Assembly: GCF_900187365.1 (NCBI RefSeq)
Contig: NZ_FYDG01000001.1
Coordinates: 248,001-312,000, forward strand
Direction: 5' to 3'
From: Rhodoblastus acidophilus
GTDB taxonomy: Bacteria; Pseudomonadota; Alphaproteobacteria; Rhizobiales; Beijerinckiaceae
DNA: 64,000 nt
The notes beneath the pieces are model-generated. The model searched no databases, had not been told where the DNA came from, and saw only the letters and a program-made list of their open reading frames with translations. The stretch's first letter is position 1. Each line of letters starts with the position of its first letter. The position numbers and the translations under genes were made by a program. Positions 1-64,000 of this stretch are shown here, in pieces.

Positions 1-257
1 CTCTGATCTTCCTTTACGGCGCCTGGATGACGCTCTTTTTCGTCATCGGCTTGATCGCCCTGCTGTTTGAGTACTGGAGGCGCGCCCGCCCGGGCGTTTC
101 CGTCCTGTTGATCTATTTCCTGATCATCGTCAGCTCCATGAATGGCCTCTCGACGAAATCCATGATCTTCAACCAGTTTTCGCTGTTGTTGCTGTTTATG
201 TTCAACAAGGAGAGCGCCGCGCGCATGGCGCCCGAAGCGGGCGGCGACCGCGACTAA
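1..257 (+). CDS. C-terminal end of a membrane protein, possibly polysaccharide polymerase/ligase (partial)
   Basis: The frame is open to the left edge (it reads in from base 3), so only the last 84 or so residues are present. Two hydrophobic stretches are visible, separated by a short basic loop (YWRRARPG). The tail is a hydrophilic stretch ending in GGDRD. This pattern resembles the end of Wzy/O-antigen-ligase-type proteins. The neighbouring acyltransferase and secreted esterase fit a surface polysaccharide locus, but the fragment is too short for a firm family call. Its stop overlaps the stop of the convergent esterase gene by a few bases. Confidence 0.55.
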   Translation, partial: LIFLYGAWMTLFFVIGLIALLFEYWRRARPGVSVLLIYFLIIVSSMNGLSTKSMIFNQFSLLLLFMFNKESAARMAPEAGGDRD

Positions 258-1000
258 CGCGCCGCTTGCATCAAACGCCACATCGCCTTGGCGTAACGAC
301 CGCCGAGCACGATTTCGCCTTGTTGATTGAGGTGGAGCCTGTCGCTTTGAAAGGGGAGATCCCGGGCGGAGACGACCGCCGCGTGGGGCAATGCGATCGC
401 TTCCTGCGCCGCAAGGAGAACGCGCGCCGGCGACGCCGTTTCGCTGTCGGGCGGGTTCGGGCCGATTTGCGTCACGATGATCGGAAGAGACGGCGCATTC
501 AGGTCTGTCCTGAGACGTTGCAGCATCCGCGTCGCCCGCGCGCTCCAACCGGCCGCATCGTCCAAATTCCAGGAATCGTATTCGCCTTGGTAAAAAATAG
601 CGCCCCGCAGGCGACCGAAAGTCCGCGCCTGTTTCGCTTGGCCCAGACACCTCCCGTAAAGACTGCCGGGATCGTCGTCAGGCGCCCACTGGACAATCTT
701 GGTGCCGCCGCGCGCGCAATTGATCAGCCCGATGGATCGCTGCGTGTCGTGATACAGCGCGTCGGCGAAGGCGAGCGAAGGGCCAAAAGCCGCTTCAGGA
801 TCGTCCGAAACCGGCTCCCTGGCCGGAACAAACGAGCCGTTGCGAAACATCCAGAGATGATCGGAGTGGACCAAGTCCGGCGCGCCGTCCAACTCCGCGC
901 GACCCGACATATTCGATTGCCCGAACAGCAGAAAAATATCGAGCTTCGCAAGCGGAGCGGCCCAGGCCCGGCTCAACGGACTGAACGACAAGGCCGCCAT
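254..1000 (-). CDS. Secreted GQSN-type carbohydrate esterase (sialate O-acetylesterase/SASA-like)
   Basis: A hydrophobic signal region ending near RAWAAP is followed by LLFGQSNMSGR, the block-I GQSN motif with the nucleophilic serine of SASA (DUF303, CE6-like) SGNH esterases. The C-terminal SDRLHLNQQG supplies the Asp-x-x-His pair. Such enzymes remove O-acetyl groups from sugars outside the cytoplasm. I chose the internal ATG, which has AAGG eight bases upstream. A longer version starting with TTG at 1081 would give a more basic n-region but would overlap the divergent acyltransferase start by 12 bases. The pairing with an O-acyltransferase suggests opposing edits to the same polysaccharide, which is inference. 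Confidence 0.75.
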   Translation of the reverse strand: MAALSFSPLSRAWAAPLAKLDIFLLFGQSNMSGRAELDGAPDLVHSDHLWMFRNGSFVPAREPVSDDPEAAFGPSLAFADALYHDTQRSIGLINCARGGTKIVQWAPDDDPGSLYGRCLGQAKQARTFGRLRGAIFYQGEYDSWNLDDAAGWSARATRMLQRLRTDLNAPSLPIIVTQIGPNPPDSETASPARVLLAAQEAIALPHAAVVSARDLPFQSDRLHLNQQGEIVLGGRYAKAMWRLMQAAR

Positions 1001-1069
1001 TAACGCGACCTTCAGGACGAGGTGACACCGTCGGGTTCCGGGCTTCCGCAACTCTCGTGAAGGGGTATC

Positions 1070-2140
1070 ATGCCGCCGCAAATCGCCCCCCTTACGTCAC
1101 TTCGGTTTTTTGCGGCGATACTGGTCGTTGTCCATCATGCCATGGACTACTCTTCAGCGCCGATCCATCTGGAGATGATACGAAAGGGCGGCGTGGCCGT
1201 CGACTTCTTTTTTATTCTCTCCGGCTATATTCTGACTCATGTTTACGCGCCGCGCGCTTATCAGCGCGAGGGATTTGTCCGCAATTTCATTGTTGCGCGT
1301 TTTGCAAAAATATACCCCATTCATATTTTCACGCTATTATTGCTCTTGTTTTTTGTCATTGCCTCGAAGACTGTCGGAATCAGTGTGAATGAGGACCGCT
1401 TCACAGCCTCGGCTTTCTTCGCGCATATCGCGCTGCTGACGGCCTGGGGCGTGACGGACCAGATGACCTGGAATTTCCCGGCCTGGTCGATCAGTGCGGA
1501 ATTCACAGCTTACCTTCTATTTCCGGTCCTTGTTCTGATCCCATTTAAAAGATCGGCAAGAAAGGCGCTTTGTCTTCTCGCCCTATGCTGGCTTGTGTTT
1601 GGGTCCTGGTTCCACCTGGCGACTCGCACCATTGATTTTGGCGTTGCGCGCATTATTCCGGAATTTCTGGGCGGCATGCTGCTGTATAGCGCCATGTCGA
1701 CGACCAAATCGGCGCCTTATGCCGAAGCGCAATTTCTTGTGGCCTCCGTCCTGATTATCCTCGGCCTTATATTTGGCGTTTCCGAAGTATGGTTTCCGCT
1801 GGCGTTCGGTTGGATCATCGCCGTCGCCCCCAGCTTGCAAGGTCCGCTTGGGCGCATCCTGTCGCATCGGATTCTGGTGAATTTGGGAGAGGAATCCTAT
1901 TCCCTCTACATGATCCATATTTTCATCTTTACGATCATCTACGGCGCATTGCGGACGAAACACTTGTCTGTGCTCGCCTCGGCTCCGCATGTTTGCGATC
2001 TGTTGGCGATCGCCGCGGCCATATTCGCCGCCCGCCTGTCGCATCGCATGATTGAAATCCCTGCGCAGAACTGGATCCGAGACCGGCTGTCGACAAAGAC
2101 CTCGGCCTCAAGGCTCGCTGCGCAAAAGGCGCTCGGCTGA
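1070..2140 (+). CDS. Acyltransferase 3 family membrane protein (OafA/YrhL-like O-acyltransferase)
   Basis: The protein has 356 residues and about ten hydrophobic segments. The N-terminus LTSLRFFAAILVVVHHAMDY carries the Arg and His signature of the acyltransferase-3 domain, followed by the DFFFILSGY motif. The family transfers acetyl or other acyl groups to extracytoplasmic polysaccharide, peptidoglycan or lipid acceptors. No C-terminal SGNH domain is fused. Instead, a separate secreted esterase is encoded divergently next door. An AAGGGG ribosome site lies five bases before the ATG. The acceptor is unknown. The polysaccharide-type membrane protein cut by the left edge suggests EPS or O-antigen. 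Confidence 0.88.
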   Translation: MPPQIAPLTSLRFFAAILVVVHHAMDYSSAPIHLEMIRKGGVAVDFFFILSGYILTHVYAPRAYQREGFVRNFIVARFAKIYPIHIFTLLLLLFFVIASKTVGISVNEDRFTASAFFAHIALLTAWGVTDQMTWNFPAWSISAEFTAYLLFPVLVLIPFKRSARKALCLLALCWLVFGSWFHLATRTIDFGVARIIPEFLGGMLLYSAMSTTKSAPYAEAQFLVASVLIILGLIFGVSEVWFPLAFGWIIAVAPSLQGPLGRILSHRILVNLGEESYSLYMIHIFIFTIIYGALRTKHLSVLASAPHVCDLLAIAAAIFAARLSHRMIEIPAQNWIRDRLSTKTSASRLAAQKALG

Positions 2141-2161
2141 AACCCTCTGGATCCGCCGCGT

Positions 2162-2707
2162 TCAGGCTGACTGCGGCGGACTGTCGCCGCGCGGCGGCAG
2201 AGAGAACAGCATCCGCCGCAACTCGTTGGCGCCCACCGGCTTGTGGAGCATCACCTAACCGCTCGCATGAATGTCGACGATGCGATCGGGCGACGTGTCG
2301 CCGGCGATCACGATGGTCGGGACCTTTCGGCCGGAGCGGGCGTGGATTTCGTTGACGGTCTGCGTGCCGCTCAAACGGGCGCCCAAACGATGATCCGCGA
2401 CCATGGCGTCAAACCGCCATCCCTCGCGTGCGCCGAGGTCAAGGGCTTCCTCGCAAAAACCGGCCGCGACGGTTTCGTAGCCCCATCCCTCCAGCAGCAA
2501 TTGAAGGCCGGACCGCAAGGATTGCGCGTCATCCAGCGGAACGGAAATAGAAAAGCGACTGCCCCGCCCATCGCGCGACCGGAACGTGATTTCGGCCGCC
2601 AGCAGACGAGCGATGCGGTCGACGATGGACAAGCCAAGGCCCTTGGCGCGAGCATGAAAGGCGATGTGCGCGGATCGGCCCGGAATTGCACAATTGCGCT
2701 TGAATTT
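2162..2707 (-). pseudogene. Relic of a hybrid sensor histidine kinase (HATPase end plus receiver), broken by TAG
   Basis: Read on the minus strand, the fragment starts without a plausible start codon. It goes through a HATPase G2 box (KGLGLSIVDRIARLL) and the end of the ATPase domain (SRFSISVPL), then jumps straight into a receiver domain that has lost its beta-1 strand (DDAQSLRSGLQLLLEGWG). The receiver continues through MVADHRL and IVIAGDTSPDRI to an in-frame TAG at 2255-2257. After it, MLHKPVGANELRRML continues in the same frame to the TGA at 2162. In relatives the position of the TAG is usually tyrosine (SGY.LLHKPV), so a single TAT/TAC to TAG change is likely. The missing DHp region and internal deletion make this a non-functional remnant. 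Confidence 0.8.
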
Positions 2708-2802
2708 TCAAACGCTAAGGGCGCACTTCCTCCTCGGCTTGATCTTTAATACGCTTTCGACCTGCGCCGAAGCCTGGATGCGGCAGGCCGCTTCTGGCGC
2801 CT

Positions 2803-3057
2803 TCAAGACGCCGTGTCAGGTTGGACTTCGACATAGCCGCGACGCCGTTTGGCGGCCTCCAACCGCATGAACGCCCGCCTGGCCGCGTCCAATTCGGAAA
2901 AGGTCATGATCTTGCGCCGGCCCGGCGCGCCGATCCGCCCCCAACTTCGCACCAGCGCGTGTTCGCCGAACAAGGTGGGGTGAACCGCGAGTTGGTAATA
3001 GCGCCACATGTTGCGCGACGCGTCGATGCGTTCGAGATGGAGCGGAGGGTCGGACAT
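2803..3057 (-). CDS. Small WGR-domain protein
   Basis: This is an 84-residue protein that is almost entirely one WGR domain: HLERIDASRNMWRYYQLAV at the start, then the RSWGRIGAPGRRK motif and a final basic helix. WGR domains are nucleic-acid-binding modules, best known from PARPs. Alphaproteobacteria carry many stand-alone copies, often on accessory DNA, whose role is not settled. The ATG beginning MSDPP is preferred over an upstream start nine residues earlier. Flanked by a decayed kinase and a 260-base stretch without genes, it has no informative neighbour. Confidence 0.8.
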   Translation of the reverse strand: MSDPPLHLERIDASRNMWRYYQLAVHPTLFGEHALVRSWGRIGAPGRRKIMTFSELDAARRAFMRLEAAKRRRGYVEVQPDTAS

Positions 3058-3320
3058 GCAAGTCATACGGAATCGTCGCGGCAAATTCGCCTGCTGTCCA
3101 ACGCATAAACTGAATCAATCCGGCCGCGATTGATTCACGGCGTCGATGACAGCCGCGGGGCTTCACGCCGCTCTGCACGGGATAATTCGTCTTCGCGCGC
3201 CGGCGTCGATCTCATCCAGCGACGAAAAACGCCCGGAGGCCAGAGTCTTGTCGTAGCTTGGCCGCCCGCCGTCGCGTTCGCGGCGATGCCCATGACCCGA
3301 CCGCGTCGCGCTGATGCGCA

Positions 3321-4910
3321 TCAAACCGCGCAGGCGATGACGACGCCTTCGTTCGGCCGAAGATCGATATCGCCGTCAACGGGTTCGCCGTCCCGGTCTC
3401 CCATCGACGAGACGAGGATGCGGCCGGTCAAACCGCCGAAGCGGAAGCTGACGGCGGTCGCTTCGGCGCCGAGGTTGAGGGCGACGGCGATGCGCTCGCC
3501 ATCGAATTCGCGCAAGAAGACGAACACGTCTCCCGTCGCGGCGACGGGCCGATAGGCGCCGATCGACAAGGCCTTGCTTTGGCGCCGCAACGCCGTCAGG
3601 CGGCGGTAAAGGCGATAGATCGACGTGGCGTCGTCGCGCTGGTTGGCGACATTTTCCTGCTTGAAGTCCGGGGCCAGGGGCAGCCACGGCTCGGCGTCGG
3701 AAAATCCGGCGTGCGGCCCGCCGTCCCATGGCATCGGCGTGCGGCACCCGTCCCGGCCGGAGCCGGAGCGCGCGCACGGATCGCGCGCCTGCTCCGGCGC
3801 GATCTCCACCTGCGTCATGCCGATCTCCTCGCCATAATAGAGCGTCGGCGTCCCGCGCAGCGTCAGCAACAGAATGGCGGCGTTGCGCGCCTGCGCGCGT
3901 CCGATCCGGCTCGCGATCCGCGGCTTGTCATGATTGCCGAGCACCCAGTTCGGCCAGCCGCCCTTGGGCAGCGCCGCTTCGTAATCGTCGACCATTTTCT
4001 TCAGCGCGGCGGCGCGCCACGGCGCGCCGATCAGGGAGAAATTGAACGGAAGGTGCAGGCCGGCGAGATCGCGGCCGTAATAGGCGACGAGCCGTTCGAC
4101 CGGCAGGTAGATTTCGCCGATCAACAGCGCCTCGGGAAAACTCTTGATGGCGTCGCGCATCTCCGCGATGACCTCGTGCGCCTCATCCCTGTCGGCCGTG
4201 TAGAGCGGGATCAGGGCGTGATAGGGCGGATCGCCCGGCTTGAAGTCGGGATTGGGCGGATTGTCGCGGAACTGATCGTCCTTGATCAGATGCCAGATGA
4301 CGTCGATGCGAAAACCGTCGACGCCGCGCCGCAGCCAGAAGCGCATCGCCTCGTAAAGCGCAGCGCGCACCCGCGGATTGCGCCAGTTGAGGTCCGGCTG
4401 CGCGGCGAGAAAGGCGTGGTAATAATATTGGCCCGTCGCGGCGTCGAAGTCCCACGCGCCTCCGCCGAACACCGACAACCAATTGTTGGGCGGCCCGCCA
4501 TCCGGGGCGGGATCGCGCCAGATGTACCAGTCGCGCCGGGGGCTGTCGCGAGACGCGCGGCTTTCGATGAACCAGGGGTGCCGGTCGGAGCTGTGGTTCG
4601 GCACGAAGTCGAGGATGACCCGCAGGTTCGCGGCATGGGCCGCCTCGACCAGCGCGTCGAAATCCGCCATGTCGCCGAACAGCGGATCGACCCCGGTGTA
4701 ATCGGAAACGTCATAGCCGAAATCCGCCATGGGCGAGGGCGAGATCGGCGACAGCCACAGCGCGTCGACGCCGAGTTCGACCAGATGCGGCAACCGGCGG
4801 ATGATCCCGCGCAGGTCGCCGACGCCATCGCCGTTGCTGTCCTGAAACGAGCGCGGATAAATCTGATAGATGACGGCGGTCTGCCACCAGTGCGGCGTGT
4901 CCATGTTCAT
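3321..4910 (-). CDS. Alpha-glucosidase, glycoside hydrolase family 13 (oligo-1,6-glucosidase type)
   Basis: The 529-residue protein starts MNMDTPHWWQTAVIYQIYPR, the typical GH13 entry. The conserved regions follow in order: DFVPNHSS (region I), GFRIDVIWHL with the nucleophile Asp (region II), LLIGEIYL with the acid/base Glu (region III) and VLGNHDKPR with the third catalytic Asp (region IV). No signal peptide is seen, so it acts in the cytoplasm on malto- or isomalto-oligosaccharides, sucrose or trehalose-type substrates. The exact specificity cannot be read. The reading frame stays open a further 68 codons upstream, but that extension is arginine-rich and unlike any GH13, so I place the start here. 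It appears to be monocistronic. Confidence 0.9.
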   Translation of the reverse strand: MNMDTPHWWQTAVIYQIYPRSFQDSNGDGVGDLRGIIRRLPHLVELGVDALWLSPISPSPMADFGYDVSDYTGVDPLFGDMADFDALVEAAHAANLRVILDFVPNHSSDRHPWFIESRASRDSPRRDWYIWRDPAPDGGPPNNWLSVFGGGAWDFDAATGQYYYHAFLAAQPDLNWRNPRVRAALYEAMRFWLRRGVDGFRIDVIWHLIKDDQFRDNPPNPDFKPGDPPYHALIPLYTADRDEAHEVIAEMRDAIKSFPEALLIGEIYLPVERLVAYYGRDLAGLHLPFNFSLIGAPWRAAALKKMVDDYEAALPKGGWPNWVLGNHDKPRIASRIGRAQARNAAILLLTLRGTPTLYYGEEIGMTQVEIAPEQARDPCARSGSGRDGCRTPMPWDGGPHAGFSDAEPWLPLAPDFKQENVANQRDDATSIYRLYRRLTALRRQSKALSIGAYRPVAATGDVFVFLREFDGERIAVALNLGAEATAVSFRFGGLTGRILVSSMGDRDGEPVDGDIDLRPNEGVVIACAV

Positions 4911-5295
4911 GCCGCGCGCACCCCGAGCGTGACGCCTGCGTTGGCGCGCAGCGGCCGCCCAGGCCAGGCTTCGTCCTGGCGGCACTCGTCCTTGGTTAAG
5001 CAAGGCCGCACAAGGGCGGCGGGTTCTGTGCGCAACAGCATGGCTCGCGTCCGCGTCTCCCGTTCGACCCCTCTGCAACGGGAGCGGGCGGCGCGGGTTC
5101 CGTGCGCGCCTCATCGGCGGATTTTCGCCGCGGGATCGTTTCTCACGCCCGGCAAGTCGGAACGATGCCGTACGCGCATTGTTTTCCCTGAATCAGCAAA
5201 GAGTTGGACCCTTCGGGTCCGCGCGCCGCGAGCGGAAGCGAGACAATTCGCGTTCACATGGCGGCGAAGACTCGGCCACACAGGAGACATCACAC
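4911..5295. other. Gene-free 385-base interval between divergent genes
   Basis: No credible coding signal is seen on either strand. The interval must hold the promoter of the leftward glucosidase. An EcfG-like promoter for the rightward small gene is annotated separately. A short GCCAGG...CCTGGC hairpin lies near 4969-4982. Nothing else was recognised. Confidence 0.5.
5159..5183 (+). promoter_or_regulatory. Candidate EcfG (general stress sigma) promoter
   Basis: GGAAC at 5159-5163 and GTT at 5181-5183 are separated by 17 bases, matching the GGAAC-N16/17-GTT pattern of alphaproteobacterial EcfG promoters. It would give a leader of about 100 bases before the small hydrophilic protein at 5296. 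This is a short motif and could occur by chance. Confidence 0.4.
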
Positions 5296-5490
5296 ATGGC
5301 GAATGCCGATCGGAAGCACGTCGGCGTCGGGCCTCACGGCAAAGGCTCGGGCGGCGGCGCCATGAGCGATCTCAAGCCCGAAACCGTCGAGGAAAACACA
5401 ATTCTGAGCAACCGCGACAAGCAGCGGCGCAGCAAGGAGCGCGGACAGGACAGCAAAGGAATCCAGTCCGAGCAACACGGCGACGAGTGA
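5296..5490 (+). CDS. Small conserved hydrophilic protein, probably stress-related
   Basis: The 64-residue protein begins MANADRKHVGVGPHGKGSG and continues ENTILSNRDKQRRSKERGQDSK to the end. It is very hydrophilic, has no cysteine and no hydrophobic core, and is probably disordered. From memory, similar short proteins with LSNRDK and SKERG blocks occur in many Hyphomicrobiales without an assigned function. AGGAGA lies nine bases before the ATG. An EcfG-like promoter upstream and a strong terminator downstream make it a self-contained gene. A general-stress role is inference. Confidence 0.75.
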   Translation: MANADRKHVGVGPHGKGSGGGAMSDLKPETVEENTILSNRDKQRRSKERGQDSKGIQSEQHGDE

Positions 5491-5496
5491 ACGGCG

Positions 5497-5528
5497 CGTC
5501 TCCGGCCGCAAGGCCGGAGACGTTCGTT
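5497..5528. terminator. Bidirectional intrinsic terminator
   Basis: An 11-base-pair perfect stem (CGTCTCCGGCC / GGCCGGAGACG) with a GCAA loop is followed by a T-rich tract. It separates the small gene at 5296 from the convergent RND pump gene. Confidence 0.85.
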
Positions 5529-8500
5529 TCAATATGTCTTGCGGGCGCCGGGCCGGAACGACACGATTTGCGCCAGCCCTCGCGCCTTAACGCGCTCGCG
5601 CAGCGACTGGAACACGACATAGAGCATCGGAATGAACAGAATTCCGACAAGGCTCGCCGTGATCATGCCGGCGAACACCGGCGTCGACAAATTGCGCCGC
5701 GCCATCATGGCCGCGCCATGGGAGAACACCAGCGGAACCAGGCCGAGGATGAAGGCGATGGAGGTCATCATCACCGCCCGGAACCGGAGGCGCGCGCCCT
5801 GTTCCGCCGCCTCCAGGATCGAGCGTCCGGCCTCGCGCTGCTCCTTGGCGAATTCCACGATCAGAATGCCGTTCTTCGCCGACAGCGCGATCAGCACGAC
5901 CAGACCGATCTGGGCGTAAAGATCGAGCGTGATCGCGCCCATCAGCATGCCGGCGAAGGCGCCGAACACCGCGATCGTCGACGACAGCAGCACCGGAATC
6001 GGGATCACCCAGCTTTCGTAGAGCGCCACCAGGAACAGGAAGGCGAAGATCACCGCGAGCGCGAGAATATACCCGGTCTTGCCGACGGCTTCATGCTCCT
6101 GATAGGCCGTGCCGGTCCATTCGAACGTATAGCCCGGCGGCAGCGTCTTGGCCGAAACTTCGGCCATCGCCTGCATGGCCGCGCCCGAGGACACGCCCGG
6201 CGCCGGCGAGCCGTTGATCGTCACGGAGCGGTAATTGTTGTAGCGCGTGATCACCGCCGGCCCCGTCACCGTGCGCAGGCTGGCGATGGATTGCAGCGGC
6301 GTCATCTCGCCTCGGGCGTTGCGGATATAGATGTCCCACAGCGACGGCAGGTCGCGGCGCGCGGAGGCGTCGCCTTGCAGATTGACCTGCCATGTCCGCC
6401 CGAACATATTAAAATTGTTGATGTAATAGCCGCCGAGCGAGATCTGCAGGGTGGAGAAGATGTCGTTGACCCCGATGCCCAGCGCCTGCGCCTTGTCGCG
6501 GTCGATGTCGAGCCAGATCGACGGCGAATTGGCGTTGTAGGTGGAGAACACGCGGGTGAGTTTTGGGTTCTGGTTGCCCGAGGCGAGCAGGGCGTTGGCG
6601 ACGCTGGCCATCGCGGCGGGCTCCGCGCCATCGAGCGATTCCAGCTGGTACTGAAAGCCGCCCGCCGTCGACAAACCGATCACCGGCGGCAGGTTGAACG
6701 GCAGCACGCTGGCGCTGCGCACCTGCTGCACCGCGCCGAACGTCTTGCCGATCAGGGCCTGCGCCGAAGAACTGGCCGCGACGCGATCCTCGAAAGGCTT
6801 GAGCCGAACGATCACAAACGCGTTGTTGGACGCGGAATAATTGTCGAGCAGCGACAGGCCGACGATGGAGATGACATCTTGCACCTCCGGCATTTTGCGC
6901 AGGATGCCCTCGACCTGGACCACCGTGGTTTCGGTGCGCGCCACCGAGGCGCCCTCCGGCAATTGCACGTTGATGAAGAAGGCGCCCTGGTCCTCCTCGG
7001 GCAAAAAGCCGGTCGGCGTGGCCAGCGACAGGCCGAAAATCCCCACAGCGCAGGCGGCGACCGCCGCCACCGACAGCGCCGGACGCCGCAGCGCCATGCG
7101 CACCACCCCGACATAGCCGTCGCGGGCGCGATCGACGCCGCGCCCGAATTTTTGCAACAGGCCATGCCGCTCCGGCTCATGCCGCAGGAACAGGGCGCAG
7201 AGCGCCGGCGACAGCGTCAGCGCATTGATCGCCGAAATCAGCATGGCCGCGCTGATGGTGATCGCGAACTGACGGAACAATTCGCCCATCACGCCCGGCA
7301 GGAAGGCGATCGGCGTAAACACCGACAGCAGCACCAAAGTGATGGCGATGATCGGCGCGGTGACTTGCGCCATGGCCTTTTTCGCGGCGGCCGCGGGCGA
7401 GAGGTCCGGCTCCTCCTCCATCACGCGCTCGACATTTTCGACCACGACAATGGCGTCGTCGACGACGATGCCGATGGCCAGCACCAGCGCCAGCATGGAC
7501 ACGGTGTTGACCGAGGCGCCCAGCGCCACCAGCACGCCGAACGTGCCGATCAGACTGACCGGCGCGGCGATGATCGGGATCAGCGCTGCGCGCAGGTTGC
7601 CGAGAAACAGCCACACCACCAGCGCGACCAGAACAAAGGCTTCCAGCAGCGTATGTAGCACCGCCGACACCGTGTCATTGACGAAAACGGTGGCGTCGTA
7701 AACCACGCGCGCCTGCAAGTTTTCGGGGAAGCGGGGCCGCAGTTCGTCGAGCTTGGCCCGCAACGCCTTGGAAGTGTTGATGGCGTTGGCGCCCGGTCCG
7801 AGAAAGACGCCGATGCCGACCGTCGGCTCTCCGTTCAGGCGCGAATACGTGTCCGCGCTCTGCGCCCCCAGTTCGACGCGGGCGACGTCGGACACTTTTA
7901 AGGTCGACCCATCCGGGTTGGCGCGCAGCACGATGGCGCCGAATTCCTCCGGCGTGGTCAGGCGCCCCTGGGTCTGCAAGTTGAACTGGAACGCCTGATC
8001 GTTCGGCACGGGCCGCGCGCCGAGGCGGCCGACCGGCGCCTGCACGTTCTGCGCGGCGATGGCGTTGGCGACATCCGAAGGCGACAGGCCCAGGCTCGAC
8101 AGCTTCTCGATGTTGAACCAGATGCGCATCGAATAGTTCGAGCGCCCGAACATCGTGGCCTCGCCGACGCCGGGCACGCGCGCGAGTTCATCCAGAATGT
8201 TGATCAGGCCGTAATTGGCCAGGAACAGCTGGTCGTATTTCTGGCCGTCGCTGAATATGTCGATGACCTGCAGCATCGACGACGAACGCTTTTGCACGTT
8301 GACGCCCTGCAGCCGCACTTCCGCCGGCAATTGCGCCAAAGCGTTCTGCACGCGGTTATTGACGTTGACCGTGTTGATGTCGGCGTTGGTCCCCAATTCG
8401 AAGGAAACGTCAAGCGTGTACGAGCCGTCATTGCCGCTCGTGCTTTTCATGTAGATCGCCTTGTCGACGCCGACGACCTTGGCTTCGATCGGCTGCGCCA

Positions 8501-8684
8501 CCGTCTGCTCCAGCACTTCCGCCGAGGCGCCGGGAAAGGTGGAGGAGACGCGCACCTGCGGCGGCACGATGTCCGGCAATTGCGCGACGGGAATGCGCAG
8601 CAGCGCCAGCGCGCCGACCAGCGTCGTGACCAGCGCGACGACGACGGCGAGTCGGGGACGGTCGATGAAGACATCGGCGATCAT
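5529..8684 (-). CDS. RND multidrug efflux transporter, HAE1 family (AcrB/MexB-like)
   Basis: The 1051-residue protein opens [18 protein letters not shown], the first transmembrane helix of HAE1 pumps. It has the duplicated layout of twelve helices with two large periplasmic loops. The proton-relay pair is in [18 protein letters not shown]. The length is standard. It exports drugs, dyes or other amphiphiles using the proton gradient together with a periplasmic adaptor and an outer membrane channel. The adaptor gene is immediately upstream, with its stop three bases before this start. The ribosome site GGGGGAG is inside the adaptor's last codons. No outer membrane channel gene is linked, so a distant TolC/OprM protein must serve. 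Confidence 0.95.
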
Positions 8685-8687
8685 GGC

Positions 8688-9851
8688 TTATTTCTCCCCC
8701 ATCTGCGCCGCCGCCGGCGTGGGGGCCAAAGGTGTCGGGGCGACTTGCGCATTGGGGCGCGCCCGCTGCACGCCCTCGACAATGACGCGCTCGCCCTCGG
8801 CAAGGCCGTCGACCACCGCGGCGGTCTCTGCCGTGGACTGGCCCAGCTTCACCCGGCGCTGCCGGGCCACATCCTTGTCGTCGACGACATAAATGTAAGA
8901 GCCCTGCTGGTCGGTGAGCACGGCGGCGCGCGGGATCGCCAGAATGTCGCGCGGCGTCGGCCCCTCCAGTATCACGCGCACCATTTCGTCATGGGTCAGT
9001 TCGTGACCGCCGCCCCGCAGCGGCGGATTGGCGATGGTCCCGCGCAGAATGATCGTGTCGGTGTCGCGCGCGACGCTGACGTCCTGCAATTTCAGCTGGC
9101 CGGTTTCGCCGTAGACGCGGCCGTCAGGCAGGCGCAGCCGGATTTTCATCGCCTCCAGCCCGCCCTGCGTCGAGAATTGCGCCCGCAATTGCAGCAGCCG
9201 CGTCACCGAAACCGGAAACACGACATAGGCCGGGTCCTGGCTGACGACGGTGGCGAGCGCGCCGGAGGAGGGGCCTACGACATTGCCGGGGGTGATGGCG
9301 ATGCGGCCGATGCGGCCGTCGATCGGCGACCGGATCTCGGTATAGCCCAGGTTGATCTCGGACTGGCGCAATTGCGCCTGCGCCGAGCGCAGCTGCGCCG
9401 CCGCCGTGCGCTGGGCGGCGCGGGCGTTGTCGGCGGTGCTGCGGCTGGCGGCGTTGGTCTTCAGCAGTTCCTCGGCGCGGTTCAGCGTCAGATTGGCCAG
9501 CTCCAGCTGCGCCTCCGCCTGCGCCACCGCGGCGCGCTTGGCCTCGACGTCGGCCTGGAACGGCGGCTGCTCCAGCCGGAACAGCAGGTCGCCCTGCTTG
9601 ACCTCGGCGCCTTCGGCAAACAACTGGTCCTGTAGCCAGGCGCTGACGCGCGCGACCAGATCGACGCGGCCGATCGCCTGGACGCGACCGTTGATCTCGG
9701 TGGTTTCGGTGACGGCTTTGGTGCGCGCGGGAACGACGCCCACCGAAGGCGGACCGCCGGCCGGCGCTTGCCCGAAGCTCGGGGCGGCTAACAGCATCGC
9801 CACGACAAAGGCGCACGAACCAAGGGCGCAAGAACGGAGGGCGGAAGGCAT
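8688..9851 (-). CDS. RND efflux periplasmic adaptor (membrane fusion protein)
   Basis: The 387-residue protein has a cleavable signal (to about SFGQAP) and then the adaptor order. A barrel/lipoyl segment (VDLVARVSAWLQDQLFAEGAEV..GDLLFRLEQPP) is followed by a long alpha-helical hairpin rich in Ala, Gln and Glu, then the second lipoyl half (IRSPIDGRIGRIAITPGNVV) and a C-terminal beta region (VVDGLAEGERVIVEGV). It links the inner membrane pump to an outer channel. No lipobox is visible, so it is probably not a lipoprotein. GGAG precedes the ATG by eight bases. It is the first clear gene of the pump operon, downstream of the TetR gene. Confidence 0.92.
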   Translation of the reverse strand: MPSALRSCALGSCAFVVAMLLAAPSFGQAPAGGPPSVGVVPARTKAVTETTEINGRVQAIGRVDLVARVSAWLQDQLFAEGAEVKQGDLLFRLEQPPFQADVEAKRAAVAQAEAQLELANLTLNRAEELLKTNAASRSTADNARAAQRTAAAQLRSAQAQLRQSEINLGYTEIRSPIDGRIGRIAITPGNVVGPSSGALATVVSQDPAYVVFPVSVTRLLQLRAQFSTQGGLEAMKIRLRLPDGRVYGETGQLKLQDVSVARDTDTIILRGTIANPPLRGGGHELTHDEMVRVILEGPTPRDILAIPRAAVLTDQQGSYIYVVDDKDVARQRRVKLGQSTAETAAVVDGLAEGERVIVEGVQRARPNAQVAPTPLAPTPAAAQMGEK

Positions 9852-9866
9852 GGGTCGGCTCCAGTG

Positions 9867-9992
9867 TCAGTTTTGAGCGGCGAGGTTTTGCGGAGGACGG
9901 CTGAACCGCCGCCGCAGAGGCGGCCCGTTGGGCCGCCGCGCGCAAACGAGGCTGGTCGGGCGGCGCAATTTCAGACAAGCGATAAGGCTCAT
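9867..9992 (-). CDS. Possible 41-residue basic peptide between tetR and the adaptor
   Basis: A short frame, MSLIACLKLRRPTSLVCARR and onward, lies in the 208-base interval between the regulator and the adaptor, in the same direction. GGAG lies seven bases before the ATG. It is very arginine-rich, which a random GC-rich frame can also give. If translated, it could act as a leader affecting pump expression. There is no homology argument, so confidence is low. Confidence 0.25.
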   Translation of the reverse strand: MSLIACLKLRRPTSLVCARRPNGPPLRRRFSRPPQNLAAQN

Positions 9993-10059
9993 GAAAAATC
10001 TCCGGAACTCCGAAGGCGCGGACGACCGCGCGCGCGAGGCCTGACAGGCGAGGGATGCG

Positions 10060-10716
10060 TCAGGCTTGCGGCCCGACGCGGCCACCGGCGCGATAGGCGG
10101 CGAGGAACACGCGCACGCCGCCTTCGATCAGCGCCTGATATTCGGCGGCGCCCGGCGGCCCGAGAGACATTTCCCAGCGCAGGTGCAGCCGGCCCTGCAC
10201 GAGGCTGAGAAACTGCACGGCGGCGAGACGGATGTTGTCGATGCGCAGCAGCCCGCGCGCGATGGCGATCTCCAGAAAAGCCGACATCTCGTCCTCGCAC
10301 CGTCCCGGCCCGGCGCGCCAAAAGGTCTCGACGGCCTTGGGAAAGCGGCCGGCGCTGATCATGATCAGGCGATGCAGGTCCAGCCCGCGATCTTGCAGAA
10401 AGAAGGCGGTGTAGCGGCGCGCGATGCCCAGCAGTTCGGCGTCAAGGTCGATCGGGCCGTCATGCGCGGGCCACAAGGCCTGCGGACCCAGCCGGCCGCA
10501 TTCGTCGTCGATCAGCCGGAGCAGCAGATCGTCCTTGCCGGTGAAATGCACATAGACCGTCGCCTTGGACACGCCGGCCTCGCGGGCGATCATGTCCATG
10601 CTGGTCGCATCGAAGCCCAATTGCAGGAACAGCGCCCGCGCCTTTTCGAGAATCAGGCGGTACTTGCGGTTTTCGCCGGTCTCGTCGGTGGCTTCCTGCT
10701 TCCTCGGTCTGGGCAT
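10060..10716 (-). CDS. TetR/AcrR-family transcriptional repressor of the adjacent RND pump
   Basis: The 218-residue protein has an N-terminal TetR helix-turn-helix (ATSMDMIAREAGVSKATVYVHF, residues about 30-60). The C-terminal half has the HRLIMISAGRFPKAVETFW segment typical of AefR-like ligand-binding domains that commonly sit beside RND pumps. I chose the ATG beginning MPRPRK because AGGAG lies nine bases upstream. An ATG nine bases earlier is possible. The gene reads in the same direction as the pump operon and lies just upstream, so it may control both itself and the pump. Confidence 0.88.
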   Translation of the reverse strand: MPRPRKQEATDETGENRKYRLILEKARALFLQLGFDATSMDMIAREAGVSKATVYVHFTGKDDLLLRLIDDECGRLGPQALWPAHDGPIDLDAELLGIARRYTAFFLQDRGLDLHRLIMISAGRFPKAVETFWRAGPGRCEDEMSAFLEIAIARGLLRIDNIRLAAVQFLSLVQGRLHLRWEMSLGPPGAAEYQALIEGGVRVFLAAYRAGGRVGPQA

Positions 10717-10810
10717 GTCCAACATCTCCTGGCGCCCGACGCGGCGTCGGAGCGGGCGCGCTGGCCCTCGTCGATGCGGGACCTTAGGCCGGAACAACCA
10801 GGCTTGCAAC

Positions 10811-10834
10811 AAAAACGAAACGGTTTAGTTTAAA
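10811..10834. promoter_or_regulatory. Candidate TetR operator / promoter
   Basis: An AT-rich island upstream of tetR contains AAACGGTTT (10818-10826), a short palindrome of the AAAC-n-GTTT kind often bound by pump-associated TetR repressors, followed by AGTTTAAA. It lies 100 bases before the tetR start. The assignment is by position and symmetry only. Confidence 0.35.
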
Positions 10835-10906
10835 GATCGTCACGCCGGGCCGGGCGGCGCGTCGGAGCGCCCCGGGGATCCGGCCCCAGCCACGGAGACA
10901 TCGGCC

Positions 10907-11143
10907 ATGACGCCGTCTCGAAGGATCGCGATCGCTCATCTGCTGGCGGCGCTTGGGCTTGTTGGGGCGCCGACGGGCGAGGCCGCGGCGCTCGAAACCG
11001 GCGCGGGCGACGGCGACTGGCGCCGCCATGAAATTGTCCGGACCTATCGCGACGAGGACGGCTGCCGGGTGCGCGTCACCAGCTATCACCGGCTCAACGG
11101 CGAGATCGACACACGAGAGAGCCGCGACTGCGGCAAGGACTGA
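10907..11143 (+). CDS. Small secreted protein of unknown function
   Basis: The 78-residue protein has a signal peptide (MTPSRRIAIAHLLAALGLVG, cleavage near EAAA). The mature part of about 50 residues is highly charged (WRRHEIVRTYRDEDGCRVR) and carries two cysteines that could form a disulfide. I do not recognise a family. GGAG lies about ten bases before the ATG. It stands alone between tetR and the TonB-nucleotidase operon. Confidence 0.65.
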   Translation: MTPSRRIAIAHLLAALGLVGAPTGEAAALETGAGDGDWRRHEIVRTYRDEDGCRVRVTSYHRLNGEIDTRESRDCGKD

Positions 11144-11450
11144 GCGCCGCGCTGGCGCGACGGATGGGTTATGATGCGGCCGCGGCTGACTTTTTCGGCG
11201 CAGGCCAGGCCGAGGAGCCGGCTGCGCATCGCCTTTGCCATCGGCTGTGGCGCCAAAGACACGTCGCCGCGCCGGCTCCAAAAAAACCTTAGAAATAAAT
11301 AATTTACCAACGTCTCTCTCAGGGCGGGGCGGCGGCGTCCATGCGCCCGATCACGCGCGTAATCCAATTGTCGCGCTTTGGTCATCAGCGCGTCAGGCAA
11401 AGCTTCTTTTGGTGTCGGCCACGCGAGACGCCAAAGGACGATGCCTTGCC
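11144..11450. other. Interval upstream of the exbD-tonB-receptor-exbB-nucleotidase operon
   Basis: This 307-base stretch holds no credible gene. An AT-rich core at about 11280-11310 is the likeliest promoter region for the downstream operon. A pair of GTCA repeats 11 bases apart (11381 and 11392) faintly resembles a Pho box but matches poorly. Confidence 0.4.
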
Positions 11451-11861
11451 ATGCGAAGCTGGCCCCGGAAGACCGAAAAACGCGCGCGCATCGAAATCAT
11501 CCCGATGATCGATGTGATGATGTTCCTGCTGGTGTTCTTCGTGCTGATCAGCATGAACGTGCTGCCCGCGCTTGGCCTGCGCATCGCGCCGCCGACCTCG
11601 GCGCGGCCCGACCAGATGGTCGAGCGCACCCGCATGCAGGTCGGCATCGATCCGAACGGCGGCGTGTTCCTTGACGGCGTCGCCATCGAACTCGCCGCGC
11701 TCACCGAACGCCTGAAGGCCGCCAACAGCCCGGACAAGCCGCTCGCGGTGATTATCGCCGGCGATTCCGGCGCCAATCTCCAGCATCTCGTCAGCGTGCT
11801 CGACGCGCTGAAGGCGGCGGGCGTGGCCAGCGCCCAGATCGTGGCGAAGCAGAAGCCATGA
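11451..11861 (+). CDS. exbD: ExbD/TolR-type biopolymer transport protein
   Basis: The 136-residue protein has one transmembrane helix near the N-terminus, preceded by a basic segment. RIEIIPMIDVMMFLLVFFVL contains the essential membrane Asp (in PMID) of ExbD proteins. The periplasmic part ends in the usual beta-alpha fold. With ExbB it forms the proton-driven motor for TonB. The preferred ATG follows AAAGGACG at a longish spacing. It is the first gene of a five-gene operon, and its stop overlaps the tonB start as ATGA. Confidence 0.88.
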   Translation: MRSWPRKTEKRARIEIIPMIDVMMFLLVFFVLISMNVLPALGLRIAPPTSARPDQMVERTRMQVGIDPNGGVFLDGVAIELAALTERLKAANSPDKPLAVIIAGDSGANLQHLVSVLDALKAAGVASAQIVAKQKP

Positions 11862-12592
11862 GCGCGACGCCGGGATCGTGCTGGCGCAGGCCCGAGGTCG
11901 TCAGCCACCTGTCCAGCCTCGCGCTGACGGCGGCGATGGCGGCGGGATTTTTCTTCGCCGCGCCGGAGCGTCTGAACAGCGAGCCGGAGCCGTCGCCCGC
12001 CTCCGACCTCCAGCTGTCGCTGGTCGAGCCGCCGCCGGAGGAGCCCAAGGCCGAACCCACGCCGGAGCGGCCGCCCCAGCCGCAGCCCGAGCCACCGCCC
12101 AAACCCGAGGCGAAGGCGCCGTTGACGACGCCCGAAGGCGCGCTGCCGCCGCCGAAAAAGCTCAAGCCGCCGAAACGAAAAGTCGTCGAGGCGCCGGACG
12201 ACGAGGACGATGAACCCAAGCCGGTCGCCAAGCCGAAGCCCCGGGCGAAGCCCGCCGAGGCGACGCCGCGCCGCGCGGCGGCCGCGCCGCGTTCGGAGCG
12301 CGGCGGTCCCGCCGCCGCCCCGCGCGCCTCGGCCGGTTCGGCCGCCGCCTTCCGCGCCTGCCTGCAGGCGCACGCCCGCTATCCCACCTCCAAGGAGGCG
12401 CGGCAGCAGAATCCGCATGGCGCGGTCGGCGTCAGCGTCTCGGTTTCCGGCGGCGCGATCGCCGGGGTTTCCGTCACCTCCAGTTCGGGATCGGGGCTGC
12501 TCGACCAGGCCGCGCGCGCCAGCGTGCTGTCGTCCGGCTGCGGCTCCGCCGCCGGCGGCGCCTCCCAGCTCACCGGCCGGATCGTCTTCTGA
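11858..12592 (+). CDS. tonB: TonB-like energy transducer
   Basis: The 244-residue protein has an N-terminal membrane anchor (SSLALTAAMAAGFFFAAP). A Pro-Glu and then Pro-Lys-rich spacer follows (residues about 50-130), with a C-terminal domain of about 90 residues (ACLQAHARYPTSKEARQQNP to GRIVF). The YP motif and the three-stranded ending are standard for TonB. It transmits ExbBD energy to the receptor encoded next. Start overlaps the exbD stop by four bases, implying translational coupling. Confidence 0.85.
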   Translation: MSATPGSCWRRPEVVSHLSSLALTAAMAAGFFFAAPERLNSEPEPSPASDLQLSLVEPPPEEPKAEPTPERPPQPQPEPPPKPEAKAPLTTPEGALPPPKKLKPPKRKVVEAPDDEDDEPKPVAKPKPRAKPAEATPRRAAAAPRSERGGPAAAPRASAGSAAAFRACLQAHARYPTSKEARQQNPHGAVGVSVSVSGGAIAGVSVTSSSGSGLLDQAARASVLSSGCGSAAGGASQLTGRIVF

Positions 12593-12630
12593 CCACGCGA
12601 TTGCACAGACTTGAACCCACGAGGACCGAC

Positions 12631-15132
12631 ATGAAGCTGAAAACTCTCGCGCTGGCCCTACTCGCCGGCACAGCCCTTCCGCCGTCGGCGCTGGGGCAGA
12701 CGGCCCCGCCGGACGCCGCCGCCCAGCCGGGGGCGCAACCCCGTTCGCGCGATTCCCGCGCCATGGGCGGCCTCACCGCCGCCCCCACCGACTTCGGCAC
12801 GGTCCAAGCCGGCGGCGGCGAGGGAACGCCCGGCGACGGCGCGCCGAACCCGTTCGGCGTCACCCGCGCCGATCTCGGCGGCGGCTACATGATCGAGGAG
12901 GACGCGACCAAGACGCGCTCCACCGTCACCCGCGACGCCATCGACAAGCTGCAGCCGACCGCCAGTCCCTACCAGATGATTCAGCTGCTGCCGGGCGTCA
13001 ACGCGGTCAGCACCGACAATATCGGCCTGTCCGGCGGCAATGTCCGCGTGCGCGGCTTCAATTCCGACCATCTCGGCTTCACCATCGAAGGCGCGCCGAT
13101 CAACGATTCCGGCAATTTCGCGCTCTACCCGCAGGAATATGTCGATTCCGAGAACATCAGCTCGATCTCGATCGCGCAAGGGTCGGCCGACCTCGACTCG
13201 CCGCATATCGGCGCGGTCGGCGGCGTCATCAACATGTACATGATCGACCCGTCCAAGACCGCCGGCGGCGTGCTCAGCTTCAGCGCCGGCTCCAACGCGA
13301 CCTTCCGCGAATATATGCGGGTCGACACCGGGCAGATCGGCGATTACCGCGGCTATGTCTCGTTCTCGCATCTGGGCGACAACCACTGGAACCATCTCGG
13401 CCGCGACGACCGCTACAATATCGAGATGAAGTCGGTTTACGACATCGACGCCGGCGATACGATCCGCCTGTCGGTGATCTACAACGACATGACCAACACC
13501 CAGTGGCCGTTCCCGACGCTGGCGCAATATTCGGCCGGCAATTACACCACGGGATGGCCGGCGCATCTGCCGAGCAATTTCACCACGCTGTCGAACCAGA
13601 GCGCCTACGCCAATTACGCCGGCTACAAGATCAATCCGTTCAAGAACGTCATCGCCTCGGCGCCGTCGAACTTCACCCTCGCGCCCAACCTGACTTTCGA
13701 CACCATTCCCTATTTCTGGTACGGCTTCGGCAATGGCGGCGGCGTCACCGCCATGAACGAGGCCACCGGAATCGGCTGGGGCGGGCTGAAGGTCACGAAC
13801 GTCAACTATGGCGGCGGCTCGACGCTGACCGACAACGTGCTCTACTACAATCCGTCGATCACCGAGACCGTCCGCCCCGGCGTCATCAACAAGCTGACCT
13901 GGACGATGGACGCCCACAAGCTGGTGCTCGGCTACTGGCTCGAAGACGCGCTGCATCACCAGTGGGGCCCGTTCGAGCCGCTCGCCTCTGACGGCTCGGT
14001 CGCGGACCCCTTCGCCGTCAGCAATAATTTTGCGCTGCCGGCGGGCGCGGTCTGCAAATCCGGCTCGACGCCGGTGGCCTGTCCGGGCGGGCCGATGCAA
14101 AAGCGCGCGGCCTGGACCCACACGCTCACCAATGTGATCTTCGTCGGCGACACCTGGACCTACAACGACAAGCTGACCTTCGAACTCGGCGCCAAACAGG
14201 CGTTCATCGACCGCCACGTCGTAAACCAACTGCCCTATGCCGCCAGCCCGGTCGTCGATCTGCACAACACGGCGTTCCTGCCCACCGCCGGGGTCCGCTA
14301 TCGCTGGGACGACAAGAACCAGTTCATCGCCAGCGTCAGCACCACCATCCGCACCGCGCCGAACTATAATCTCTACACGGCCTATGCGAACGGCGCCATG
14401 ACGGCGCCGATCAACAGCATTCCCCCGGAACGCGGCGTTTCCTATGAAATCGGCCACCGCCACCAGGGCGAACTGTTCGCCACCTCGGTGACCGGTTTCC
14501 TGTCGCGGTTCGACCACTTCCAGCAATCGACCAACGAACTCGACCCGGCGGGAACCGGCGCCACCTATACCGGCGTCACGCTCGATGTCGGCCGCCTGAT
14601 GATCTACGGCGTTGACGCCGAAATCGGCTTCCGGCGCTGGAACAACTTCCGCCCCTATGTCTCGGGCGAACTGGTCCATAGTGAAATGCTGGACAACTGG
14701 CGCACCACCACGACGGCCAAGTCCCTCGACTACCTGCCGACCAAGGGCAAGCAATTGCCGGGCACGCCCAATTCCAGCGTCGCCGTGGGCATCGACTATG
14801 ACGACGGCCACATCCTCGGCAATCTCATCTTCAAGGCCATCGCCGGGCAATATTCGACCTATGTGAACGACGAGCGCATCCCCGGCTATGGCCGGCTCGA
14901 CGCCATGATCGGCTATCGTTTCGACGATTACGGCTGGGCCAAGAAGCCGACCCTCCAGCTCAATCTGTTCAACCTGACCGACCGCGTCGTTCTCACCGGC
15001 GTCAACTCGCTGGCCAACAACGCCAAGGCCACGACGGGGACGCTCGGCGGCGCCATCGCCGCGTCGGGGACGCCCAATTATTATCTCGGCCAGGGCTTCT
15101 CCGCCCTGCTGACCATGAAGACGGCGTTCTGA
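12631..15132 (+). CDS. TonB-dependent outer membrane receptor (organophosphate/nucleotide module)
   Basis: The 833-residue protein has a signal peptide (MKLKTLALALLAGTALPPSA) and then a plug domain (YQMIQLLPGVNAVSTDN, NVRVRGFNSDHLGFTIEGAP, IGAVGGVINMY). The rest is a long 22-strand-type barrel rich in aromatic-ended beta strands, ending in the required Phe (MKTAF). The GAGGA site supports this ATG over one ten codons upstream. It lies between tonB and exbB, with a secreted 5'-nucleotidase-type enzyme ending the operon. The ligand may therefore be a nucleotide, nucleoside or other phosphoester. That is inferred from context, not from the receptor sequence. Confidence 0.9.
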   Translation: MKLKTLALALLAGTALPPSALGQTAPPDAAAQPGAQPRSRDSRAMGGLTAAPTDFGTVQAGGGEGTPGDGAPNPFGVTRADLGGGYMIEEDATKTRSTVTRDAIDKLQPTASPYQMIQLLPGVNAVSTDNIGLSGGNVRVRGFNSDHLGFTIEGAPINDSGNFALYPQEYVDSENISSISIAQGSADLDSPHIGAVGGVINMYMIDPSKTAGGVLSFSAGSNATFREYMRVDTGQIGDYRGYVSFSHLGDNHWNHLGRDDRYNIEMKSVYDIDAGDTIRLSVIYNDMTNTQWPFPTLAQYSAGNYTTGWPAHLPSNFTTLSNQSAYANYAGYKINPFKNVIASAPSNFTLAPNLTFDTIPYFWYGFGNGGGVTAMNEATGIGWGGLKVTNVNYGGGSTLTDNVLYYNPSITETVRPGVINKLTWTMDAHKLVLGYWLEDALHHQWGPFEPLASDGSVADPFAVSNNFALPAGAVCKSGSTPVACPGGPMQKRAAWTHTLTNVIFVGDTWTYNDKLTFELGAKQAFIDRHVVNQLPYAASPVVDLHNTAFLPTAGVRYRWDDKNQFIASVSTTIRTAPNYNLYTAYANGAMTAPINSIPPERGVSYEIGHRHQGELFATSVTGFLSRFDHFQQSTNELDPAGTGATYTGVTLDVGRLMIYGVDAEIGFRRWNNFRPYVSGELVHSEMLDNWRTTTTAKSLDYLPTKGKQLPGTPNSSVAVGIDYDDGHILGNLIFKAIAGQYSTYVNDERIPGYGRLDAMIGYRFDDYGWAKKPTLQLNLFNLTDRVVLTGVNSLANNAKATTGTLGGAIAASGTPNYYLGQGFSALLTMKTAF

Positions 15133-15134
15133 CC

Positions 15135-15797
15135 ATGGCCATCGACACTGCTTATTTCCATCACATCTGCATCGTCCTGCTCTGGGGAATGCTCGGTCTG
15201 CTCACGCTGGTCCTGCTGGAGCGGCTGATCTACTACATCCTTGTCGGCTTCAAGGCCGGCAAGCTCGCCCGCGCCGCGCGGGAGGGGGCCGTGCGCCCCG
15301 GCGCGCACGTGCTCGGCGGCGCCGATCCGATCACGCGCGGCCTCGCCGAATATGTCGAGGCCCAAGCGCGCGCCGGGATCAAGCGCGAGCGGCTGGAGGA
15401 TCTCTCCGCCGCCTTGTTCATCGACGTGGACGGGCGCATCGGCGCGCGGCTGTGGCTGCTCGACACCATCGTGACCGCCGCGCCGCTGCTCGGCCTGCTC
15501 GGCACGATTCTGGGCATCATGGATGCGTTCAACGCGTTGTCGTCGGGCGGCGTGTCCGATCCGGCGGCGGTCTCGCGCGGCATCGCCGCCGCGCTGGTCG
15601 CCACCGCCATCGGCATTTTCACCGCGCTGTGCGGGCTGGTCGGCCACAATTTCCTGCATCGCATGGCCGACAACCTGACCGAGCAGTTCAAGCGCCTGAT
15701 CCTGCTGACCGAAGCCATTCCTGCTCACGAGGCGCAGGCGTCTTCGACGCCAGCGTCTGCGGCGCCGGAAGACTCGCCCGTCGGCGCCACGGCCTGA
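15135..15797 (+). CDS. exbB: ExbB/TolQ-type proton channel protein
   Basis: The 220-residue protein has an N-terminal helix (HICIVLLWGMLGLLTLVLLERL) and then two close helices. These include TAAPLLGLLGTILGIMDAF, the family hallmark, and GIAAALVATAIGIFTALCGLVG. The MotA/TolQ/ExbB domain conducts protons to power TonB. It begins two bases after the receptor stop. The separation of exbD-tonB and exbB by the receptor gene is a less common order but is repeated in TonB systems dedicated to a single receptor. Confidence 0.9.
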   Translation: MAIDTAYFHHICIVLLWGMLGLLTLVLLERLIYYILVGFKAGKLARAAREGAVRPGAHVLGGADPITRGLAEYVEAQARAGIKRERLEDLSAALFIDVDGRIGARLWLLDTIVTAAPLLGLLGTILGIMDAFNALSSGGVSDPAAVSRGIAAALVATAIGIFTALCGLVGHNFLHRMADNLTEQFKRLILLTEAIPAHEAQASSTPASAAPEDSPVGATA

Positions 15798-15808
15798 GGA
15801 GAACAGAC

Positions 15809-17740
15809 ATGACCGCCGGCCTTTCCCGCAGAAGCCTGCTCGGCGCGGCCGGCGTTCTCGCGCTTGATGCGCAATTCGCCCGAAGCGATGAGGCGCCGCG
15901 CGTAAAATTGCGGCTGCTGTCCACCACGGACCTGCATATGTTCGTGATGGACTGGGACTATTACCACGCCCGGATCGACCCGAAGGTCGGGCTGGTGAAG
16001 ATCGCCGCGTTGGTGGCGCAGGCGCGGCGGGAAAACCCGAACTGCCTGCTGTTCGACAATGGCGACCTGCTGCAGGGCGATCCGCTCGCCGATTGGTGCG
16101 CCGCGCCCGGCCGCCTGCCGGAGGGCGCGCTGCATCCCATGTTCGAGGTGATGAACGGGCTACGATATGACGCGGCCACGCTCGGCAACCACGAATTCAA
16201 TTACGGCCTCGCCTTTCTCGAACGCGCGCTGAACGGGCCGAAATTTCCTTACGTCTCCACCAACATTCTCCGCACAGGCGGCGCGCCTTTCCTGCCGCCG
16301 ACGGCGGTGCTGGAGCGGACGTTGGTGGACGCCTCGGGCGCCCCGCGACAGCTGAAGATCGGCGTGATCGGCTTTGCGCCGCCGCAGATCATGAGTTGGG
16401 ACAAATCGCGCGTCGAAGGCCGGATCGAGGTCGGCGACGCGGTCGAGGCCGCGCGGCGCCATCTGCCGGGCTTGCGCGAGTCATGCGACGTGGTGGTGGC
16501 GCTGCTGCATGGCGGCATCGACTTTTCCGCGCATGATCCGGGCCAGGAAAACCCCGCGCTCGCCCTTTGCCAACTGCCTGGCCTCGACGCGCTGGTGCTC
16601 GGCCACCAGCACAAGCTGTTTCCCGGCCCCGCGTTCGCCGGTCATGCCGAGGTGGACGCCCTGGCCGGAAAAATCGGCGGCGTTCCCGCGGTCATGCCCG
16701 GATTTTGGGGGAGCCATCTCGGCGTGATCGACCTCGATCTGGTCAGGGATCACGACCGCTGGCGCGTGGCGGGGTCGCAGGTCGAGGCGCGGCCGATCTC
16801 GCGGCGCGACGGCGAAAGCGTTGCGGCGCTGGTCGAGGCCGACCCCGCCACCGTCGCGGCCATCGCGCCCGCCCATCGCGCGACCGTGGCCTGGATGGAC
16901 CAGCCGGTGGGACATTTCGCAATGCCGGTGGATTCGTACTTCTGCTGGGCCGGCTACGATCCCGCGACGGCGTTGGTCAACGAGGCGCAACTCGATTACG
17001 GCCGCCGTTGGCTGGCGGGGACGCCCTACGCCGACCTGCCGCTGCTCTCGGCGATGGCGCCGAACAAGTCGGGCTACACGCCCGATTCCTATGTCGATAT
17101 CGCGGCGGGTCCGGTCGCGCTGCGCGATGCGGCCGACCTGTACGTCTACGCCAATACCGTGGTCGCGCTAAAAGTCACCGGGGCGCAGATTCGCGACTGG
17201 CTCGAATATGCGGCCCGCGCCTTCCTGACGCTGACTCTCGACGCCGCCGGCCCGCAAGAGTTGGTGGACCGCCGCATCCCCGGCTACAATTTCGACGCGA
17301 TCGCCGGCCTGACCTATCGCATCGACCCGACGCGTCCCCCGGCGTTCGAGCGCGACGGCGAACGCGTCGCCGGCGGCGGCCGCATCTTCGACCTGCGCTA
17401 TCAAGGCGAGGTGGTGCCGCCCGAACGGGCGTTCATGGTCATCACCAACAGCTATCGCGCCGACAGCGGCAAGACGCCCGGCGCCAATGCGGCCGCGCTG
17501 GCGCTGCGCGCCCCCGACGCCAACCGCGACGCCGTGATCGATTATATCCGCGCGCGAAAAAATAAAAATATCGGCGCGCCGGCTCCGGCGCCATGGCGCT
17601 TCGTCGATCTGCCGAAGAAAATTGCGGCGGCCTTCGACACAGGTGTGGGCGCGCGAGAAAAGATCGGCGAGGTCCCGGGACTGCGCCTGATCCGCGAAGC
17701 CGAGGCCGGCTATCTGCGGGTCGGTTTCGACCTCGGCTGA
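15809..17740 (+). CDS. Periplasmic 5'-nucleotidase / 2',3'-cyclic-nucleotide phosphodiesterase-like metallophosphatase
   Basis: The 643-residue protein begins with a twin-arginine signal (SRRSLLGAAG), consistent with export after metal loading. The metallophosphoesterase motifs appear in order: TTDLHM (DxH), DNGDLLQG (GD), LGNHEFNYG (GNHE), LLHGGID and LGHQHKLF (GHxH). The C-terminal half is the 5'-nucleotidase substrate domain (NSYRADSGK near the end). This is the CpdB/UshA family: it releases phosphate and nucleosides outside the cytoplasm. GAGGA lies nine bases before the ATG, and the gene follows exbB by 11 bases. The linkage suggests the receptor feeds substrates to this enzyme. Confidence 0.88.
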   Translation: MTAGLSRRSLLGAAGVLALDAQFARSDEAPRVKLRLLSTTDLHMFVMDWDYYHARIDPKVGLVKIAALVAQARRENPNCLLFDNGDLLQGDPLADWCAAPGRLPEGALHPMFEVMNGLRYDAATLGNHEFNYGLAFLERALNGPKFPYVSTNILRTGGAPFLPPTAVLERTLVDASGAPRQLKIGVIGFAPPQIMSWDKSRVEGRIEVGDAVEAARRHLPGLRESCDVVVALLHGGIDFSAHDPGQENPALALCQLPGLDALVLGHQHKLFPGPAFAGHAEVDALAGKIGGVPAVMPGFWGSHLGVIDLDLVRDHDRWRVAGSQVEARPISRRDGESVAALVEADPATVAAIAPAHRATVAWMDQPVGHFAMPVDSYFCWAGYDPATALVNEAQLDYGRRWLAGTPYADLPLLSAMAPNKSGYTPDSYVDIAAGPVALRDAADLYVYANTVVALKVTGAQIRDWLEYAARAFLTLTLDAAGPQELVDRRIPGYNFDAIAGLTYRIDPTRPPAFERDGERVAGGGRIFDLRYQGEVVPPERAFMVITNSYRADSGKTPGANAAALALRAPDANRDAVIDYIRARKNKNIGAPAPAPWRFVDLPKKIAAAFDTGVGAREKIGEVPGLRLIREAEAGYLRVGFDLG

Positions 17741-17756
17741 CGCGCGTCCTCACGTT

Positions 17757-17786
17757 GGGTTGCGCGAGGCGTCCCGCGCGCAACCC
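17757..17786. terminator. Intrinsic terminator between convergent genes
   Basis: GGGTTGCGCG pairs perfectly with CGCGCAACCC around a ten-base loop, followed by TTGTT. It sits between the convergent stops of the nucleotidase and the first sulfatase. Confidence 0.65.
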
Positions 17787-17800
17787 TTGTTCAACTCGAT

Positions 17801-20134
17801 TTATTTCAGCTGCAACGTCACCTTGTCGATCTTGCCGGTGAAGACGAACGGCGCGGAATAATCCGGGCTGACCGGCGACGACAGATCCTTGCCGACCTCA
17901 AGCGATTCGTGGCTGAAGGCCGAGGCGTTGACGAGATGCGTCTCCCCCGCCGGCTTGCCGTTGACGCTGAGCCGCGCCGTGGCCGCGCGGGCCGGGCCGA
18001 ACAGCGCCGGTCCAGCGTCGCCCCCGGCTTCATCCGGCTGCAACTCCACCACGATCCTGGCGTCGCCAAGCGGCAGCTTCTCCGCCACGATCTTGCCCAC
18101 CGTATGGCCGGCGGCCGAGGCCTCGTAGATCAGCTTGCCGTCTTTGACGTAGAGGCTGAACCCGCCGAAACGGCCGCCATCGGCGACAATGACCCCTTCG
18201 GTCCGGGCGTCGGGAATCGACACCTCCGCCGTCAGCGCATAGGCGCGTCCCCGCAGCGGCGGGAGAATATTTTCGGGAATGCGCTCGGCGCCCGGTCGAT
18301 AGACGAACAAGGTGCGATTGTCGGAGGGCGACGGCGGCCGGTCCCACCGCGGCGCCAGCGGATAGACATTGTTGCGCTTGGCCTCCTCGTCGAACAGCTC
18401 GACCAGCTCCTTCAGCTTGCCCGGGTTCTTTTCGGCAAGGTCATGCGCCTGGCTGTAATCCTCGTTCAGATTGTACAATTCCCACGGCCGATCCCCGATC
18501 TTGGCAGAATGAATCTGCTGCGCCGACCGCCACGGCAGCAGGTGCCGCGCGCCGGCCCACCAGCCGTCCTTGTAGATGCCGCGATTGCCCAGCATTTCAA
18601 AATACTGGATCGTGTGGGCGGTCGGCGCCTTGGCGCTGGCGATGCTCGGCAGCAGCGAGGTCCCGTCGAGGGGAATCTGCTCGGCGCCGTCCACCGATTT
18701 GGGAAAGGCGACCCCGGCGGCCTCATAAATCGTCGGCGCAATGTCGGTGACATGGCTGAACTGTCCGCGCACCGCGCCGCCATCCTTGATATGGCCGGGC
18801 CAGGACACCACCAGCGGATCGGTGGTTCCACCCAGATGCGAGGCGACCTGCTTGCCCCATTGGAACGGCGCGTCGAAAGCCCAGCCCCAGGCGGTGGCGT
18901 AGCTGTTGAACACCAGCTCGCCGCCAAGCTTGCCGGCCTCCTGCAATCGCGTCTCCAGCGGCTCCGGCTTGCCGTCGAGACCGGCGAAATCCGAGCCTTC
19001 CAGGCCGCCCTCAAAACTCGCGCCATTGTCGCCGACGACATAGAGCACCAGCGTGTTGTCGCCCTTGCCCTCGTCGGCGATGGCCTTGAGCAGGCGCCCG
19101 ACCTCGTAATCGGTATGCTCCAGGAAGCCGGCGTAAACCTCCGCCTGGCGGGCGAGCAGCTTCTTCTGGTCCGGCGTCAGGCTGTCCCAGGCCGGCAGCT
19201 CCGCCGGACGCGGCGTGAGTTCGGCGTTGGCGGGAATGGCGCCGATCTGCTTCTGGCGCTTGTACGTCTCCTCGCGGATCTTGTCCCAGCCGGCGTCGAA
19301 CTTGCCCTTGTACTTGTCCACCCATTGTTGCGGAACTTGCAGCGGCGCATGGGTGGCGCCGGGAGCGAAATAGATGAAGAACGGTTTTTCGGGCGTCACC
19401 GCATCTTCCTGGTGCAGCCAGGAGACCGCCTCGTCGACGATGTCGGTGGTGAAATGATAGCCCTGCGCCGGCGTGCGGGTCGGCTCGACCGGCACGGTGT
19501 CTCGGAAGAGCTGCGGCTCGTACTGGCTGTCGGCCGCCTTCACGAAGCCATAGAAATGCTCGAAGCCGAGATGGGTCGGCCAATGGTCGAACGGCCCGGT
19601 CGGCCCCGCCTCCCACACCGGCGTATTGTGCCATTTGCCGAAAGCAGCCGTGGCATAGCCGTTCTGCCTCAGCACCTCCGCGATGCCGGCGCTATCCTTG
19701 CGCAGGATCGAGGTGTAGCCGGGATAGCCCGCCGCCAGTTCGGTGATATTGCCAAAGCCCACCTTATGGCTGTTGCGTCCGGTGAGCAGCGAAGCGCGGG
19801 TCGGCGAACACATCGAATTGACGTGGAAATTGTTGTAGCGCAGACCGCCGGCGGCGAGCTTGTCCAGTTCCGGGGTGCTGACCGGCCCGCCGAGGGCCGA
19901 AGTGGCGCTGAAGCCGACGTCGTCGAGCAAAATCACCACCACATTGGGCGCCCCGTCGCGGGGTTTGACCGCCTTTGGCCAGTCGGGCGTCGACTTGTCG
20001 CGGTCGATGTCGATCTTGCCGGCGAAAGCGGGGGGCGGTTTCGGCAGCGACTCCTCAGCGGCGCCGGCGCGCGCCGCCCCCGTCAGAACCAATCCAGACA
20101 CTCCGAGAAGCAACAGGCATTTAGAAGGACTCAT
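17801..20134 (-). CDS. Periplasmic arylsulfatase (large type), sulfatase 1
   Basis: The 777-residue protein has a signal peptide (to about ARAGA). NVVVILLDDVGF supplies the calcium-binding Asp pair (residues 71-72). The CSPTR sulfatase signature has the cysteine (about residue 109) that is converted to formylglycine, followed by LLTGR. AAFGKWHNTP and GATHAPLQVP are further active-site blocks. A C-terminal region of about 200 residues is beta-rich. It releases sulfate from organic sulfate esters. AAAGGA precedes the ATG. An open frame runs 100 codons further upstream, but a signal peptide and ribosome site fix the start here. Its promoter region shares an element with sulfatase 3. Confidence 0.93.
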   Translation of the reverse strand: MSPSKCLLLLGVSGLVLTGAARAGAAEESLPKPPPAFAGKIDIDRDKSTPDWPKAVKPRDGAPNVVVILLDDVGFSATSALGGPVSTPELDKLAAGGLRYNNFHVNSMCSPTRASLLTGRNSHKVGFGNITELAAGYPGYTSILRKDSAGIAEVLRQNGYATAAFGKWHNTPVWEAGPTGPFDHWPTHLGFEHFYGFVKAADSQYEPQLFRDTVPVEPTRTPAQGYHFTTDIVDEAVSWLHQEDAVTPEKPFFIYFAPGATHAPLQVPQQWVDKYKGKFDAGWDKIREETYKRQKQIGAIPANAELTPRPAELPAWDSLTPDQKKLLARQAEVYAGFLEHTDYEVGRLLKAIADEGKGDNTLVLYVVGDNGASFEGGLEGSDFAGLDGKPEPLETRLQEAGKLGGELVFNSYATAWGWAFDAPFQWGKQVASHLGGTTDPLVVSWPGHIKDGGAVRGQFSHVTDIAPTIYEAAGVAFPKSVDGAEQIPLDGTSLLPSIASAKAPTAHTIQYFEMLGNRGIYKDGWWAGARHLLPWRSAQQIHSAKIGDRPWELYNLNEDYSQAHDLAEKNPGKLKELVELFDEEAKRNNVYPLAPRWDRPPSPSDNRTLFVYRPGAERIPENILPPLRGRAYALTAEVSIPDARTEGVIVADGGRFGGFSLYVKDGKLIYEASAAGHTVGKIVAEKLPLGDARIVVELQPDEAGGDAGPALFGPARAATARLSVNGKPAGETHLVNASAFSHESLEVGKDLSSPVSPDYSAPFVFTGKIDKVTLQLK

Positions 20135-20584
20135 TGGGCAATTCCTTTCGAGCGGACGCGCACGGCGCCGCAGCGCCCTCATTAATTGCTTAATCCTATC
20201 GTTTGAGTCAATTATTAAGCCGGGGAGATGCGTGCTGGCGAGGCGCCGCGCGCCGTCGAATTCACGCACGTTCCGCGCATCGACGCGGTCAGCCAATGGC
20301 TGGTCGAACGTTTCCGCGCCGACGCCCGGCAATTCGGCTGAGGGCTTTGCCGCCCGGAGGCGCCGGAAAACCGCTGTCAAACCGGCTTTGTCGTCGAGGC
20401 GCGACATGGGCCGTCCGCGCTTTTCCCGGCGCACCGGCGCCAGCCGTTTCGCCCATCGCTAATTTCTGCAAAGTTTCCGATTTAAATAATAAACAGAAAA
20501 GCGACAGTCCTTCACCGATTGACTTATGGGAGACCTAAGCGTTTCGTGGAAATTGAAACATAATGGCGATTCGGAGGGAACGTG
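20135..20584. promoter_or_regulatory. 450-base divergent promoter region of sulfatase 1 and mucR
   Basis: Two AT-rich islands stand out. The one at 20181-20220 serves the leftward sulfatase. It has TTGACT on the minus strand (20206-20211) inside a GCTTAAT...ATTAAGC frame (20188-20220). The other, at 20460-20580, precedes mucR and contains several A/T tracts and a CATAAT hexamer at 20560-20565. MucR proteins bind AT-rich DNA and repress their own genes, so the second island may be self-regulated. No gene is seen in the interval. Confidence 0.5.
20183..20199 (-). promoter_or_regulatory. Candidate shared sulfur-regulon element (copy at sulfatase 1)
   Basis: On the minus strand this reads ATAGGATTAAGCAATTA and starts 49 bases upstream of the sulfatase ATG. 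A 17-base sequence upstream of sulfatase 3 (40327-40343) matches it at 14 of 17 positions. A related ATAGGATTA-CAATT occurs upstream of the tonB-exbBD operon. Function is unproven. Confidence 0.4.
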
Positions 20585-21079
20585 ATGGCCGAGAATGACA
20601 ATACGGCGCTGGTGGCGCAAATCCTTTCATCCTATCTGTCCAATAACACCGTAGCCCCGGCGGACCTCACGTCTGTGATCGAGACGGTCAAGACAGCCTT
20701 CGGCGTGGCCGGTGGGACGGCGGCCGCCGCTGCGGCTGAAGAACCGAAGAAGATGGAGCCGGCGGTTTCTGTCAAGAAGTCCGTCAATCCGGACGCGCTG
20801 ACGTGCCTGTGTTGCGGCAAGCCGTTCAAATCGCTCAAGCGTCATCTCCAATCCGAACACAATATGTCTCCGGACGACTATCGCGCGACCTTCGGCCTGA
20901 AGGCGGACTATCCGATCGTGGCGCCGAACTATTCGGCCCAGCGGTCGTCGCTGGCCAAGAGCGCCGGCTTGGGCCGCAAGGCCGGCGAGACCGCCAAGGA
21001 GACGAAACCCGTCGAGAAAAAACCGGTCGAGAAAAAGCCCGTCCGCAGAAAAGCGGCGGTGAAAGCGGCGGCGGAATAA
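20585..21079 (+). CDS. mucR: MucR/Ros-family zinc-finger transcriptional regulator
   Basis: The 164-residue protein has the N-terminal oligomerisation helix region (LVAQILSSYLSNN). The zinc finger is TCLCCGKPFKSLKRHLQSEH, in which Cys-x2-Cys and His-x4-His provide the ligands. NMSPDDYRATFGL and YPIVAPNYSAQRSSLAK complete the conserved domain. The Lys-rich tail has a repeated VEKKP unit. MucR acts as a nucleoid-associated repressor of exopolysaccharide, motility and other genes in Hyphomicrobiales. GGAGGG lies before the ATG. Many relatives have a variant first Cys pair, whereas this copy has both. Confidence 0.93.
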   Translation: MAENDNTALVAQILSSYLSNNTVAPADLTSVIETVKTAFGVAGGTAAAAAAEEPKKMEPAVSVKKSVNPDALTCLCCGKPFKSLKRHLQSEHNMSPDDYRATFGLKADYPIVAPNYSAQRSSLAKSAGLGRKAGETAKETKPVEKKPVEKKPVRRKAAVKAAAE

Positions 21080-21100
21080 GCCGCAGCCAGTTTTGACGCG

Positions 21101-21991
21101 TCAGGCGAATTTGGCGCGCAAAACCGTCGCGGCGGCGTCGATGAAGGCCGACACCTTGGCCGGAGACCGGCGTCCGGCGGGGCGCAGCAGATGGATCGGC
21201 GCCGGCGGCGGCTCCTGGTCGCGCAGGATCGGGCGCAATGCGCCGCGCGCCACGGCGGCTTCGACCTGATAGGAAAATAGCCGCGCGATCCCCAGGCCGG
21301 AGATCGCGGCGTCGAGCGCCGCGTCCACCGAATTGACGGTGAGATGCGGGCGGATGCGCAACAAATGCTCCTCGCGCGGGCCGAGCGGCCACAGGCCCGG
21401 CTGCGCCGAGAGATTGAAGGTCGAGATCAGGTCGTGGTTCGCCAGATCGGCCGGCGTTTTCGGTGCGCCGCGCGCGGCGAGATAGGCGGGGGCGGCGACC
21501 AACTGGCGCCGCACCGCGCCGACGCGCAGAGCGATCAATGAAGAATCCGGCAATTCGCCGATCCGCACGCCGAGATCGACGCCCTCGTCGATCAGCGACA
21601 GCACATTGTCATGCAGCCGCAAGTCGATCTGCGCCTGGCGGTGGGCGCGCAAAAAATCCTTGACCAGCGGCATGATGTGCAACCGGCCGAACATCACCGG
21701 AGCGGTGATCGTCAGCAACCCCCTCGGCTCGACCGCGCCGCGCAGGCTTTCCGCCATGTCGTCATAATCGGCCAGCAGGTTTTTCGCGCGCGCGAACAGC
21801 TTGTCGCCTTCGTCGGTCAGATGCACGGCGCGGGTGGTGCGGTTGAACAGGCGGGCGCCGAACTCCTCCTCCAGCGCGGCGACGGCGCGGGTGACGGCGG
21901 CCGCGGAACGTCCCGCCTTGCGCGCCGCGGCGCCAAAACCGCCGCGCTCGGCGACGGCGACAAACAAAGCGAGATGATCGAGCCGGTCCAT
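21101..21991 (-). CDS. LysR-family transcriptional regulator
   Basis: The 296-residue protein has an N-terminal winged helix (residues 1-60: ERGGFGAAARKAGRSAAAVTRAVAALEEEFG, LFNRTTRAVHLTDEG) and then the LysR substrate-binding fold. It has the features of the AaeR/CrgA-like subgroup that often controls a divergent GST or oxidoreductase gene. I start at MDRLDHLALF because upstream codons lack LysR similarity. The start lies 104 bases from the divergently transcribed GST gene, which it probably regulates. Confidence 0.9.
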   Translation of the reverse strand: MDRLDHLALFVAVAERGGFGAAARKAGRSAAAVTRAVAALEEEFGARLFNRTTRAVHLTDEGDKLFARAKNLLADYDDMAESLRGAVEPRGLLTITAPVMFGRLHIMPLVKDFLRAHRQAQIDLRLHDNVLSLIDEGVDLGVRIGELPDSSLIALRVGAVRRQLVAAPAYLAARGAPKTPADLANHDLISTFNLSAQPGLWPLGPREEHLLRIRPHLTVNSVDAALDAAISGLGIARLFSYQVEAAVARGALRPILRDQEPPPAPIHLLRPAGRRSPAKVSAFIDAAATVLRAKFA

Positions 21992-22095
21992 TGTTTCATA
22001 ATCCGCAACAGTCTGCTGCGAATTATGCCCATTCCGCCGAATTATAGAAGGCCTATCTTCCGCCTCTCTGGTCGCCCAACCTCTGGAGAGCTCCA

Positions 22096-22722
22096 ATGTC
22101 CGCGCCCATTCTCTACGGTTTTCCCAAATCCGGCCATTCCCATCGCGCAGAACTGATGCTGCGCCTGCTCGGGGTCGATTTCACCTTTCGCGAAGTCGAT
22201 CTCGCCGGCGGCGAGCAGCGCGGCGAAGCGTTCCTGAAACTCAACCCGTTCGGGACCGTGCCGGTGCTCGACGACAATGGCGAGATCGTCGCGGATTCCT
22301 GCGCCATCCTGGTCTATCTCGCCGCCAAATATGATCCCGCCGGCCTTTGGCTGCCGCGCGACCCCTTCGGCGCCGCGCAGGTCCAGCGCTGGCTTTCGGT
22401 GGCGCAGGGGCCGGTGTTCAACGGACCCTGCTGCGCGCGCCTCGTCACCGTGTTCGGCCGGGATTTCGATCACGCCCGCGCCATCGCCGTGGCGGAAAAG
22501 CTGCTGGCCACGCTCGACGCCACGCTGGCCGGCAAGACTTTTTTAGTCGACGCGCGCCCAACCCTCGCCGATGTCGCGCTCTATTCCTACATCGCGCATG
22601 CGCCGGAAGGCGGCGTCGATCTCGCGCCCTTTGCGCAAGTCATGGCTTGGCTGAAGCGCATCGAGGCTTTGCCCGGCTTCGCGCCCATGCCGGCGAGCAA
22701 AGCCGGCCTGCGGGCGGCTTGA
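22096..22722 (+). CDS. Glutathione S-transferase family protein
   Basis: The 208-residue protein has a thioredoxin-like N-terminal domain (ILYGFPKSGHSHRAELMLRLLGVDF). The cis-Pro segment is NPFGTVPVLDDNG, with the glutathione-binding DSCAILVYLA at about residues 62-72, and a helical C-terminal domain. The family conjugates glutathione to electrophiles or acts in redox repair, and the substrate is unknown. GAGAG lies before the ATG. The next gene starts two bases after this stop, so the two form one transcription unit under the divergent LysR regulator. Confidence 0.9.
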   Translation: MSAPILYGFPKSGHSHRAELMLRLLGVDFTFREVDLAGGEQRGEAFLKLNPFGTVPVLDDNGEIVADSCAILVYLAAKYDPAGLWLPRDPFGAAQVQRWLSVAQGPVFNGPCCARLVTVFGRDFDHARAIAVAEKLLATLDATLAGKTFLVDARPTLADVALYSYIAHAPEGGVDLAPFAQVMAWLKRIEALPGFAPMPASKAGLRAA

Positions 22723-22724
22723 CC

Positions 22725-23540
22725 ATGGCCGCCCCGTCCGAACGCCGCCCTTGGGCGCCCGGCGAGATCCGGGCGCGCCAATTGGCCGGCGCGCCCGCCA
22801 TCCCGCCGGTCATTCGCACCTTTCTCACCGATCAGTTGCGCGATTTCTTCGCGCATCTTCCGCTGGCGTTCGTCGCCGGCCTCGATGCGCACGGCCGCCC
22901 GGCCGCGTCGCTGCTGCGCGGCGCGCCCGGTTTCATCACGGCGCCGGAGCCGAGCCGCCTGGAGATCGCCGCCGCATTTCCGGACGGCGAGTCCATCGTC
23001 CGCGCCTCGGGCGCGCCCTTTGGCGTGATCGGCGTCGATTTCGCCGCGCGACGGCGCAATCGCGTCAACGGACGCATCGTCGGCGCGACTTCGGACAGTC
23101 TGACGCTCGCGGTGGAGGAGGCGTTCGGAAATTGCCCAAAATATATCGCGCCACGTGAGGCGCCCGCAACGAACGGCCCGGGCGCCTGGAGCGATCTGCC
23201 CGCGCTCGACGCCGCCGCGCGCAAAACAATCGCCGGCGGCGTCCGGTTCTTTGTGGCGTCGAGCGGGTCGGGCGGCGTCGATATCTCCCATCGCGGCGGC
23301 CCGCCGGGATTTGTCGAGATCGCGCCCGAGGGGACGCTGCGCATCCCGGACTACCCCGGCAACAATTATTTCAACACCTTGGGAAACCTGCTCGAACATC
23401 CCGAAGCGGCGCTGCTGTTTCCCGACGCCCCGGACGGAGGCGCCCTGCGTCTGTCCGGCCGGGCGCGCGTCGATCTGGCGGCGCGATCCTGGAGCTTTGA
23501 GCCGGAGCGGACGCAACGGCTCATCCGCGCCGCGGCTTGA
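22725..23540 (+). CDS. Pyridoxamine 5'-phosphate oxidase-like flavin protein
   Basis: The 271-residue protein contains FAHLPLAFVAGLDAHGRPAASLLRG, the FMN-binding split-barrel start. VDISHRGGPPGF and IPDYPGNNYFNTLGNLLEHPEAALLFPD form the conserved C-terminal half. This is the long PNPOx-like group, thought to bind FMN or related cofactors, and true vitamin B6 synthesis is unlikely. It follows the GST gene by two bases, so a joint role in detoxification or redox chemistry is likely. A strong terminator follows. Confidence 0.85.
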   Translation: MAAPSERRPWAPGEIRARQLAGAPAIPPVIRTFLTDQLRDFFAHLPLAFVAGLDAHGRPAASLLRGAPGFITAPEPSRLEIAAAFPDGESIVRASGAPFGVIGVDFAARRRNRVNGRIVGATSDSLTLAVEEAFGNCPKYIAPREAPATNGPGAWSDLPALDAAARKTIAGGVRFFVASSGSGGVDISHRGGPPGFVEIAPEGTLRIPDYPGNNYFNTLGNLLEHPEAALLFPDAPDGGALRLSGRARVDLAARSWSFEPERTQRLIRAAA

Positions 23541-23574
23541 AGGCGGCGCGATTTCCCTGAGGCGTTTGTGCAGA

Positions 23575-23604
23575 ACGGAGCCGGAGCAGGCTCCGTGTTT
23601 TTTT
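23575..23604 (+). terminator. Intrinsic terminator after the GST-flavin protein operon
   Basis: ACGGAGCC pairs with GGCTCCGT around a six-base loop, followed by G and eight T residues. Confidence 0.92.
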
Positions 23605-23748
23605 TGCAACAGGGGCCGGCGTTCAGCAAAGCTTAATTTTTTTCCCGGTCGCAGCGATTGACTCGCGCTGTCGCCATAAAACATACTTTACCGATAGGAA
23701 ATGTACGTAATTAGCGCCACTCCTTCAAAGCTCACGCAGGAATCCACA

Positions 23749-26319
23749 ATGTCTCTGTTCGTCCGCCGCAGGATCCTTCTCTCCAGCGTCGCGCCCATCG
23801 CCCTGATCGGCGGCGCGGTCACGCTCGCTTGCCTTGGCGCCGGCGCGGCGAACGCCCAAAGCGCGCCCACGGACGCCGCCGCCCCTGCGCCCGCAGCGGC
23901 GCCCGCCTCGGGACAGGTCGAGGAGGTGACCATCACCGCCCGCGACCGCGCCGAAAAGGCCCAGGACGTGCCGCTGCCGATTTCCGCGATCGGCAAGGCG
24001 ACCGCCGAGCGCGAGCATTTCGAGGGCTGGAAGGACGTGGTCCAGAAGGTGCCGAGCTTCACGCCGGCCGTCGCCAACCCGCGCACCGGCGCCAACGGCC
24101 TGCGCGGCATCACCGGCATCGCCGGCGGCACCGACGGCTCCGAGGGCGGCGTCGGCGTGATCGTGGACAATGTGTTCTACACCCACATCGGCTTTTCCTG
24201 GCTAACCACCTACGACATCGATTCCATCCAGGTGGCGCGCGGGCCGCAGGGCACGCTGCTCGGCAAGAACACCACCATCGGCGCCATCATCATCAACACC
24301 AAGGAGCCGAGCTTCGAGCCGCAGACCACCACGGAAACCACCGTCGGCAGCCGGCGGCTGGTCGAGGAAAAGTTCTCCAATACCGGAACGCTCATTCCCG
24401 ACACGCTCGCCTACCGCATTTCGGGTTTCGGCACGAAACAGGACGGCTTCATCAAGAACCTCTACGCGCCGGCGGGGGACCCCGATGGACAGAACGTCAA
24501 CCGCTGGGGTGGTCGCGGACAATTGCTCGGGACGTTCGGCGACATCACCGATCGCGTGATCGTCGAACACGACGCCAGCCACGAGAACAACAACGGGACC
24601 GGAACTTTCGACGACGGCTGGAACCGGAATTTTGACGGATCGGCGCGCAAGATCGCCGTGGTCACCGGCGCCGGCGCCGCCGTCTATAACACGCCTCAGG
24701 GCGCGCTCTCCGCCCTGTTCCCGCAATATGCGTCACGCATCGCCGCCAACCCGTGGGCGGCGGCGTATACCGACATCGGCAGCCTCAAGACGCGCACCGA
24801 CGGCGTGTCCAACGAACTCAACTGGCATATTGGCGATTACACGCTGACGTCCGTTTCCGCGTGGCGCAGGTTCGACTTCCAGCCGCACAACTGGACTGGC
24901 AACTTCGGCATCAAGCAATATTCCGACCTCAGCGTCGGCTATGACGTCAATGTCAACCAATATTCCCAGGAATTGCGCATCGCCTCGCCGACCGGCGAAC
25001 AATTCGAGTGGACCGGCGGCCTCTACTTCCTGCGCGAACTGGTCAATTCCAGGAACATCACGGGATTGGGCCCCGACGCCGTCACCATGACGACCGCCAA
25101 CAACACCAATGTCGGGATCTACAATTCCAGCATTCTCGATGGCGTGTCGGCCTTTCGCTTCGGCCGCACCGGCGTGACGACCTTCGCCCAGTTCGCGCAA
25201 GGCACCTACCATTACGACGACAAGGCGGCGCTCACCCTCGGAATTCGCAATTCCTGGGAAGACCGCACCGCCTCCGACACCGGTTATTATTACGGCGGCG
25301 CCGCGCTTCCCGCCAATTTGCAGAACGTGCGCACTGATTATGTGATCGCGAACACCGGCGGGACCAATTTCAACATCAACGGCGAACAGAAGACGGATTC
25401 GATCTCGTTCCTGATCAACCCGTCCTACAAGGTGACCGAGAATTTCAACGCCTATTTCAACTTCGCGCGCGGCGTGAAATCCGGCGCCGCCAACACCGAC
25501 GCCGTCCCCGTCTACACGGGCAACACCCCGGCGGCCTGGGCCGCCAACCAACTGCCGACCGTCATCGGCTATCAGGACGCAATCACCAAGCCGGAAGTCG
25601 CCTATGACTTCGAACTGGGCTTCAAGTCGAGCTGGCTCGACAACCGGCTGCAGGTCAACGCCAATGTCTATGACAATGAAATCTACGATTTCCAGGCCAA
25701 GCTGGTGAATTATTTCTCTTACAACACCAATGGCCAGACCGTATACGTCCCGAACAATTATCTCGGCAACGTGCCGCGCGTCCGTCTCGCGGGCTTCGAA
25801 ACCGACGGCCGCTATTCGCCGATCGACGATCTCTGGATCACCTGGTCGGGGGCGTATAACGGCGCCTGGTACGTCAAATTCCCGAACTCCGCATTGCCCG
25901 CCGATTATCAGGCCTCCGCGGTCCACCCGACCACCATCGACCTGTCCGGCGGGCGCGTTCCGAATGTCACGCCGTTCACCTTCTCCCTCGGCGCCACCTA
26001 CGAATATGCGGCCGGCGCGTTCATCGGCGAGAACTGGAGAGGCTATGTCTATGGCAACCAGTTCTTCAAGAGCACGACGCAATTCTCCCTCGGCGCCGGC
26101 AGCACGGCTTATGTGCTGAAGCAGCCGTCCTATTCGACCTTCAATGCGGGCTTCGGCTTCAAGACGAGCAACGAAAACATCGACGTCGGCATCTGGGCCA
26201 AAAACCTGTTCAACCGCCGGGCCGCCCAGAGCATGGCGCTCTCGACCAATCTCGCGCTCGGCACGCTCTACTGGAACGATCCGCTCACGGTGGGCGTGAC
26301 CCTTCGCACCAAATTCTGA
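23749..26319 (+). CDS. TonB-dependent outer membrane receptor (sulfur region)
   Basis: The 856-residue protein has a signal peptide (FVRRRILLSSVAPIALIGG, cleavage near ANAQS) and then an Ala-Pro linker. A TonB-box-like VEEVTITAR occurs at about residues 57-65. The plug contains PLPISAIGKATAE and VARGPQGTLLGKNTTIGAI, and the barrel ends in LRTKF. This is the class of large receptors used by oligotrophs for organic substrates rather than siderophores. AGGAA supports the start. It lies between sulfatases and next to a SutR-like regulator and a TonB/ExbBD set. Import of sulfate esters or sulfonates is therefore the best guess, and this is inference from context. Confidence 0.9.
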   Translation: MSLFVRRRILLSSVAPIALIGGAVTLACLGAGAANAQSAPTDAAAPAPAAAPASGQVEEVTITARDRAEKAQDVPLPISAIGKATAEREHFEGWKDVVQKVPSFTPAVANPRTGANGLRGITGIAGGTDGSEGGVGVIVDNVFYTHIGFSWLTTYDIDSIQVARGPQGTLLGKNTTIGAIIINTKEPSFEPQTTTETTVGSRRLVEEKFSNTGTLIPDTLAYRISGFGTKQDGFIKNLYAPAGDPDGQNVNRWGGRGQLLGTFGDITDRVIVEHDASHENNNGTGTFDDGWNRNFDGSARKIAVVTGAGAAVYNTPQGALSALFPQYASRIAANPWAAAYTDIGSLKTRTDGVSNELNWHIGDYTLTSVSAWRRFDFQPHNWTGNFGIKQYSDLSVGYDVNVNQYSQELRIASPTGEQFEWTGGLYFLRELVNSRNITGLGPDAVTMTTANNTNVGIYNSSILDGVSAFRFGRTGVTTFAQFAQGTYHYDDKAALTLGIRNSWEDRTASDTGYYYGGAALPANLQNVRTDYVIANTGGTNFNINGEQKTDSISFLINPSYKVTENFNAYFNFARGVKSGAANTDAVPVYTGNTPAAWAANQLPTVIGYQDAITKPEVAYDFELGFKSSWLDNRLQVNANVYDNEIYDFQAKLVNYFSYNTNGQTVYVPNNYLGNVPRVRLAGFETDGRYSPIDDLWITWSGAYNGAWYVKFPNSALPADYQASAVHPTTIDLSGGRVPNVTPFTFSLGATYEYAAGAFIGENWRGYVYGNQFFKSTTQFSLGAGSTAYVLKQPSYSTFNAGFGFKTSNENIDVGIWAKNLFNRRAAQSMALSTNLALGTLYWNDPLTVGVTLRTKF

Positions 26320-26339
26320 CCCTTGTTCCGAGCAACTTC

Positions 26340-26374
26340 ACCGGCGCCGTTTCGCTGCGGCGCCGGTTTTTTTG
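26340..26374 (+). terminator. Intrinsic terminator after the receptor gene
   Basis: ACCGGCGCCG pairs with CGGCGCCGGT around an eight-base loop and runs into seven T residues. Confidence 0.93.
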
Positions 26375-26404
26375 CGTCATCGCGCCGCATCGTTCGGGAA
26401 AAGC

Positions 26405-26432
26405 TTGACCTTTTTTTCTGCTGTTCCATAAT
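26405..26432 (+). promoter_or_regulatory. Sigma-70-type promoter of the XRE-cupin regulator
   Basis: TTGACC (26405-26410) and CATAAT (26427-26432) are separated by 16 bases, close to the consensus housekeeping promoter. It lies 24 bases before the GTG start, giving a very short leader with AAGGAG. Confidence 0.6.
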
Positions 26433-26455
26433 TTTACTTAACTAAGGAGTCTCCC

Positions 26456-27061
26456 GTGAACGCCAAACATGTCGAAGGGCCGCCCGTCACCGAGCACGAC
26501 CTGACCCAGGTGATCGCCGCGCGGCTGAACGCCCGCCTGAAACATGAAAAAAACGCGCTGGGACACCTCGCGAATTTCGCCGGCGTCGATCCCGAGCTTT
26601 TGTCCGCCATCGTGGGCGGGCGGCGCGCGCCCAGCATCGACGTGCTCTGGCAGATCGCCAATGCGCTCGACGTGCCGTTCGGCAGCCTGATCGCCACGCC
26701 GCGGCGCGGCGGCGCCTCGGTGATCCGCAAGAGCGACGCCAACGTGCTGTCGTCGAGCGATGGCGCCTTCAAGTCGCGGGCGCTGATGGCGTTCGGCGAC
26801 AAGCCGCGCGTCGAGATCTACGAACTGACCGTCGCCGCCGGCCACATCGAGTCATCCCAGGCCCATGCGCCCGGCACGTCCGAAAACATCCTGGTGGTGC
26901 GGGGCACGCTGGAGATCGTCGCCGGCCGCGAGCCGGCCTATCTGCTGAACGCGGGCGACGCCATCCATTTCGACGCGGATGTGCCCCACTCTTATCGCGC
27001 GCTCGGCGATGACGACGCGCTGGCGCATCTGCTGATGTCGTACGACGACATCCGCGACTGA
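26456..27061 (+). CDS. XRE-family regulator with cupin sensor domain (SutR-like)
   Basis: The 201-residue protein has an N-terminal HTH_3 domain (residues about 20-75: ALGHLANFAGVDPELLSAIVGGRRAPSIDVLWQIANALDV). A C-terminal cupin barrel (about 110-195) contains GTSENILVVRGTLEIV and LNAGDAIHFDADVPHSYRAL. The architecture matches E. coli SutR (YdcN), a regulator of sulfur-use genes, and relatives that sense small metabolites. GTG is the start, with AAGGAG eight bases upstream. Its position between a receptor and a TonB motor in a sulfatase region makes it the best candidate regulator of the sulfur genes here. Confidence 0.88.
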   Translation: MNAKHVEGPPVTEHDLTQVIAARLNARLKHEKNALGHLANFAGVDPELLSAIVGGRRAPSIDVLWQIANALDVPFGSLIATPRRGGASVIRKSDANVLSSSDGAFKSRALMAFGDKPRVEIYELTVAAGHIESSQAHAPGTSENILVVRGTLEIVAGREPAYLLNAGDAIHFDADVPHSYRALGDDDALAHLLMSYDDIRD

Positions 27062-27091
27062 AAAAAATGGCCGGCGCGAAACGCGCCGGCC
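27062..27091. terminator. Terminator between the convergent XRE-cupin and exbD genes
   Basis: GGCCGGCGCG pairs with CGCGCCGGCC around AAA. Seven A residues on its left form the U-tract for the leftward exbD transcript. Confidence 0.85.
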
Positions 27092-27108
27092 TGTTCAGGG
27101 CGCGCCGC

Positions 27109-27549
27109 TTATCGCGGCGACGGCGCGGACGGCGCCGGGGCCTCCGAAACCAGCGCCACTTTGGTGAAGCCGGAGGCGTTGATCTTGCCCATGGCCTCGA
27201 TCACCTTGCCATAAGTCACGTTCTTGTCGCCGCGCACGTGGATGCGGCGCTCCTTGTCGTTCTCGGTCGCGGCGTTCAGCTCGTCGAAGAGGGACTCCGA
27301 CGTCACCGCCTTCTGGTCGATGAAGAAATTGCCCTCGGCGTCGATGCTGACCGCGATCGGCGGCTTCTGTTCGTTGAGCTGCTTGGCGGCGACCTTGGGC
27401 AGATCGACCGGAACGCCCACCGCCATCAGCGGCGCCGCCACCATGAACACGATCAGCAGCACCAACATGACGTCGACCAGCGGCGTCACGTTCATGTCCG
27501 CCATCGGCGCGACCTCGGAATCGTTCTGATTACGCAACGCGAAGGCCAT
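27109..27549 (-). CDS. exbD: ExbD biopolymer transport protein (second TonB system)
   Basis: The 146-residue protein opens [20 protein letters not shown] and then [20 protein letters not shown], in which the single membrane helix carries the essential Asp. The periplasmic domain ends [14 protein letters not shown]. The last 15 residues are an Ala-Ser-Pro tail. GGGAG lies six bases before this ATG. The gene starts within the last 20 bases of exbB, so the two are co-translated. Confidence 0.92.
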
Positions 27550-28270
27550 TGCGCTCTCCCTTCTTGGACAGATGACGCGACAGCTCGATGTCGAACACGC
27601 CAATGAAGCTCGCCAGCTTCTTGCCGTAATTGGCGATGTCCGTGCCGATCCGATTGTAGAAGATCACCGCCGGGATCGCCGCCACCAGGCCGAGCGCCGT
27701 GGCGAACAGCGCCTCGGCGATGCCGGGCGCGACCACCGCGAGGCTGGTGTTGTTCGACGCGGCAATGCCCTGGAACGAATTCATGATGCCCCAGACCGTG
27801 CCGAACAGCCCGACGAACGGGGACACCGCGCCGATGGTCGCAAGACTGCCGAGACGCGCCTGAAGATGGCCGAGCGCGGCGGCGCTGGCGAGGCTGGCGG
27901 CGCGATGCACCCGCTCCTGCGCGGCGTCGCGCTGTCCCTCGGTGTCGAGCAGGTCGCGCGAACGCAAGAATTCCTGCGAGGCCGCGCTATAGATCTGAAC
28001 CAGCGGATCGCTGGTCGGAACCGTCGAAAATTCCGGCGCCAGCGCGCCAAGCGGCAGTTCCTCGCCCTGCAGGCTCGCGATCAGTTTCTTCGCCCGCGCG
28101 TTGAGGATTTTCAGGCGGATTTCCTTGTCGAGGATCACCGCCCAGCCGAACGCCGAGGCGATGACGAGCAAAACCATGACTGCCTTGACGATGCTGTCGG
28201 CCTGGAGAAACAGGTCGACGGGCGACAGGGCGTGCGCCACGGCGGGCGCGGCTGTGGAAACGTCTGACAT
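27530..28270 (-). CDS. exbB: ExbB/TolQ proton channel protein (second TonB system)
   Basis: The 246-residue protein has a first helix near [23 protein letters not shown]. The paired helices contain [20 protein letters not shown] and [24 protein letters not shown], both strongly conserved. With ExbD it energises TonB. I start at MSDVSTAAP because the earlier open frame is Arg/Pro-rich and non-homologous. It lies 28 bases after tonB. Confidence 0.92.
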
Positions 28271-28298
28271 TTCAGCTTTCTTTCGTTTGGGGTTGGGG

Positions 28299-29066
28299 TC
28301 AGTTGTAACGGAAGTTGATGGCGCCCGAGAGCGCGGCGGGGCGGCCGGGCGCCTCGACATGGCCGCAGCGGGCGCCGGCCCGTTGCGCGGCGGCGTCGAA
28401 GGCGGGATTGCCCGAGGACGACCAGCTGAAGGACACCGAACCGCTGGCGCTAATCAGGGCGCGATAGCCGACATGGCCGGAGCGCGGCTTTTGCGATTCC
28501 GGATAGAGGCTGGCGCCGGCGCGGGCGAGGCAGCCGTGCAACTGGTTGGCGATCACCGAGGCCGAAGCGCCGGCGGGAACCGGCTGCGCCGGCGCCGCCT
28601 CCTCGCGCCGGGGGGCGACCCGCGCCGCCGGCTGAGGTTTGCGTTCGACCTTGGCGACCGGCTTATGTTCCACCTTGGGCGCGGGTTTGGGCTTGGGTTT
28701 GGGCAGCTCGACCTTTTTGGGCGGGGCGACCGGCGCGACCGGCGGCGCGACGGCTTCCGGCGGCGGCGGCGGGGGCTCCGGCTCCGGGGGCTTGACCTCC
28801 TCGGGCGGGGGCGGCGGCTCCTCGGGCGGCGGCTCGGCCGGCGCCAGCACAAGCTCCAGCGGCTGTTCCTGCGGCGCTTCCACGGGGCTGGCCTTGTAGG
28901 TCAGGCCGGCGGCCACGATCAGCGCGTAAAGCGCGACGGCGGCGATCTCGGCCAGATAGTGCTGGCGCGCGGGTTGGATCTGCAACAGGCATTGGGCGCC
29001 GGGCAAGGGCGTCTGGGAATCGGCGGCGTCGTCGACGCTGGGGTGCGGCGCGAGAGCTGCGGTCAT
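28299..29066 (-). CDS. tonB: TonB energy transducer (second system)
   Basis: The 255-residue protein has a membrane anchor (AEIAAVALYALIVAAGLTY, about residues 39-57). A long Pro-Glu then Pro-Lys spacer follows (PPPEEPPPPPEEVKPPEPEP, then KPKPKPAPKVEHKP). The C-terminal domain from about residue 165 has RAGASLYPESQKPRSGHVGY. The start carries GGACTTTCAGG-like purines upstream. It is the first gene of a tonB-exbB-exbD operon reading away from an AT-rich promoter that also faces the multihaem cytochrome. Confidence 0.88.
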   Translation of the reverse strand: MTAALAPHPSVDDAADSQTPLPGAQCLLQIQPARQHYLAEIAAVALYALIVAAGLTYKASPVEAPQEQPLELVLAPAEPPPEEPPPPPEEVKPPEPEPPPPPPEAVAPPVAPVAPPKKVELPKPKPKPAPKVEHKPVAKVERKPQPAARVAPRREEAAPAQPVPAGASASVIANQLHGCLARAGASLYPESQKPRSGHVGYRALISASGSVSFSWSSSGNPAFDAAAQRAGARCGHVEAPGRPAALSGAINFRYN

Positions 29067-29101
29067 TGCGGGACTTTCAGGCTTCGAGGATCATTAATTA
29101 A

Positions 29102-29130
29102 AATATATAATTGATAGGATTACATGGCAA
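29102..29130 (-). promoter_or_regulatory. Sigma-70-type promoter of tonB-exbB-exbD
   Basis: On the minus strand TTGCCA (29125-29130) and TATATT (29102-29107) are 17 bases apart. On the plus strand the region reads ATAGGATTACATGGCAATT (29114-29132), related to the element found at sulfatases 1 and 3, so a regulator could overlap the -35 box. Confidence 0.55.
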
Positions 29131-29209
29131 TTGTTTTCGGACATGGCCGCTCCAGTTTGTCGCGGCCCGCGCAAAAGGACTCGACGATGCTGATGCGACG
29201 CGCCGTGCG

Positions 29210-31126
29210 TTACGGCAGCAGCCGCAACAAATCGGCGAAACGCCTGTCGGCGGCGTTGAGGCGCGCGGCTTCGCGCGCTTCGGCGCGGGCGTCCGCCAGC
29301 CGGTGCTGCCTGACGAACCAAAGCGCCAGCGCGTAATGCGCGTCAGCGTCTTCCGGCGCGGCGGCGAGAGCCTTTCGCAGCAGCCCTTCAGCCTCAGAGT
29401 CCCGACCCGTTGCGCGCAGGAGGTCGGCGAGGTTGAGCCAGCCGGAGGCGAATTTGTCATCCAGGCTCACGGCGCGGCGGAATGCGTTTTCCGCCTCCGC
29501 CGCATCGCCGCGCTCCGCTGCCAGCGCGCCGAGATTGAGATGACTTTCGGGGCGGTCGGCGGCGAGCGTTTCCGCCGCGCGCCATTCGTCGAGCGCCGGG
29601 GTTTGCGCATTGGGCGTCAGCCGCGCCGCCTCGATGCGCAGGGCGCGCAAGGGATCGTCGCGCAAGGCGCCGACAAGTTTTTCTCGCAAGCTTTCGTCAT
29701 AGGGCGCGAGGCCGCGCAGCGCGCCCAGGCGCAGCAGCGGGGAGGGCGAGCGCAGCGCGGCGACGAGGCTTTGCAGCGCCGCGGCGCCGGGTTGCACGGC
29801 GAAAGCGGCGAGGCGCGACGCCTCGGCTATGTCGGAACCCGCCCGTTCGTCCTGTCGCCGCGCGCCCCAGCCGCGCAGCCGCGCGTCCGCCCAAGCGGCA
29901 TCCTTGTCGGCGTGGCAGGCCGCGCAGGCGTCGGGCGCGCCGAGTTTCGCGCTGGCGGCCGGGCGCGGGATGCGCAGGGAATGGTCGTGGCGGACATGGA
30001 TCTGCATATAGGTCCGCTGCGGCATATGGCAGGCGACGCACTGCGTTCCCGGCCCCGACGCATGATGGTGATGCTGCGGCCCGTCAAACACGCTTTGCGC
30101 ATGGCACTGGCCGCATAGAGCGTTGCCTTGCGCGCGCAGCGCGGCGCCATGCGGTTCGTGGCAATCGGCGCAGGTCACGCCGGCGGCGTGCATGCGGCTC
30201 TGCTGGAACGAGCCCCATTCGAACACCTCGTCCTTGATCTGGCCGTCGGGAAAATACAGGCCGGGATCGAGCAGGGCCGGCGAAAAGCCGTCGAGAAAAG
30301 CCGCGCCCGGTTTCGCCTGCGCGATCGGGCGCCGGCGCGCATGGCAGGGCGCGCAAATCTCCTCCGACGGATTCTTTCGCGCCTCGCCCTGCCAATGCCG
30401 GATGCCGCGCGCGTCAAAATCGTTCCAGAAGCCGTCGGCCTGTTTCACCGCCAGCAAGCCGTCATCGCCGCCGCGCGCGCCAGCTTTCGCCCAGGCGACA
30501 TGGCGCGCGCCCGGACCATGGCAAGCCTCGCAGGCGACGTTTTGCTCGCGCCAGCGCGTGTCGTAACTGTCCGTGTCAAAACGGTAAGTCTTGGCGACGC
30601 CGGTGGAGTGGCACTCGGCGCACATGAAATTCCAATTGGCGTTGCGCCCGGTCCAGTGCAGGGGATCGCCGGGCTGGATTTTCTCGCCGGGATAAAGGCT
30701 GAACCATTTTTGGCCGCCCTCGCTTTTCGCGCGCGAATCCCAGGCGACGGGAAAGGCTTGCAGCCGCCCGCCGGAAACTTCCAGAAGATATTGCTGCAGC
30801 GGCGCGACGCCGAATGTCGCGGCGACCCTGAAATCCGCCGCCTTGCCGTCCGCCCCCTCGGCGCGCACGAAAAAATCCGCGCCGCGCCGGAAGAACCGCG
30901 GGTCGGCGCCGGAGAAATCCCCCAGCACATTGGCGGCGCTCGGCGGCGCCATGCTTTTCGCATGGTGCGAGCCGGCCCAGGCTTTCGCCTGCGCCTCATG
31001 GCAGCCGGCGCAGACCTGCGCGCCGACATAATCGTTCTCGGGCGCGGCGCTTGGCGCGCGGCCGAAAACGAGGCACAGAGCGGCGACAAGGGCGCAGCCC
31101 GCCGCCAGACGAAGGAGCCGGTTCAT
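29210..31126 (-). CDS. Periplasmic multihaem c-type cytochrome (eight CxxCH) with C-terminal TPR domain
   Basis: The 638-residue protein has a signal peptide. Eight haem-binding motifs appear in order: CAGCH, CAECH, CEACH, CAPCH, CADCH, CGQCH, CVACH and CAACH. Several distal histidines are present (SHHAK, HHHHASG). The first two-thirds resembles cytochrome c554-type multihaem domains. The last part has HEAT-like segments (LRSPSPLLRLGALRGL) and TPRs (ESHLNLGALAAERGDAAEAENAFRRA and following). It should carry electrons in the periplasm and bind partners through the repeats. It starts 34 bases after sulfatase 2, in one operon with it, and the connection between the two activities is unexplained. 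Confidence 0.9.
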   Translation of the reverse strand: MNRLLRLAAGCALVAALCLVFGRAPSAAPENDYVGAQVCAGCHEAQAKAWAGSHHAKSMAPPSAANVLGDFSGADPRFFRRGADFFVRAEGADGKAADFRVAATFGVAPLQQYLLEVSGGRLQAFPVAWDSRAKSEGGQKWFSLYPGEKIQPGDPLHWTGRNANWNFMCAECHSTGVAKTYRFDTDSYDTRWREQNVACEACHGPGARHVAWAKAGARGGDDGLLAVKQADGFWNDFDARGIRHWQGEARKNPSEEICAPCHARRRPIAQAKPGAAFLDGFSPALLDPGLYFPDGQIKDEVFEWGSFQQSRMHAAGVTCADCHEPHGAALRAQGNALCGQCHAQSVFDGPQHHHHASGPGTQCVACHMPQRTYMQIHVRHDHSLRIPRPAASAKLGAPDACAACHADKDAAWADARLRGWGARRQDERAGSDIAEASRLAAFAVQPGAAALQSLVAALRSPSPLLRLGALRGLAPYDESLREKLVGALRDDPLRALRIEAARLTPNAQTPALDEWRAAETLAADRPESHLNLGALAAERGDAAEAENAFRRAVSLDDKFASGWLNLADLLRATGRDSEAEGLLRKALAAAPEDADAHYALALWFVRQHRLADARAEAREAARLNAADRRFADLLRLLP

Positions 31127-31160
31127 GCGCGGCGCCCGCCCTGTTTTCTTTGAGGGCGTC

Positions 31161-33512
31161 TCATTTCAGATCCAGCTCGACCTTCTCGATCTTGCCGGTG
31201 AAGGCGAAGGGCGTCTGGTAATCGGGCGAGACCGGCGAACCCAAGTCCTTGCCAATATCCAGCGTTTCCGTGCCGATGGCGTTGAAGCCGCCGAACGCGG
31301 ACAGATGTTCGCTCGCCACCTCCTCGCCATTGACGGAGAGCCGCGCCTGCCCCGGCCGCGCCTTGGCGATCAGCGCCGCCGAAATCAGCCCCTTGGCGGT
31401 TTCCTTCAGCGAGAAATCGACGTCGAACGTATAGACCACGGTCGACTTGCCCTTGGGCAGCGGCGCGCCGACGACGCGCTCCAGCGTCTGGCCGAACAGG
31501 TTGCTGACGTAGATCAGCCTGCCGTCCTTGACATAGAGCGAGAAGCCGCCGTGGCGGCCGCCATCGGCGATAATGACGCCTTCGGCCTTGCCGTCGCTAT
31601 TGTCGATGATCGCCGTGATGCGATGGCTGCGCGCGCCAATGTCCGGCAGCGCCTGCGCCGGCAGACGATCCACGCCGTCATAGAAGACGAAATGCGTCTT
31701 GCCCACGGAAGCCAGCGGCAGCTTGTCCTTTTCCGGGATCGGAACCAGCGGATAGACTCCGTTGCGCCGCGCCTCCTTGTCGAATTCGGCCTTCAGTTCG
31801 GCCAGCTTTTCCGGGTTCTTTTCGGCGAGGTCATGCGCCTGCGAAAAATCCTCCTCGACGTGGTAAAGCTCCCATTTGTCGTTCTCGAACCCGCCGCGGA
31901 ACACTTTTGTAATGTCCGTGAACATCTCCCACGGCCGGTAACGCCGCGCGCCCGCGACCCAGCCGTCCTTGTAGATCGCGCGATTGCCGAAAATTTCGAA
32001 ATATTGCTCGGTGTGGGCGCTCTTGATCTGCGGGTCGGTGAAACTCGGCAGCAGGCTCTTGCCTTCGAGCGGCGTTTGCGCGACGCCCTCGACCTTGTCA
32101 GGAAACGCGACCCCGGCGGCGGCGTAAATGGTCGGGGCGATGTCGTTGACATGGCCGAACTGGCTGCGGATCGCCTGGCTTTGCGCGACATGGCCCGGCC
32201 AGGACACCACCAGCGGATTGCGCGTGCCGCCAAAATGCGAGGCGATCTGCTTCATCCACTGGAACGGCGTGGTGGTCGCCCAGGACCAGCCGGCGGCGTA
32301 ATGGTTGTCGTAGAGCGGGCTGCCGAGATCGGACAGGTGCTGCAACTGGAAGGCGACGTCGGTGTTGGCGCCCTGGAACACGCCGAGATTGGCGTCGGAG
32401 CCGTTCAGCCCACCCTCGGCGCTGCCGCCATTGTCGCCGACGATATAGAGCACCAGCGTGTCCTTGGCGCGGCCCTCCTCGTCCAGCGTTTTCAGCAGGC
32501 GGCCGACTTCGTGGTCGGTGTGCGAGAGGAAGGCCGAATAGACCTCCATCTGATGGGCGTAGAGTTTTTTCTGGTCAGGCGACAGCGAGTCCCACGCCGG
32601 CAGGCCCTCGGGGCGCGGCGTGAGTTCGGCGTTGGCGGGAATGACGCCGAGCGCCTTCTGCCGCGCGAAATTCTCCTCGCGCAGTTTGTCCCAGCCCTGG
32701 TCGAACTGGCCCTTGTATTTGTCGATCCATTCCTGCGGAACGTGATGCGGCGCATGGGTGGCGCCGGTGGCGAGATAGAGGAAAAACGGCTTTTCCGGCG
32801 CCACGGATTCGTGATTGTGCAGCCATTTCACGGCGTCATCGACGATGTCGCTGGTGAAATGATAACCCTGCGCCGGCGTCTTCGTCGGCTCGACCGCCAC
32901 CGTGTTGCGATAGAGCTGCGGCTCCCACTGGCTGGTTTCGCCGGCCATGAAGCCATAGAAATATTCGAAGCCGAGGCCGGTCGGCCAATGGTCGAACGGG
33001 CCGGCGGGCGAGATTTCCCAGACCGGCGTGTTGTGCCACTTGCCGAAGGCGACGGTGGAATAGCCGTTGAGCCTCAGCACCTGCGCGATCGACGCGGTTT
33101 CCTTTTTCCAGATCAAATTATAGGCGGGATAGCCGGCGGGGACGAGATTGCCAAAGCCGGTCTGGTGATGGTTGCGGCCCGTGAGCAGCGCGGCGCGGGT
33201 CGGCGAGCAGATCGCGGTGGTGTGGAACTGGTTGTAGCGCACGCCCTGCGACGCGAGCTTGTCGAGTTCCGGCGTCGCCGCCGCGCCGCCAAAGGTGGAG
33301 CTGGCGGCAAAGCCGACGTCGTCGAGCAGGATCAGGATGACATTGGGCGCGCCCTTGGGCGCCTTGACGGCGTCGGGAAAGGCCGGCGTCGATTTCTCGC
33401 GCGTATCCGCCGCCACGCCCGCGAACGGCGCCTCGGGCTTGGGCAGGTCTTCCGCAAAGGCATGCGGCAGGGGCAGCGCCAGACTCAGGGCGAGGGCGTG
33501 GAGGAGTCGCAT
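31161..33512 (-). CDS. Periplasmic arylsulfatase (large type), sulfatase 2
   Basis: The 783-residue protein has a short signal (MRLLHALALSLALPLPHAFA). NVILILLDDVGF gives the metal Asp pair, and ICSPTRAALLTGR contains the formylglycine-forming Cys at about residue 102. VAFGKWHNTP and GATHAPHHVP complete the active site, with a beta-rich C-terminal domain. Two adjacent starts exist (GTG then ATG). AGGGA is better spaced for the ATG. It is similar throughout to sulfatases 1 and 3, so the three are paralogues. The gene leads an operon with the multihaem cytochrome. Confidence 0.93.
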   Translation of the reverse strand: MRLLHALALSLALPLPHAFAEDLPKPEAPFAGVAADTREKSTPAFPDAVKAPKGAPNVILILLDDVGFAASSTFGGAAATPELDKLASQGVRYNQFHTTAICSPTRAALLTGRNHHQTGFGNLVPAGYPAYNLIWKKETASIAQVLRLNGYSTVAFGKWHNTPVWEISPAGPFDHWPTGLGFEYFYGFMAGETSQWEPQLYRNTVAVEPTKTPAQGYHFTSDIVDDAVKWLHNHESVAPEKPFFLYLATGATHAPHHVPQEWIDKYKGQFDQGWDKLREENFARQKALGVIPANAELTPRPEGLPAWDSLSPDQKKLYAHQMEVYSAFLSHTDHEVGRLLKTLDEEGRAKDTLVLYIVGDNGGSAEGGLNGSDANLGVFQGANTDVAFQLQHLSDLGSPLYDNHYAAGWSWATTTPFQWMKQIASHFGGTRNPLVVSWPGHVAQSQAIRSQFGHVNDIAPTIYAAAGVAFPDKVEGVAQTPLEGKSLLPSFTDPQIKSAHTEQYFEIFGNRAIYKDGWVAGARRYRPWEMFTDITKVFRGGFENDKWELYHVEEDFSQAHDLAEKNPEKLAELKAEFDKEARRNGVYPLVPIPEKDKLPLASVGKTHFVFYDGVDRLPAQALPDIGARSHRITAIIDNSDGKAEGVIIADGGRHGGFSLYVKDGRLIYVSNLFGQTLERVVGAPLPKGKSTVVYTFDVDFSLKETAKGLISAALIAKARPGQARLSVNGEEVASEHLSAFGGFNAIGTETLDIGKDLGSPVSPDYQTPFAFTGKIEKVELDLK

Positions 33513-33531
33513 CACAAATTCCCTATTAAAT

Positions 33532-33571
33532 CTAGTTTTTAACTAGTATTTTGTGACGCCAAGCTTGTCAA
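33532..33571 (-). promoter_or_regulatory. Promoter and overlapping palindrome upstream of sulfatase 2
   Basis: On the minus strand TTGACA (33566-33571) and TACTAG (33543-33548) are 17 bases apart. A perfect palindrome, CTAGTT-TTT-AACTAG (33532-33546), covers the -10 region, so a dimeric regulator bound there would block RNA polymerase. Confidence 0.5.
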
Positions 33572-33585
33572 CGCCCCCCGAGGCG

Positions 33586-35364
33586 TCAAACCAGGTAATA
33601 TCTCGGCTGCCGCTCCGCCCCCTCGCGGGCGCCAAGGGCGTCGCGCGTCGCCAGCGCATAGGCGCGGCGCACCGCCTTGATCGTCGCCGAGGAATCCTGC
33701 GCCTCCTCGGGAAAGATCAGGTCCGGCGAATGGCGGCCGATGATTCCGAACCCCTCCAGCGCCGCATGAATATCCGGCCGCAGCCCGGCCAGCAGAACGG
33801 TCGGGCCTTGCGCGCGGGCGTCCGCGAGAAAACGGTCGAGCGCCTCCAGCGCCACGGCGTCGGGATTGCGCACCCGCTTCAGACGCAACACGAGATAGCC
33901 GACGCCCTGCGCGCGCGCCGCCGCCGCCGCCTGGTCGAGATATTGCGTCAAGACCGGCGCGGCGGCGAAGAACAGTTCGCCTTCGAGATCGTGAATAGCG
34001 ACCGCGCGCGCCGGCGGATCGGAGGGGATTCGCGCCCGCAACACCCGCTCGCGCGACACCACGAGTTCCTGAATTTTCAATTGCGCGGCCCTCGGCAGGT
34101 AGAGCGCCGCCGACAGCGTCGCCCCGACGAAAATGGCGATCTCGACGCCCAGCGTCAGCGCCGCCGCCGCCGTGACGAAAGCCAGAAACGCATCGTAGCG
34201 CGAGGACGACAGCGTGGCGCGGATGCGCGCGACGTCGATCAGCCGCGCCGCGGCGACGATCAGCAGGCCGGCGAGCGCGGGTTTGGGAATCGCGGCGGCC
34301 CATGATCCCAGCCCCGCCGCCGCCAGGGCGACGGCCCCCGCGCAAACCAGCCCCGACAATCGCGTCACGGCGCCCGCCTGAACATTGATCGCCGTGCGCG
34401 ACAACGAGCCCGAACCCGGCATGCACCGGAAGAAGGCGCCGGCCAGATTGCCGAGCCCCTCGGCGAGGATTTGCCTGTTGCAATCGAGCGTCTCGCCGGA
34501 TTTGCGCGCGATCGCCCTGGCGATTGTCAGCGCTTCGAGACTGCCGAGCAGGCCGAGCGTGAGCGCCGAAGGCGCGAGTTCGCCGAGCCAGGACAGCTGG
34601 ACTTCCGGAACATGAAGCGCGGGCAAGGACGCGGGAATGGCGTCGATCAGGGCGACGAGCGGCTTGGCGTTCTCCTGCGCCCGCGACCAGCCCAGCAGGA
34701 AGGCCGCGAGCGAAACGGCCAATAAGCTGAACAGCATGTCGATTTGCGGCAGCCGGAAGCGTTTGACAAAGGCCCGGCTCGCCACGGCCAACAGAATCGC
34801 CCCGAGGCTCAGCGCGAGGGCGCGCGGGTTCACGGCGGCGTCCTGCGTCAGCGTGAGCCAGAGCCGCGCCAGCACGGGCTGGTGCGCGGCGCCTTGCGCC
34901 TTCACGCCCAGCGCGTTGGCGAGTTGGCCCGCCATGGTCAGGAGCGCGGCGCCGGTGATGAAGCCGGTCACGACCGAATCCGAAATGAAGCGCATCCAGT
35001 CGCCCAGCCGGCAGGCGGCGATCACGATCTGGACGGCGCCGATCATCGCCGCCAGCATGAACATGGCTTCGTAGGATTCGAGCCGCGCCTCCGGGTCGAT
35101 GAACGCCAGCGCCGAAAACACCGCCAGCGCCGCCGCGCCGGTCGGCCCGTTGACGAGCGCGCGCGATGAGCCGAACAGGCCGGCGACGGCGGCGAAGACG
35201 ATGGCGGTGTAAAGGCCGAACCGGGGATCGACGCCCGCCGCCAGCGCATAGGCCATGCTCTGCGGCAGCGAGATCGCCGCCACCGTCAGGCCGGCGATCA
35301 GATCGGCGCGCAACGACGAAAAATTCAATCCGAAGCGAGGCGAGAACGGGCGCAGATCGGTCAT
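33586..35364 (-). CDS. SulP-family anion (sulfate) permease with STAS domain
   Basis: The 592-residue protein has the SulP start (LRADLIAGLTVAAISLPQSMAYALAAGVDPRFGLYTAIV). About a dozen membrane segments follow, including NRQILAEGLGNLAGAFFRCMPGSGSLSRTAIN, the conserved SulP motif. From about residue 440 it has a cytoplasmic STAS domain (AIHDLEGELFFAAAPVL). SulP proteins are proton- or sodium-coupled carriers for sulfate, bicarbonate or other anions. The start lies two bases after the stop of a sulfate-binding-protein gene, so sulfate is the likely substrate. Direct coupling to a binding protein is unusual for this carrier class. Confidence 0.92.
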   Translation of the reverse strand: MTDLRPFSPRFGLNFSSLRADLIAGLTVAAISLPQSMAYALAAGVDPRFGLYTAIVFAAVAGLFGSSRALVNGPTGAAALAVFSALAFIDPEARLESYEAMFMLAAMIGAVQIVIAACRLGDWMRFISDSVVTGFITGAALLTMAGQLANALGVKAQGAAHQPVLARLWLTLTQDAAVNPRALALSLGAILLAVASRAFVKRFRLPQIDMLFSLLAVSLAAFLLGWSRAQENAKPLVALIDAIPASLPALHVPEVQLSWLGELAPSALTLGLLGSLEALTIARAIARKSGETLDCNRQILAEGLGNLAGAFFRCMPGSGSLSRTAINVQAGAVTRLSGLVCAGAVALAAAGLGSWAAAIPKPALAGLLIVAAARLIDVARIRATLSSSRYDAFLAFVTAAAALTLGVEIAIFVGATLSAALYLPRAAQLKIQELVVSRERVLRARIPSDPPARAVAIHDLEGELFFAAAPVLTQYLDQAAAAARAQGVGYLVLRLKRVRNPDAVALEALDRFLADARAQGPTVLLAGLRPDIHAALEGFGIIGRHSPDLIFPEEAQDSSATIKAVRRAYALATRDALGAREGAERQPRYYLV

Positions 35365-35366
35365 GG

Positions 35367-36398
35367 TCACTCGCCGCGCGGCTTGGGTTGATAGATCGTG
35401 TCGATGACGCCGTTCTCGCCGAAAAATTTCTGCTGCGCCTCGAACCAGTCGGGCGCGAGCGCGGTGATCGCCAAAAGGTTCATCGGCCGCAGCCGTTCGG
35501 CGTGGCGTTGCAGGATTTCGGCGTTGGCCGGGCGATAGCCGCGCCGAGCGAAAATCTCCTGCGCCGCGTCGCCGAACAGGAACTGGAGATAGGCGCGGGC
35601 CAATTTTTCGGAGCCGTGGCGGGCCACATTGGCGTCCACCCAGGCCACGCTCGCCTCGGCGCGCAAGGAGATCGGCGGATAGACCACCTCGACCGCGCCG
35701 CCGGACTCGTCCGCCTCGCGCAAGGCCTCGCTCTCCCAGGCGATCTGGACATCGCCCTTGTTCTCGACGGCGAAGGCGACCCCGGCCTCGCGCGCCGCCG
35801 CCGGCAGGAACGGGGCGTGCGCGAACAGGTCCTTCACAAACGCCTTGGCGCGTTTCTCGTCGCCGCCGCGCGCCGTCACAGAGCCGAAGGCCGCCAGCGC
35901 CGCCATCCGGCCATTGCCCGAGGTTTTCGGATCCGGCGTGATGATCTCGACGCCGTCGCGCAAAAGGTCCGGCCAGTCGGAAATCCCGCGCGGGTTGCCC
36001 TTGCGCACGACGAACACCACGGTCGAGCAATAGGGGCTCGCCGCATGGGGCAGGCGCTCGCGCCAATCGTCGCCGATCAGGCCGCGCCGATGCAGCCCTT
36101 CCACATCCGACGGCAGGCCGAGCGTGACGACATCCGCGTCCTGCGCGCCGGAAGCGACCTGCCGCGCCTGAAACGCGCCGCCCGCATGGGACTGGACGAT
36201 CTCGACCTCGCCGCCCGCTTGCTGGCGGTAGTCGGCGGCGAAGGCCGCGTTGATATCGCGGTAAAGCTCGCGGGTGGGATCGTAGGAGACGTTGACGAGG
36301 CGCGGCCCGGCGTGGCCGGGCCAGTTCCAGCCGGCGATGACGGCGAAGGCCGCGAGGCAGGCGAACAGTCCGAGGGCGGGCAGGGGCGGCGGGCGCAT
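35367..36398 (-). CDS. sbp: Periplasmic sulfate/thiosulfate-binding protein (Sbp/CysP-like)
   Basis: The 343-residue protein has a signal (GLFACLAAFAVIAGW) and then VNVSYDPTRELYRDINAAFA, the classic Sbp opening. IVQSHAGGAFQARQVASGA with DADVVTLGLPSDV is the sulfate-binding Ser-Gly region. DPKTSGNGRMAALAAFG and AYLQFLFGDAAQEIFARRGYRP are also conserved. Such proteins normally deliver sulfate to CysT-CysW-CysA, but none of those genes is in the window. The next gene is a SulP carrier. ATG is preferred over a GTG 16 codons upstream because the signal peptide starts there. It follows the DUF1214-like gene by 64 bases. Confidence 0.9.
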   Translation of the reverse strand: MRPPPLPALGLFACLAAFAVIAGWNWPGHAGPRLVNVSYDPTRELYRDINAAFAADYRQQAGGEVEIVQSHAGGAFQARQVASGAQDADVVTLGLPSDVEGLHRRGLIGDDWRERLPHAASPYCSTVVFVVRKGNPRGISDWPDLLRDGVEIITPDPKTSGNGRMAALAAFGSVTARGGDEKRAKAFVKDLFAHAPFLPAAAREAGVAFAVENKGDVQIAWESEALREADESGGAVEVVYPPISLRAEASVAWVDANVARHGSEKLARAYLQFLFGDAAQEIFARRGYRPANAEILQRHAERLRPMNLLAITALAPDWFEAQQKFFGENGVIDTIYQPKPRGE

Positions 36399-36462
36399 GA
36401 AGAAAATATCCAAAGCGGAAGCCGGCGCGCGAAAAGGAAAAGCCACGCGCCGGCGGCCGCGC

Positions 36463-37782
36463 TCAGTTGATGAGACGCTTGTCGAAGCCGGCCTTGCGCG
36501 CCGCGATCTGGGCCGCGCGCTCCTCCGGCGTCACGCGCGCCGCGTCGGCCGGCAGGATCTGCGGCAATTCCGCGACCTTCACCAGCTTCCACCGCCGCAC
36601 GATCTTGTCGATATCCGCCTTGCCGAAATCCTCGAAGCGCACGGCGGCGACCCCGTCGTTCAGCCCGTTGGTGTCGAGCCAATTGCGATAGCCGGGGTCG
36701 CGCGGCGCGATGACAAAGGTGAAGGTTCCATCCTGGTTCTTGACGGCCTGCCGGTTCGAGAGGCTGCTGATATGGTCCCAGTAGGGGATCGAGCGGCCCC
36801 AGGGGTCGGTGAGCTGAACGCCGAGATAAGCGGCGGTTTGCGGATCGAGCGTCGCCACCAGGGCTTCGTCGTCCTTGATGCTGAACCGCGACACGCCAGC
36901 GATGGCGCCCTCAATGCCATGATCGCCGGTGCGCACCGCGAGCTTGATCTCGTTGACTGGCGTTTTGGCGACGAGATCGAGGATCTTGCTGTTGACCTCG
37001 GCATAGGCCTTGATCGTGGTCGCGGCGTCGAGCCTGGCCTGATCCAGGCCGGCGCGGGACGGTTCGCCGCCGACAAGTTCGATCGTCAGCCGGTTCGGAC
37101 TCTGCCGGTCCCAATCGGCCAGCGTGTCGCGGATCAGCAGGGAGGATGCGTCCGGGGGCAGGGTCAGATGATTGCGGCGCCCTTCGGACGGCGAGGCATC
37201 CACGGTGATCGCGAAATTGCCATCGGCGTCGATATCGATATCGCGGGCGCTCAGCGAGCCGAGCACGCGGCTGACGAAATTCTGGTGGACTTCGAACAGG
37301 AAATCCCCGTTGGACGGCTGCGCCGCCCGCTGGCCCCGGATCACGTAGCGCAACGCGGGCGAGACCGAAACCGCCCGGTAGATGCGGTCCGGCGTGTCGA
37401 TCCCGAACCGTCCGCCCGGCGCGGAATCCTCGCCCGCGACATAGGGGGGCGTGAGCGTCCAGAAAATACTGGGGCCGAACTGGTCGCGCTCCACGGCGGC
37501 GCGCGCGGCCGAGAAGACGAGATCGTCCACGGCGCCTTCCAGCTGTTCCTTTCCGTCCTTCAGAGACGCAGGGGGCAGGGCGGACCAGGATTTCAGCACG
37601 GAGTCCCGCGCCGCCCGGATCGCCGGATCGCTCAGGAGGGAGGTCGCGGCCAGATCGATCTGCTTCTGGGTCGCGGTGACGAGGGTGGGCGCGGTCGCGG
37701 TGGACTTGGTCCCAGCCTGGACGGCCGCAGCGAGCGCAAGCGCCGAAACGGCGATGACCACGGCGATGGGTCGGAAACGCAT
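36463..37782 (-). CDS. Secreted DUF1214-like protein of unknown function
   Basis: The 439-residue protein has a signal peptide (MRFRPIAVVIAVSALALAAA). The C-terminal third has TAAYLGVQLTDPWGRSIPYWDHISSLSNRQAVKNQDGTF and FVIAPRDPGYRNWLDTNGL. I associate these with DUF1214-type proteins, usually found after DUF1254 in longer secreted proteins. The biochemical role is not known. AGGAG lies six bases before the ATG. It lies between sulfatase 3 and the sbp-sulP pair, all in one direction, so it may act in sulfate-ester processing. That is inference. Confidence 0.75.
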   Translation of the reverse strand: MRFRPIAVVIAVSALALAAAVQAGTKSTATAPTLVTATQKQIDLAATSLLSDPAIRAARDSVLKSWSALPPASLKDGKEQLEGAVDDLVFSAARAAVERDQFGPSIFWTLTPPYVAGEDSAPGGRFGIDTPDRIYRAVSVSPALRYVIRGQRAAQPSNGDFLFEVHQNFVSRVLGSLSARDIDIDADGNFAITVDASPSEGRRNHLTLPPDASSLLIRDTLADWDRQSPNRLTIELVGGEPSRAGLDQARLDAATTIKAYAEVNSKILDLVAKTPVNEIKLAVRTGDHGIEGAIAGVSRFSIKDDEALVATLDPQTAAYLGVQLTDPWGRSIPYWDHISSLSNRQAVKNQDGTFTFVIAPRDPGYRNWLDTNGLNDGVAAVRFEDFGKADIDKIVRRWKLVKVAELPQILPADAARVTPEERAAQIAARKAGFDKRLIN

Positions 37783-37857
37783 CAGTCTTCTCCTGGTTGT
37801 CGGGCGGCCGAAGGCGCGGCGCCGGTTTCAGGCGCCGCGGTCTTGGGGGGCGTCTGA

Positions 37858-40251
37858 TTACTTGCCGGCCTGGGTCGATCCGGCCGCGCCGGGGGCGGCG
37901 TCGTTAAGGTCGATGGTCACGGTCTGGATCTTGCCGGTGAAGGCGTTGGGAACGGCATAGGCGGGGCTGACCGCCGTGCCGAGGTCGGAGCCGACATCCA
38001 GCGTTTCGTGATAATCCGCGAACAGGTTCTCGACATGCGCCTCGCCGACGAGGGCGCCGTTCACGCGCAGGCGCGCGGTTCCCGGTTGCGCCGCCCGCCC
38101 CCGCCGCCACGCGGCGGCCGTGGCGTCGGACTCGGCGGGATCAGCGACGAAGTCCACGATGACGGTCGCCTTTCCGGCCGGAAGCGGCGCGGAGGCGGCG
38201 ATGTGGCCGGTGATGTTGTTGTGGGCGTTGAGGTCATAGACAACGCGCCCCTTGTCATCGAGATAGAGCGTGTAGCCGCCGAGCTTGCCGCCTTCGGCGA
38301 TGATCACGCCCTTGGCGCCGCCGGCGGGGATTTCGACCTCGGCGGTGATGGTGTGGGAGTGCGAGGCCGTGCGCGGCCCGCGCAGGGCGCCGATGCGGTT
38401 GACGCCTTCGCGGAAGACGAAATGCTTCGGACTCTGGTCGTCCTTAACGGAATACAGATCGGGGAGGGGCGCCAGCGGGTAGATGTTGGTGCGCTTGGCC
38501 TCCTTGTCGAACAGTTCGACCAGCTCCTTGAGTTTTTCCGGGTTTTCCTTGGCGAGATCCTTCGATTGGCTGTAGTCCGCGTCGAGATTATAGAGTTCCC
38601 ACGGATGCGCCTCGCCGACCGGCGTCCCCTGCCATTTTTCGGTGAAGGTGGCCCACGGCGGCAGGTTCCGCGCGCCGGCCCACCAGCCATCCTTGTAGAT
38701 GGCGCGGTTGCCAACCATTTCGAACACCTGAACCGTGTGGCGGCTTTTCGCCTTGGCGTCCGTAAAACTGTCGACGAAACTCTGGCCTTCGAGCGGCAAT
38801 TGCTTCACGCCGTCGACCTCGTCGGGGAAGGTTATCCCCGTCGCCTCGTAGATGGTGGGCGCGATGTCGGTGACGTGATGGAAGCCGCCGCGCACCGCGC
38901 CCTTGTCGCCGATCTTCGCCGGCCAGGACACGATCAGCGGATCGGTGGCGCCGCCGAGATGCGAGGCCACCTGCTTGGTCCACTGGAACGGCGCGTCGAA
39001 CCCCCAGGCCCAGGCGGCGGAATAATGATTGTAGAAGGCGTCGCTGCCGAGTTCGTTGGCGCGCGCGAGCCGGGTTTCCAGCGGCGCCGGCTTGCCGTCG
39101 GAGGAGCGGGCGCCGATGCCCTCGAGCGCGCCCTCGGCGCTCGCGCCATTGTCGCCGACGATGTAGAGCACGAGCGTGTTGTCGGCCTGGCCTTCTTCAC
39201 GGATGGCGTCGAGCACGCGGCCGACTTCGTGGTCGGTATGGGCGAGGAAGGCGGCGTAGACCTCGGCCTGATGCGCCAGCAGTTTTTTCTGGTCGGCGGA
39301 GAGCGAATCCCAGGCCGGCAATTCCTCGGGGCGCGGCGTCAGCACGGCGTCGGCGGGGATGGCGCCGAGCGCCTTTTCCTTGGCAAAAGTCTCCTCGCGC
39401 AGCTTGTCCCAGCCCTGGTCGAACTTGCCCTTGTACTTGTCGATCCATTCCTGCGCGACATGGTGCGGCGCGTGGGTCGCGCCGGTGGCGAAATACAGGA
39501 AGAACGGTTTGTCGCGAGCGCCGGCGTCGTGGCGGTGCAGCCAGGTGATCGCGTCATTGGCGAGGTCGGTGGTCAGGTGGTAGCCTTCGCTCGGCGCGCG
39601 CGCCGGTTCGACCGGCGACGTTCCGCGCCACAGCCGCGGCTCCCACTGGCTGTCCTCGCCGCCCTGGAAGCCATAGAAATATTCGAAGCCCAGGCTGGTC
39701 GGCCAATGGTCGAACGGGCCGGTCGGGCTGATTTCCCTGACCGGCGTGTTGTGCCACTTGCCGAAGGCGGCGGTGGAATAGCCGTTGCGGCGCAGCACTT
39801 CGGCGAGCGGGACGGCGGTTTTCGGCCACAGGGCGTTATAGCCGGGATAGCCGCTGGCGATTTCGGCGACGGTGCCAAAGCCGACCTGATGATCGTTGCG
39901 GCCCGACAGCAGCGCCGCGCGGGTCGGCGAGCACAGCGCGTTGACATGGAACTGGTTGTAGCGGAGGCCGCCATTGGCGAGCTTTTCCAGCGCGGGAGTC
40001 GCGACCGGGCCGCCGACGGCCGAGGTCGCGCCGAAGCCGACGTCGTCGAGCAGGATCAACACGACATTGGGGGCGTTTTTCGGCGCGGCGGGCGGCTTGG
40101 GCAGATCGGGTCTCGATTTGGCGCGATCGGGGTCGATCACTCCCGCGAACGGCGCCTCGGGTTTGGGAAGCGCCTCCGCCCAGGCTGCGCCGGAAAGCGC
40201 GGCGAGCAGCGCGGAACCGGCGACCGTGCGAAGAAATCTGGAACGCGCCAT
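37858..40251 (-). CDS. Periplasmic arylsulfatase (large type), sulfatase 3
   Basis: The 797-residue protein has a signal (FLRTVAGSALLAALSGAAWA). NVVLILLDDVGF gives the metal Asp pair at residues 69-70, and ALCSPTRAALLSGR holds the formylglycine Cys (107). AAFGKWHNTP and GATHAPHHVA follow, with a beta-rich C-terminus. GGAGG lies eight bases before the ATG. The gene heads a probable run sulfatase 3, DUF1214-like, sbp, sulP: enzymes that free sulfate outside the cytoplasm followed by sulfate uptake. No formylglycine-generating enzyme is in the window, so maturation relies on a gene elsewhere. Confidence 0.93.
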   Translation of the reverse strand: MARSRFLRTVAGSALLAALSGAAWAEALPKPEAPFAGVIDPDRAKSRPDLPKPPAAPKNAPNVVLILLDDVGFGATSAVGGPVATPALEKLANGGLRYNQFHVNALCSPTRAALLSGRNDHQVGFGTVAEIASGYPGYNALWPKTAVPLAEVLRRNGYSTAAFGKWHNTPVREISPTGPFDHWPTSLGFEYFYGFQGGEDSQWEPRLWRGTSPVEPARAPSEGYHLTTDLANDAITWLHRHDAGARDKPFFLYFATGATHAPHHVAQEWIDKYKGKFDQGWDKLREETFAKEKALGAIPADAVLTPRPEELPAWDSLSADQKKLLAHQAEVYAAFLAHTDHEVGRVLDAIREEGQADNTLVLYIVGDNGASAEGALEGIGARSSDGKPAPLETRLARANELGSDAFYNHYSAAWAWGFDAPFQWTKQVASHLGGATDPLIVSWPAKIGDKGAVRGGFHHVTDIAPTIYEATGITFPDEVDGVKQLPLEGQSFVDSFTDAKAKSRHTVQVFEMVGNRAIYKDGWWAGARNLPPWATFTEKWQGTPVGEAHPWELYNLDADYSQSKDLAKENPEKLKELVELFDKEAKRTNIYPLAPLPDLYSVKDDQSPKHFVFREGVNRIGALRGPRTASHSHTITAEVEIPAGGAKGVIIAEGGKLGGYTLYLDDKGRVVYDLNAHNNITGHIAASAPLPAGKATVIVDFVADPAESDATAAAWRRGRAAQPGTARLRVNGALVGEAHVENLFADYHETLDVGSDLGTAVSPAYAVPNAFTGKIQTVTIDLNDAAPGAAGSTQAGK

Positions 40252-40575
40252 GATCGTGACCTCCTGAAACAGCCGCGCGCCCGGGAATTGGCGGTCGTCG
40301 GCCGAACCGTACGATGCAGGAGGCTAAAATTGATTAATACTATAGTCAATATAGATTTATATGAATTGGGAGGATTTGGCCCGGCTTCGCCGCCTCGCGC
40401 CAGCGAACACGCCGTCAGGCGTCCGGCCAGGCGAACCGGCGCCGGGCGTCGAGCGCATGTGAACGACCGAGCCTGCGCGGCGCCCCCAGACGGACATCCG
40501 CGCGCGCATTTGCGCGTATGTTGGAAATTCAGTCCGAGGCCTTGTGACGAAGCCGCGCCCGGACGCCCCCCGATG
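40252..40575. promoter_or_regulatory. Promoter region upstream of sulfatase 3
   Basis: An AT-rich island at 40325-40370 contrasts with the GC-rich surroundings. On the minus strand it holds TTGACT (40344-40349). The palindrome CTATA-GTCAA-TATAG (40340-40354) overlaps that hexamer. The remainder (about 40380-40575) separates the sulfatase promoter from the end of the third tonB gene and shows no gene. Confidence 0.5.
40327..40343 (-). promoter_or_regulatory. Candidate shared sulfur-regulon element (copy at sulfatase 3)
   Basis: The minus strand reads ATAGTATTAATCAATTT, 76 bases upstream of the sulfatase start. It is identical at 14 of 17 positions to the sequence before sulfatase 1. It lies directly downstream of TTGACT, in the spacer position of a promoter. 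Confidence 0.4.
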
Positions 40576-41400
40576 TCAGCGGCTTCCGCGCTGGGCGCGA
40601 AACACCACGGGCAGCGAAAACGTCAGGCCGACGTCGGCGATCTCCGGCGGGGGCGGCGGAACGGGGTCGGCGCGCTTCAGCATGGCCAGCGCCGCCGCCT
40701 CGAAGGCGGCGTCCTGGCCCGGCGCGCCGGGTTCGGACATTTGCAGCCGTCCCATCCGGTCGATGCGGAAGCGCACCTTGACGGTGGCGCCGCGCCCGGC
40801 GCCTTCCGCCGGATAGCGCTTGGCGCGGTCAAGATGGGCGGCGAGCTGCTTCTGCCAGGTCAGCACGGCGCGGCGCGCCTTTTCGCCGACGCCGAGATCC
40901 GGCGCGCGCGACCGGGGCGACTCCTTGGCGGCTTCTGACGAAGGCGCCGCCGCGGCCTCGGCCTCGACCGCCGCCTGCGTCGCCACTGTATTCTGCTTCG
41001 CCTCCTCCGGCTTTTTCTCGTCGGGTCTTTCCACCGGCTTGGGCGCCGCCTGCTGCTCGGCGTCCTCGGCGTCGGTCATTTGCGCTTCGGGCAGCGCCTT
41101 GTCGTCCGTTTTCATCTTCTGTTCGGGCGTTTCGAGCGCGGCGCGCGACTCCTCGGCCTCCTGTCCCGGCGGCAGGAAGGAGGGGTCGTTGTGAGGCGCT
41201 TCGAAATCAAGGCCGATCTCGATCGCGGCGGCGCCGACCGCGTCGTCGAGTTCGGTCTCCCGCTCCATCAGCGCGAAAGCCGCCGCGCCCCCGTGCAGGG
41301 CCAGAGCGGCGCAACCGGCGATCAGCCAATGCGGCGCGACGCGGCGCGACGCCGCCTCGCGCCAGGGTGGGGCGAGCTCGGGAAGCGCAAGCTCGGTCAT
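40576..41400 (-). CDS. tonB: TonB-like energy transducer (iron system)
   Basis: The 274-residue protein has a membrane anchor (HWLIAGCAALALHGGAAAFAL, about residues 24-44). An acidic and Lys-rich spacer (PKPVERPDEKKPEEAKQN) follows, with a C-terminal domain from about residue 180. There LDRAKRYPAEGAGRGATVKVRFRIDRMGRL is the canonical TonB fold start. The stop of exbD overlaps its ATG by four bases. It is the last gene of the iron operon. Confidence 0.9.
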   Translation of the reverse strand: MTELALPELAPPWREAASRRVAPHWLIAGCAALALHGGAAAFALMERETELDDAVGAAAIEIGLDFEAPHNDPSFLPPGQEAEESRAALETPEQKMKTDDKALPEAQMTDAEDAEQQAAPKPVERPDEKKPEEAKQNTVATQAAVEAEAAAAPSSEAAKESPRSRAPDLGVGEKARRAVLTWQKQLAAHLDRAKRYPAEGAGRGATVKVRFRIDRMGRLQMSEPGAPGQDAAFEAAALAMLKRADPVPPPPPEIADVGLTFSLPVVFRAQRGSR

Positions 41401-41831
41401 GGCTGCCCTCCCGCCGGCGCGCCTTCCAACGCCACCAATGCGATCTTGGTGAAACCAGCGCCCTTGATCAGATCGAGCACGGCCATCAGCTCGCCATAAG
41501 GCGCGCTCTTGTCGGCGCGCAAATAAATGCGGCGCTCCTTGCTGTCGGAGTCCTCGCTCAGCCGCCGCGCGAGGTCCGACCGCTTCACCGGCGTCTCCCC
41601 GACGAACAGCTCCAGATCGCCCTTCAAACTGACGTAAACCGGCTTTTCCGGCTTCTTCTGCGGCGCCGCATTGGCGCTGGGCAGGTCGATCGGCAGATCG
41701 ACCGTCGAAAGCGGCGCCGCCACCATGAAGATGATCAGCAGAACCAGAATGACGTCGATGAACGGCGTGACATTGATGTCATGCGTTTCGGCGAAATCGT
41801 CGTCTTCAGAATTGGGCAGGGCTGCGGCCAT
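41397..41831 (-). CDS. exbD: ExbD biopolymer transport protein (iron system)
   Basis: The 144-residue protein has THDINVTPFIDVILVLLIIF, the membrane helix with the essential Asp. The periplasmic fold has IYLRADKSAPYGELMAVLDLIKGAGFTKIALV. It follows exbB by one base and overlaps tonB by four, so the three motor genes are tightly coupled. Confidence 0.95.
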   Translation of the reverse strand: MAAALPNSEDDDFAETHDINVTPFIDVILVLLIIFMVAAPLSTVDLPIDLPSANAAPQKKPEKPVYVSLKGDLELFVGETPVKRSDLARRLSEDSDSKERRIYLRADKSAPYGELMAVLDLIKGAGFTKIALVALEGAPAGGQP

Positions 41832-41832
41832 G

Positions 41833-42537
41833 TCACTCTCCCGCCAGCCGGACGTTGGGCGGGTTTTTCACGCCATAGGGAAAGTAAGCGCGGTCGAGGT
41901 CGCGCGACAGCAGCCGCGCCGTCACCCCGGACGCGCGCTGCACGCTCTCCAGATAGGTTTTCGCCGCGCGCGAGGCTGCGTTGTAGAACACCACGGCGGG
42001 AATGGCGGCGACAAGGCCGATGGCCGTGGCGAGCAGAGCTTCGGCGATGCCGGGCGCGACCACGGCGAGATTCGTGGTCTGCGCCTTGGAAATGCCGATG
42101 AAGGAATTCATGATGCCCCAGACGGTGCCGAGCAGGCCGACGAAGGGGGCGATGGCGCCGACGGTGGCCAGCACCCCGGTCCCGCGCCGCGCCTGCGCCG
42201 CCTCGTCCTTGGCGATTTCGGCGAAGTGCGAGGCGGCGCGCTCCTGCAAATCCTTCACGGCCTCCCCGGAAAAGTTCCATTCGCGCGCCGCCGCCTGTAT
42301 CAGCCGCGCGACCACGCCGAGATCATCCCCGAGTTCCATGCGGGCTTCGTTGAGGCTGCGCGCCGAAGCCACCCGCTCCAGCGCGCCCTCCACGGCGCGA
42401 CGCGCTCGGCGGAGTTCGTAGCTCTTGGCGAGAAACACCGTCCAGGTGACGAGGGAGGCGAGCGCCAGCGTCGTCATCACCGCCTTGACGAAAAGGTCGG
42501 CGTTCAGAAACATCGACCAGGGCGAGAGATCATGCAT
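41833..42537 (-). CDS. exbB: ExbB/TolQ proton channel protein (iron system)
   Basis: The 234-residue protein has a first helix around NADLFVKAVMTTLALASLVTW. The conserved pair of helices contains [20 protein letters not shown] and [24 protein letters not shown]. It begins eight bases after the PKHD hydroxylase stop. It is closer in its motif spelling to the second-system ExbB than to the first, suggesting separate origins for the three motors. Confidence 0.94.
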   Translation of the reverse strand: MHDLSPWSMFLNADLFVKAVMTTLALASLVTWTVFLAKSYELRRARRAVEGALERVASARSLNEARMELGDDLGVVARLIQAAAREWNFSGEAVKDLQERAASHFAEIAKDEAAQARRGTGVLATVGAIAPFVGLLGTVWGIMNSFIGISKAQTTNLAVVAPGIAEALLATAIGLVAAIPAVVFYNAASRAAKTYLESVQRASGVTARLLSRDLDRAYFPYGVKNPPNVRLAGE

Positions 42538-42545
42538 GACGGCTC

Positions 42546-43229
42546 CTAAACTTCCGCATGGGCGCGAATGAGATTGTGATAGACATGACTGAGCCGCACG
42601 GTCTCAATCGCGTCGATGCCGAGTTTCGCGGTGACGCCCTGGATCGCCTGATCGAGATCGAAGATCAGGGCGCGGGCCTGCGGATCGTGGATCATGCTCT
42701 GAATCCAGAAGAACGAGGACACCCGCGCGCCGCGCGTGACCGGCGCCACCAGATGCAGGCTGTAGGCGGGATAGAGCACCATATGGCCGGCGGGCAGCTT
42801 GACCTGCTGCGCGCCATACGCCGTTTCGACCGTCAATTCGCCGCCGTCGTAATCCTCCGGCTCCGTCAGGAACAAGGTGGCCGACAGATCGGTGCGGATG
42901 CGCAGGCCGGTGAGCTTGTCGCCGCGAATGGAATTGTCGACATGCAGGCCGAAGGTCGCGCCGGGTCCGTAGCGGTTGAACAAGGGCGGAAAAATGTGCT
43001 GCGGCACGGCGGCCGAGATGAACAGCGGGTTCGCGGTGATCTTCTGGATGATGCGGGCGCCGAGCGCCCGCGCCAGTTCGCCATCCACCGGCAATTGCTC
43101 GTTGGCCTTGACCACGGCCGATTGCGCGCCGGCCGTTTTCTTGCCGTCCTCCCAGGCCGCGGCGTCCATGAGGCCGCGGAATTCCGCGACCTCCTTCTTG
43201 CTGAGAACGTCGGGGATGCAGATCAGCAT
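42546..43229 (-). CDS. PKHD-type Fe(II)/2-oxoglutarate hydroxylase (PiuC/YbiX family)
   Basis: The 227-residue protein opens [32 protein letters not shown] gives the His-x-Asp iron ligands, while [21 protein letters not shown] gives the distal His and the Arg for 2-oxoglutarate. YDGGELTV is also conserved. The family (E. coli YbiX, Pseudomonas PiuC) is repeatedly found beside Fiu/PiuA-type siderophore receptors, as here. The exact substrate is uncertain. One base separates it from the receptor gene stop. Confidence 0.93.
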
Positions 43230-43230
43230 T

Positions 43231-45687
43231 TTAAAACTTCGCCGTCAGGGTGACATAGGCGGCGCGTCCCGGCGCGACCATCACGAAAGGCGACAGGCTG
43301 CGGTAGAAAGCGTCGTAGTAGAGCTTGTTGAAGATGTTGTTCACGGCCACTTTCATCGTGACGTTCCTGGCGAGGTTGGCCTCGACAAAGCCGTCGAACC
43401 GCCAATGGTCGGGCAGGACCGTGCCAGCGTTGGCCGCGAGCGTGCCGCCGTAGATCTTCGACATGTACGTCGCCTGTCCGCCAACCTCCCAGGTCGGGTC
43501 GATCCGGTACTTGGTCAGCAGGTTGAAGCTTTCGTGCGCGATATTGGCGAGCTGCAGGCCGACATTGGTCGCGTACATCGTCGTATTGGCCGGAGCCGTG
43601 TGCGATTCCGTCACCTTGGAGCGCATCAGCACCAGACCGGCGTTGACGCTCCAGTCTTCGGTGATGTTGCCGCCCAGGCCGAGATCGACGCCTTCGATGT
43701 AATAGGCGGCGCCCGCCGTGGTGGTCGCGCCGACGTCGCGGGCGTTCTTCTTCTCGGTGCGGAACAGGGCGGCGGTGGCGAGCAGCTTGCGGTCGAACAG
43801 TTCGGCCTTCACGCCGGTCTCGTAGCCGAGATTGCGCTCCGGCCCGAAAATTTGCGTCGTGGTCGGCGACAGGCCGCCATAGGCGTAGCTGGTGGAGTCG
43901 AGTTCGGCGCCATAGGGATTGGAGGAGGTGGCGTAGGCGCCATAGAGGCTCAGGATCGGCAGCGGCTTCACCACCACGCCGGCGTTGGAGTTGAACATCA
44001 GCGCGTCGGCCTTGCTATGCGCCGACGAATTGCCTGACGTGATCGTGTAATTGTCCATGCGGACGCCGCCGTTGACGATGATGAAATCGTTCCAATTGGC
44101 GGTGTCGAGCAGATAGGCGCTCTGCGTGGCGACATGGATTCCGGTCGAGGCCGGGTTCACCGTCGGCGTCGGGAAGGCGATGTTGGTGTATTGCGGATCG
44201 GTCAGGCTCTGCGTGACGGTGGAGCTGGTGGAGCCGCCGCCGAACGCTTCCGAGACCAGATTGGCGTAGCTGTGGACCTTGACGAATTCATGCGAGAATT
44301 CGCCGCCCGCCACCGCCGTATGTTTCACCTCGCCGGTGCGGAACGTCAGCTTGGCCTCGACCTGATCGGCGAGCACGTCCGTCACCTGATAGCGGCTTTG
44401 CGGATTGGCGCTCACCGTCCAGTTGGAGATCGACGGCCCCGTGGCGGTGACGCGCTGCGGCAGCGAGCCGACATAGGCCAGCAGCGATTCCTCGGCGCGC
44501 AGTTTATTGCTGAACGTGAGCAAGTCGTTGACGCGGTATTCGCCGTTGAGCGTGGCGATATTCTGCTGCGCCTCCTGAAAATCGCGGTTGGCGAAGCCGT
44601 AGAACGTGTCGCGCTTCACGCCCAGTTCGGTGACCGGCGCGCCGGTCACGGCGTTGGAGGCGCGATACCAGGGCACGCCGAAATCAGGGATGCCGTGCAG
44701 CTTGGTGTAGATGTAATTGGCGCTGAGGGTGAGCGAATCCAGCGGCGTCCATTTCACCGCAAAGAACGCGCCCTCGCGGTCGTCAGTCGTCACGTTGCGG
44801 CCCGCGACGCTCGCGCCCTGCAACAGGCCGCCGGCGCGCACCGACAGGGTCGGCGTGATCACCTGATTGATGTCGAAGGTGATGCGGCGGGTGCGATCAG
44901 TCCCCATCGTGCCTTCTATGTTCTGGAAGTTCTGATCAGTCGCCTGTTTCGGCACGATATTGATGGCGCCGCCCGCCGTGCCGCGCCCGGCGTAGGACGA
45001 GCCGGGGCCGCGCATGATCTCGACCTGTTCGGTGAAGAAGTTTTCGCGGATGCTGACGCCGGGATCGCGCACGCCGTCGATGAAAATGTCGTTGCGCACA
45101 TCGAAGCCGCGCACGAAAAAGCGGTCGCCAAAGGCGTTGCCGCCCTCGCCGGTGCCGAGCGTGACGCCGGCGGTGGTGCGGGCCACATCCTTCAGCGAGG
45201 TCGTTCCCTTGTCTTCCAGCACCTCCTTGGACAGCACCGTGATGGTCTTGGGCGTGTTGGCGATGCTTTCGGGGAATTTCGACGCGTTGGCGACGTGGTT
45301 GACCTTGTAGGGCGCGCCGGGCTCGGCATAGGGATTGGCGTCGGGCGCCTGCTGCGCATTGGGCTGCGCGGGCGCGGCGACGGGCGCGGGTTGCGGCGAG
45401 GCGGCCGGCCGCGCCGCCGGTTGGGGCGCGCGGGCGATCTGGCGCAGGCTGGCGCGGGCGCGCTGATGCGACGGCGTGGGTTTGGGCGCGGCGGCGCGAT
45501 GGCGCTGGGTCGGCGCATCCACGGTGAGCGCCGGCAGCGCCGACTCCTGGGCTTCCGCCTTGCCGGAAGCGGCGACGCCGGCGAGGCAGGCGGCGGCCAG
45601 CTTCGCGCCGGGCGAGACGGCGGAGCCGCGCAGCGACAATGGCCGCCGAATGGAAGAATGGGTCGCTTCAGTGGTCACGTCGTACAT
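43231..45687 (-). CDS. TonB-dependent siderophore receptor (Fiu/PiuA-like)
   Basis: The 818-residue protein has a signal region and then a Pro/Ala-rich linker of about 70 residues. TonB box LPALTVDAP lies near residue 55. The plug has [45 protein letters not shown] and [23 protein letters not shown], all typical of catecholate siderophore receptors. The barrel ends in LTAKF. It should import ferric catecholates or their breakdown products. The PKHD hydroxylase and a dedicated TonB motor follow in the same operon, and an Irr box lies upstream. Confidence 0.93.
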
Positions 45688-45701
45688 CCCTGGTTTGTTG
45701 T

Positions 45702-45941
45702 TTATTCGGCGCTTGGCGCCTTCATCAGCGCAAACATTTCATCGGCCATGCGCAGCGCATGTTCGCGCGCGCCGCCGTCGTCCGGCAGGCCGTCGATGCG
45801 AACGCCGCGAATGACGGCGCGCATTTCGTCGCGGTAGTCGCTCAGAAATCCGAGCGGGTCGCGGCTGTCGTTGGCGACGCGCGCGATCAGGCCGGTCAGC
45901 AGGATCTGGAAGGCCATCATGCGGCCGTTCAGTTCATCCAT
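45702..45941 (-). CDS. Small hypothetical protein, first gene of the iron operon
   Basis: The 79-residue protein (MDELNGRMMAFQILLTGLIA at the start) is predicted to be mostly helical, with mixed charge and no cysteine. I do not recognise a family. GAGG lies six bases before this ATG. A GTG six bases earlier is also possible. It is followed after 14 bases by the siderophore receptor and preceded by the Irr box, so it is probably iron-responsive. It could be a small regulator or chaperone of the uptake system. Confidence 0.65.
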   Translation of the reverse strand: MDELNGRMMAFQILLTGLIARVANDSRDPLGFLSDYRDEMRAVIRGVRIDGLPDDGGAREHALRMADEMFALMKAPSAE

Positions 45942-46302
45942 GCCCACCCTCGCAGCAAAAGTTCCCCGTTTCCGCGCGGCGGGCCGCCGCGCGAATTGCA
46001 GATGTCATGATCAAGGTTTCCGAGAGGCGGCAAAGCCGCGGTTCCGATGCTGACAGACTGCCAAGCTCAACGCCATGCCGCAAAGCAAACCGTGCTTTTT
46101 AGAAATTTTCTAAAATAGACAAGGCTCGGAACAGGCGCGGTCGGACGTCCTCCGCATCGGCCCGCCCTTGCATGGCCCCGGAGAACTGACTAGAGGAAAC
46201 GCGTCAGCGGCGCCTTGGCTGCGCGACGCGCGCGGTCCTGGGCCTGCGCCCGGCCACCAAGTTCTGACGCGCCCGCGGGAACGAACGGTGTGACGATTCG
46301 AG
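45942..46302. other. Divergent intergenic region between the iron operon and cbiZ
   Basis: The 361-base interval contains the Irr box at 46097-46115 inside a short AT-rich stretch. The right-hand 180 bases before cbiZ are GC-rich with no recognisable riboswitch or gene. Confidence 0.5.
46097..46115. promoter_or_regulatory. Irr box (iron control element)
   Basis: TTTTAGAAATTTTCTAAAA is a perfect palindrome around one central base and contains TTTAGAA-n3-TTCTAAA, the known Irr-binding ICE motif of Hyphomicrobiales. Irr accumulates under low iron. The site lies 156 bases before the first gene of the leftward iron operon and 188 bases before cbiZ on the other side. Confidence 0.88.
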
Positions 46303-46986
46303 ATGACTGACGTTGGAGAAACGGTCGAAGCCGCGCCTTTCGACTACGCCTGCGCCCCGCCCTTGCTGATCGCGCGTTTTCCGGCCCCGCGCCGCACGCT
46401 GGGCTGGTCGATGCTGCATCCCGGCTTCGCCACCGTCCGCGACGTGGTTTGGCTGGAGGTGCGCAACAGCGATCTCGGCCTCGATGTCGACGCCCATGCG
46501 TTTCTGCGGGCGCGTCTGGCGCAAGCCGGTCAAGGCGATGCGCTCGCCTTCATGACCTCCCGCGACATTCGGCGGCACCATTTTCGCCAAAGCCGCGTCG
46601 AAGGGATCGAGGCGGCGTGCCTGACCACCGTCGGCTTGTCCAATGGCGAACGCGTCGGCGCGCGAAAACAGCCGCCCGCGCTGGCAGGAACGATCAACAC
46701 GCTGGTCCATGTGTCGCAACGCCTGAGCGACGGCGCGCTGGTTGAAGCCTTGTCCATCGCCGTGCAAGCGCGAACGGCGGCGATCCTCGACACAAGGCCT
46801 GCAAGCGCGGAAAAGCCCGTCACCGGCACAGGCACCGATTGCCTTGTCATCGCCGCGCCCTGCAACGGAACGCCACTGTGCTGCGCGGGGCTGCATACGG
46901 CTGTGGGCGAAGCGATCGGCGGCGCGGTCTATGAGGCCACCAGCGCAGGCGCGCGGGAATGGAACGCCGAATTCGGGATCGGCTGA
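46303..46986 (+). CDS. cbiZ: Adenosylcobinamide amidohydrolase (CbiZ family)
   Basis: The 227-residue protein has WSMLHPGFATVRDVVWLEV, the conserved CbiZ segment. AFMTSRDIRRHHF, CLTTVGLSNGERVG, GTINTLVHV and TGTGTDCLVIAAP are also typical, as is the C-terminal LHTAVGEAIGGAVYEA. CbiZ cuts the aminopropanol side chain of imported adenosylpseudocobalamin or adenosylcobinamide so the corrinoid can be rebuilt with the cell's own lower ligand. It lies just upstream of a B12 riboswitch and a corrinoid ABC importer, which fits a salvage and remodelling role. Confidence 0.92.
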   Translation: MTDVGETVEAAPFDYACAPPLLIARFPAPRRTLGWSMLHPGFATVRDVVWLEVRNSDLGLDVDAHAFLRARLAQAGQGDALAFMTSRDIRRHHFRQSRVEGIEAACLTTVGLSNGERVGARKQPPALAGTINTLVHVSQRLSDGALVEALSIAVQARTAAILDTRPASAEKPVTGTGTDCLVIAAPCNGTPLCCAGLHTAVGEAIGGAVYEATSAGAREWNAEFGIG

Positions 46987-47050
46987 GCGCGCCGCGCTCG
47001 CAAATCGGCGCTTGCTTCGCCGGAAGGTCACGACTAGTAAGCGCATGTCA

Positions 47051-47236
47051 TCGGTGCCCCGGGTCAAGCCGGGGTGAAACGGGAATGCGGTCAGGACAAA
47101 TCTCCGAACAGGAGAAAAGTCCAAAACCGCAGCTGCCCCCGCAACTGTAGGCGACTTTCCTTCCGCCCTTACGCCACTGGAAGCCTTGGCTTCCGGGAAG
47201 GCGGCGGAAGACGGGTCGCGAGCCAGGAGACCGGCC
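47051..47236 (+). ncRNA. Cobalamin (AdoCbl) riboswitch upstream of btuCDF
   Basis: All landmark elements are in order: GGTGCCCC, GGGTGAAACGGGAA, the B12 box GCAGCTGCCCCCGCAACTG (47131-47149), GCCACTGG (47172-47179), the GGGAAGGCGGC stretch and the closing GCGAGCCAGGAGACCGGCC. It precedes a short ORF and the corrinoid ABC transporter genes. It should shut them off when adenosylcobalamin is abundant. Confidence 0.97.
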
Positions 47237-47283
47237 GATGCACAGCATAACCTAACGCCGTCGGTGGGACGGCAGGAGGATCC

Positions 47284-47373
47284 ATGGCTACGCTCTCCAA
47301 GCGTCGCGCCGCCGTGCTGGCGGGCGGCTCGCTGCATTCTGTTTTGGCGCGAACGACGACCGTCGCGCCATGA
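47284..47373 (+). CDS. 29-residue leader ORF coupled to btuC
   Basis: A short frame, MATLSKRRAAVLAGGSLHS to TTTVAP, has a near-perfect AGGAGG-type site (GGCAGGAGGATCC) directly before its ATG. Its TGA overlaps the btuC start as ATGA. btuC has no good ribosome site of its own, so translation of this peptide probably feeds ribosomes to btuC. In that case the riboswitch could act by masking the leader's ribosome site. The basic start and hydrophobic middle look like a truncated signal peptide, so it may be the remnant of a lost first gene. Confidence 0.6.
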   Translation: MATLSKRRAAVLAGGSLHSVLARTTTVAP

Positions 47374-48416
47374 GCGCGACGACAGGCGCGCCCCCCGCGA
47401 CCGACCGCGCGGGACTGGGGCGGGCGCTGATCTCACCTGCGCTGGCGGGTCTGGTCGCCGTGCTGACGCTGGCTTCGCTGAGCGTCGGCGCCGCAAAACT
47501 CCCCGTGAGCGCGGTAGTGGACGCCCTGTTCGGCGCGGGGAGCGAGGCGCATCGCGTGATCGTTCAGGACATCCGCCTGCCGCGCACGCTGCTCGCCGCG
47601 ACCATCGGGGCGATGCACGGCCTGTCGGGCGCCGCCCTGCAAGGCCTGTTGCGCAATCCGCTGGCGGCGCCCTCGCTGTTCGGCGCGCCGCAGGCCGCCG
47701 CCTTCGGCGCGGTGCTGGCTATAGCGACGGGACTCGGCGACGCCTTGTCCTTCGCCTTGCCGCTGTCGGCGATCCTGATGGCGTTTCTGTCCGCCTGCAT
47801 CCTGGTCGCGATCGTCGGGCGCGAGTCGAACCTGCTGCTGCTGATTCTGGCGGGGCTGGCGCTGTCCAGCCTCGCCGGCGCCGCCACCGCGCTCGCGCTC
47901 AATCTGGCGTCCAACCCGTTCGCGGCGCTCGAAATTTCATTCTGGCTGCTCGGCTCGCTCGATGACCGCAGCTTTCGCCATGTGCTGCTGGCCTGGCCGT
48001 TCATGGCCTGCGGCGCCTGGCTGCTGTGGGCGCGGCGCGACGCCTTTCGCGTGCTGAGCCTGGGCGAGGAGGCGGCGCAAAGCCTCGGCGTCAACGTGAC
48101 GGCGCTGCGGCTCCAGGTCATTCTCGGCGTCGCGCTCGGCGTCGGCGCCTCGGTCGCGGTCTCCGGCACGATCGGCTTCATCGGCCTGGTGGCGCCGCAT
48201 CTGATGCGGCCGCTGGTCGGGCACGATCCGGGCCGGCTGCTGGCGCCCAGCGCGCTGGCCGGCGCGGCGCTGCTGCTGGCGGCCGACATCGCCGTGCGCC
48301 TCATTCCCTCCAGCTCCTCGATCAAGGTCGGCGTGATGACGGCGCTGATCGGCGTGCCGTTCTTTCTTTACCTGGTGTTCCGCGAACGCCTCAGACTGGG
48401 AGGCGCGACGGCATGA
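47370..48416 (+). CDS. btuC: Corrinoid ABC transporter permease (FecCD/BtuC family)
   Basis: The 348-residue protein has about ten membrane helices. It carries the FecCD hallmarks RLPRTLLAATIGAMHGLSGAALQGLLRNPLAAPSLFG, GSLDDRSF, VSGTIGFIGLVAPHLMRPLVGHD and FFLYLVFRERLRLG. The family imports ferric siderophores or cobalamin. The upstream B12 riboswitch and the neighbouring cob genes favour corrinoids. It begins within the stop of the leader ORF and ends overlapping the ATPase start by four bases. Confidence 0.92.
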   Translation: MSATTGAPPATDRAGLGRALISPALAGLVAVLTLASLSVGAAKLPVSAVVDALFGAGSEAHRVIVQDIRLPRTLLAATIGAMHGLSGAALQGLLRNPLAAPSLFGAPQAAAFGAVLAIATGLGDALSFALPLSAILMAFLSACILVAIVGRESNLLLLILAGLALSSLAGAATALALNLASNPFAALEISFWLLGSLDDRSFRHVLLAWPFMACGAWLLWARRDAFRVLSLGEEAAQSLGVNVTALRLQVILGVALGVGASVAVSGTIGFIGLVAPHLMRPLVGHDPGRLLAPSALAGAALLLAADIAVRLIPSSSSIKVGVMTALIGVPFFLYLVFRERLRLGGATA

Positions 48417-49192
48417 CGAGCGGGAATTTCGAGGTTTGCAATCTCCATGTCCGCCTCGGCGGCCGAAACGTGTTGCGCGAGATTTCCTTCAGCGCGCAAG
48501 CCGGCGCGCTGATCGCGCTGGTCGGTCCCAGCGGCGCCGGCAAAACCACTTTGTTGCGGGCGCTGGCGGGCCTGATTCCCAGCGAAGGCGGCATCGTCAT
48601 GGCCGGCGAGAATCTCCGCGCGCTGTCGGTCGCGCAGCGCGCCCAAAAACTCGCCTATGTGCCGCAGGACGATGCGGTGCATTGGCCGCTGCCGGTCCGC
48701 GACGTCGTGGCGCTGGGACGCTATCCGCATGGCGCGACGCGCCCCGGCCGACTGCGTCCGCGCGATGTCGAGGCCATTGCGCGGGCGCTCGACGCGGTCG
48801 ATCTCGGCGACATGGCGGAGCGGGCGGTCACGCAGCTTTCGGGCGGCGAGCGTCGCCGGGTGGCGGTGGCGCGCGCGCTGGCGACGGAAGCGCCGGTTTT
48901 GTTCGCCGACGAGCCGACGGCTTCGGTCGATCCGCACTACCAGCTTTCGATCATGACCCTGTTGCGGCGGCAGGCCCGGCAGGGCGCGCTGGTCTTCGTG
49001 GTGACGCACGATCTCGGCGCCGCCGCGCGCTTCGCCGACCGCGTGCTGATGCTGCGCGCCGGCCGTCTGGAAGAAGCGGGGGCGCCGCGCGATGTGCTCG
49101 CGCCCGCCCAGCTCGCGGAGGTGTTCGCCATCGACGCGTTTCGCTGCGATCACGCCAGCGAGCCGGTCATCGTGCCCTGGGCCGCGCGATGA
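48413..49192 (+). CDS. btuD: Corrinoid ABC transporter ATP-binding protein (BtuD-like)
   Basis: The 259-residue protein has a Walker A (GPSGAGKTTLLRALAG) and Q-loop (YVPQDDAVHWPL). The signature is QLSGGERRRVAVARAL, followed by Walker B (VLFADEPTASVD) and the switch His (VVTHDLGAAARF). It drives BtuC-mediated import through the inner membrane. Start and stop both overlap neighbours (ATGA with btuC, four bases with btuF). Confidence 0.93.
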   Translation: MTSGNFEVCNLHVRLGGRNVLREISFSAQAGALIALVGPSGAGKTTLLRALAGLIPSEGGIVMAGENLRALSVAQRAQKLAYVPQDDAVHWPLPVRDVVALGRYPHGATRPGRLRPRDVEAIARALDAVDLGDMAERAVTQLSGGERRRVAVARALATEAPVLFADEPTASVDPHYQLSIMTLLRRQARQGALVFVVTHDLGAAARFADRVLMLRAGRLEEAGAPRDVLAPAQLAEVFAIDAFRCDHASEPVIVPWAAR

Positions 49193-50022
49193 ATGTTTTC
49201 GGGCGGCTCGCCGCGGCGGCGGCGCTGGCGTGTTTTGCGCCCTGCGCCTGGAGCGCGCCGGCGCGCATCGCCTCGATCAACATGTGTACGGATCAACTCC
49301 TGCTGGCGCTGGCTGATCCCGAGCAGATCGCGGGTTTGGGGCCTTATGCCCGCGATCCGCAGATGTCGTGGCTGGCCGAGCAAGCGAAAAACTATCCGCG
49401 CCTGAGCGGCGAGGCCGAAGACCTGATCGCCTTGAATCCGGATCTGGCGCTGGCCGGCAAATATGGCAAGAAGGCCACGCGCGATCTGCTGCAGGACCAT
49501 GGCGTGAAGATCGCGGAATTCGACGTTCCCCGCAGCATCGAAGATGTGAAGACTCAAGTCCGCCGCGTCGGCGAGATCGTCGGGCATCCCGAGCGCGCCC
49601 GCGCGTTGAACGACAGCATCGACGCGGCGGCGGCGCGGGCGCGCGCCTCGGCGGCCGATGGGCGCATCCGCGTGCTCGCCGTGTCGCGCAGGGGCTGGGT
49701 CGCTGGGAGCAACGGTCTGTTGTCATCGCTGCTGGCGACCGTCGGCCTCGCCAATTCGGCATCGGACCTCGGATTGAGAAGCGGCGGCTTCGTCACGCTG
49801 GAAACCGTGATCGCGACCGAACCCGATTTGATCCTGGTGGCGGAATCGTCGCCACGCGCCGAGGACCAGGGCAAGGCGATGCTGCTGCATCCCGCGCTCG
49901 ACCGCCGCTATCCGCCGGCGCGCCGCATTGTCATTCCCGAAGCCCTGACCATGTGCGGCGGGCCGATGCTGCCCGCCGCGCTGGATCGCCTGTCGGACGC
50001 CATCGGGCGGGCGTCGCGCTGA
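49189..50022 (+). CDS. btuF: Periplasmic corrinoid-binding protein (BtuF-like)
   Basis: The 277-residue protein has a signal (RLAAAAALACFAPCAWSAP). RIASINMCTDQLLLALADPEQIAGL and the mid-protein helix with DLLQDHGVKI fit the type III (BtuF/FhuD-like) periplasmic-binding fold. VIATEPDLILVAES and the final MCGGPMLPAALDRL also match. It captures corrinoids and delivers them to BtuCD. No outer membrane BtuB gene is linked. Confidence 0.9.
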   Translation: MNVFGRLAAAAALACFAPCAWSAPARIASINMCTDQLLLALADPEQIAGLGPYARDPQMSWLAEQAKNYPRLSGEAEDLIALNPDLALAGKYGKKATRDLLQDHGVKIAEFDVPRSIEDVKTQVRRVGEIVGHPERARALNDSIDAAAARARASAADGRIRVLAVSRRGWVAGSNGLLSSLLATVGLANSASDLGLRSGGFVTLETVIATEPDLILVAESSPRAEDQGKAMLLHPALDRRYPPARRIVIPEALTMCGGPMLPAALDRLSDAIGRASR

Positions 50023-50346
50023 TCAATCGGCGGCGTTCTTGACGCGCTCCGGGTCCTGCTCGCAGCCCTTCCAGAACACGGGACGCTCCAGCCAGCGCTG
50101 GATGAAATTCCACGCCCGCTTGTAGCCGTTGTGCGGCAGCGTGCAGGCGGTGCAATCCTTGCGCTTGACGCCGTTGCGGTCGACGAAGACCTTGTAGGGG
50201 CCGGGACATTCCAGCGCGCTGAGCGGGCAATAGCAGAACAGGCAGTTGAACTCGCGCTCCACGCCGGGATGGCAGGGCATGAACGGACAGGCCGAATTGG
50301 TGAAGCCCATATAGGCTGTGTTGCTGGTCGTATCCTTGGGCTGCAT
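50023..50346 (-). CDS. Cysteine-rich small-domain protein of the cobalamin cluster
   Basis: The 107-residue protein has nine cysteines, mostly in CPFMPCHPG, NCLFCYCPL, ECPG, DCTACTLPH and KGCEQDP. It matches what I know as the cysteine-rich small domain (COG2158-type), often encoded beside cob/cbi genes. It should bind zinc or an Fe-S cluster. No catalytic role is established. The CLFCYC motif and the GYKRAWNFI helix are conserved features. It is convergent with btuF (stops adjacent) and lies 26 bases after cobB in the same direction. Confidence 0.8.
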   Translation of the reverse strand: MQPKDTTSNTAYMGFTNSACPFMPCHPGVEREFNCLFCYCPLSALECPGPYKVFVDRNGVKRKDCTACTLPHNGYKRAWNFIQRWLERPVFWKGCEQDPERVKNAAD

Positions 50347-50372
50347 GCGCTTCCTTCCATGACAAATTCGGT

Positions 50373-51785
50373 TTATCCGACCCGGCGCGCGACGGGTGCG
50401 CGCCGCCGCGTCTCGACCACGCGCATCCGCGCCACGAGGCGCGCGGCGCGTTCGGGTTCTTGCGCCAGGGGAATGTGAAGATAGCTGGCGACGAGACCGC
50501 GCTCGGCATGGCCGGCGCGGATCGCGGGATCACCGTCGCGGGCGCCGCGCAACAGCCAGGCCGGCGACGGCGGCGCGCTCGCGCGATCCCACACGCTGTA
50601 ATGAAATTCATGGCCGCGCAGCGTGTCGCCGACGCCCGCCAGCGGCGTATCGGCCAGCGCCGTCGCCTGACGGTAGCCCAGCGCGGCCAGCCGGTCGGTC
50701 ATCCGCACGGTTCCCGGAATTAACCCGGCCATGCGATGCAGCACGCCCTCGGCGTCGATCAACGCTTCGGTCAAAACCATGAAGCCGCCGCACTCGGCGA
50801 CGATGGGCGCGCCTGCATCTTGCAAGGCGTGGAGGTCGCGCCACAGCGCCGTGTTGGCGGCGAGTTCGCGGGCGTAGAGTTCGGGATAGCCGCCGCCAAA
50901 AAACGCCGCCGACGCGCCCTGCGGAAGCGTCTCGCCCGCGACGGGGCTGAAGCGGATGACGCGCGCCCCCGCGGCGGACAGGAGGTCGATGTCGTCCTGG
51001 TAATAGAAGGAGAACGCCGCGTCGGACGCCAGAGCGAGGATCGGGCCGTCCTGTTGCGCGCGACGCGCCGGGGCGGCGCGCGGCTTTGGCAGGGACGGCG
51101 CCGCCCGCGCGATTTCGAGCAGGGCGTCAAGATCGAAATTTTCCTTCACCGCCTCTGCCGCCCGCGTAAGCGTCGTCGCGTTGTCGCCGCGATGCGCCGC
51201 CTGATCCAGCCCGAGATGCCGCTCGGGGATGGCGAAATCCGGCAGGCGCGGCAGCCAGCCGAGCGTCGGAAGGCCGGTGGCGGCGGCGATGGCGGCAGCG
51301 CACCCCCTCGCATGACCTTCCGATCCCGCGAAATTCAGCGCCAGCGCCGCAACCGGTTTGTCCGGGTCGAAACGCGAAAACCCGAGCGCCGTGGCGGCTG
51401 CGCTGCGCGCCGCGCCGGAAATGTCGAGGACCAGCAGCACGGGCGCGTCGAGCGCGCGCGCGATCGCCGCGGTCGAGCCCTGGTCGCTGTCGAAACCGGC
51501 GCCGTCGAACAGGCCCATCACGCCTTCGATCACCGCGATATCGGCATCCGCGCAGGCTCGCGCGAAACTGTCGCGCATGGCGGTTTCGCCGAGCATCCAG
51601 ACGTCGAGATTGCGGCAGGGCCGCCCCGCCGCCGCGCCCAGCCAGCCGGGGTCGATATAATCCGGGCCGCATTTGAACGGCTGCGCGACCAGGCCGCGCC
51701 GGCGCAGCGCGCCGATCAATCCGGCGGTGAGCAGGGTCTTGCCAGACCCCGATCCGGCGCCGGCGATGACGATCCGCGCCGTCAT
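50373..51785 (-). CDS. cobB: Cobyrinic acid (hydrogenobyrinic acid) a,c-diamide synthase
   Basis: The 470-residue protein has an N-terminal ATP-binding domain (IVIAGAGSGSGKTLLTAGLIGAL, FKCGPDYIDPGW, VIEGVMGLFDG). A class-I glutamine amidotransferase domain follows, with the nucleophile in VAECGGFMVLTEALID and the catalytic His in RGHEFHYS. It amidates side chains a and c of the corrin ring using glutamine and ATP. The start overlaps the cobF stop by four bases. An open frame extends upstream but belongs to cobF in another register. Confidence 0.95.
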   Translation of the reverse strand: MTARIVIAGAGSGSGKTLLTAGLIGALRRRGLVAQPFKCGPDYIDPGWLGAAAGRPCRNLDVWMLGETAMRDSFARACADADIAVIEGVMGLFDGAGFDSDQGSTAAIARALDAPVLLVLDISGAARSAAATALGFSRFDPDKPVAALALNFAGSEGHARGCAAAIAAATGLPTLGWLPRLPDFAIPERHLGLDQAAHRGDNATTLTRAAEAVKENFDLDALLEIARAAPSLPKPRAAPARRAQQDGPILALASDAAFSFYYQDDIDLLSAAGARVIRFSPVAGETLPQGASAAFFGGGYPELYARELAANTALWRDLHALQDAGAPIVAECGGFMVLTEALIDAEGVLHRMAGLIPGTVRMTDRLAALGYRQATALADTPLAGVGDTLRGHEFHYSVWDRASAPPSPAWLLRGARDGDPAIRAGHAERGLVASYLHIPLAQEPERAARLVARMRVVETRRRAPVARRVG

Positions 51786-52561
51786 GACGCGGGCGCCGTC
51801 GCCGCGCCGCGCCGCAGCAGGTAGATGTCGAGAATCCAGCCGTGACGCTCTTTCTCGCGGCGCACGGTCTCGGCCAAGGCCGGGCCGATGTCCGCCAGCG
51901 GGCCGGACCTGAGAACCTCGTGCTCCGTCCCGAGATAGGCGCCCCAATAAATATGAAAATCTTCCGGATCGATGCGGGCGAAGGCGGCGTTGGAATCGAG
52001 CATGACCACGACGGAGTCGAAATTCTTGGCGCCGCCCGCCAGCAGCCGCCGCGCCGTGGTCACCAACAAATCGCCGCCGATCTCATGCAGGGAAATAGCG
52101 TGGCGCGCGGCCAGCAGGTTCAGGCTGCTGACGGCCGGCGTCACTTCGACCTCGAATTTTCCGGGGTGTTCCGCCTGAATCCGGCGCAGAATGGCGATGC
52201 TGCTGTCGTAGAACGCGGGGTCGCCCCAGACCAGCACGCCCCCGGTTTCGCCCTCGGCCAGATGCGTCTCGAACAGGGTGGAAAGAATCTCGGCCTTGCG
52301 CGCGTGCCAGTCGGCGACCACGTCGAGATAATCGTCCTGCGCCGGCGGGCGCGGCGGGCTTTCCGCCGTGATAATGCGATAGGCCCCGGGCCCGCGATAG
52401 AGATCGAGAATGCGCCGCCGCGCGTCGCCAAGCTCCGCCTTGCCGCGCCCCGGCTTGTCGAGAAGGAAGAACACATCGACCTTGCGCAACGTCGCAATCG
52501 CCTGCGCCGTCAAATATTTCAGCCCGCCCGGCCCCATGCCGATCAGAAAGATTTTTCTCAT
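51782..52561 (-). CDS. cobF: Precorrin-6A synthase (deacetylating)
   Basis: The 259-residue tetrapyrrole methylase begins MRKIFLIGMGPGGLKYLTAQAI. VLVWGDPAFYDSSIAIL and VTPAVSSLNLLAARHAISLHEIGGDLLVTT are the family binding regions. CobF adds the C1 methyl group and removes the acetyl fragment in the aerobic pathway. Its presence indicates oxygen-dependent B12 synthesis. It lies nine bases after cobQ and overlaps cobB. Confidence 0.95.
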   Translation of the reverse strand: MRKIFLIGMGPGGLKYLTAQAIATLRKVDVFFLLDKPGRGKAELGDARRRILDLYRGPGAYRIITAESPPRPPAQDDYLDVVADWHARKAEILSTLFETHLAEGETGGVLVWGDPAFYDSSIAILRRIQAEHPGKFEVEVTPAVSSLNLLAARHAISLHEIGGDLLVTTARRLLAGGAKNFDSVVVMLDSNAAFARIDPEDFHIYWGAYLGTEHEVLRSGPLADIGPALAETVRREKERHGWILDIYLLRRGAATAPAS

Positions 52562-52570
52562 GGCTGTTTC

Positions 52571-54148
52571 CTATCGCGCCAGCGCCAGCAGGGCGTCGAG
52601 ATCGAGATTGGCTTCGCAATGGTCGGCGAGCGCCTCCAGCGTCGCCTCGACGCGGGCCTCGAAATCGAGCTGCGACGTCTGCGCGCCGATCCGGCGCAGC
52701 CAGGCCGAACGAAAGGCGTCGCCGGCGAACAGGCCGTGGAGATAGGCGCCGGCGACGCGGCCGTCGGGCGAAACCGCGCCCTCCGGCGAAAAAACGCCGT
52801 CGCCATGATCCAGTTCGAGCCAGGGCCGCGCCAGGCCGGCGCCGGTGGTGCGCCCCATGTGCATCTCATAGCCGGAGACGCGCGCGCCGGTGAGGCGGTC
52901 GAAAGCGTCGATCTCCACCAGACGCTTTTCCCCCGACATTTCCGTTTCAATGTCGAGCAGGCCGAGCCCTTCCGTCTCGCCGGGCGCGCCCTCGAGTCCC
53001 TGCGGGTCGCGCACGACGCGTCCGAGAATCTGATAGCCGGCGCACAGGCCGATGACGCGGCCGCCCCGGCGCACATGGGCGCGCAGGTCGATGTCCCAGC
53101 CCTCGCGCCGGATGAGGTCGAGTTCGGCGCGCGTCGCCTTCGAGCCGGGAATGACGACGACATCGACATCGCCGGGAATGGGCGTTCCCGGCTGAATCCA
53201 TTTCAGATTGACGTCGGGCTCGGCGACCAGCGGATCGAGATCGTCAAAATTGGCGGCGCGCGTCAGCCGCAGCACGGCGATTTTCAGCCTGCCCCGGCTG
53301 CCGGCGGCGGCGCGCTCCAGCGCCAGCGAATCTTCCGCCGGCAGGCGCTCGGCGGCGGGGAACCAGCGCAGCACGCCGAGGAACGGCCAATTGGTGCGCG
53401 CCGTGATCGTCTTGCAGCCCGGCTCGAAAATGGAAAAGTCGCCGCGAAACTTGTTGATGATATAGCCGACGACGCGGGCGCGATCCGCCTCGTCGAGCAG
53501 CGCCCAGGAGCCGACCAGCGCCCCCATCGTCCCGCCGCGATCAATGTCGGACAGGAAGATGACGGGCAGGTCGGCTTCCTCGGCGAAGCGCATGTTGGTG
53601 ATGTCGGAGGCGCGCAAATAGGCTTCCGCGCCGCTGCCGGCGCCTTCCACGATCACCAGATCGGATTCGCGGGCGAGGCGCTCGAAGCTGTCGACCACCG
53701 CCGGCATCAGTTCGCGGCGCATGTGGTGATAGATCTTCGCGGGACAATTGCCGAGCACGCGCCCGCGCAGAACCACTTGCGCGCCAATGTCGGTTTGCGG
53801 CTTCAGCAGCACGGGATTCATGTGGATCGACGGTTTGGCGAAACAGGCGCGCGCCTGCAGCGCCTGGGCGCGTCCGATCTCGCCATGCGGCGGCCGGCCG
53901 TAGGGGCCGGGCGGCAGGTCGGAATTCGCGGCGACGGCGGCGTTGTTGCTCATGTTCTGCGCCTTGAACGGACGCACCGCCAGCCCGCGACGGGCATAGG
54001 CGCGGCACAGGCCCGCCACCACCATGCTCTTGCCGACGTCGGAGCTGGTGCCCTGGATCATCAGGCTTTTGGCCCGACGCGGAGCGGCGCTGGCGTGCGG
54101 CGTGTAGGCGATGCGGGAGATCAATTCGGCGACCTCGGGAGGCGTCAT
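52571..54148 (-). CDS. cobQ: Cobyric acid synthase
   Basis: The 525-residue protein has an ATPase-like domain (SLMIQGTSSDVGKSMVVAGLCRA, FKAQNMSNNAAV, GRAQALQARA, VIEGAGSGAEAYLRASDITNM). The glutamine amidotransferase domain has the nucleophile in VIGLCAGYQILGR and the His in SGYEMHMG. It amidates the corrin at positions b, d, e and g. GAGGA lies five bases before this ATG. A TTG four codons earlier is less likely. It heads cobQ-cobF-cobB. Confidence 0.96.
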   Translation of the reverse strand: MTPPEVAELISRIAYTPHASAAPRRAKSLMIQGTSSDVGKSMVVAGLCRAYARRGLAVRPFKAQNMSNNAAVAANSDLPPGPYGRPPHGEIGRAQALQARACFAKPSIHMNPVLLKPQTDIGAQVVLRGRVLGNCPAKIYHHMRRELMPAVVDSFERLARESDLVIVEGAGSGAEAYLRASDITNMRFAEEADLPVIFLSDIDRGGTMGALVGSWALLDEADRARVVGYIINKFRGDFSIFEPGCKTITARTNWPFLGVLRWFPAAERLPAEDSLALERAAAGSRGRLKIAVLRLTRAANFDDLDPLVAEPDVNLKWIQPGTPIPGDVDVVVIPGSKATRAELDLIRREGWDIDLRAHVRRGGRVIGLCAGYQILGRVVRDPQGLEGAPGETEGLGLLDIETEMSGEKRLVEIDAFDRLTGARVSGYEMHMGRTTGAGLARPWLELDHGDGVFSPEGAVSPDGRVAGAYLHGLFAGDAFRSAWLRRIGAQTSQLDFEARVEATLEALADHCEANLDLDALLALAR

Positions 54149-54248
54149 GTTTTTCCTCAATTCGGCAAGCGCCCGCGCGCCGCGGATGGGCGTGGAGCGG
54201 GCTTGGAAGCGATTGACTTCAGGGGGAGGCGGGCTTTACCAAGGCCGC

Positions 54249-54782
54249 GTGATCATCGTCAGCGCCCTTCGCCACATCGAGCGCCTCGTGGCCGAGCGGA
54301 CTTTTACGCGCTCGCTGTCGCTGCTCGCGCCTTGGCAAACCGTCATTTTCGATGACGGAATCCTGCCGCGCGACCGGCTGATTCTGGCGTTCAACGACAT
54401 CACCGCGCCGCAGCCCGGCTGCGTCGTCCCCGACGAAGCCCTTGTCGGCGCCATCGTCGATTTCGGCCGCGCCTGCCGCGCCGACGACCATGTGCTCGCG
54501 CATTGCTGGATGGGCGTCAGCCGTTCGCCGGCCGCCGCCTATATCATCGCCTGCGCGCGGGCGCCGGGCGAGGAGAAGGCCATCGCCGACGCCTTGCGCC
54601 GCCGCGCCCCGACGGCGACGCCCAACCGCCTGCTGGTGTCGCTGGCCGACGAGCTTTTGGCGCGCGGCGGAAAGATGGTCGATGCGATCGACGCCATCGG
54701 ACGCGGCTGCGAATTCGACGGCGACGCGCCGCCGTTCGCCCTGCCGCTCGACTGGAGCGCGGACGCCGACGAGATGATCTGA
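54249..54782 (+). CDS. Protein-tyrosine-phosphatase-like protein
   Basis: The 177-residue protein contains VLAHCWMGVSRSPAAAYIIA, a full Cys-x5-Arg phosphatase loop. DDGILPRDRLILAFNDI lies upstream where the general-acid Asp is expected. Small soluble proteins of this type are common in Hyphomicrobiales, with unknown targets. The GTG (MIIVSALRHIERL) is chosen because similarity begins there, although the frame is open further upstream. It is divergent from cobQ (100 bases) and convergent with the riboswitch-controlled gene. Confidence 0.82.
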   Translation: MIIVSALRHIERLVAERTFTRSLSLLAPWQTVIFDDGILPRDRLILAFNDITAPQPGCVVPDEALVGAIVDFGRACRADDHVLAHCWMGVSRSPAAAYIIACARAPGEEKAIADALRRRAPTATPNRLLVSLADELLARGGKMVDAIDAIGRGCEFDGDAPPFALPLDWSADADEMI

Positions 54783-54799
54783 ACGCGCCTTTGAACACT

Positions 54800-55510
54800 T
54801 CATGGCGCGCCCACGGCCCGGCGACGGCAGAAGTCGAGCACGTGGCGAATCTGGCCCCAGGTCGCAGGACAGAACACGGTGCGGCCTTCCGAAATCGCCG
54901 CGCGCGCCCAGATCGCCCTGCGGCCCAAGGCTTTGGCGCTCTCGTAATCGACGCTGCCGGGCGGCGGCGCGAGATCGAGGATCACGGCGTGTTCGGGCAG
55001 CCGCGCCAGAACGTCGGCGCCGATATATTGCATCAGGTCGGTGGAAAGAACGAGGTCGAACGGCGCCGCCTGCTCCGCGAGGTCGGCCAAGCCATGCGGC
55101 GTGGCGCCCATGAGGATCAGGGCGCACGCCTCGTCGCGGTCGACGGCGATGGCGTGGACGTTCACATCCTCGGACAGCAGACAGCGCAACACGCCCTCGG
55201 TGAATTTCGCACGGCCGGCGACCAGCACGTTGGGCCTTGACTTGGACGGAAGCGTCGCGGCGCGGGAGGCCGGCGCGAGGCCGGCGGTCTTGACCGGTTC
55301 GGCGCCGCTGCGATTTTGCGCGCGAACGCCCGGCGAACGGGGATGGGCCTTCCGCTCCTGCGCGTTGAGGAAAATCCAGCGCAACACGATCTCCAGATCG
55401 CGCCAGAAACGGCTCGCAAGACGGAACGATGCGCGCGAAGCGTCTTGCTTTTCTCGCGTCATTGCGAGGCGCCGTTCGTCGTCAGGCGACATCGCCAGAA
55501 CCAGAATCAT
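54800..55510 (-). CDS. Unrecognised Rossmann-like protein resembling dipicolinate synthase subunit A C-terminus, B12 riboswitch-controlled
   Basis: This is a 236-residue protein. Residues about 95-230 form a Rossmann-like domain (PNVLVAGRAKFTEGVLRCLL). A stretch like DpaA/SpoVFA follows: DLVLSTDLMQYIGADVLARL, then AVILDLAPPPGSVDYESAKALG and RAIWARAAISEG, where DpaA has the DLAS-PGG-DF-A pattern. The glycine-rich nucleotide loop is atypical (VAGRAKF). The first 90 residues are Arg-rich and match nothing I know. GGAGG lies six bases before the ATG. A full cobalamin riboswitch lies upstream with no other sizeable gene between, so the protein may serve corrinoid metabolism. Its reaction is unknown. 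Confidence 0.65.
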   Translation of the reverse strand: MILVLAMSPDDERRLAMTREKQDASRASFRLASRFWRDLEIVLRWIFLNAQERKAHPRSPGVRAQNRSGAEPVKTAGLAPASRAATLPSKSRPNVLVAGRAKFTEGVLRCLLSEDVNVHAIAVDRDEACALILMGATPHGLADLAEQAAPFDLVLSTDLMQYIGADVLARLPEHAVILDLAPPPGSVDYESAKALGRRAIWARAAISEGRTVFCPATWGQIRHVLDFCRRRAVGAP

Positions 55511-55867
55511 GACTGGCCTCCGTTGCAACCGCTTTTGCGATCGGCGGAGGGATCATTCGGGTGGGTGGGAATCCGCATGTGAAAACTCTGGATGAAGCCG
55601 CGCCGCCCCAGCCGGGCGGCGTCAGGTCAAAGGCTTGAAAATCTCGCGCTCATGGGCGGACAGACTGATCGCGGCGCGGGGGCGCAAACGGCCGAAAGCC
55701 GCGTGTTTCCACGCGAACGACAGCGTCAGACGATTGGGAATGTCGCGAGGGGGCGATGCGCGCTAACTGAGGGCCGAATCCCTGCCAAGCCGCGTTGCGA
55801 TCACCAATACATTCATCATCACAAACCTCCTGCCTCGCCTCACCCGGCGGGTCTGAGTCCAATCGAC
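55511..55867. other. Leader region between the second B12 riboswitch and its gene
   Basis: A 357-base stretch without a normal gene. It holds an 18-codon ORF (55763-55819) and a strong GC hairpin (CGCCGCCC / GGGCGGCG, 55601-55621) with no T-run, which might still pause transcription. The remainder is not recognised. Confidence 0.45.
55763..55819 (-). CDS. 18-residue leader ORF after the second B12 riboswitch
   Basis: The frame MMNVLVIATRLGRDSALS ends in TAG. AGGAGG lies six bases before the first ATG, far better than expected by chance, and it begins about 50 bases after the riboswitch. It may be the initiation region the riboswitch controls, or the stub of a gene whose remainder was lost by a stop mutation. 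The peptide itself has no recognised function. Confidence 0.45.
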   Translation of the reverse strand: MMNVLVIATRLGRDSALS

Positions 55868-56040
55868 GATGGCAGGTTTCCTGGCTCGCGGATCGCCGCC
55901 TGAATCCGCCTTCCCAACCCAAGGGGTCAGTGGCTTTTCGAAACAGGCTAGCCGCTTACAGTTGCGGGGGCAGCCACGGCGTTGAACCGTGTTCCCTATT
56001 ATCTTCGGCGTCGAAACGCCGAAGCACCATCCCGGCGATT
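55868..56040 (-). ncRNA. Cobalamin (AdoCbl) riboswitch upstream of the DpaA-like gene
   Basis: On the minus strand the order is GGTGC followed by a CTTCGGCG/CGCCGAAG hairpin, AATAGGGAA, the B12 box GCTGCCCCCGCAACTG (plus-strand 55959-55974), AGCCACTGACC, GGGAAGGCGG and GCGAGCCAGGAAACCTGCC. It is a complete element facing left. Confidence 0.95.
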
Positions 56041-56158
56041 GTGGCGCCAGCGGCGCATCTTGGCAAGCGGCTGTTTGCCGCCCGCGAAAATTGTCGGGGA
56101 CGAGCGAGGCGACGCGGGGGCTTGTCCCATTCCGCGTCGCCCTTGAGAGCGGCTCCTC

Positions 56159-59100
56159 TTAAGGCGAATCGACCGAGGCCGCTGGCGCCAGGGCCGCTGG
56201 CGGGGCCGTCCGACGCTCCCTGCGGCCGACGAAGAACGCCATGACCGCGACGAAGAACACCGGCACGAACACCACGGTCAGCAGCGTCGCCGAGACCATG
56301 CCTCCGAACACGCCGGTGCCCAGCGCCTGCTGGCTCTTGGCGCTGGCGCCGCTGGCGATCATCAGCGGCACGACGCCGAGGATGAAGGCCAGCGAGGTCA
56401 TCACAATCGGGCGGAAACGCAGCCGCGCCGCCTCGATGGTCGCCGCCACCAGCGTCAGTCCCTGCGCCCGCAAATCCCGGGCGAACTCGATGATGAGGAT
56501 GGCGTTTTTCGCCGACAGGCCGATGATGGTGATCAGGCCCACGGTGAAATAGACGTCATTGGGCAGCGTGCTGAGATAGCCGGCGGTCACGCAGCCGACG
56601 ATGCCGAGCGGCGCCGCCAGCATGACCGAGAACGGGATCGCCCAGCTCTCGTAAAGCGCGGCGAGGCACAGGAACACGAACAGCACCGACAGGCCCAGCA
56701 GGAAGGCCGCTTGCGAGCCGGCGAGCTTTTCCTGCAGCGATTGCCCGGTCCAGTCATAGCCGAAACCGCTGGGCAGCGTCGCCATCAGCCGCTCCATTTC
56801 GGCGATGGCGTCGCCGCTGGTGAAGCCGGGTTTCGGTTCGCCGGTCAGGCGCACCGACGGGTAGCCGTTGAAGCCGATGATCTGCGTCGGCCCCACCGAC
56901 CACGCCACCCGCGCGAAGGCCGACAGCGGCGCCATTTCGCCGGCCTTGTTGCGCACGCTATAGGTCAGGATGTCCTCGGCGCGGACGCGCTTGTCCTCGT
57001 CGGCCTGCACCACCACGCGCTGGGTGCGGCCGCGATTGATGAAGTCGTTGACATAGACCGAGCCGAGATGGGTGGAAATGACGTCGTTGACGTCGGTGAA
57101 GGAGACGCCGAGCGCGCCGGCCTTTTCGCGGTCGATCTCGATGCGCACCAGCGCGGCGCCGGGCAGCCCCTCCTCGACGATCTTTTCGATCACCGGGGAT
57201 TTCGCCGCCGCCGCGATGAGAGCGTCCTTGGCCGACATCAGCGCCTCATAGCCGCGTTGTCCGCGATCCTGCAGCCGGAACGAGAAGCCCGAGCTGTTGC
57301 CGAGATTGGGGATCGGCGGCGGCGCGAGCAGGGACGTCTGCGCGTCGGGAATGCGCGCGAGAAGCGGATTGGAGCGGGCGATGATGGCGTCCGCAGAATC
57401 CTCCTTGCCGCGCTGCGACCAGTCCTTCAGCGTGATGAACGCCTGCGCGGTCATCGACCCCTGGCCATAGAAGCTGTAGCCGGTGATGAAGGTGACGGAT
57501 TCGACCGCCGGCTCCTTCAACAGCCGCGCCTCAACCTGCTTGACCACGTCCAGCGCGCGCGAGGCGCTGGCGTCGGAGGGCAAGAGAACGTCGGCCATCA
57601 CATAGCCCTGGTCGTCGACCGGCACGAAGCCCGACGGCGCCTTCCACAGGCCGTAGCTCATGGCGCCGACAATCACGAGATAGAACGCGAGAAAGGCGGG
57701 CCGGCGACCGATCGCCCAGCGCGTCACGGCGGCGTAGCGGTCGGTAAGCGCGTCGAAGAAGCGGTTGAAGGCGCCGAAAAAGCCCTTTTTCTCGTGATGG
57801 TCATGGGCGAGCGGCTTCAGCAGCGTGGCGCAAAGGGCCGGCGTCAGCGTCAGCGCCAGGAAGGCCGAAAACCCAATGGACACCACCATGGCCGCCGAAA
57901 ACTGCTGGTACATGATGCCGACCGAGCCGGGGAAGAAAGCCATCGGGACGAACACCGCCATCAGCACCATGGTGACGCCGATCACCGCGCCGGTGATCTG
58001 CTCCATCGCCTTGACGGTGGCCTCGCGTGGCGAACACCCCTCCTTGGCCATGATGCGCTCGACGTTTTCGACGACGACAATGGCGTCGTCGACAAGAATG
58101 CCGATGGCCAGCACCATGCCGAACATGGTGAGCACGTTGATCGACAGGCCCAGCGCATAGAGCGCGCCGCAGGTCCCGAGCAGCGCGATGGGCACGACGA
58201 TGGTCGGGATCAGCGTATAGCGGAAGTTCTGCAGGAACAGGAACATCACCGCGAAGACGAGCACGACCGCCTCGACCAGCGTCATCAGCACTTTTTTCAC
58301 CGAGGCTTTCACCACCGGCGTCACGTCATAGGACACCTCGGCCTTCACGCCGGGCGGGAAAAATTGTTCAAGCTCCGCCATTTTTTCGCGCACGGTCGCG
58401 CTTGTCGCCAGCGCATTGCCTGACGGCGCGAGCTGCACGGCGATGGCGGCGGCGGGCTTGCCGTTGAGGCGCGTGGAAAATGCGTAGGTGAGGCCGCCGA
58501 CTTCAACACGCGCCACATCGCGCAGCCGCACGGCGGCGCCTGTGGAATTGGCGCGCAACACGATGGCGCCGAATTCCTCCGGCGATTCCAGCTGGCCCTT
58601 GACCAGCACCATGTTCTGGGTGCGCTCGGCCGAGGGGCTCGGCGGCTGCGCCAACATGCCGGAGGACACCAGCGCGTTTTGCGCGCGGATGGCGGAGGTG
58701 ATGTCTTCCGTGGTCAGCGCATAGCCGCGCATCTTGTCAGGATCGAGCCAGACGCGCATGGCGCGCTCGGTCGAAAACAACCTGACGCGGCCGACGCCGT
58801 TCACCCGGCGGAGTTCCGGCAGAACGTAGCGTGTGGCGACGTCGCCCAGCCCGATCTCGTCGAGAGAACCGTCGGGAGACGTGAGCGTGACGAATTGCAG
58901 GATCGCCGTCGAGGCTTCGAGAATCGAAATGCCCTGCTGCTGCACCGCCGGAGGCAGACGCTGCTCGATGCGCTTGATGCGGTTTTGCACGTCGACGGCG
59001 GCGAGCGCGAGATCGGTTCCCGGCTTGAAATCGACGTTGATCTCGACCTCGCCGGTGGTGTCTCCGGTTGATTCGAAGTTCAGGAGATTGGCGGCGCCGC

Positions 59101-59308
59101 TGAGCTCCTCCTCAATCAGGCGGGTGACGGAATAATACAGATCCTGCGTCGAGGCGCCGGGATAGGAGGTCGAAATCGAAATCGAGGGCGGCGCAACGAT
59201 CGGATATTGCGACACCGGCAGGAAGGGCAGCGCGAGAATGCCGCCGAGACAGATGAAGATCGCGATGACCCAGGCGAAAACCGGGCGCGCGATGAAAAAC
59301 GCGGGCAT
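56159..59308 (-). CDS. RND multidrug efflux transporter, HAE1 family (second pump)
   Basis: The 1049-residue protein starts MPAFFIARPVFAWVIAIFICLGG. It has the two-fold repeat of six helices plus periplasmic porter loops. The proton-relay pair is in [21 protein letters not shown], and SAKNAILIIEFARDLRAQG is conserved in the last helices. It is closer to the AcrB/MexB/TtgB group than the first pump (porter motifs such as YPGASTQDLYYSVTRLIEEEL). It acts with the adaptor encoded upstream (gap 49 bases). No outer membrane channel gene is linked. Confidence 0.95.
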   Translation of the reverse strand: MPAFFIARPVFAWVIAIFICLGGILALPFLPVSQYPIVAPPSISISTSYPGASTQDLYYSVTRLIEEELSGAANLLNFESTGDTTGEVEINVDFKPGTDLALAAVDVQNRIKRIEQRLPPAVQQQGISILEASTAILQFVTLTSPDGSLDEIGLGDVATRYVLPELRRVNGVGRVRLFSTERAMRVWLDPDKMRGYALTTEDITSAIRAQNALVSSGMLAQPPSPSAERTQNMVLVKGQLESPEEFGAIVLRANSTGAAVRLRDVARVEVGGLTYAFSTRLNGKPAAAIAVQLAPSGNALATSATVREKMAELEQFFPPGVKAEVSYDVTPVVKASVKKVLMTLVEAVVLVFAVMFLFLQNFRYTLIPTIVVPIALLGTCGALYALGLSINVLTMFGMVLAIGILVDDAIVVVENVERIMAKEGCSPREATVKAMEQITGAVIGVTMVLMAVFVPMAFFPGSVGIMYQQFSAAMVVSIGFSAFLALTLTPALCATLLKPLAHDHHEKKGFFGAFNRFFDALTDRYAAVTRWAIGRRPAFLAFYLVIVGAMSYGLWKAPSGFVPVDDQGYVMADVLLPSDASASRALDVVKQVEARLLKEPAVESVTFITGYSFYGQGSMTAQAFITLKDWSQRGKEDSADAIIARSNPLLARIPDAQTSLLAPPPIPNLGNSSGFSFRLQDRGQRGYEALMSAKDALIAAAAKSPVIEKIVEEGLPGAALVRIEIDREKAGALGVSFTDVNDVISTHLGSVYVNDFINRGRTQRVVVQADEDKRVRAEDILTYSVRNKAGEMAPLSAFARVAWSVGPTQIIGFNGYPSVRLTGEPKPGFTSGDAIAEMERLMATLPSGFGYDWTGQSLQEKLAGSQAAFLLGLSVLFVFLCLAALYESWAIPFSVMLAAPLGIVGCVTAGYLSTLPNDVYFTVGLITIIGLSAKNAILIIEFARDLRAQGLTLVAATIEAARLRFRPIVMTSLAFILGVVPLMIASGASAKSQQALGTGVFGGMVSATLLTVVFVPVFFVAVMAFFVGRRERRTAPPAALAPAASVDSP

Positions 59309-59357
59309 GCAGTCAGGACTCCGGAAAGGGATTCGGCTGTCGTTTTACGAAACGCGT

Positions 59358-60542
59358 TTATCCGCGTTCCGCCCGCGCTTGCGGGCGCCCGGGCGAAACG
59401 GGTTGTGGGTCGACGTGACCGCCCGACATGAACTTCTGGAACCCCTCGACGACGACGCGATTGCCGGTGTGCAGGCCCTCCTCCACCACCACCTGATCGC
59501 CGAGCGTGCGGCCGAGGCGCACCGGCTGCAGCACGGCGCGGCCCTGGTCGTTGACCACGAACACTTCGGCGCCGCCGGCGTTGTTGCGCTGGACCGCCTG
59601 ACGCGGCACGACGATGGTGTTGGCGCGCACGCCTTCCTCGATCTGCACGCGCACATAGGCGCCGGGCAGCAGCGCCGCGTCGGGATTGGGAAACTGGGCG
59701 CGCAGAGTCACCTGGTTGGTGCCGGGATCGACGGTGACGTCGGAAAACAGCAGCTTGCCTTCCAGCGGATAGGTCTTGCCATTCTCGAGGATCAGCCGCG
59801 TGCGAATGACGGCGCCCTTTGCGGCGTCCTTGGGCTTCAGTCCGCCGCGCTCCATCTCCTCCTTGAGCGCGTTCATTTCGGAGACGGACTGGGTGAAGTC
59901 GGCGTAGATCGGATCGAGCTGCTGGATGGTGGCGAAGGGGGCGGGCTGATCCTGCGAGGCCAGCGCGCCTTCGGTGACCAGGGCGCGGCCGATGCGGCCG
60001 GCGATCGGGGCGCGGATGGTGGCGTATTCGAGATTGACTTCGGCGCGGCGCACGGCGGCCTTCTGCGCCAGCACATCGGCCTCGGCCTGCCGTTCGGCGG
60101 CCAGCGCGAGGTCATATTGGGACTGCGTCGTGGTCTGGCCGTTGAGCAGCGCCTTGAGGCGGTTCTCCTGGCGGTCGGCGTTGAACAGGATCGCCTCGGC
60201 CTTGGCCAGCGCGGCGCGGGCGCTGTCGAGATCGATTTGGAACTGGGTGGGGTCGATGCGGTAGAGCACCGCGCCCTTTTCGACCAGGCTGCCCTGTTCG
60301 AACGCGCGTTCGAGCACGATGCCGGACACGCGCGGGCGCACTTCGGCGATGCGCATCGGCGCGATTCGGCCGGGCGCGTCCTTGGTCATCACCATTTCCT
60401 TGCGCTCGACCGTGACCACGCCGACAGGAGGCGGGGCGTCCGCGTCGGATTCCGCGCGCGCAGCTACGGGGGAAAGCGCGGCGGCGAGCGCCAGCGCCAT
60501 AAAACTTCGGCCTTTGATTTTCGTCGCCATGTGATTCAGCAT
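59358..60542 (-). CDS. RND efflux periplasmic adaptor (second pump)
   Basis: The 394-residue protein has a signal peptide (SFMALALAAALSPVAARA). The first lipoyl half has RPRVSGIVLERAFEQGSLVEKG and YRIDPTQFQ. A long helical hairpin follows, then the second lipoyl half (IRAPIAGRIGRALVTEGALA) and a membrane-proximal domain (VVVEEGLHTGNRVVVEGFQK). This is the AcrA/MexA family, without a visible lipobox cysteine. GAGAGG precedes the first ATG. The gene is divergent from the sensor kinase. Confidence 0.92.
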   Translation of the reverse strand: MLNHMATKIKGRSFMALALAAALSPVAARAESDADAPPPVGVVTVERKEMVMTKDAPGRIAPMRIAEVRPRVSGIVLERAFEQGSLVEKGAVLYRIDPTQFQIDLDSARAALAKAEAILFNADRQENRLKALLNGQTTTQSQYDLALAAERQAEADVLAQKAAVRRAEVNLEYATIRAPIAGRIGRALVTEGALASQDQPAPFATIQQLDPIYADFTQSVSEMNALKEEMERGGLKPKDAAKGAVIRTRLILENGKTYPLEGKLLFSDVTVDPGTNQVTLRAQFPNPDAALLPGAYVRVQIEEGVRANTIVVPRQAVQRNNAGGAEVFVVNDQGRAVLQPVRLGRTLGDQVVVEEGLHTGNRVVVEGFQKFMSGGHVDPQPVSPGRPQARAERG

Positions 60543-60822
60543 CGTTCCTCTCGTTCGCCCTATCGCCTGCGCGGGGCGCAGTTCGGCTTATGCGCCAAGG
60601 CTGCGGGCGCGAACCTGTCGTTTGCCTGTCAAGGGATGCGGAAAAATCGGGCGTCGCAGCGCATGCGGAACGGGGCCTGCGCGGAAGACCGGTTTGTGCG
60701 ATGCTCACCGCCGCAACCACGAGGGAGGCTGAAGTGGCAAGTGTTTCGAATCCGCCAAGAATGAGCGCAAAAGCGGGCGCAAGCGTCGGCCCGACCGTCG
60801 ACGCACGGCGCGAGGCCGCCTC

Positions 60823-62148
60823 TTGACGCGCCGACGGCCTTCGCTCGTTGGCCTGGTGGTTCAGCGCATCGCGTTTTTCGCGGCGCTGGCCATGATCGCG
60901 CAGCTCGCCGGCGTTTTCTGGGAATACTGGTCGGACAACCAGACGCTGGAACGCTACGCTATCGAAATGGAGACGGAGGCGCTGGCGCCCGGCGTTTCCG
61001 TCCAGAACGACCGCGCCGCCTTCCGTCTGCCGCCGGACGCGCGCAAGCGCTATGGCGGCGGCGACAGCGGCTATCTCGTGCGGGTGCGCACGGCGGCGGG
61101 CGCCCAGCTCTACTCCAATTGCGACCGCGCCTGCGAAAAACACTTTCCGCCGCTCGATGTGACGCCTCTGGTGTTCTGGATGCGGCAGGTGAAGCCCGGC
61201 GAGACGCTGCAAGTCGTCGGCGGGCGTGTCGTGGCCGAGCGCCCCGAGCCTGTCATGATCGAGATCGCCATTGTTGACGACCGCGAGGGGGTGATGGCCC
61301 GCGTGTTCGCGCAGGAGGTGATCGACCACATGCTGCTGCCCATGAGCCTGATGCTGGTGTTCGTGCTGGGCGCGACGATCTTTTCGGTGGCGCGCAGCCT
61401 GCGCCCGGTGCAGGACGCCGCGCGCCGTCTGGCGCGGCTCGACCCGCACGCGGAGGCCGCGCAGCTGCCGACCACCGGCATGCCCGGCGAAATCGCCGAA
61501 TTCACCCAGGCCGTCAACGCCGCATTCGACCGCGCCGCCGAGCTGATGCGCTCGCAACGGCTGCTGACGTCGGCCATTTCGCACGAAGTGCGCACGCCAT
61601 TGGCGGTCGCCCGGCTCGAGCTGGAAAAAATCGCCGATCCCCGCGCGAGAAAAGTCGAGGAGGATCTGGAGGCGCTCAACCATCTGGTCGAGCAATTGAC
61701 GGGTCTGGCGCGGGTCGAATCTGCGCAGCTTGCGCCGATGGAGGAGATCGATCCCGCGGCGCTGGCGGCGCAGGCGGTGGTCGATCTCGCCGATTTCGTC
61801 TATCGCGCTGGCAAGAGCATCGCCTTCGCCGACGAGGGCGCCACGCCCTTCAAAGGGCATCCGGCCCTGGTCGAGAACGCCCTGCGCAACCTGATCGAGA
61901 ACGCCGCGCGCCATGCGCCGAAAGGCGCCGAGATTCGCGTCGAGGCCGGACCGGGCGCGGTCCTCCGCGTGATCGACGATGGAGGCCGGATCGGGGGAAG
62001 CCGACCTGCGCCGGCGGCGTCCGGCCGGACAGGCCTGGGCTTGAAGATCGTCGGCCGCATCGCCGCCGTCCACCGCGCCGCGTTCCAATGGGAGCGCATC
62101 GAGGGCGAGGGGGTGACCGCCACCCTCGATTTCACGCCAAAGCCTTGA
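60823..62148 (+). CDS. Orphan sensor histidine kinase
   Basis: The 441-residue protein has two membrane helices (FAALAMIAQLAGVFWEY near the start and LPMSLMLVFVLGATIFSVA near residue 180) that bracket a periplasmic sensor of about 140 residues. A HAMP-like linker follows, then an H-box (TSAISHEVRTPLAVARLELE), N-box (ALVENALRNLIENAARHAP) and G2 box (RTGLGLKIVG). The G1 region reads VIDDGGRI, lacking the usual D-x-G-x-G. The most likely start is TTG. An in-frame GTG 12 codons on is an alternative. No response regulator gene is adjacent. Divergence from the second RND operon suggests it may respond to envelope stress or drugs, which is inference. Confidence 0.85.
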   Translation: MTRRRPSLVGLVVQRIAFFAALAMIAQLAGVFWEYWSDNQTLERYAIEMETEALAPGVSVQNDRAAFRLPPDARKRYGGGDSGYLVRVRTAAGAQLYSNCDRACEKHFPPLDVTPLVFWMRQVKPGETLQVVGGRVVAERPEPVMIEIAIVDDREGVMARVFAQEVIDHMLLPMSLMLVFVLGATIFSVARSLRPVQDAARRLARLDPHAEAAQLPTTGMPGEIAEFTQAVNAAFDRAAELMRSQRLLTSAISHEVRTPLAVARLELEKIADPRARKVEEDLEALNHLVEQLTGLARVESAQLAPMEEIDPAALAAQAVVDLADFVYRAGKSIAFADEGATPFKGHPALVENALRNLIENAARHAPKGAEIRVEAGPGAVLRVIDDGGRIGGSRPAPAASGRTGLGLKIVGRIAAVHRAAFQWERIEGEGVTATLDFTPKP

Positions 62149-62172
62149 GCGACCGGACCTCCCCGACGCGGC

Positions 62173-64000
62173 TCAGAACGCGTGCGAATAGCCGACGCGG
62201 ACCGCGTTGGAGACATGGCCGCCCTCGGCGAGCTGGGCGGTGTAGCCGACGCTCCACACGCCCACGCCGACCCGGCCCTGCACGCCCAGGCCGAGTTCGC
62301 CATAATTGAGCGCCACATGCGGAATCGCCACGCGCGCCGAGGCCATGGCGGCGTTGGCGCTGGCGAGCTTGAAGGTGGCGTAGCGCGTTTCGGCGTCGAA
62401 ATCGTGGTTGTAGGTCAGCCGCGCGAACGGCGTGACGCCCATGAAGGCGCCGAACGCCTCGACGCCGGCCATCAGCGTCTGGCTGCGCGCGATGGTCTGC
62501 GGCATCAAAACATTGCCGCCGGCGGCGCCTGTTTCGGTATAGCCGTCGATTTTCGCCCATTGCAGCTGATAGCCGGCGACCGGACCAGCCTTCGCCACGC
62601 CGAAATCGAAATCATAGCCCGCCTCGACGAACGCCGACTGCAAATCGCCGGAGGTCGAACCGAGCGCCGTCAGGCCATAGGCCGCGGGGCGGTTGATGTT
62701 GTCGAAATTGGCGTAGCCGAAGGAATAGCCGGCCTGGGCGTAGAAGCCGTCGGCCATCGCGCGCCCGTACAGGCTGAAATCATAGCCGTCGGCGTCATGG
62801 CCGAAGGCGCCGTGGCGGTTGATCTGGCCGGCGCCGAAGGCGCCGCCGAAAACCAGATTGGGCGAGAACGTATAATCGAGGCCGATGGAGCCCTGAAAAC
62901 CGTTGCGGGTTCCGGTCTCTCCGGTCGGGCTGGTCAGGTTGTCGCCGTTCACATAGCCGAAGGAGCCGATGATCCAGGGCGTGAACGTGCCCGGAGCGGA
63001 GCCGCCGGCGCGGCGGTTGGCGTTGAGCTGGGCGGCGACGTTGCCGGAATTGATTCCGGCGAGCGACAGCGCCGATTGCTGCACAGCGGCGACCGCGAGC
63101 GGCCCCGTGCCGATCATCCAGGCCAGATATTGCGGATCGACATAGGTCGGCAGGGTCATGCGATAGACCAGCACCTCGGCGTCGCTGTTGACCGATTGCG
63201 CGCAGCTGACGCCGCTCGTGACGCAGGTAGTGGACAGGAAGTCGTTGTCATTGCCGATGAACAGGAAGAAATCCTGCGGCTTGCCTTCCTCCAGCGCCGG
63301 CGCCAGCGCCATACCTTCCCATTTCTCCGTCAGGGTGAGGCGGGTCGGATTCTTGTTGTCGACGTTGACGCCGAACTTGCTCAGCTGCGCCGTGTTCAGA
63401 ATGTTCAGGGCTTCGACCTGCTGCGCTGGCGCGATGGAGGAGACCAGCTTGCCGCCGGGCGAAAGCGGCGTGGCGGTGGTCTCGTACACCGACCCGGCGA
63501 TGTTGGTCGCGCCGGAGACGTCGACGAACAGCACGCTCTTGAACACCGGATTATTGCCGACGGACTGTCCCAGGCCGTTGCCGTCGCGCGACAGCACCAG
63601 GAACTGCGTATCGTTCAGCGCCAGCAGTTCCGACTGCGCAGCGGTGCGGTTGGCGGCGCCCCCGCCGCCGGTCGAATTGTAGATCGGCAGTTGCAACACG
63701 TAATCGGCGATCGGATTGGCCGGCGTCTTGCTCGACGCGATGTCGTAGATCATCAGCCGGGTGTTGGTTCGGGTCTCCTGGCTCGACGACGAGTCCTGCA
63801 TGGCCGCGCTTTGCAGCAGCGTCACCAGCTTTTTCTGGTCGGGCGTGATGGCGAGGCCTTCAAGACCCTGGTTGAGGCGGCGTCCGGTCTTGGCGTCGAC
63901 CAGCGACGTGTAGTTCAGCTGGCCCGAGGCGTCGCGCGGAACCAGCGCCGCCGGCGGCGTGATCACGCCGAGCAGCTTGCCCGTAGCGTCGAAATAATAG
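62173..64000 (-). CDS. Autotransporter with esterase-like-phytase passenger (5' end outside window)
   Basis: The frame runs open to the right edge, so the N-terminus is missing and about 609 residues are visible. The passenger part contains NQGLEGLAITPDQKKLVTLLQSA and EKWEGMALAPA, with PQDFFLFIGNDNDFLS. These are hallmarks of the esterase-like activity of phytase domain. The last 280 residues or so (from TPWIIGSFGYVNGDN) form an autotransporter beta-barrel that ends VRVGYSHAF, with the terminal Phe required for insertion. It displays or releases the enzyme at the cell surface. It is convergent with the kinase gene. Confidence 0.88.
   Translation of the reverse strand, partial: YYFDATGKLLGVITPPAALVPRDASGQLNYTSLVDAKTGRRLNQGLEGLAITPDQKKLVTLLQSAAMQDSSSSQETRTNTRLMIYDIASSKTPANPIADYVLQLPIYNSTGGGGAANRTAAQSELLALNDTQFLVLSRDGNGLGQSVGNNPVFKSVLFVDVSGATNIAGSVYETTATPLSPGGKLVSSIAPAQQVEALNILNTAQLSKFGVNVDNKNPTRLTLTEKWEGMALAPALEEGKPQDFFLFIGNDNDFLSTTCVTSGVSCAQSVNSDAEVLVYRMTLPTYVDPQYLAWMIGTGPLAVAAVQQSALSLAGINSGNVAAQLNANRRAGGSAPGTFTPWIIGSFGYVNGDNLTSPTGETGTRNGFQGSIGLDYTFSPNLVFGGAFGAGQINRHGAFGHDADGYDFSLYGRAMADGFYAQAGYSFGYANFDNINRPAAYGLTALGSTSGDLQSAFVEAGYDFDFGVAKAGPVAGYQLQWAKIDGYTETGAAGGNVLMPQTIARSQTLMAGVEAFGAFMGVTPFARLTYNHDFDAETRYATFKLASANAAMASARVAIPHVALNYGELGLGVQGRVGVGVWSVGYTAQLAEGGHVSNAVRVGYSHAF

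Follow-up and report, generated by a model that had tools for sequence, protein, structure and literature searches.

The window, the whole 64,000-nucleotide stretch of Rhodoblastus acidophilus DNA analyzed here, carries on its minus strand a cobalamin riboswitch, a short leader, and a gene for a protein resembling the C-terminal domain of dipicolinate synthase A (DpaA). The name dpaL is used here for this gene (54800-55510) and its B12-linked kin. The features of the locus and its surroundings are listed by window position; alignment A4, cited there, comprises 11 short members of the family and 7 two-domain rows.

56038-56066, minus strand: sigma-70-like promoter match TTGCCA-17-CACAAT just upstream of the riboswitch (consensus match only, 9 of 12 positions)
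55854-56046, minus strand: complete cobalamin riboswitch aptamer (RF00174, model positions 1-189 of 189)
55826-55831, minus strand: Shine-Dalgarno sequence AGGAGG directly 3' of the riboswitch, with identical letters in the Rhodoblastus sphagnicola leaders L041 and L042
55763-55819, minus strand: leader ORF of 18 codons, MMNVLVIATRLGRDSALS, behind the AGGAGG ribosome site
55507-55578, minus strand: probable bchE remnant of 23 codons, matching the L042 bchE start at the DNA level; its stop overlaps the dpaL start (ATGA)
54800-55510, minus strand: dpaL, ORF with an ATG start, encoding a DpaA-C-domain-like protein of 236 residues
55370-55486, minus strand: long N-terminal helix, residues 9-47 (AlphaFold model); E40, inside it, is conserved without exception among the 11 short members
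54860-55246, minus strand: Rossmann domain, residues 89-217, by fold match to DpaA structures (pLDDT mostly above 90)
55199-55216, minus strand: degenerate dinucleotide loop GRAKFT, residues 99-104 (alignment)
54941-54976, minus strand: conserved block DLAPPPGSVDYE, residues 179-190; D179, A181, P184, and G185 are invariant in the 18 rows of A4
54249-54782, plus strand: opposing ORF, dual-specificity-phosphatase-like (DSPc E 0.0045, below the Pfam cut-off)
54160 down to 50373, minus strand: cobQ-cobF-cobB (cobQ and cobF score above their NCBIfam cut-offs; cobB assigned from its Pfam domains and by reading)
47035-49995, plus strand: second cobalamin riboswitch (47035-47253) and btuC-btuD-btuF (riboswitch and gene-model searches)

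The complete minus-strand cobalamin riboswitch of the original prediction is borne out by a search with the RF00174 model, in which the aptamer scores 133.7 bits (E 1.9e-33) against a gathering score of 31.5, over the whole model. The promoter-like site was the one found in 2.2 kb scanned, against 0.1 expected (mean of shuffles). Between riboswitch and dpaL lie, in order, the AGGAGG, the 18-codon leader ORF, and the 23-codon ORF. Leader ORFs of 18-19 codons occupy the same place in L041, L042, and L080 (three of nine other leaders compared), though the peptide is not conserved. This layout suggests control through leader translation: the AGGAGG next to the riboswitch is the ribosome site of the leader ORF, which is therefore the probable point of control. 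The window riboswitch is 78% identical to the R. sphagnicola switch of bchE-dpaL (L042) and 76% to that of a lone dpaL (L041), while the remaining 22 of the 24 riboswitches compared are at most 62% identical to it.

A TTG start for dpaL at 55528 is less likely than the ATG, since the R. sphagnicola orthologue also begins MILV. Judged by a dN/dS of 0.33 against its closest relative (230 codons), dpaL looks like a conserved, real gene; values of 0.31-0.36 were obtained for six of seven dpaL pairs, and 0.69 for the L079/L080 pair. In the AlphaFold model, residues 1-88 form the long helix and a low-confidence linker. Among NCBIfam families only DpaA matched, far below cut-off: TIGR02853 at E 3e-13 (residues 100-211 of the 242-residue reading on model positions 153-264) with 49.7 of the 319.65 bits of its curated cut-off, and NF006162 with 49 of 261 bits. 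Foldseek ranked dipicolinate synthase A first for the predicted model (E 1e-10), and VIA-align gave Z scores of 17.2 to 3d4o_D and 16.4 to 2rir_B, other proteins reaching no more than 13.2 among the matches listed; the part of DpaA matched is 150-272 only, the NADP-binding domain. Both DpaA structures are also recovered at the sequence level with a profile of 11 members (E 5e-12 and 9.5e-12); its matches to repeat proteins (alphaRep, HEAT) were taken as noise. Pfam holds no family for the window or L076 protein, and a Glyco_transf_4 match of the L080 protein (E 0.0046, below cut-off) was taken as chance. The DpaA-like C-terminal half had been proposed on the understanding that a structure search finding no Rossmann or DpaA similarity would speak against it; the similarity was found and the claim stands, and both the alteration of the glycine loop (GRAKFT) and the DLAPPPGSVDYESAKALG block agree with the description. 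By eye, a GHGC motif occurs in 8 of the 11 aligned short members, 7 of them as GHGC.GP; the L042 protein has GHGR, and the motif is absent from the window and L041 proteins.

The original prediction also held that only one sizeable gene lies downstream of the riboswitch. dpaL is indeed the first, but cobQ-cobF-cobB follow on the same strand beyond the opposing ORF, and transcription may read through from dpaL into this B12-synthesis operon. A similar phosphatase-like ORF precedes cobQ in L042 (5842-6372, minus strand; E 0.00036, below the Pfam cut-off). No dpaB-like gene was recognized by eye among the ORFs of 48-64 kb of the window, and Rhodoblastus is not known to form spores. A gene for CbiZ, adenosylcobinamide amidohydrolase (46303-46983, plus strand; Pfam E 1.4e-48), adjoins the second riboswitch and btuCDF, together a corrinoid salvage set. 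Other cobalamin riboswitches stand before an OprB-type porin gene in the window's genome (L098, 3296-5134, minus strand) and before a radical-SAM protein gene in two Rhodoblastus genomes (L101, 6464-8221, minus strand; L106, 7641-9140, plus strand). L042 carries two divergent cobalamin riboswitches (1253-1452, minus strand, and 2075-2269, plus strand), one preceding an ORF that reads by eye as nrdD and the other preceding bchE.

Relatives of the window gene were found at no fewer than 15 loci in at least 13 genomes of a single order, Hyphomicrobiales, in Rhodoblastus, Rhodopseudomonas, and the genera g341 and g392, which may be Rhodoplanes and Blastochloris, respectively. The sampled relatives, all Hyphomicrobiales, include R. 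sphagnicola, R. acidophilus, and Rhodopseudomonas pseudopalustris, the last with two copies of dpaL. The loci counted are the window, L041-L044, L075-L080, and L124-L127; weak or partial matches (L039, L040, L047-L049, L071, L073, L091, L096, and L119-L123) are excluded. dpaL is rare: it occurs in 3 of 397 genomes of the window's family and 6 of 391 of the Rhodopseudomonas family (overlapping samples), and by genus in 4 of 16 Rhodopseudomonas, 2 of 6 g341, and 4 of 5 g392 genomes, which again overlap with the family samples. A class-wide sample of 385 genomes yielded five with a match: the window's own, G779, whose matches are two two-domain homologues, and three below 23 bits.

All 15 counted loci, the window included, have a cobalamin riboswitch upstream of dpaL on the same strand, at distances of 217-5866 bp. 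By comparison, none was found near 19 other DpaA-type homologues (5 scanned on 7-18 kb and 14 on about 3.4 kb), one of which, L067, has an open frame of only 168 residues; within 1.5 kb, the reach of the short control loci, the whole switch lies at 6 of the 15 B12-linked genes. The chance of a switch near any one gene is roughly 0.5% (8 switches in 4.7 Mb, 6 kb reach), and the 15 loci are not independent, because switch and gene have partly moved together. A link between dpaL and B12 regulation is strongly supported by these data, and the outcome that had been named as refuting it, homologues never associated with B12 elements, is the opposite of what the neighborhoods contain.

What lies between riboswitch and dpaL varies. 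No full gene intervenes in the window, L041, L076, L077, L078, or L080; nrdA-nrdB do in L044 and L075, and btuD-DUF7676-btuF-btuC in L043. L042 has the order riboswitch-bchE-dpaL-cobS, and all four g392 loci (L124-L127) have riboswitch-btuC-btuD-btuF-bchE-dpaL-cobF. In L124, L126, and L127 an opposing ORF of 177 residues, for which Pfam gave no family in L124, separates bchE from dpaL, so that dpaL may there lie outside the riboswitch transcript; the junction is clean in L125 (179 bp gap) and L042 (overlap). The genes next to dpaL are for users of B12, for its import or synthesis, and for an isoenzyme independent of B12 (bchE, btuCDF, cobF, cobS, nrdAB).

The NADP-binding loop was compared across 34 homologues, the 15 B12-linked proteins and 19 others; L062, L063, and L068, without the motif pattern, were dropped. 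The 19 others share 15 members with the 19 scanned for riboswitches, and L115-L118 belong to the loop comparison and the tree but not to that scan. The third glycine of GxGxxG is missing from every B12-linked protein, replaced by different residues, and the first and second are both kept in 6 of the 15; the motif is complete in 18 of the 19 others. The first DpaA domain is missing from 11 of the 15 and kept in the four g392 proteins, in which the C-domain loop reads ASERIP or AGERIP. A tail stretch, GLGSRAPVTVG or similar, is present in the 7 two-domain rows of A4 and absent from the 11 short members.

Phylogenetic analysis places the 11 short members in one clade (97/91) and the four two-domain g392 proteins apart, on a long branch. 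The AU test does not reject a tree in which the 15 B12-linked proteins form a single group (p 0.144), and in a tree without two long rows the 15 come together at weak support (83/27.9). Matches on plasmids (16 records) are all annotated DpsA or DpaA and all fall below 60% identity. DpaL probably derives from a DpaA-type dehydrogenase, with a helix in place of the first domain in the short form.

BchE is the cobalamin-dependent anaerobic cyclase of bacteriochlorophyll synthesis, and AcsF is the oxygen-dependent one. The gene bchE is present in 9 of 9 genomes with dpaL and in 16 of 29 without it (Fisher 0.016, kinship ignored), as well as in all four dpaL-bearing g392 genomes, and thus in all 13 genomes with dpaL. 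Sixteen of the 25 bchE-bearing genomes of the first comparison lack dpaL, indicating that BchE can work without it. In g392 the bchE of the cluster is the only close copy, three of the four genomes having one further match at 33% identity and the fourth none, and AcsF (TIGR02029) is absent from these four. The lack of an oxygen-dependent cyclase was considered as a reason for dpaL and set aside, AcsF being present in 8 of 13 genomes with dpaL and 16 of 24 without. The bchE of L042 is 81% identical to that of g392 (548 residues) and 68% to the second R. sphagnicola copy, suggesting transfer of bchE between lineages. In a 2026 preprint on purified BchE (PMC13142503), the words accessory, operon, riboswitch, and chaperone are all absent from the main text.

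The leader of the window gene itself bears what is probably a trace of bchE. In an alignment of the leaders of the window, L041, and L042 (mean column identity 70%), the match runs on beyond the start codon of bchE; the 23-codon ORF of the window begins MRIPTHPN where L042 BchE begins MRIILIHPN, and its ATGA stop-start overlap with dpaL matches that of the intact bchE and dpaL in L042. Remnants were assessed at the DNA level against sequences resampled from base-to-base frequencies, which are not exact shuffles, and at the protein level against mononucleotide shuffles. For the window leader, 0 of 1000 resampled sequences matched the L042 bchE start as well, as compared with 30 of 1000 for the g392 bchE (L124) and 782 of 1000 for the genome's own bchE; the protein match is not significant (12 of 200 shuffles as good). 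The L041 leader keeps more of bchE (HSRGAETAGKSS for HSGGAEIAGKWS): of 200 shuffles, none did as well for the bchE start and 1 for the whole protein, and at the DNA level 0 of 1000 resampled sequences did so for each of three bchE starts. On this sequence evidence, descent of L041 from a switch-bchE-dpaL operon is firm. The window copy is close kin of L041 with the same leader, and so probably also comes from such an operon; its "lone" dpaL would then be what survives of a riboswitch-bchE-dpaL operon after an almost complete deletion of bchE. Kin of the other g392 cluster genes, btuCDF and cobF, lie with cobQ in the same stretch of the window. Such a history suggests a way for a riboswitch to persist after the loss of the gene originally under its control.

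No bchE remnant was found in the leaders of L076, L077, and L078 against the start, the end, or the whole protein (61-197 of 200 shuffles as good). For a match to the start of nrdA, 2 of 200 shuffles were as good in L078, 25 in L076, and 109 in L077; in the window leader the figure for nrdA is 15 of 200. A candidate bchE remnant in L080 was dropped, since the inner part of the start region gave 1 of 200 but the whole protein 41 of 200.

That the relatives of dpaL all lie downstream of cobalamin riboswitches, some of them beside bchE, points to a part in coping with B12 shortage. In the reading we prefer (probability roughly 0.57), dpaL encodes a B12-shortage-induced accessory pseudoenzyme of anoxygenic phototrophs that arose from a DpaA-type dehydrogenase, and the window holds the remnant of a riboswitch-bchE-dpaL operon. 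Riboswitches of the cobalamin class generally shut expression down on binding their ligand. By analogy with the class, the window switch would exert OFF-type control on dpaL, acting through the ribosome site of the leader ORF and reaching the downstream genes through polarity or coupling, and DpaL would be made in B12 shortage. At some point nearly all of bchE would have been deleted from the window operon, leaving riboswitch, leader, and dpaL, though the order of steps is conjectural. With fold and one block kept but NADP loop and partner domain lost, DpaL more likely binds than catalyzes. It may serve B12 economy, perhaps that of BchE, and its neighbors suggest that it could help to bring scarce cobalamin to its users, BchE in particular, or to keep it there. 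A sharper version, in which a dead NADP domain, produced under B12 shortage, has come to deliver or hold cobalamin as a factor dedicated to BchE and perhaps other B12 users, is put forward tentatively and is doubtful as it stands.

Several observations count against the preferred reading. A B12-repressed switch before the B12-dependent enzyme bchE encodes is paradoxical; 16 bchE-bearing genomes do without dpaL; only 5 of the 15 loci have dpaL behind bchE, 3 of them with the opposing ORF between; the window, L041, and L042 proteins lack the GHGC seen in most short members; the window remnant is weak as protein and does not match the genome's own bchE; and the L079/L080 dN/dS is high at 0.69.

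Three other explanations were weighed. dpaL might do a job unrelated to B12 and share only an inherited regulation, the window riboswitch serving cobQ-cobF-cobB or being a leftover of bchE control. The leader inherited from a bchE operon, the cob genes following on the same strand, and the ORF opposing dpaL in three g392 loci all agree with this; however, all 15 loci have retained the riboswitch linkage although the partners differ or have been lost, in L041 and L078 the ORFs that come next downstream of dpaL are not cob genes, and a dN/dS near 0.33 suits a conserved protein, so that we consider it unlikely. Less probable still is that DpaL, despite its unusual loop, remains an enzyme dependent on NAD(P), such as a reductase of corrinoids or tetrapyrroles acting in B12 shortage. 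Its Rossmann fold is predicted with high confidence, the DLA.PGSVD block belongs to the most conserved stretches, and 6 of 15 members keep the first two glycines; against this stand the universal loss of the third glycine to different residues, the absence of the first domain from 11 of 15, the ASERIP or AGERIP loop even where g392 proteins keep that domain, and the missing tail of the short members. These losses weaken the reductase proposed in the original prediction, and no positive evidence was found for its alternatives, a lower-ligand enzyme or a replacement isoenzyme.

The least probable of the three, which we regard as improbable, makes DpaL a regulator, the partner of an AppA-like photoreceptor, through which the control of photosynthesis genes would respond to B12 or tetrapyrrole status. 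It draws on L079, where dpaL, itself followed by cobF, comes behind one riboswitch after a gene (10721-11971, minus strand) for a protein with a BLUF domain (E 2e-8, above cut-off) and B12-binding and AppA_SCHIC-like domains (E 5e-5 and 7e-5, both below cut-off), and on the presence of bchE in all 13 genomes with dpaL. Yet this arrangement occurs in 1 of 15 loci, and Pfam finds no DNA-binding part in the three members scanned.

Should the sharper version of the preferred reading hold, bacteriochlorophyll synthesis could go on when B12 is short. In the four dpaL-bearing g392 genomes, with no AcsF and with their one close bchE in a riboswitch cluster together with B12 import and dpaL, B12 status would then govern pigment synthesis itself. 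Most genes controlled by cobalamin riboswitches can be assigned to the synthesis, import, or replacement of B12; a conserved riboswitch-linked family with no such assignment points directly to a step missing from the picture of B12 use. It also raises a testable paradox, namely why a B12-dependent pigment enzyme should stand behind a B12-sensing switch. No paper pairing dipicolinate synthase with cobalamin was found in the open-licence literature.

Among the closest known systems is the cobalamin-riboswitch regulon: other switches of the window's genome precede btuCDF, a TonB receptor, a nitroreductase-family gene (presumably bluB-like), cbiM, and cobW, and dpaL matches none of these families. 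BchE is the neighbor of dpaL in L042 and L124-L127, and probably a scrap in the window, but it belongs to another protein family (radical SAM). The two-domain DpaA homologues of related bacteria are the closest other relatives of DpaL in sequence; unlike DpaL, they keep the whole glycine motif (18 of 19) and lack a cobalamin riboswitch (0 of 19). DpaA itself (TIGR02853; 3d4o, 2rir) has two domains and a GxGxxG NADP loop, whereas the window DpaL is without the first domain and has GRAKFT in place of the loop. Common to both are the C-terminal Rossmann domain, whose fold the predicted DpaL model reproduces at Z 17.2 and 16.4, and the PG.VD-type block.
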